In this document: positions 1 through 20,387 of the stretch, in pieces | Layout: the number at the start of each line of letters is the position of its first letter | Position numbering within the stretch: the stretch's first letter is position 1 | Assembly: GCA_015223015.1 (NCBI GenBank) | Contig: JADFWK010000005.1 | Span: 1 to 20,387 of the forward strand | DNA: 20,387 nt | From: Pseudomonadota bacterium | GTDB taxonomy: Bacteria > Desulfobacterota > DSM-4660 > Desulfatiglandales > B25-G16 | Reading direction: 5' to 3' | Translations under genes and position numbers: made by a program | Notes under the pieces: generated by a model | Told to the model about the DNA's origin: nothing | Databases searched by the model: none | The model's input: only the letters and a program-made list of their open reading frames with translations

Positions 1-123
1 AATATTGTTCACCTCCACGGAGGCCATGCCGGTTGCAAGCCGAAAGAGAACGGAAACATCTTCTATATAGTTCTGCCAAAGGTTTCCCGTCCAAATAAGA
101 CAGAACGACGAGATATATCTTGA
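1..123 (+). CDS. Sensor histidine kinase, C-terminal end (partial, 5' end outside window)
   Basis: Reading frame 1 is open from the first base to a TGA at 121-123 and gives 40 residues. The start reads NIVHLHGG and is followed by GNIFYIVLPKV. This matches the end of a HATPase_c domain, where family members typically read I-x-x-x-H-GG followed by G-x-x-F-x-x-x-LP (the G2 box and last strand of the ATP-binding fold). It is therefore most likely the C-terminus of a two-component sensor kinase; the sensor part and the phospho-acceptor histidine lie outside the window. The stop is 40 bp before der on the same strand, so the two could be cotranscribed. The fragment is short, and a GHKL ATPase other than a sensor kinase is possible. 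Confidence 0.72.
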   Translation, partial: NIVHLHGGHAGCKPKENGNIFYIVLPKVSRPNKTERRDIS

Positions 124-163
124 TCACCCTGAACGCTTCATCATTTTTGTATACATCCACAAC

Positions 164-1471
164 ATGCTTCCTATTATCGCCATAGTTGGCCGCCCCAATG
201 TGGGTAAATCTACCCTTTTCAACCGCCTCACCAAGAAAAGGAACGCCCTCGTTGATGACATCCCCGGTGTAACCAGGGATCGTCTGTACGCAACGGTAAG
301 GTGGGATGACAAAGATATTATTCTTGTCGACACCGGTGGGTTTGAGTCCTCTCTTAAGGGACCGCTATTAGATGGTGTAAAGAAACAGGTGGAGATTGCC
401 ATTGAGGAGGCAGACGTGATTATCCTCCTTTTTGATGGGAGAACCGGACCTGTTCTGGGAGATGAGGAATTGCTCACGCTCTTAAGGCGATCTGAGAAAA
501 AGGTATTGTATGCGGTGAACAAGATTGATGGCCCGAAACATGAATCACTGAGTTTAGAATTCTATTCTCTCGGCATGGATACAGTTTTCCCCATTTCTTC
601 AGCTCACGGTTACGGAATTGGCCCCCTGATGGACCAGCTTATGAGGGATCTCCCTGCTGGTGAAGATCTCATTGAGCAAGAGGGTCGCATCAAGATAGCG
701 ATTATTGGCCGCCCCAATGTCGGCAAATCTTCCCTGATTAATAGGATTATTGGGTCTGATAGATTAGTTGTAAGTGAACTACCCGGCACGACAAGAGATT
801 CCGTGGATATACTATTTGAGAGGCAAGGAAAAGCCTATCAATTGATAGATACTGCTGGGATTAGAAGAAAGGCGCGGGTCAAAGAAAAAATCGAAAAATT
901 CTCGATAATTAAGGCATTGAAGGCGATAAATCGCTGTCATATTTCCGTTGTTTTATTCGATGCCTCGGCAGGCTTATATGAGCAAGATGTTCGAATCTGC
1001 GGATATGCGTTTGAGAGGGGTTGCGGCATGGTGAGAGCCTTCAACAAATGGGATCTTGTCAAAAATAAACCCGCTTTGCAGAAGTCCCTAGAGGATTCTA
1101 TTGACCGGCAGTTGGGCTTTGTTTCTTTTGTCCCCACCATACATATTTCGGCTCTTACCGGAGAGAGGGTAAACAGATTGTTTACGGTGGTAGATACGGT
1201 TTGGGCACAATTCAATATTCATGTGCCAACACCTACAATTAATAAGGCATTAGGGCATATCGTAAGAAAAAACCCGCCGCCACTTGTTGGCAGAGGACGG
1301 CTCAAACTGTTTTATGCTACCCAGACCTCGATTCAACCACCTACGTTTGCTATATTTGTTAACCGACCAGATAATGTTCGCATTTCATACGAGAGATACA
1401 TTATAAACCAGTTTAGGGAACACTTCGGGTTACACCTTATTCCGATAAAGGTTTTTTTCAGAGAGAGATAA
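164..1471 (+). CDS. der: Ribosome biogenesis GTPase Der (EngA)
   Basis: 435 aa, the normal length for Der, a double-GTPase that assists 50S subunit assembly. Two G domains are visible. The first has GRPNVGKS at residues 9-16, a DTGG switch II and NKID. The second has GRPNVGKSS near residue 182, a DTAG switch and NKWD. The last ~85 residues form the KH-like domain, with PPLVGRGRLKLFYATQ and ending in PIKVFFRER. The start MLPIIAIVGRP is canonical for the family, although I see no clear Shine-Dalgarno sequence before the ATG. The gene lies 40 bp after a histidine kinase end and 313 bp before eno. Nothing is missing or unusual in the protein. Confidence 0.97.
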   Translation: MLPIIAIVGRPNVGKSTLFNRLTKKRNALVDDIPGVTRDRLYATVRWDDKDIILVDTGGFESSLKGPLLDGVKKQVEIAIEEADVIILLFDGRTGPVLGDEELLTLLRRSEKKVLYAVNKIDGPKHESLSLEFYSLGMDTVFPISSAHGYGIGPLMDQLMRDLPAGEDLIEQEGRIKIAIIGRPNVGKSSLINRIIGSDRLVVSELPGTTRDSVDILFERQGKAYQLIDTAGIRRKARVKEKIEKFSIIKALKAINRCHISVVLFDASAGLYEQDVRICGYAFERGCGMVRAFNKWDLVKNKPALQKSLEDSIDRQLGFVSFVPTIHISALTGERVNRLFTVVDTVWAQFNIHVPTPTINKALGHIVRKNPPPLVGRGRLKLFYATQTSIQPPTFAIFVNRPDNVRISYERYIINQFREHFGLHLIPIKVFFRER

Positions 1472-1511
1472 AACGATAATGTCATTTGTCATCGGTCATT
1501 AGTGATTCGTT

Positions 1512-1536
1512 GAGTAGTTGAGTGGTGGAATGGTTA
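1512..1536 (+). repeat. Dispersed 25-bp intergenic repeat, copy 1
   Basis: The sequence is GAGTAGTTGAG, 5 variable bases, then GAATGGTTA. The same two blocks with the same spacing recur at 4128-4152. Partial copies (AGTAGTTGAGTAG) follow immediately, and the surrounding 1480-1570 is made of related GTCATTxGTCA-like words. The copy sits just downstream of der; the other copy is just downstream of the MBL gene. This 313-bp gap holds no convincing gene. Confidence 0.6.
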
Positions 1537-1660
1537 AGTAGTTGAGTAGTGAATTAGTCATTGGTCACTGGAGATAATCGCAATTGTGGAAAGGGATTTT
1601 GGGGATTTCTTGCTGTGATTATCTATCGCCAAAAAGGGTATTAAAAGAATAATTTTCTAA

Positions 1661-1746
1661 TCTTAGTGGCCGTTCGGCCTTGAGCCTCTCGACCCTGAGC
1701 TCGCAGCCGAAGGGCTCACGGCCGAAAGGCTTTGTGTCTTAGTGGC
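1661..1746. repeat. Palindromic intergenic element bounded by a 10-bp direct repeat
   Basis: TCTTAGTGGC occurs at 1661-1670 and again at 1737-1746. Between and overlapping them is an inverted repeat, with left arm 1669-1686 and right arm 1713-1730 (16 of 18 positions pair, 26-nt loop). The loop contains a CCCTGAGC...CGAAGGG motif (1693-1714) that recurs at the right edge of the window. No T-run follows, so it is not an intrinsic terminator. It resembles a REP/BIME-type or small mobile palindrome sitting between der and eno. Confidence 0.55.
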
Positions 1747-1772
1747 TGAATAGTAATCTTGTATTTTGATAA

Positions 1773-3053
<1,281 letters not shown>

Positions 3054-3135
3054 TTTCCGGTCTTTTTTTTATAAATCCAGGCATTGTTGAATTTCAAATT
3101 GTGGGGATGTAAGACACGCCCTAAATGTCGCATAC

Positions 3136-3169
3136 AACTTTAGGCACTTTGAACTTTAGGTCACTTTAG
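3136..3169 (+). repeat. Short degenerate tandem repeat
   Basis: AACTTTAGGCACTTTG is followed at once by AACTTTAGGTCACTTTAG, giving about two units of 16-18 bp directly before the MBL gene. It belongs to the low-complexity spacer style of this window. No function is visible. Confidence 0.35.
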
Positions 3170-3179
3170 TCACTCTTAA

Positions 3180-4079
3180 ATGGCCATACATAGAATTCGC
3201 GATAATCTCTTTCTCGTTGATCTGGATTCACCGATCCCGGGTTTCTACCAGTTTGTAGGGAGCTGGATACTTCGAGACGGGGATCGGGCTATCATCATTG
3301 ATCCCGGTCCTGCCGCTACTATCAATACCCTGCGCAATTCCATAGGCGAGATAGGGATTGATAGGGTTGACTATGTTCTACTTACCCATATTCACCTCGA
3401 TCATGCCGGTGGATGTGGAGATTTGATAGAGAGCTATCCAGATGCTGTTATTGTGTGCCACCCTGGGGCTGTTACCCATCTGGCAAATCCAGAAAGGCTC
3501 TGGCAAGGTTCGCTGAAGGCTCTCGGCGATTTGGCCAGGACTTATGGCCAACCTTCCCCTATTAGCAGGGAGAGGATTTGCCCTGAAAGGGATATTGTAT
3601 GGAAGGGCTCTGCCATCCAATCATTGGAGACACCGGGGCACGCCTCCCATCACCTGTGCTTCTTTTACAAAAACCTCGTTTTTGCCGGAGAGGTTGCGGG
3701 TGTCAATATCCCTTCAAAGAGTAAACCTTATATGAGGCCTGCCACACCGCCACCCTTTAGGCCTGACATAGCCTTGCATTCCATCTCTCTCGTTGCTGAA
3801 AGAAGCCCTCAGCTCATCTGCTATGGTCATTATGGTCTTCGGGAGGATGCCTCGAATCTGCTGAAAATGGCACAAGATCAGATACGGTTCTGGTTAGAAC
3901 TAATTGAAGGCAGACGCGATAAGGGTCTCAGTGTGGATGAAGCGGAGGTTTTTGAGGAGCTCCTCGCCAAGGATCCCCATCTGAGTTCTTATTACCAGTT
4001 AGAATCCGATATAAGAGAGAGGGAATTGTACTTCTGCAAGAATGCCATTAAGGGGATGGTGGAATTTATCAATAGATAA
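3180..4079 (+). CDS. MBL-fold metallo-hydrolase (glyoxalase II-like)
   Basis: 299 aa. The N-terminal metallo-beta-lactamase fold carries the metal motif THIHLDHAGG (H70, H72, D74, H75), a further ligand in TPGHASHH (H154) and a late histidine in CYGHYG (H217). The position that usually holds the bridging aspartate (family: TGD) reads VFAGEVAGV, so glutamate E171 replaces it. The C-terminal ~80 residues are helical and charged. The substrate cannot be named; the family includes hydroxyacylglutathione hydrolases and lactonases. The ATG has no clear Shine-Dalgarno sequence and follows a short repeat. The gene ends convergent with the 453-aa gene on the minus strand. There is no sign that it works with eno upstream. 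Confidence 0.87.
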   Translation: MAIHRIRDNLFLVDLDSPIPGFYQFVGSWILRDGDRAIIIDPGPAATINTLRNSIGEIGIDRVDYVLLTHIHLDHAGGCGDLIESYPDAVIVCHPGAVTHLANPERLWQGSLKALGDLARTYGQPSPISRERICPERDIVWKGSAIQSLETPGHASHHLCFFYKNLVFAGEVAGVNIPSKSKPYMRPATPPPFRPDIALHSISLVAERSPQLICYGHYGLREDASNLLKMAQDQIRFWLELIEGRRDKGLSVDEAEVFEELLAKDPHLSSYYQLESDIRERELYFCKNAIKGMVEFINR

Positions 4080-4088
4080 GTATTCAGG

Positions 4089-4152
4089 GATTTAGGGATT
4101 AAGGAATTAGGGGATTAGGGATTGGCTGAGTAGTTGAGGAATCGAATGGTTA
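4089..4152 (+). repeat. Low-complexity GGATTA-rich tract plus dispersed 25-bp repeat, copy 2
   Basis: 4089-4124 is built from GGATTA/GGGATTA-like words. It is followed at 4128-4152 by GAGTAGTTGAG, 5 bases, GAATGGTTA, the second copy of the repeat found after der (1512-1536). It lies in the 155-bp gap between two convergent genes. A T8 run at 4226-4233 is preceded by a weak 6-bp stem (4198-4212), which is not enough to call a terminator. Confidence 0.5.
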
Positions 4153-4234
4153 CTGCTTAGCGAATCAACAACTTAACTAATTTCCAATAGGTGAACTTGA
4201 GGGTCGCTCTCAGATCTGTTTGGTCTTTTTTTTA

Positions 4235-5596
4235 TTAAGTGCTATTATTCAAGGTATGTGAAACCCTCTTATTCTCACCTCCATTAAGTACATCCCGCAA
4301 GATAAAATTGGTATTCTGTTCAAGCTGGTTCATGGTTTCGGCAAGAGCCTTGAGTTGTATCAAGGTTTTCCGCGATTTTTCACGAGATCGGATTTCAAGA
4401 GCCGGATTACTCAGTATTGTGATGAGTCTGTCAAGAGCCAAGGCGTCAAAATGGTCGTCAGTCCTGTATAGAAGGTGAATCCACTCTGTCTTGACGTCCC
4501 CCGGGATCTTATCATAATGAGCAATGCTCTCATGGTTATGACCAAAGTGGAGGGATTTTTTCAGCTTATCAATGGTCTTCCAAACCACCTCCCTCTTGTG
4601 ATCATCCTGGGGACACTTACCAAAAAAATCTTTCCACATCCTTACGATCTGCATATTCACCCAATTCTCGCCCTTTTCAGGTGGAAGTGAAAGTCCCAGG
4701 AATTTATTCTGGATATCAACCAACTTTCCTCTCAGATCCTCATGCCCCCCGTTCATGGCCTCTAACATTCCATTCAATTCCCTAATAGCTGCAGCCTTGC
4801 CATTCCCTTCTTTTCCGTGTTCACGCAGCACCTGCTCCCACTGATCCCGAAGGTATCCTATCTCCTGTTTTACGAGATAAAAGATCAGTCCCGACTTGGT
4901 GGTAGCATTTCGGAGTGAATCTGCAAGTATGTTGCATGCCGTCAGTCTCTCCTCTGCCAGCCGCTCCATGGTCTTCATGGAATCCCGGTGTAAGTGGTAA
5001 GACAATAGTTCTGTTCCGAGAGAACGTGAGAGTTTCTTAATGACTCTGGTCTCATGGCTGTTGACCTTAATCGTAGATGGATAGAAGTGTATCTTGATGA
5101 CAGCCACGACAACATGCTCACTGTCTTTCCATATGATGTTTCCTTCGTAATCGCGAGGATACTCAAATGAGGAACGCTCGTCTAGATTAAGATCTGACTT
5201 GCGGACAAGCACTGGTTCCATATGATGGAAATCTGAGCATTTTCCTTCAACCTGCAGCGGGATACTCCGGGCATTGGTGCTTGGGTCTTGGGCAGTCCAG
5301 CTTTTGTGTTTCTCAACGCACCAGGACATGGCCTCAAGGGGACGACCCGGTTGATCTCTGTACGCAGTCCATGGCTTACCAGGAGGATTGTACCCAGATT
5401 TTGCCGGAAGGCCCCACGAGATTTCTTCTCTTCCATCGTCAATTATCCCGGAGGCAATCCTTTCTGCAATCAAGTCTGGTGGTTTTCCAATTCGATAGAT
5501 GGTGCCCTTAAAGGTATTAGGAAGGCAGTAGAGGATGGTTTCAATCATTTCTACGCAGGCCTTCTCTAGTACAGCCTTTTCTATCCCTATGAACAA
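4235..5596 (-). CDS. Uncharacterised soluble protein, 453 aa
   Basis: I do not recognise the family. There is no signal peptide or membrane segment. Residues ~18-130 are rich in W, P and G (for example NPPGKPWTAYRDQPGRP and MSWCVEKHKSWTAQDP), which suggests a globular domain. Around 129-183 come HHMEPVLVRKSDL and a beta-rich stretch (VVVAVIKIHFYPSTIKV). From ~185 on the protein is mainly charged helix with coiled-coil character, including a stretch near ADSLRNATTKSG that loosely recalls dimerisation helices of signalling proteins. Base composition looks coding throughout. The frame opens at a TAA shortly upstream, and the only start in the full ORF is TTG at 5596. ATG at 5545 (MIETILYC), preceded by GAGAAGG, is an equally good start and would give 436 aa. 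It is isolated between a convergent gene and a 967-bp gap. Confidence 0.7.
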   Translation of the reverse strand: MFIGIEKAVLEKACVEMIETILYCLPNTFKGTIYRIGKPPDLIAERIASGIIDDGREEISWGLPAKSGYNPPGKPWTAYRDQPGRPLEAMSWCVEKHKSWTAQDPSTNARSIPLQVEGKCSDFHHMEPVLVRKSDLNLDERSSFEYPRDYEGNIIWKDSEHVVVAVIKIHFYPSTIKVNSHETRVIKKLSRSLGTELLSYHLHRDSMKTMERLAEERLTACNILADSLRNATTKSGLIFYLVKQEIGYLRDQWEQVLREHGKEGNGKAAAIRELNGMLEAMNGGHEDLRGKLVDIQNKFLGLSLPPEKGENWVNMQIVRMWKDFFGKCPQDDHKREVVWKTIDKLKKSLHFGHNHESIAHYDKIPGDVKTEWIHLLYRTDDHFDALALDRLITILSNPALEIRSREKSRKTLIQLKALAETMNQLEQNTNFILRDVLNGGENKRVSHTLNNST

Positions 5597-5767
5597 TGCC
5601 CTTTTCCTCGTCTCGGTCTTACCTTAACAAGCCCCAGTTGCTACGGAGGCGTTTCTTAAGGGATTGATAGTGTACGTCTCTTTAATCATTTGTCAATAGA
5701 AAAAAGTGTGCCCTGGCAATAAGTTACCCTGGCATCAACACAATTTATGCAAACTGGGAGCAAATCC

Positions 5768-5914
5768 ATGTTCCTGACCTCAGAGTATCAGATTGCCCAG
5801 CCGCCAACCTATCCAGGCCGAGACCCTTATCATTCGGGGGTTAGCGATGAATCTACGTCGTGTCCCTATGCTCTCATGGCTACCATTTGTCAAGAAAAAA
5901 ACACTGTATATTGA
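5768..5914 (+). CDS. Possible small protein, 48 aa
   Basis: The ATG at 5768 is preceded by GGGAG (5756-5760) at 7-nt spacing, one of the better ribosome sites in the window. The product starts MFLTSEYQIAQPPTYPGR and ends QEKNTVY. It is polar with one cysteine pair (CPYALMATIC) and has no membrane segment or signal peptide. I recognise no family. It stands alone on the plus strand, 854 bp from the previous plus-strand start signal I can identify and just ahead of the foldback element. The ribosome site and the reasonable composition support a real small gene; its isolation and short length argue against it. Confidence 0.3.
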   Translation: MFLTSEYQIAQPPTYPGRDPYHSGVSDESTSCPYALMATICQEKNTVY

Positions 5915-6112
5915 AACAATGCAAATTTTTCTACTATATCTGGTAGCAATAAAAATATACCTCGAGAAAACTTCCCCAAAGATAATGTCTGAAATGCGCG
6001 GATCCTTCCCTCACCCATTCATTGTTTATCGGACAGAATGATGATAACGATAAATCAAAACTGACAATTGGACCATAAACTCCTGGAAAAATGGGATCGC
6101 GTCCTTGTTTTA

Positions 6113-6122
6113 TGAATTATTG
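6113..6122 (+). repeat. Target site duplication, left copy
   Basis: TGAATTATTG lies directly against the left terminal inverted repeat of the foldback element and is repeated without change at 6431-6440 against the right end. Confidence 0.82.
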
Positions 6123-6430
6123 GTATCGTTCAAAAGCGTTGGCATGAACCATAGTGAGTAGTCGCTCACATTCTAAAGGAGGTCATGGCTGTTTTTGAAA
6201 GGCGATATCTCAAAAAAATTCCACCGGATTTCGCAGTGGTCAAAATATGTGGGGTTTACACCTCAGAAGCCCTGGTAGTCTTATCCTGGCTCATCTAAAC
6301 CCCACATATTTGACCACATCCCTTGAGGCCTATAGATAGCGCCTTGAGAAAATGGGCATGACCTCATAGAGGTAATTATGTACGCGTTCTCTAACCAATA
6401 TACCATTGAGTAAACACTTTTGAACGATAC
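6123..6430. mobile_element. Foldback MITE, 308 bp, non-autonomous
   Basis: The ends are a 14-bp perfect inverted repeat: GTATCGTTCAAAAG at 6123-6136 and its complement at 6417-6430. The whole element is a long imperfect palindrome, with left arm 6123-6258, 37-nt loop 6259-6295 and right arm 6296-6430. Paired blocks are GAGGTCATG (6179-6187) with 6357-6365, AAGGCGATATCT (6199-6210) with 6334-6345 (one mismatch), and an innermost 23/22-nt pair 6236-6258 with 6296-6317 (one base indel). A perfect 10-bp direct repeat flanks it. No ORF of note lies inside, so movement would need a transposase encoded elsewhere. The TSD length fits a DDE transposase that makes 9-12 bp duplications, but the ends do not let me name an IS family. 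Confidence 0.85.
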
Positions 6431-6440
6431 TGAATTATTG
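6431..6440 (+). repeat. Target site duplication, right copy
   Basis: TGAATTATTG is identical to 6113-6122 and directly abuts the right terminal inverted repeat. Confidence 0.82.
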
Positions 6441-6563
6441 TGTTCTGTCTATTTGGTAAGGACCACGCGATTCCCAAAAGAACTCCTGGGATGATCCGTG
6501 GATCCTGTTCATGAGGAAAAAATGGAAGGCTAAATCCTGACAAGACGAAAACAAGGTCGGCAC

Positions 6564-7607
6564 TTACTCGAGAGCAATGATATCATCCTTAAACTCATCT
6601 GAATCCAGGTTGAGATCCACAGGAACCAGCTCTTTCCCATCCCACTTCTTAGAATAGTCCCCGCCTGGGAGCTTTTCGATCATATACATAATACCCCACT
6701 TGTTCAAGAAGTACTCTGTGTCTTTACCTATCTGATCCATCCTAAGGCGGTATTTTGCGTGGTAGGAATCCTTTTTGTCTACCTTAGAGTAGTCGTGATT
6801 GTGGATGGTTTCCGACTCTGGGCAATAGTAAATCTTATACCCGGCCTTGCGCATGTTCAAAGACAAGTCCTTGTCCTCGTTTGCGATGAATATCCCTTTA
6901 CCATTGACCATGTCATCAAAGCCACCAACTTGGAACAGGGCTTTCCGTTTCGCCAAGAGGGTTGTGGTAGTATACCAGGGCACCTCTCCCCCTCTCGTAA
7001 CGAGAGGATCATACCTCTGGAGGTTTGCCATCTGCCCCGACTTTGAGAGCCCGATCCCGTATACCATGCCCCCTTTTTCCAGTGCTACAGTATGACAGCC
7101 GCAGTAATAGACATTGTCGATCTCTGCCCTCAGCAGCTTTGCCCCCACCATCCCGATTGCTTCTTCTTTTGCTGCGGTCTCCTTAAGCCCTTCCAGCCAC
7201 CCGGGCAGTACGATAACATCATTGTCCATCACCACAAGGTATTCCCCCCTTGAAAAGTAAATCCCCTGATTGCGCTGTCCCGTTGTGCCCGTACTCTGTT
7301 TGTTGTATATGACGTGGACATTCTGGTGCAAGTCCTCGAGGGCCATAATAATCTCCAGAGTTTCTCTTCCCGAACCGACCTCGCTCAGGATTATCTCAAA
7401 GGGTTCTGTCGTATTTTGAAAAATCGATTCCACGCATCGTTTGGTACCGTTTCCCCTCTCTGCTGAAATGATGACAACCGATGTCAGATCATTGGTACCA
7501 AGCTGGTGCTTTTTCCCATACTGATCGAGGGCTGTAGATCGGTCCAAATTCAGGCTATTGCCGCTCCTGTCAAGAAATGAATATCTTTTGGTTATATCAA
7601 AAAGCAT
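6564..7607 (-). CDS. Family 2 glycosyltransferase
   Basis: 347 aa, cytosolic, no membrane segment. From residue 42 a GT-A fold begins (TSVVIISAERGNGTKRCVESI). The nucleotide-sugar/metal motif is VVMDNDVIVLPGWLEG with DND at 128-130, and the acceptor-side motif is ANEDKDLSLNMRKAGYKI (ED at 244-245). A histidine pair follows in ETIHNHDY (~269-271), a common late metal or diphosphate ligand in GT2 enzymes. The first ~40 residues are an extension with no recognised domain. The donor and acceptor sugars cannot be read from the sequence. GAGGAG upstream of the ATG gives a strong ribosome site. The gene is divergent from the GpgS-like gene at 8049, but the gap is 441 bp and the two are different subfamilies, so joint function is not shown. 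Confidence 0.87.
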   Translation of the reverse strand: MLFDITKRYSFLDRSGNSLNLDRSTALDQYGKKHQLGTNDLTSVVIISAERGNGTKRCVESIFQNTTEPFEIILSEVGSGRETLEIIMALEDLHQNVHVIYNKQSTGTTGQRNQGIYFSRGEYLVVMDNDVIVLPGWLEGLKETAAKEEAIGMVGAKLLRAEIDNVYYCGCHTVALEKGGMVYGIGLSKSGQMANLQRYDPLVTRGGEVPWYTTTTLLAKRKALFQVGGFDDMVNGKGIFIANEDKDLSLNMRKAGYKIYYCPESETIHNHDYSKVDKKDSYHAKYRLRMDQIGKDTEYFLNKWGIMYMIEKLPGGDYSKKWDGKELVPVDLNLDSDEFKDDIIALE

Positions 7608-7816
7608 TGTCAGTTCTCCTCAAAGGTTTACCCCACAAGCACCCCTAACCCTGGTTTACCCTGCCAAGCAAGATCCATCTCAGGGACACGGGCATCACAA
7701 AAACCCTGTTCCAGATTTGGATTCAGGATTTTGCATCTCCTGCCTCTTGCGGTTGTCATTAGCAAGCATGGGCGATTCTGTCAACCATATTGTCCCAACG
7801 CTGGTTCAGTCCATGC

Positions 7817-7845
7817 TTGACACAAGAGTGCCTTTATCCTATGGT
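7817..7845 (+). promoter_or_regulatory. Sigma70-type promoter for the first GpgS-like gene
   Basis: TTGACA (7817-7822), 17-bp spacer, TATGGT (7840-7845). The -35 is a perfect consensus and the -10 matches 4 of 6. Transcription would begin near 7852, giving a leader of about 85 nt to the possible ATT start at 7938 or about 200 nt to the GTG at 8049. The leader holds a small inverted repeat, TGATTCA (7846-7852) with TGAATCA (7877-7883). On the other strand a TTGACA (7779-7784) without a convincing -10 could serve the divergent GT2 gene. Confidence 0.5.
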
Positions 7846-8048
7846 TGATTCAGTAATATAAACACTCAAAGCAATTTGAATCACCTATCACATCATACTT
7901 CTTACAGGTTACTACGTAAAGAAAAAGGGGTTTAACCATTCCTGAATTCTCGCAAAGAAGTGGGCGTATAACCACCTTCCACATAATTCAGCAGAACCGA
8001 AGGCAGCTGAGATCCCAGCTCAGGCTTCATTCTAAGTGGAAAAAGACG

Positions 8049-9305
8049 GTGTTGATTATCCCCACCCTGGCCAGCGAGTACACAGACCCCTCGAACCTCC
8101 CTGTGTTTAGGAACATCCTTGGGAACTTAAGAAACGTGGGTTACCTTTCCAGCATCATTTTTGGCCTGGATAGGGCAACTGAGGAAGACGCCCTTCGCCT
8201 GAGAGATCTCATAACAGCAACAGGAATCAAGCACTATCTTATTCAGTGGAACGATGGGCCTGGTTTCAGCGGTATTTATCGACAGCTGAACGAGGCAGGG
8301 TTCAACATTAGCGAGCCGGGCAAAGGCAAAAACATGTTTATCAGTTTCGGTATTGCCATTGCCTTGGGCGCTGAGTCTATCGGACTAATCGACGCAGACA
8401 TACGGACCTTTAAACAGGCGCAGCTGGATCGGCTTTTTTATCCAGTCGTTGTTCTCAATTACGACTTTTCAAAGGCCTACTATGCCCGAATATCTGAGAG
8501 GGGAGAGATTTATGGTCGGGTAAAACGGCTCCTCCTTGATCCCCTTTTGCTTTCCCTCAAAAGGAAATTTGCCGAAAGCAAGGACGAAAAGATGCTGCGC
8601 CTCATAGACTTCCTCTTAGGCTTTAATTATCAACTCTCCGGTGAGGTTGCCTTTCATGTGGACCTTCTAAAAAAGATGCGCTTTGCCACCAACTGGGGTG
8701 TAGAGATCTTTACCTTGATCGAGGTCTACCGCAAGGCCTCCTCTCCTGCACAGGTCATGTTTGCCGAAGAACCCTTTGATCACAAACATCAGGAGGCCTC
8801 ACCAGAAGACCAGGCCAAAGGCCTCAATCGAATGGGAATCGACATTGTAACAACCTTGATGAATGCATTGATTATTGAAGAAGGTCTGGAAATCTCCGAT
8901 ACCTTTTTTCGGGATTTGACCATTACCTACCAAGCTGTGGCTGAAGAACAGATCAAGAAATACTCTGATGATGCGGGCTTCAGCAATCTCAAATACGACC
9001 GTGACGCCGAGGAATACCTCGTCAAGAACGTCTTGCACAACTCAATCCTTGAAGCCGGCGAGGCTCTCACCGCTCCATACAGGATGACGGAAAAATTTCT
9101 GAGATTAGTCAATTCCCATTCCGAGTTTAAGCCCTTTCTTGAAAACGGCCTCGCTGAAGCCATCCTAGAGGTGGAGCGAAAGACACGCGGTAGTATCTTC
9201 GAGATGCCCCAAACCGTTTCGTGGGAGCGAGTATCGAATAAGCTACCTCGAATCTTTTATGATCTAGTTGAAGTGGTTGAGAATGAAAAAAGGCGTTTTT
9301 CCTGA
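8049..9305 (+). CDS. GpgS-like glycosyltransferase (GT81-type, glucosyl-3-phosphoglycerate synthase-like)
   Basis: At least 418 aa. Landmarks of the GpgS/mannosylglycerate-synthase type of GT-A enzyme are present: a start strand LIIPTLASEYTDP, PGKGKN (90-95) for the nucleotide, DAD metal motif (115-117, GLIDADIRTF), QLSGEVAF (195-202), NWGVEI (215-220) and HKH (245-247). GpgS enzymes transfer glucose from an NDP-glucose to D-3-phosphoglycerate, the first step to the compatible solute glucosylglycerate. Sugar and acceptor here are inferred. The C-terminal ~150 residues are helical and longer than in actinobacterial GpgS. GTG 8049 has no ribosome site. The frame stays open upstream to 7920 and encodes GRITTFH about 30 residues earlier, so the true start is probably upstream, perhaps ATT 7938 behind AAAAAGGGG. 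Confidence 0.7.
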   Translation: MLIIPTLASEYTDPSNLPVFRNILGNLRNVGYLSSIIFGLDRATEEDALRLRDLITATGIKHYLIQWNDGPGFSGIYRQLNEAGFNISEPGKGKNMFISFGIAIALGAESIGLIDADIRTFKQAQLDRLFYPVVVLNYDFSKAYYARISERGEIYGRVKRLLLDPLLLSLKRKFAESKDEKMLRLIDFLLGFNYQLSGEVAFHVDLLKKMRFATNWGVEIFTLIEVYRKASSPAQVMFAEEPFDHKHQEASPEDQAKGLNRMGIDIVTTLMNALIIEEGLEISDTFFRDLTITYQAVAEEQIKKYSDDAGFSNLKYDRDAEEYLVKNVLHNSILEAGEALTAPYRMTEKFLRLVNSHSEFKPFLENGLAEAILEVERKTRGSIFEMPQTVSWERVSNKLPRIFYDLVEVVENEKRRFS

Positions 9306-9326
9306 ACAAGGGTAAAACGCATTTTT
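9287..9326 (+). terminator. Intrinsic terminator overlapping the end of the GpgS-like gene
   Basis: The left arm AAAAAGGCGTTTT (9287-9299) pairs with AAAACGCATTTTT (9314-9326) with one mismatch around a 14-nt loop. The right arm ends in T5, and the hairpin spans the TGA stop (9303-9305). The A-tract and T-tract on both sides make it potentially bidirectional. The GC core is only 3-4 bp, so it may be leaky. Confidence 0.5.
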
Positions 9327-9429
9327 GCCTCAAACCAGTTCGTTTCAAATTCCTCTTGGATCTCCATGACACACCTACCCTGGATATTTACCGCCACCTT
9401 GCCTGTATCACCTGATGCTGGCCTTTTTC

Positions 9430-9459
9430 TCGACAACATTGTGATTAAGATTATATAAT
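9430..9459 (+). promoter_or_regulatory. Sigma70-type promoter for the diadenylate cyclase gene
   Basis: TCGACA (9430-9435), 18-bp spacer, perfect TATAAT (9454-9459). It lies 54 bp before the ATG, in a gap that begins with a terminator, so the cyclase gene probably has its own transcription start. Confidence 0.55.
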
Positions 9460-9513
9460 AAAGTTCCGAAACATTAGTCTAGATTGTTTCGCTGAGATAC
9501 AGAAGGAACAAGT

Positions 9514-10692
9514 ATGCATCTTTTTGCTATTATAACCAACCTGCGATTCCAGGATGTTTTAGATGTCCTGTTTCTTACCATGTTAGTGTACTACCTTTAT
9601 CTCTGGTTTTGGGGCACAAAGGCCTTTAAGGCCCTGGTAGGTCTGCTGGCTCTGGGGATCGTTTTCACCCTTGCTCGATTCTGGGGTCTGTTCCTAACTA
9701 CGTGGGTATTTCAGATACTCTGGCAGGTCTTGATTGTGCTCATCATTATCCTCTTTCAATCGGAGATCCGCCAGGTCCTTGAGAGGGTCAATCCCCTTCA
9801 AATAATCGGGCTGCGCACCTTTCCAAAGTCAGCGGATTGGATACCAAACTTCGTGACAGGAGTCTTCTCCCTAGCCAAGCAAAAGATCGGAGCCCTTATA
9901 ATCTTTGAGCGCTTGGACTGGGTGGAGGAGTTGATTACTGGAGGGGTTTTGCTGGAAGGTGAGCCAACCTCTGAGATCCTGCTAAGTATTTTTCAAAAAG
10001 AATCCCCATTACATGACGGCGCCGTGCTGATCCGAAAAGGAAGAGTCGCCAAGGTAGCCTGCTATCTCCCCCTGAGTTCTGCTGAGGGCCTCCCGAAACA
10101 ATGGGGCACCAGGCATAGGGCTGCCTTAGGTCTTTCTGAGCGTTGCGATGCCTGGGTTGTGGTCGTCTCGGAGGAACGCGGGGAGATTTCTCTAGCTCGG
10201 GGTGGGCAAATCATACCTGTGAAAGACCGTGAAGAGCTTTCCAATCTGGTGCAAAAGGCTATTACACCTCCTGCCGCTTCTGGCATAACCTGGTGGGAAA
10301 GGACTCGTGCTCTCATTGTCCGCCGATGGCCCCTGAAGATAGGAACCCTGGGTTTGGTCTGTGTGCTCTGGCTGTTGCTTGCGGGGCAACAGAACTTTGA
10401 GGTAAGCATAACGGTTCCCCTTGAGATAAAAAATCTCCCTGTGAAAATGGAAATTGTGGAGCCCGTGAATCCAGAGGTTCGTATCACTGTTCGAGGGCTT
10501 CGAAAGGACGCCAGCACCTTGAACAATAGAAACGTGCATGCCGAAATCGATCTCTCCATGGCCCGTTTCGGCAATAGGTTCTTTCGGATCACCCGAGACC
10601 AGATTCATCTTCCTAACGATAGAGTCAATGTAGTTCATATAGAGCCGCCGCAGATGGAGTTCACGTTGAGAGAGGCCATAAGCAAAGACTAG
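9514..10692 (+). CDS. cdaA: Diadenylate cyclase CdaA fused to a YbbR/CdaR-like domain
   Basis: 392 aa. The enzyme joins two ATP into cyclic di-AMP at the inner face of the cytoplasmic membrane. Three N-terminal helices (about 14-32, 38-55, 62-82) lead into the DAC domain, with catalytic DGA (168-170, SPLHDGAVLI) and GTRHRAA (198-204), both intact. CdaA usually stops near 270-280 aa. Here a fourth hydrophobic segment (275-290, LGLVCVLWLLLAG) is followed by ~95 residues reading VPLEIKNLPVKMEI and VRITVRGLRKD, the pattern of one YbbR repeat, as found in the separate regulator CdaR. One polypeptide therefore seems to carry both cyclase and its extracytoplasmic regulator. AGAAGGA at 9501-9507 places the ATG. 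No glmM follows, unlike the classic cdaA-cdaR-glmM order. GpgS-like genes lie on both sides. Confidence 0.9.
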   Translation: MHLFAIITNLRFQDVLDVLFLTMLVYYLYLWFWGTKAFKALVGLLALGIVFTLARFWGLFLTTWVFQILWQVLIVLIIILFQSEIRQVLERVNPLQIIGLRTFPKSADWIPNFVTGVFSLAKQKIGALIIFERLDWVEELITGGVLLEGEPTSEILLSIFQKESPLHDGAVLIRKGRVAKVACYLPLSSAEGLPKQWGTRHRAALGLSERCDAWVVVVSEERGEISLARGGQIIPVKDREELSNLVQKAITPPAASGITWWERTRALIVRRWPLKIGTLGLVCVLWLLLAGQQNFEVSITVPLEIKNLPVKMEIVEPVNPEVRITVRGLRKDASTLNNRNVHAEIDLSMARFGNRFFRITRDQIHLPNDRVNVVHIEPPQMEFTLREAISKD

Positions 10693-10928
10693 ACTCTAAT
10701 GAACCGCTCACACAACAGCTCTCCCGGTTCTCCGCAGTCAAAGTTCAGGGCGCCTTTAGCAGCGGGTTGCTTGGCAGCCCCGGTCAGGAAAGCAAATTGG
10801 GGGAGGAATTTCCAAGCGGTAGAAAGAGGGTCTGAAACCAGGGAAAAGTGATATTCTCGGACTGATTGAACGGTCATCTAGAGCATTTCGATGCGTCTCG
10901 AAAAGAACTATGAAAGGAGCGAAGGTTT

Positions 10929-12170
10929 ATGGGTTACGATACAGCGCTCAGAGGCTACACTTCGAAGAGGATTGAGGAAATAGAATCTGCAGATATCCTG
11001 GTGGGTATTCCCTGCTATTACAATGAGCGGACCATCGCTCACGTAATCCAGATGGTCACACACGGCCTCGACAAACACTATAAGGACCAAAGGAGTGTGA
11101 TTCTCATCGCCGATGGCGGTTCTACTGATGATACGAGAGAAGTGGCAAAAGAGTTTGAAATCAAGCCCTGGCAAGAGAAAATTACCTCTATTTACCGAGG
11201 ACATCCTGGAAAGGGTTCGGCCTTTCGGTCCTTGTTTGAGGCGGCCAAGCGCCTCAAGGTCAAGGCCTGTATGGTCGTTGACTCAGACCTGCGTTCCATC
11301 ACCAGCGATTGGGTTAAATATCTTCTCGAGCCAATTCTGGAAAAGGATTACCAGTTCGTTTGCCCCGTGTATTCGCGCTACAAGTATGATGGGACCATCA
11401 CCAATAACATCGTCTATAATCTAACCCGGGCTCTTTACGGTCTGCGCATTCGCCAGCCCATCGGGGGAGAGTTTGCCTTTGTCGGCGATCTGGCAGCGTA
11501 CTATGTCGAGCAGGATGTCTGGGATACGGACGTGGCCCGCTATGGCATAGACATTTGGATGACCACCAACGCCATCACCAACAACCTAAAAATTTGCCAA
11601 TCCAATCTAGGGGTGAAAATCCACGATGCCAAGGACCCGGCCGAGTCGCTTGGACCCATGTTTCGCCAGGTCGTCCACACCCTCTTTGTCCTCATGGAGC
11701 AGCATGAGGCAGAGTGGAAAGCGGTCAAGGGGAGCCGGACTGTGCCTACCTTTGGGCTTCAGGAATTCAGGGAGCCGGAGCCTATCCGGATCGATCTCAG
11801 TCACCTGGTGACAGAGTATAAAACCGGGTTTCGGCAGTTCAAAGGCTTGTATCGAGATATATTTTGCCCTGATTGCTTTGAAGAACTCAAAAGGTGCGCT
11901 ACCAAGGCCAAGACCAAGTTTGTCATGCCTGTCACGGCCTGGGTCCAGGTGCTCTACGAGACAGCCGCAACGTTCCACCACTGGACCCATAACCGCACCC
12001 AACTGGTCAATCTGGTCACCCCCCTGTACCTGGGCCGTGTAGCATCCTTCATCAACCAAACCAAAAATATGGGCTCAGCCCAAGCCGAAGAGGTCGTTGA
12101 AGACCAGGCCCAGGTCTTTGAGGATCACAAGGATTACCTGATCCAGATTTGGGAGGAAAAAAGGAAGTAG
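10929..12170 (+). CDS. GpgS-like glycosyltransferase, second and divergent copy
   Basis: 413 aa, cytosolic. Its order of motifs follows actinobacterial GpgS closely: ILVGIPCYYNERTIAHVI (23-40), ADGGSTDDT (61-69), PGKG (93-96), VVDSDLRSI with DSD (118-120), QPIGGEFAF (176-184), YGIDIW (205-210), SNLGVKIHD with H232, then LGPMFRQVVHTL. These are the donor, metal, acceptor and late-histidine positions of GT81 and the related GT78 mannosylglycerate synthase. Glucose or mannose transfer to 3-phosphoglycerate or glycerate is therefore likely but not settled. About 160 further residues (helical, CPDCFEELKRC near 313) extend beyond GpgS. AAAGGAG at 10913-10919 supports the ATG. It follows the c-di-AMP cyclase by 236 bp and precedes the cation ATPase by 354 bp. 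Confidence 0.75.
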   Translation: MGYDTALRGYTSKRIEEIESADILVGIPCYYNERTIAHVIQMVTHGLDKHYKDQRSVILIADGGSTDDTREVAKEFEIKPWQEKITSIYRGHPGKGSAFRSLFEAAKRLKVKACMVVDSDLRSITSDWVKYLLEPILEKDYQFVCPVYSRYKYDGTITNNIVYNLTRALYGLRIRQPIGGEFAFVGDLAAYYVEQDVWDTDVARYGIDIWMTTNAITNNLKICQSNLGVKIHDAKDPAESLGPMFRQVVHTLFVLMEQHEAEWKAVKGSRTVPTFGLQEFREPEPIRIDLSHLVTEYKTGFRQFKGLYRDIFCPDCFEELKRCATKAKTKFVMPVTAWVQVLYETAATFHHWTHNRTQLVNLVTPLYLGRVASFINQTKNMGSAQAEEVVEDQAQVFEDHKDYLIQIWEEKRK

Positions 12171-12227
12171 ACACTCTGTTTGCTGCGTTTTTTGAAACGG
12201 GCTGTTCCAACCTGAAACTCAGCCTGT

Positions 12228-12413
12228 TCAGGAGCAACACCTGGCCTTCAAGGCAGCAATATCCTCCTCTGCAGTTCGCCCTGCCCTATCGTAAGCGAGG
12301 AGCGAAATAATGAGGGCAATGATTTCGCTCCTTTTTGGCTTATCCCAGGCCTTTTTGGCTTTACCCTTTTTGACTTCAAGATTGATTGGCCATTCAAAAC
12401 GATAGAGGGACAT
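12228..12413 (-). CDS. Possible small protein, 61 aa
   Basis: The ATG at 12413 opens a 61-residue frame: MSLYRFEWPINLEVKKG, then KRSEIIALIISLLAYDRAG and RTAEEDIAALKARC to the stop. Composition is that of a real basic protein, with an amphipathic helix, a hydrophobic helix and a charged C-terminal helix, and codons are ordinary for the window. It lies in the 354-bp gap between the second GpgS-like gene and the P-type ATPase, opposite in strand to both. No Shine-Dalgarno sequence is visible. The frame continues upstream to 12575, across the ATPase start, so a longer form cannot be excluded, but the extra part looks non-coding. I recognise no family. Confidence 0.42.
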   Translation of the reverse strand: MSLYRFEWPINLEVKKGKAKKAWDKPKRSEIIALIISLLAYDRAGRTAEEDIAALKARCCS

Positions 12414-12524
12414 GGTGACGGGAACAGCAATGTGAGCCAGTTCCACAGGGAAGAACAAAGCCTTTGAGAAATAGAGAGTGATGCTATAAGATACCTGTAG
12501 CATACTCCAAAAGAAGGATTGATT

Positions 12525-15284
12525 ATGACTCAAAGGAAGGATTTCCATAATACGACCGTTAAGGAGGCCTTGCATGCCTTGGAAACAAGCAAGGACGGCC
12601 TTCCTCGGGATGAAGCTAAAAGGCGGCTTGAAAGATACGGGAGGAATGAGCTTTCTGTGGAGGCCAAAACCTCCACATGGCTCATGTTCCTATCCCAGCT
12701 TAAAGATGTATTGGTGCTAGTTCTCATAGCAGCCGGCATCATTTCCTTTGCCATCGGCAGCTATCGGGATGGAACCGTCATGTTCATAATCGTAATGATC
12801 AACGCCATCATCGGGTTCGTCCAGGAATACAAGGTGGAAAGGATTCTTGAGCGGTTGAAAGACCTCATTAAATCTCCTGCGAGGGTTTTCCGAGATGGCG
12901 AATTTGTCGAGATTGAGCAGGAAGAACTCGTGCCAGGGGACATCATACAGATTGAAGAAGGAGACAAGGTTCCAGCAGACATTAGAATTATCGAATCCTT
13001 TAATATGAAAACCAACGACTTTTCCCTTACGGGCGAATCTATGCCTCAGGAAAAGCATATCAATCCTATCGAGGGACTTCTAACCCTAGCGGACATGGAC
13101 AATATGGCATTTGTGGGGACCACTGTTGCTTTCGGCAATGGCAAAGGCGTGGTGGTTGCCACAGGGATGGATACCGAGCTCGGCAAGATAGCCTCCATGA
13201 CAGAGGAAACGGGTGAAACGAAATCCCCTCTGCAGAAAGAACTCGGTGTGTTAGCCAACACGTTAACTGCTGCGGTAATCGTTATCAGCATTGGTTTATT
13301 CATAGTAGCTTTACTCCAGGGCTTTGCGCTTTACATAAGTTTGGTCTACGCACTTGGAATCGCTGTGGCGGCCGTTCCTCAGGCGCTCCCCGCCCAGGTG
13401 ACCGTGTCCCTGTCGACCGCCAGCAAACGACTGGCGGAAAGAAACGCGGTTGTCAAAAACCTGCCCTCTATTGAAACCCTCGGCTCGACCACCATTATTT
13501 GCACTGATAAAACCGGAACTCTGACCAAAAATGAAATGACCGTCAAGTCAGTCTGGTTTGACGGTCAACAGTATGAGGTTACGGGAATCGGTTACGAACC
13601 CAAGGGAAACATAGTGGACGGAAACGGTAGAGAGTTGACCCAGGAACAGATTCACGAAATGGAAATTATGTTGGATGCTGCCACGATGGCGTCCAATGCA
13701 GAAATCCACGAACCTGACGATCAGCACGATACCTGGTATCCCATCGGTGACCCAACCGAGGCAGCCCTGATAGCCCTCTCCACCAAACTCGGCACCCGTT
13801 CACCTCGCGAAGATGAGGAGAATCCTGAATTGCACGAGTTTCCGTTCGACTCCGAGAGAAAGAGGATGAGTTCTATCCGGCAGTTTGGGGATCGCAAAGT
13901 GCTCACTATGAAAGGAGCCCTCGATAGCGTCTTGTCCATAAGCAAGTATATTTACCGGGATGGGAGTACTGTCCCAATCGCTGAAAACGATAGGGAGGTA
14001 ATACGCACCATCAATAAAAGGTACGCGGAGAAGGCTATGCGCGTGCTGGCCGTAGCCTATCGACCTCTGGAGCTAGACGGCCGAGACTATGTTTTGGAGG
14101 GGATTGAGAAGGACGTCATCTTCCTCGGTGCAGCAGGAATGACCGATCCTCCGAAAGAGGGTGTTAAAGAGGCAATCAAAGACGCACACAGGGCACACAT
14201 TCGCACCTTTATCGCGACCGGTGACCATGCCCTTACTGCCGAAGCAGTTGGTCAGGAAATCGGTCTGTCCGAGTCTGGCAAACCATCACCGGTCGTCACC
14301 GGAAGAGAGCTCCACGATATGAGTGATGAAAAACTGAAGGATATCATGGGCCAAAACGATTCTCTCATATTCTCAAGGGTAGACCCAAAGGACAAACTAC
14401 GGATCGTTAAGATCTTAGAGGAACAAGGGCAGGTAGTGGCAGTTACCGGTGATGGTGTGAACGATGCCCCCGCATTGAAGAGAGCGCACATTGGTGTTGC
14501 AATGGGAAAGACCGGTACCGACGTAGCTAAGGAGGCCTCACAACTGGTCTTATTGGACGATAGTTTTCCCACGCTTTTCCACGCCGTAAGAGAGGGCAGA
14601 ACTATCTATAATAATCTAAAGAAAACGGTGATAGCTTCCATGACCACCAATGGCGCGGAACTGGCCATAGTTATGATGGGGCTTGCTGCTGTTGCCTTAT
14701 GGGATTGGGCTATACCGATACTGGCAATCCAGATTTTGACGATAGACCTGTTGGCGGAGGTAATGCCACTCACCTTCTTGACTTTTGATCCCCCATCCAA
14801 GGAGCTCATGACCTCCCCGCCGCGCAGTCAAAAAGAACACATACTCAACAAAACCACCTCTGCCGAGGTTGCCTTTTTTGGGCTGTTGATGGGTGCATTG
14901 GCCTTTACGAATTTTGCCTTTTTCATGTTTAGACATGGTGTCGTGCTCACGGTCGATAAGGCCGATACCATCCTTTACGCGAAGGCAACAACGATTAGCT
15001 TTGTTACAATAGCTTACTGTCAGTTTGCCAATATCATGTCACGAAGGTATGAGCATACCTCGATTTTCAATCGAAACTTCTGGACGAACAAAATACTGCT
15101 CGGATCTATCTTGCTATCTATAGGACTGGTGTTTGTGGCCATATACGGCCCCTACATAAGCGATTTTCTGGCATTTGCCTCATTGAGCATCGACGATTGG
15201 TTGTTCGTTTACCTTGCAACAGGGGTATTCTTGGCAGCCTTTGAGTTGCTGAAACTCTTTAAGCGTCGGAGAAGAAAGGCATGA
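12525..15284 (+). CDS. P2-type cation-transporting ATPase (PacL/SERCA-like), ion uncertain
   Basis: 919 aa from ATG 12525, which sits 6 bp after AAGGA. A TTG two codons earlier overlaps that ribosome site and is unlikely to be the start. Order: cation ATPase N-domain (1-60), M1-M2 (~60-100), actuator TGES (169-172), M3-M4, phosphorylation motif DKTGTLT with D328, nucleotide domain, TGDGVNDAP (641-649) and M5-M10. It is a full-length pump of the inner membrane. Ion-site residues differ from SERCA: M4 reads PQALP where Ca pumps have PEGLP (Q286), while M5 keeps N709 and E712. M6 reads IDLLAEVMP, aligning D741 with N796, A744 with T799 and E745 with D800. The ion could be Ca2+, Na+ or K+. It is the last gene of the plus-strand c-di-AMP/GpgS block and converges on the mscS group. 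Confidence 0.92.
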   Translation: MTQRKDFHNTTVKEALHALETSKDGLPRDEAKRRLERYGRNELSVEAKTSTWLMFLSQLKDVLVLVLIAAGIISFAIGSYRDGTVMFIIVMINAIIGFVQEYKVERILERLKDLIKSPARVFRDGEFVEIEQEELVPGDIIQIEEGDKVPADIRIIESFNMKTNDFSLTGESMPQEKHINPIEGLLTLADMDNMAFVGTTVAFGNGKGVVVATGMDTELGKIASMTEETGETKSPLQKELGVLANTLTAAVIVISIGLFIVALLQGFALYISLVYALGIAVAAVPQALPAQVTVSLSTASKRLAERNAVVKNLPSIETLGSTTIICTDKTGTLTKNEMTVKSVWFDGQQYEVTGIGYEPKGNIVDGNGRELTQEQIHEMEIMLDAATMASNAEIHEPDDQHDTWYPIGDPTEAALIALSTKLGTRSPREDEENPELHEFPFDSERKRMSSIRQFGDRKVLTMKGALDSVLSISKYIYRDGSTVPIAENDREVIRTINKRYAEKAMRVLAVAYRPLELDGRDYVLEGIEKDVIFLGAAGMTDPPKEGVKEAIKDAHRAHIRTFIATGDHALTAEAVGQEIGLSESGKPSPVVTGRELHDMSDEKLKDIMGQNDSLIFSRVDPKDKLRIVKILEEQGQVVAVTGDGVNDAPALKRAHIGVAMGKTGTDVAKEASQLVLLDDSFPTLFHAVREGRTIYNNLKKTVIASMTTNGAELAIVMMGLAAVALWDWAIPILAIQILTIDLLAEVMPLTFLTFDPPSKELMTSPPRSQKEHILNKTTSAEVAFFGLLMGALAFTNFAFFMFRHGVVLTVDKADTILYAKATTISFVTIAYCQFANIMSRRYEHTSIFNRNFWTNKILLGSILLSIGLVFVAIYGPYISDFLAFASLSIDDWLFVYLATGVFLAAFELLKLFKRRRRKA

Positions 15285-15573
15285 GCCCTTCACCCTTGGG
15301 CACGCCGGGCATATTGATGCCAGTGATCTCATATTCTTTGAGGTGATTAAAAGGATAAGGAATCCCCGAAACCCCAATCAAGGAAACCAGTCCGACACGC
15401 TGTCAAGTGTTGGTGGGCTGTTGCCCAAAGGCGGTGATGTCCGTTATGGAGGAAAGGGGTAACGGTTGCCTCTTCGAACAGTGAAGTATCGAGGGTGAAG
15501 GGGGGGGAAGTCCATGGGCGCTCTCCGTGATCTTAATCCTCAACGATGATACCATCGCAATCTTTTGGTGGAG

Positions 15574-15828
15574 TTAGTCGTGTATCTTTCCCTTATGTCG
15601 ATTACCGGTCATTTTGGCAATAATGTACCCAAGAACCAGCCCTATCACCATGGTGAGGGGAGTTAAGATGATCTGAGGCATGCTTATTTTCCAGAAAAAG
15701 ATTCGAAAGGATACCACCTGAGTGTTCTGAAAAAAGATTATGAGTAATAGGACAATTATGACGAACGCAACGATTGTCTTAGGTTTTTTCACGAATCCTT
15801 TTAGGTCAGTAGTGTTCTTTTCCTTCAT
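15574..15828 (-). CDS. LapA-domain (DUF1049) small membrane protein
   Basis: 84 aa with two hydrophobic helices (about 18-36 and 52-70). The family signature is the stretch FFQNTQVVSFRIFFWKISMP between the helices, followed by a second helix ending LGYIIAK. Relatives are inner-membrane proteins, of which the best known (LapA/YciS) takes part with LapB in control of lipopolysaccharide assembly; no lapB is in the window. GGAGGG upstream of the ATG is a strong ribosome site. It is the last gene of the mscS, corA-remnant, lapA series on the minus strand, and its 3' end faces that of the cation ATPase across 289 bp in which I see no gene or clear terminator. Confidence 0.78.
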   Translation of the reverse strand: MKEKNTTDLKGFVKKPKTIVAFVIIVLLLIIFFQNTQVVSFRIFFWKISMPQIILTPLTMVIGLVLGYIIAKMTGNRHKGKIHD

Positions 15829-15895
15829 ATTTGATCCCTCCGCTAAAAGACGTAAACCTTACAGTGTTATTCTCTTATCTCAAGACGCATGCCAC

Positions 15896-16228
15896 CTATA
15901 GCCATCGCCTTCTTCTGAAATAGAATACCATGGAAACCACAATGATAACCATTGCAAAAAGAGCCGCAAAATAACCCCAATGCCATTCCAGTTCCGGCAT
16001 GTATTTGAAATTCATTCCATAAATACCCGCCACAAAGGTTAATGGTATGAATATGGCAGCAATAATCGTTAAAACCTTCATAACCTCATTCATTCTATTG
16101 CTCACGCTTGAAAGGTACGTGTCGAGCATCCCGGAGACCAGATCTCGAAGTGTCTCTATGGTGTCAACAACCTGTATGGTGTGATCGCATACATCCCTGA
16201 AGTATATTCCCGTTGATGCATCAATCAC
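15896..16228 (-). pseudogene. 5'-truncated corA (C-terminal two-helix region only)
   Basis: 110 residues match the end of CorA Mg2+/Co2+ channels: IYFRDVCDHTIQVVDTIET from the long stalk helix, SSVSNRMNEVMKVLTII, first membrane helix, the GMN filter (71-73), MPELEW loop, second helix and a basic tail. CorA is normally about 315-370 aa, so the ~220-residue cytosolic domain is missing. The similarity runs a few codons beyond the GTG at 16228 (reading EPAV) until an in-frame TAA (16247-16249). The mscS stop lies just beyond, at 16274, so the missing half is not nearby. It most likely remains from a deletion. The frame has stayed open, so translation of a two-helix peptide is conceivable. Confidence 0.82.
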
Positions 16229-16273
16229 CGCCGGTTCCTGTGTAGGTTACCCAATACAGAAGACCTCAAGAAA

Positions 16274-17905
16274 TCAGCCTTTCTCGTCTGATTCTCTCTG
16301 CCTAGAATCGCTCGAAATCGTGACATTAAGGGGCCTTCGATCATCCTGGGCCAGATACGTTGTTGTGGTCGGAAAGGCGAACTCGATACCCTCAGCCTCA
16401 AAGGCCCGCATGATCTGCAGGTTCACCCGTTCGTTGAAGTCTAGAAAATCCCAATAGTTGGGCGGGAAATACCAGTAGATCATCATGAGGTTCAGGGATG
16501 CATCGTTGAATTCGCTAAAATAGACTCGGGGTGGGAATTCCGGGTCCATGCCCTCATGGTTGTTGAGTATCTCCCTGATGATCGTTAAGGCCCGCTCTAC
16601 CTTTTCGCGCGGCGTGTCGTAGGTAATGGTGATATTGGTGAGACGGCGAATGGACGGGCGCCGGCCGATGTTCTCGATGTTAATTCTCGCCATCTTCTCA
16701 TTGGGAACCGCCACCAAGTGCCCGGTGAAGGTACGTATCCTCGTCGATCGAAACCCAATATCTTCCACGGGGCCATCGACACCGTCAACGACAACCCGAT
16801 CCCCCACTACAAAGGGCTTATCCATCATGATCATGATGCTACCAAAAAAATTCTTTAAGGTATCCTGTGCCGCCAGGGCCACAGCCAAGCCGCCAATTCC
16901 GAGACCTGCCAGCAGTGCATTCAGTGGCTTACCGGTGATGGCTTGCAGAATATATATGCCACCAAACACCACAACCAAAACACTAGTGATCACCCGGATC
17001 AGTTTCACGAAATTCAAATCAAGCTTATTGTCCTCTCTCTTTGCGAATCTTGTTAGTTCATATTCGAGCACATCCACCAAACGATATGCGAAGAGGACAA
17101 CTGCCACTGCACTGAAGACACTAACTGCACCTCCGGCAATGTGCTCTGCGATTGGTGGCAGAAGTAAAAGCCCCTTGAGTGCATAAATGCCGATAGCAAA
17201 CAGCAGTATTCGAATGGGCCATAAAGTCGCTTGAAGAACCAGACGCAACCGGGTCTTTTCCTCTGTGACTCTTAGAGCAGCGTTCATGGTTGACAGGAAG
17301 CTAACGAGGAGCTTGCCCCCGATAAAAAGAATGACTAATGCTACTAAAACAGCCAGATAGCGCCACAAAAGGGAGGTCCATAACCATTCAGGCAAAAAGG
17401 CCCTCTGGGTGTAAACAAAAATGACCGCTACCAGGATAACCGCGATGATCCTCAGAATGCTTTTCAGGTGCTCTAGGGGAGCTTCTGAGATATTACTCCT
17501 TATGCTGGATGGTAAGGAGAGAAAAAAAAGATCCATTAGTCGCACCATTTGAAAGAACAGGAATATGAGAGCCAGGGCAAACAAAAATCCCTCCAAGCCA
17601 TGGAGAAGTAAGACCAGCTGTTGAGGGAGATGAAGCGGCGCCTCTGCAACTCTAAGTAATAAGGCGGCGAACAACAGGCGCAGTGAAGGAAGAAAACCCC
17701 ACAAATAGGGAACCCACTGGTCAAACCCCTTGCGCTTTAGGGCGGCTTCCATGCGCCTGTTAGCATAGCGCGAGAGTAATTCCAAAGTCAGAAAACCGAC
17801 AAAGAGTATAAACAGTGAAACACCGAACTGCCAAAGCTCATTACCTTTTGATACGATTTCTAAAACTGGAGTAAATTGATTAAACAGGCTCTGTATACCT
17901 TTCAT
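16274..17905 (-). CDS. MscS-family mechanosensitive ion channel
   Basis: 543 aa, inner membrane. An N-terminal region with several hydrophobic helices (about 25-45, 66-90, 98-128, 150-168, 180-205, 225-250, 258-280, 302-322) precedes the MscS core. The core has the glycine/alanine-rich pore helix LLAGLGIGGLAVALAAQ (331-347), the beta domain PFVVGDRVVVDG and VEDIGFRSTRIRT (364-392), LVAVPNEKM, and the C-terminal alpha-beta cage to ~520. MscS channels open under membrane tension and release osmolytes during hypo-osmotic shock. The larger membrane part is typical of MscS relatives beyond E. coli MscS (286 aa). GGAGGG before the ATG gives a strong ribosome site, embedded in a 12-bp palindrome. 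It faces a cation ATPase and GpgS-like genes, which fits an osmotic role. Confidence 0.93.
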   Translation of the reverse strand: MKGIQSLFNQFTPVLEIVSKGNELWQFGVSLFILFVGFLTLELLSRYANRRMEAALKRKGFDQWVPYLWGFLPSLRLLFAALLLRVAEAPLHLPQQLVLLLHGLEGFLFALALIFLFFQMVRLMDLFFLSLPSSIRSNISEAPLEHLKSILRIIAVILVAVIFVYTQRAFLPEWLWTSLLWRYLAVLVALVILFIGGKLLVSFLSTMNAALRVTEEKTRLRLVLQATLWPIRILLFAIGIYALKGLLLLPPIAEHIAGGAVSVFSAVAVVLFAYRLVDVLEYELTRFAKREDNKLDLNFVKLIRVITSVLVVVFGGIYILQAITGKPLNALLAGLGIGGLAVALAAQDTLKNFFGSIMIMMDKPFVVGDRVVVDGVDGPVEDIGFRSTRIRTFTGHLVAVPNEKMARINIENIGRRPSIRRLTNITITYDTPREKVERALTIIREILNNHEGMDPEFPPRVYFSEFNDASLNLMMIYWYFPPNYWDFLDFNERVNLQIMRAFEAEGIEFAFPTTTTYLAQDDRRPLNVTISSDSRQRESDEKG

Positions 17906-17916
17906 GATTTCCCTCC

Positions 17917-17928
17917 TCTGACGTCAGA
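17917..17928. promoter_or_regulatory. 12-bp perfect palindrome at the mscS ribosome site
   Basis: TCTGACGTCAGA begins 12 bp upstream of the mscS ATG and overlaps the first bases of its Shine-Dalgarno sequence. It could be an operator or a small structure on the mRNA. One copy only was seen, so function is a guess. Confidence 0.25.
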
Positions 17929-18177
17929 ATTAAAGATGCTTTTCTGGCAGGTTCTTGGAAGGTGGATTTATCAGTCGATCAAATCGCATTCTGGCTACCA
18001 ATATTACGCTTAATCCAGCATACAAATGCCGGGTCGGAGTTGGTCGAATAATTCAAAAAAACGATCCATGCTGTGGTGCGACCTTATACTTTCTATCTGA
18101 TCGCCTTGAAAGCCCTCTTTTCATTGGATCTCCATCAATACAAAAGGAGACTCCCCATCGATGCTGATCTTATCTTT

Positions 18178-18573
18178 CTATGTAATCGGCCATTCTCCTC
18201 TGTCTTTGAGAACATCCCGGTAGACCTCAAGTGCCTCATTTACCGCTGGCATGCCTGCGTAGGTAGCCACCTGAAAGAAGACCTCTGCCAGTTTCTTGGC
18301 TTCACATCCTACATTCAAGGCTGCGTTCACATGAAGCCGTAATTCATCCCTGGCACGGATCGCTGCTAACATGGCACATGCAACCATCTGTCTTTCGGGC
18401 ATTGTAAGAACAGTTCGGGAATAGAGGTTACCGGTTATAAACATAGAAAAATCGTTGGCGAGATCCTTGTCAAATTCCTTCCACATCAGATAGGGGGGGT
18501 CCATTCTGATACCCTTGCCGAAGAGTTTATTAGCCGTCTCCTGAGTCCTTTTTTTGATTGCTTCGCCACTCAC
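18178..18573 (-). CDS. Carboxymuconolactone decarboxylase-like (CMD/AhpD superfamily) protein
   Basis: 131 aa from GTG 18573, a single all-helical CMD domain. Landmarks: GNLYSRTVLTMPERQMVACA, RARDELRLHVNAALNVGC with the conserved H81, and ATYAGMPAVNEAL. The peroxidase CxxC of AhpD is absent (only two separated cysteines), so it belongs to the decarboxylase-like branch; the substrate is unknown. Start choice: an ATG exists at 18588, but its own bases ATGAGGAGG form an ideal Shine-Dalgarno sequence 6 bp ahead of GTG 18573, so translation more likely begins at the GTG. It follows pyruvate kinase by about 150 bp on the same strand; whether they share a transcript is unclear. No aromatic-degradation genes are nearby. 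Confidence 0.85.
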   Translation of the reverse strand: MSGEAIKKRTQETANKLFGKGIRMDPPYLMWKEFDKDLANDFSMFITGNLYSRTVLTMPERQMVACAMLAAIRARDELRLHVNAALNVGCEAKKLAEVFFQVATYAGMPAVNEALEVYRDVLKDRGEWPIT

Positions 18574-18724
18574 AACAGACCTCCTCATTTATTCTTTTGC
18601 CTGAGACTCACTTTTTCGTCAATTACCACCCCTCAGATACTTGCATATCTCTCACAGGGCCTTCCGAAGTTCAGCGTTCTTATCGCCTATTGCAAGGAGG
18701 CCCCAGGAAATTTCTCGCTGCCCC

Positions 18725-20194
18725 TTAGAGTCTTTTCACCCGAACCATGTTGGTAGTACCAGCAACCCCGACAGGGTGACCTGCTGTCATTATTACCAAA
18801 TCTTTTTTTGAAACATATCCCGTTTTCAATACCAGCTGGGCGGAACTTTCGATCATATCATCTGTATCAGTGGGTTCGGGCACGAGATAAGGCAGGCATC
18901 CCCAGAACAGGGTTAATCTCCGAACCACATCTCCGCTCGGTGAAAGTGCGATAATAGGCTGTTGAGGTCTAAACCTGGAGATATGCATGGCCGTTTTGCC
19001 CGAGAGTGTGGGAGCGACAATGGCAGAGGCATCAAGGTGATTGGCCAGGACGCAGGCAGCATGGGCCACAGAATCTGGAACCTCCTTTTTTGGCAGGAGC
19101 TGTAGATATCTCTCGTGGAAGAAGTTCTTTTCGGCACTTTTGATAATACGAGCCATAAACTGAACAGCCTGGACAGGATAGTCCCCGGTGGCCGTTTCTT
19201 CAGAGAGCATGACCGCATCCGTACCATCCAAAACAGCATTGGCTACATCCGCGGCCTCAGCTCTGGTGGGACGAGGGGAATTCTCCATTGAACGGAGCAT
19301 CTGTGTAGCGGTTATAACCGGTTTTCCTGCAGCATTGGCCTTGTGGATCAGCATCTTTTGGATAACAGGAACATCTTCCAGAGGAATCTCTACCCCAAGA
19401 TCCCCCCGGGCTACCATGATCCCGTCAGTTTCCTCAATAATACTGTCAATGTAGTCGAGGGCCTCGTGCCGCTCAATCTTTGCAATGACGGGAACATCCC
19501 CCTTTCTCTGGCGGATAACCTCTTTCACTCTCAGGATATCCTCTGCGGTCCTGACAAAGGACAGGGCAACAAAATCTACACCATTTTCCAAACCAAAGAG
19601 GAGATCCTCCCTGTCCTTCTCTGTAAATGAAGGTGCCCTTATGGTTCCCGTGGGAAGGTTGAGACCCTTATGGGATGTGAGCAGAGCCCCCGTGACAACC
19701 TCGCAGTAGACCTCAAACTGGCTTTTACCCTGAACTACAAGTTCTATGGAACCATCTGAAAGCAGGATCCGATCCCCCGGCTCCACTTCCTCAGGCAGGC
19801 TCAAATAGGAGACCGATACCCGGTCATGAGTTCCTTCTACATCCTTGCTGGTAAGGGTAAAGGTCTGTCCAGCCTCAAGCCTTACCCCTGGTTCTGGAAG
19901 GATCCCCACCCGTATCTTTGGCCCTGCAAGGTCCTGTAATATGGCAACAGGATGGCTCAGTTCATCAGAAACGCTTCGAATAACTTGGATTTTCTTTTTA
20001 TGCTCACGATGGTTTCCATGCGAGAAGTTCAGCCGCGCAACATTCATGCCGCCTTTAATCATCGCCCGGATGACCTCAGGTGATTCGCTAGCAGGACCAA
20101 TGGTACAGACTATCTTGGTGTGAGGCATCAACGTTCCCTGTTTGTCGGCTGAGCCTTTCGAACTCATGCGAGCAGGTGAGGTCGCTGTTTTCAT
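18725..20194 (-). CDS. pyk: Pyruvate kinase
   Basis: 489 aa. The enzyme converts phosphoenolpyruvate and ADP to pyruvate and ATP at the end of glycolysis. Seen in order: TKIVCTIGPAS (27-36), NVARLNFSHGNH (51-62), the B domain, the active-site stretch VIAKIERHEALDYID with its catalytic lysine, MVARGDLGVEIP, then ATQMLRSMENSPRPTRAEA and DGTDAVMLSEETATGDYP. The C-terminal domain ends with VGVAGTTNMVRVKRL. The first 22 residues (TATSPARMSSKGSADKQG) are an unstructured extension compared with usual enzymes, which begin close to MPHTKIVCT (M23, at 20128). GGAG lies 12 bp before ATG 20194, and neither start is clearly favoured. A candidate promoter sits just upstream. Confidence 0.97.
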   Translation of the reverse strand: MKTATSPARMSSKGSADKQGTLMPHTKIVCTIGPASESPEVIRAMIKGGMNVARLNFSHGNHREHKKKIQVIRSVSDELSHPVAILQDLAGPKIRVGILPEPGVRLEAGQTFTLTSKDVEGTHDRVSVSYLSLPEEVEPGDRILLSDGSIELVVQGKSQFEVYCEVVTGALLTSHKGLNLPTGTIRAPSFTEKDREDLLFGLENGVDFVALSFVRTAEDILRVKEVIRQRKGDVPVIAKIERHEALDYIDSIIEETDGIMVARGDLGVEIPLEDVPVIQKMLIHKANAAGKPVITATQMLRSMENSPRPTRAEAADVANAVLDGTDAVMLSEETATGDYPVQAVQFMARIIKSAEKNFFHERYLQLLPKKEVPDSVAHAACVLANHLDASAIVAPTLSGKTAMHISRFRPQQPIIALSPSGDVVRRLTLFWGCLPYLVPEPTDTDDMIESSAQLVLKTGYVSKKDLVIMTAGHPVGVAGTTNMVRVKRL

Positions 20195-20218
20195 CTTTTC
20201 AGGGTTTCTCCAGAATCT

Positions 20219-20248
20219 ATTTTATCGATGGAATCCAAACAGGTCCAA
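20219..20248 (-). promoter_or_regulatory. Candidate promoter for pyruvate kinase
   Basis: On the minus strand TTGGAC (20248-20243), 18-bp spacer, TAAAAT (20224-20219), about 25 bp before the ATG at 20194. The -10 is good and the -35 weak. Confidence 0.35.
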
Positions 20249-20365
20249 TACACTGCTGAAAGCATCAAATACTTTGCAATATCGGGAGGGGCATGAGGTC
20301 TTTTTTGTTGTGACTGGTGGGAGGCCGCTGTCCTTTTCACGACTTATCAGTGGGGGAAGCCGCAG

Positions 20366-20384
20366 CCCTGAGCCTGTCGAAGGG
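20366..20384. repeat. CCCTGAGC...CGAAGGG dispersed motif, second copy
   Basis: CCCTGAGCCTGTCGAAGGG is a 19-nt imperfect palindrome at the window edge. A variant with the same two ends, CCCTGAGC and CGAAGGG, lies in the loop of the palindromic element at 1693-1714. Such motifs are common intergenic repeats in environmental bacterial genomes. Confidence 0.5.
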
Positions 20385-20387
20385 AAT

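Follow-up and report, generated by a model that had tools for sequence, protein, structure and literature searches.

The locus analysed here raises the question of why a gene for a c-di-AMP synthase should lie between genes for two GpgS-like glycosyltransferases, with genes for ion transport and solute release close by. The window, that is, the whole 20,387-nucleotide stretch of DNA under study, carries on its forward strand GpgS1, a GT81/GpgS-like synthase (7938..9305); a diadenylate cyclase assigned by domain matches, with a CdaA_N membrane domain and, at its C terminus, a weak match to YbbR (9514..10692); GpgS2, a GpgS-like GT-A glycosyltransferase of 413 residues identified by profile and structure-database matches (10929..12170); and a P2-type cation ATPase recognized by domain and family matches (12519..15284). 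Domain matches on the reverse strand identify a LapA-domain membrane protein (15574..15828), a remnant of CorA comprising its C-terminal third (15896..16228, with homology to relatives extending to about 16243) and a full-length MscS-type mechanosensitive channel (16274..17905). An earlier sequence-only reading had proposed this set of GpgS1, CdaA, GpgS2 and ATPase, opposed by MscS and the CorA remnant, and profile matches bear it out. It had also given intergenic gaps of 208, 236 and 354 bp, which measure 208, 236 and 348 bp, the last becoming 354 bp if the ATPase begins at the ATG at 12525. A single operon was rejected on the basis of these gaps (208-348 bp) and of promoter-like sites, so that the same reading's description of a neighbourhood, and not one operon, holds. 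The site TCGACA-18-TATAAT ahead of cdaA (9430..9459, forward strand; 11/12, a pattern match only) suggests a separate transcription unit, and TTGACA-17-TATGGT (7817..7845, forward strand; 10/12, again a pattern match only) lies ahead of GpgS1, such promoter-like patterns numbering 18 over the scanned region against 10.8 expected. The first coordinate given in the sequence-only reading, 7817, is the start of the latter site.

The start of GpgS1 was corrected from GTG at 8049 (418 residues) to ATT at 7938 (455 residues), a codon other than ATG, GTG or TTG, with a Shine-Dalgarno-like AAGGGG read in the sequence 7 nt 5' of it (7925..7930, forward strand). Among 42 GpgS1 relatives of the same order, the start codon is ATT in 29, ATC in 5, ATG in 6 and GTT in 1, with one relative (L155) unalignable here; 34/42 thus have ATT or ATC, and ATG occupies the aligned start in 14/15 orthologues outside the order. 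A match to AAGGAG of at least 5/6 at a spacing of 5-9 accompanies the start in 36/40 relatives. The alternative, that translation begins at GTG 8049 and that the ATT-led stretch forms a leader which is not translated, would be consistent with this GTG being the first standard start past the upstream stop in the window and with its codon being the sole standard start in 9/40 relatives. However, across 40 relatives (gapped rows L186 and L196, and rows with N or edges, being left out) the ATT-led stretch evolves as in-frame codons, with differences of 0.204, 0.169 and 0.534 by codon position and 53% of codon changes synonymous in frame vs 6-7% in shifted frames. It is also stop-free in 40/40 and lacks any standard start in 21/40, whereas a control glycosyltransferase paralogue has a standard start in 41/41; with ATG at the same place outside the order, initiation at GTG 8049 appears very improbable. 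Comparison of relatives therefore indicates that GpgS1 most likely begins at AUU, and such a start explains how the enzyme may lose its N-terminal residues in annotation.

Non-canonical starts that are kept by selection and combined with a good ribosome-binding site are likewise found in infC, which starts at AUU in E. coli and at ATC in Streptomyces, and in sigR of Streptomyces, which starts at GTC; the accessible text of PMC5472188 describes these genes as repressed by IF3. GpgS1 differs in being a metabolic osmolyte gene, with ATT or ATC within the order but ATG in nearly all of the outgroup, and a conserved AUU on such a gene would be a rare selection-kept non-canonical start beyond infC and sigR. 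Initiation fidelity (IF3) is predicted to limit GpgS1 synthesis, and with the AUU/AUC start in relatives the idea that osmolyte synthesis is controlled at translation, through IF3, can be put to the test. A literature search that covered few subscription journals found nothing on an AUU start of GpgS.

What the two glycosyltransferases make can be approached through their families and their gene neighbours. GpgS1 scores 200.5-214.8 bits against NF040724, short of the equivalog cut-off of 700, and GpgS2 matches PF00535 and scores 73 bits against NF010496, short of the equivalog cut-off of 262, so that both are GpgS-like and neither reaches equivalog level. As a single sequence GpgS2 matches solved GpgS structures (E 7e-8), and GpgS1 gave no match in the same kind of search, but profiles of both match solved GpgS or MpgS (E 8e-7 for GpgS1, 3e-8 for GpgS2). 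The D-x-D and G-G/S-G-E/D acceptor motifs of the catalytic core are invariant columns in both alignments. These family and structure matches support the sequence-only reading in placing a GpgS-like protein on either side of CdaA. Outside the window's family, an MPGP-family phosphatase adjoins GpgS1 in 17/20 fetched loci, which makes solute synthesis its likely role, and a glycerate-2-kinase family (MOFRL) gene lies beside it in 11/20. GpgS1 is thus very likely the predicted source of glucosyl-3-phosphoglycerate. Across the order it resembles the known GpgS plus GpgP/MPGP system (NF040724, TIGR01486) in this company of phosphatase and glycerate kinase, but differs in that two distinct GpgS-like families are present, scores are sub-equivalog and the phosphatase is unlinked in the window's genus, including G012. 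No MPGP/GpgP phosphatase was found in the window or matched in its genome (68.5% complete), and none lies beside GpgS1 in 9 fetched loci of the window's own family. GpgS2, a second GpgS-like transferase, frequently adjoins glycogen synthase and hence probably draws on the same activated glucose. A role for either protein as an envelope glycosyltransferase was rejected, as their operon company favours solute or alpha-glucan work.

The cyclase between them is of the CdaA type and a predicted c-di-AMP synthase: it matches PF02457 (E 6e-39), exceeds the cut-off of TIGR00159, and contains DGA and GTRHR, which we take to be the DAC-domain motifs. Its N-terminal membrane domain scores 25.6 bits against PF19293 (cut-off 23.8), and its C-terminal YbbR match (E 0.02) is below cut-off. 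Conservation of the gene order in relatives, which the sequence-only reading had put forward as a check, fails outside the genus: among 85 genomes of the order (a class-level search gave the same 85), the exact GpgS1-CdaA-GpgS2 order occurs only in the window's genus, and the GpgS1-CdaA linkage is limited to that genus and broken in G013. The grouping of solute, ion, release and c-di-AMP genes that it proposed nevertheless recurs in other genera, with the genes rearranged. These include a tightly spaced CdaA-CBM48-MscS-CorA in G023 and G024, GpgS2-CdaA-CBM48 facing MscS-CorA in G043, GpgS2-GlgA-CdaA in G038 and G039, MscS-GpgS2-GlgA in G031 and G032 (with a 4-bp overlap between MscS and GpgS2 in G031), GlgA-GpgS2-TrkH-TrkA...CdaA in G062 and CdaA-TrkA-TrkH-GpgS2 in NaphS2. 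In all, DAC, MscS, CorA, Trk or GlgA genes lie within 8 kb of 14/26 GpgS2 loci (26 of 27 copies, the partial copy of G024 being left out), in 8/16 genera, and none of the 14 searched families appears in 20 hand-picked control regions of the same order (330 kb). Several GpgS2 and CdaA loci stop at contig ends, where absence is weak evidence.

It is also conceivable, if rather doubtful, that the grouping around CdaA mostly reflects local gene shuffling, with an osmotic link inherited in few lineages and functionally meaningless. The searched osmotic genes are absent near 32/43 CdaA loci of this type in the order, a count that leaves out some CdaA-type matches (e.g., G019, G021 and G028), and to this extent the proposed grouping does not hold. 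Other CdaA loci adjoin mraZ, cell-division-type genes and a PilZ-like gene (L257, L266) or Hsp20/CBS genes (L265), and in G012 the block has been relocated away from its former upstream neighbours. Moreover, the comparison of CdaA with control regions gives P 0.012 at locus level, and at genus level (5/26 vs 0/20) P 0.06, which is not significant; as loci share ancestry, these tests overstate independence. However, varied gene orders recurring across genera, the tight CdaA-CBM48-MscS-CorA arrangement and the 0/20 control regions speak against shuffling, and we favour the reading of a recurring osmotic-stress neighbourhood.

The ion and release genes belong to this neighbourhood to differing degrees. 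The sequence-only reading was correct on the P2 type of the ATPase and its place after GpgS2, but the gene adjoins the block in only 2/5 genomes of the genus (the window's and G013), and this sporadic occurrence led us to reject it as a core member. Its nearest relatives are PMR1/Listeria-type Ca2+ pumps, with 609 bits vs a P2A Ca2+ equivalog at 798 bits and an M4 motif PQALP vs PEALS of the Listeria Ca2+ pump (Gln for Glu). Against a relative of 353/354 residues, the CorA remnant covers positions from about 241 to 353, and the sister genome G014 retains an N-terminal piece, residues 1-80, each after MscS; these complementary pieces indicate that MscS-CorA was present in the ancestor of the window's genus.

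A further possibility, which we regard as unlikely but worth weighing, is that GpgS2 serves alpha-glucan synthesis as a primer-maker or partner of GlgA, and that c-di-AMP tunes carbon storage, not solutes. GlgA lies within 8 kb of 8/26 GpgS2 loci (5 genera) and GlgC at 4 loci, a glycogen-recognition CBM48/AMPK1_CBM gene is directly 3' of CdaA in G023, G024 and G043, and GlgA is near 3/21 loci of a second DAC type. A precedent exists in cyanobacteria, in which c-di-AMP controls glycogen via SbtB-GlgB, as far as the accessible text of PMC10117731 describes it, although here the link is by neighbourhood alone (GlgA, GlgC, CBM48). However, in G076 and G043 the gene next to GpgS2 is MscS and not GlgA, and genes for CorA or Trk are met repeatedly. 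The alpha-glucan and solute readings are compatible, not exclusive.

Taken as a whole, these data can be assembled into a proposal that combines the osmotic neighbourhood, glucosylglycerate synthesis, c-di-AMP balance and the AUU start, and in which we place about even confidence. The block would be the version, in the window's genus, of an osmotic-stress neighbourhood that recurs in its Desulfobacterota order, probably Desulfatiglandales to judge by what the homologues are called. GpgS1 very likely forms glucosyl-3-phosphoglycerate, converted to glucosylglycerate by an MPGP-family phosphatase encoded elsewhere in the genus, and GpgS2, often next to glycogen synthase, probably draws on the same activated glucose; MscS would release solutes, CorA, Trk or the ATPase would move ions, and CdaA would make the c-di-AMP that sets solute and ion balance. 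More tentative still is the suggestion, from a c-di-AMP synthase among solute, glucan and ion genes and an order-wide AUU/AUC start, that osmolyte output tracks initiation fidelity. If this is true, osmolyte production would be read from IF3 or from the state of the ribosome, both potentially responsive to salt, and not from transcription alone.

Control of the block genes by c-di-AMP, which we infer from gene company, would tie the signal to solute and alpha-glucan synthesis, not transport alone, and would give Desulfobacterota testable candidate c-di-AMP targets. This second messenger has been studied mainly in Gram-positive bacteria and cyanobacteria. In Firmicutes and Actinobacteria its targets lie mostly in ion and solute transport, according to the accessible text of PMC10117811, whereas the neighbours here are solute and alpha-glucan synthesis genes. 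The order likewise has a CdaA-type cyclase and RCK_C proteins, with K+ transport and MscS near in some relatives. However, the ydaO riboswitch and RCK_C serve in those phyla, and here an Rfam search found no c-di-AMP riboswitch in the window or in 10 related loci, and the published c-di-AMP signature occurs in no RCK_C protein examined, its only match being one unrelated ORF. A literature search, again covering few subscription journals, returned nothing on c-di-AMP with glucosylglycerate in Desulfobacterota. The sequence-only reading saw no RCK_C in the window, and the survey found that, among relatives, G012, G062 and NaphS2 carry RCK_C genes adjoining the block; the window's genome has four TrkA_C matches, which lay outside the RCK_C signature check. 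In G005, a TrkA_N-DHH-DHHA1 protein, phosphodiesterase-like by its domains, begins 1 bp after GpgS2.

The osmotic neighbourhood that the sequence-only reading had centred on c-di-AMP is real, recurrent and loosely held; its functional grouping recurs beyond the genus, and the exact gene arrangement is found at genus level only. From 7817, a promoter-like site is followed by GpgS1, the diadenylate cyclase (DAC) CdaA, GpgS2 and a P2 ATPase, with LapA, a CorA remnant and MscS on the opposite strand, and what we take to be housekeeping genes, named from sequence (Der, enolase, pyruvate kinase), on the flanks. The Desulfobacterota genome that carries this block (1.74 Mb, 267 contigs, completeness 68.5%) contains one DAC match; its order is probably Desulfatiglandales, going by how close homologues are named. 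The P2 ATPase (12519-15284) carries Gln in its M4 motif PQALP against Glu in the Listeria Ca2+ pump, and Asp/Glu in M6 against Asn/Asp in that pump. A 453-residue protein (4235-5596) has no Pfam or NCBIfam match at default threshold and is conserved across the genus as well as in G006 (71%, L250).

The association with osmotic genes is stronger from the side of GpgS2 than from that of CdaA. Of the 85 genomes examined in the order, 25 carry a close orthologue of GpgS2 and 63 one of GpgS1. The surroundings of 26 of 27 GpgS2 copies were retrieved, and within 8 kb these held GlgA in 8 of 26 loci, a DAC gene in 7 (plus G062, at about 8 kb edge to edge), MscS in 5, CorA in 2 and TrkA/TrkH in 1. In all, 14/26 loci and 8/16 genera had one or more of these genes, whereas none of 14 searched families was found in 20 arbitrarily chosen control regions (330 kb). 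P is 5e-5 when loci are counted and 4e-4 when genera are, values to be read with caution since the loci share ancestry. The arrangements comprise MscS-CorA opposite GpgS2-CdaA-CBM48 (G043), CdaA-CBM48-MscS-CorA (G023, G024), GpgS2-GlgA-CdaA (G038, G039), MscS-GpgS2-GlgA (G031, G032), GlgA-GpgS2-TrkH-TrkA followed in turn by a DacZ-like fragment, a USP-domain permease and CdaA (G062), and CdaA-TrkA-TrkH-GpgS2 in NaphS2, a relative outside the genus. From CdaA, in contrast, 43 loci of the roughly 400-residue type (26 genera) had any searched osmotic or GpgS gene nearby in 11 loci and 5 genera (against control regions, P 0.012 for loci and 0.06 for genera) and none in 32 within the stretch fetched; DAC genes of another type, about 480 residues long, had GlgA near 3 and MscS near 1 of 21 loci, and the association is therefore recurrent yet far from universal. 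At L262:1803-5954 and L264:380-5522, each near an rRNA operon, the gene immediately after CdaA encodes a small AMPK1_CBM/CBM48 glycogen-recognition protein, and MscS and CorA come next. Four genomes have a YitT/DUF2179 membrane protein in the vicinity of GpgS2 or of what is left of it (L112:9120-10022, L118:1266-2147, L120:3618-4493, L209:3124-4005).

Within the genus (n=5: G000, the window's own genome, and G011 to G014), CdaA adjoins GpgS2 in all five, GpgS2 being only a remnant in G014; GpgS1 precedes CdaA in four (G000, G011, G012, G014) and is located elsewhere in G013, and the P2 ATPase stands beside the block only in G000 and G013. In G012, 0.4 Mb separates the block from the genes that used to lie upstream of it, beside which GpgS1 persists as a 76-residue stub, and a second GpgS2 copy is preceded by a decayed CdaA tail (L113:9417-11064, L114:5558-9656 for stub and copy together), which are traces of block duplication and movement. 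By this five-genome comparison, the block is thus mobile and breakable while CdaA and GpgS2 remain side by side. Further, the CorA after MscS keeps its C-terminal third in the window and its first 80 residues in G014, so that their common ancestor had MscS-CorA.

It had been allowed that the GpgS-like enzymes might instead act in cell-envelope glycans; the company of GpgS1 favours solute synthesis. Of 20 GpgS1 loci retrieved from other families, with gene families assigned on L174 representatives, 17 have an MPGP-family phosphatase (L174 representative: TIGR01486 240.6 bits, cut-off 164.75), 14 an HD-domain gene and 11 a gene of the MOFRL-type glycerate 2-kinase family; a glycosyltransferase paralogue, about 40% identical to GpgS2, often comes next in the locus. 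Genes for glucosylglycerate-type solutes would be expected to form such a set. Within the window's own family, the phosphatase gene is not linked to GpgS1 and is present in 14 of 18 genomes; it was not found in the window's genome, which is 68.5% complete. In G069 (L182:3450-4043), a stand-alone DAC gene resembling DacZ, a haloarchaeal family name, adjoins the GpgS1 operon, and similar short DAC genes occur in several genomes.

As to the putative control by c-di-AMP, no c-di-AMP riboswitch was found in the window or the related loci searched. GpgS2 has an RCK_C protein 1.3 kb away in G012 and a TrkA with RCK_C nearby in G062 and NaphS2; the RCK_C signature quoted in PMC10117811 is absent from the RCK_C proteins examined. 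The CBM48, GlgA and CorA neighbours are suggestive because pull-downs in Synechocystis recovered KtrA, TrkA and MgtE as c-di-AMP binders, and glycogen is under c-di-AMP action there via SbtB-GlgB (PMC10117731). In G005 (L119:9231-11898), a phosphodiesterase-like TrkA_N-DHH-DHHA1 protein, with an RCK_N-type domain, begins 1 bp downstream of GpgS2; 4 of the 85 genomes, each from the window's family, have full-length relatives of it.

The firmest new point is the AUU start of GpgS1. Its reading frame runs 37 codons upstream of GTG 8049 to ATT 7938, with AAGGGG 7 nt before the latter. In 42 relatives of the order, the aligned codon is ATT in 29, ATC in 5, ATG in 6 and GTT in 1 (L155 being unalignable at the start), and 32 have no ATG, GTG or TTG from the upstream stop to the start codon. 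In 40 of the 42, the extra stretch has no stop codons, lacks any standard start in 21, and differs by codon position (0.204/0.169/0.534) much as the core does (0.212/0.118/0.585), unlike the leader (0.645 overall); 53% of the codon changes in the stretch are synonymous in frame versus 6-7% in shifted frames, and in 36 of the 40 a good Shine-Dalgarno match is found at spacing 5-9. With the stretch included, the NF040724 score rises from 200.5 to 214.8 and model coverage extends from 36-364 to 6-364. Of 15 orthologues from beyond the order (L335-L349), 14 have ATG at exactly the same site and one has ATT. Among controls, a standard start was in reach for GpgS2 (27/27), CdaA (64/64), MPGP (42/42) and HD (28/28), and for the glycosyltransferase paralogue in 25/41 at first reach and 41/41 with longer reach. 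GpgS1 thus appears to start at a conserved ATT/ATC in most of the order and at ATG outside it, and annotation from the standard start would make it 37 residues too short in the window (7938-8048). Precedents for such a start exist in infC and sigR, which IF3 represses (PMC5472188), and GpgS1 may likewise be under IF3 control.
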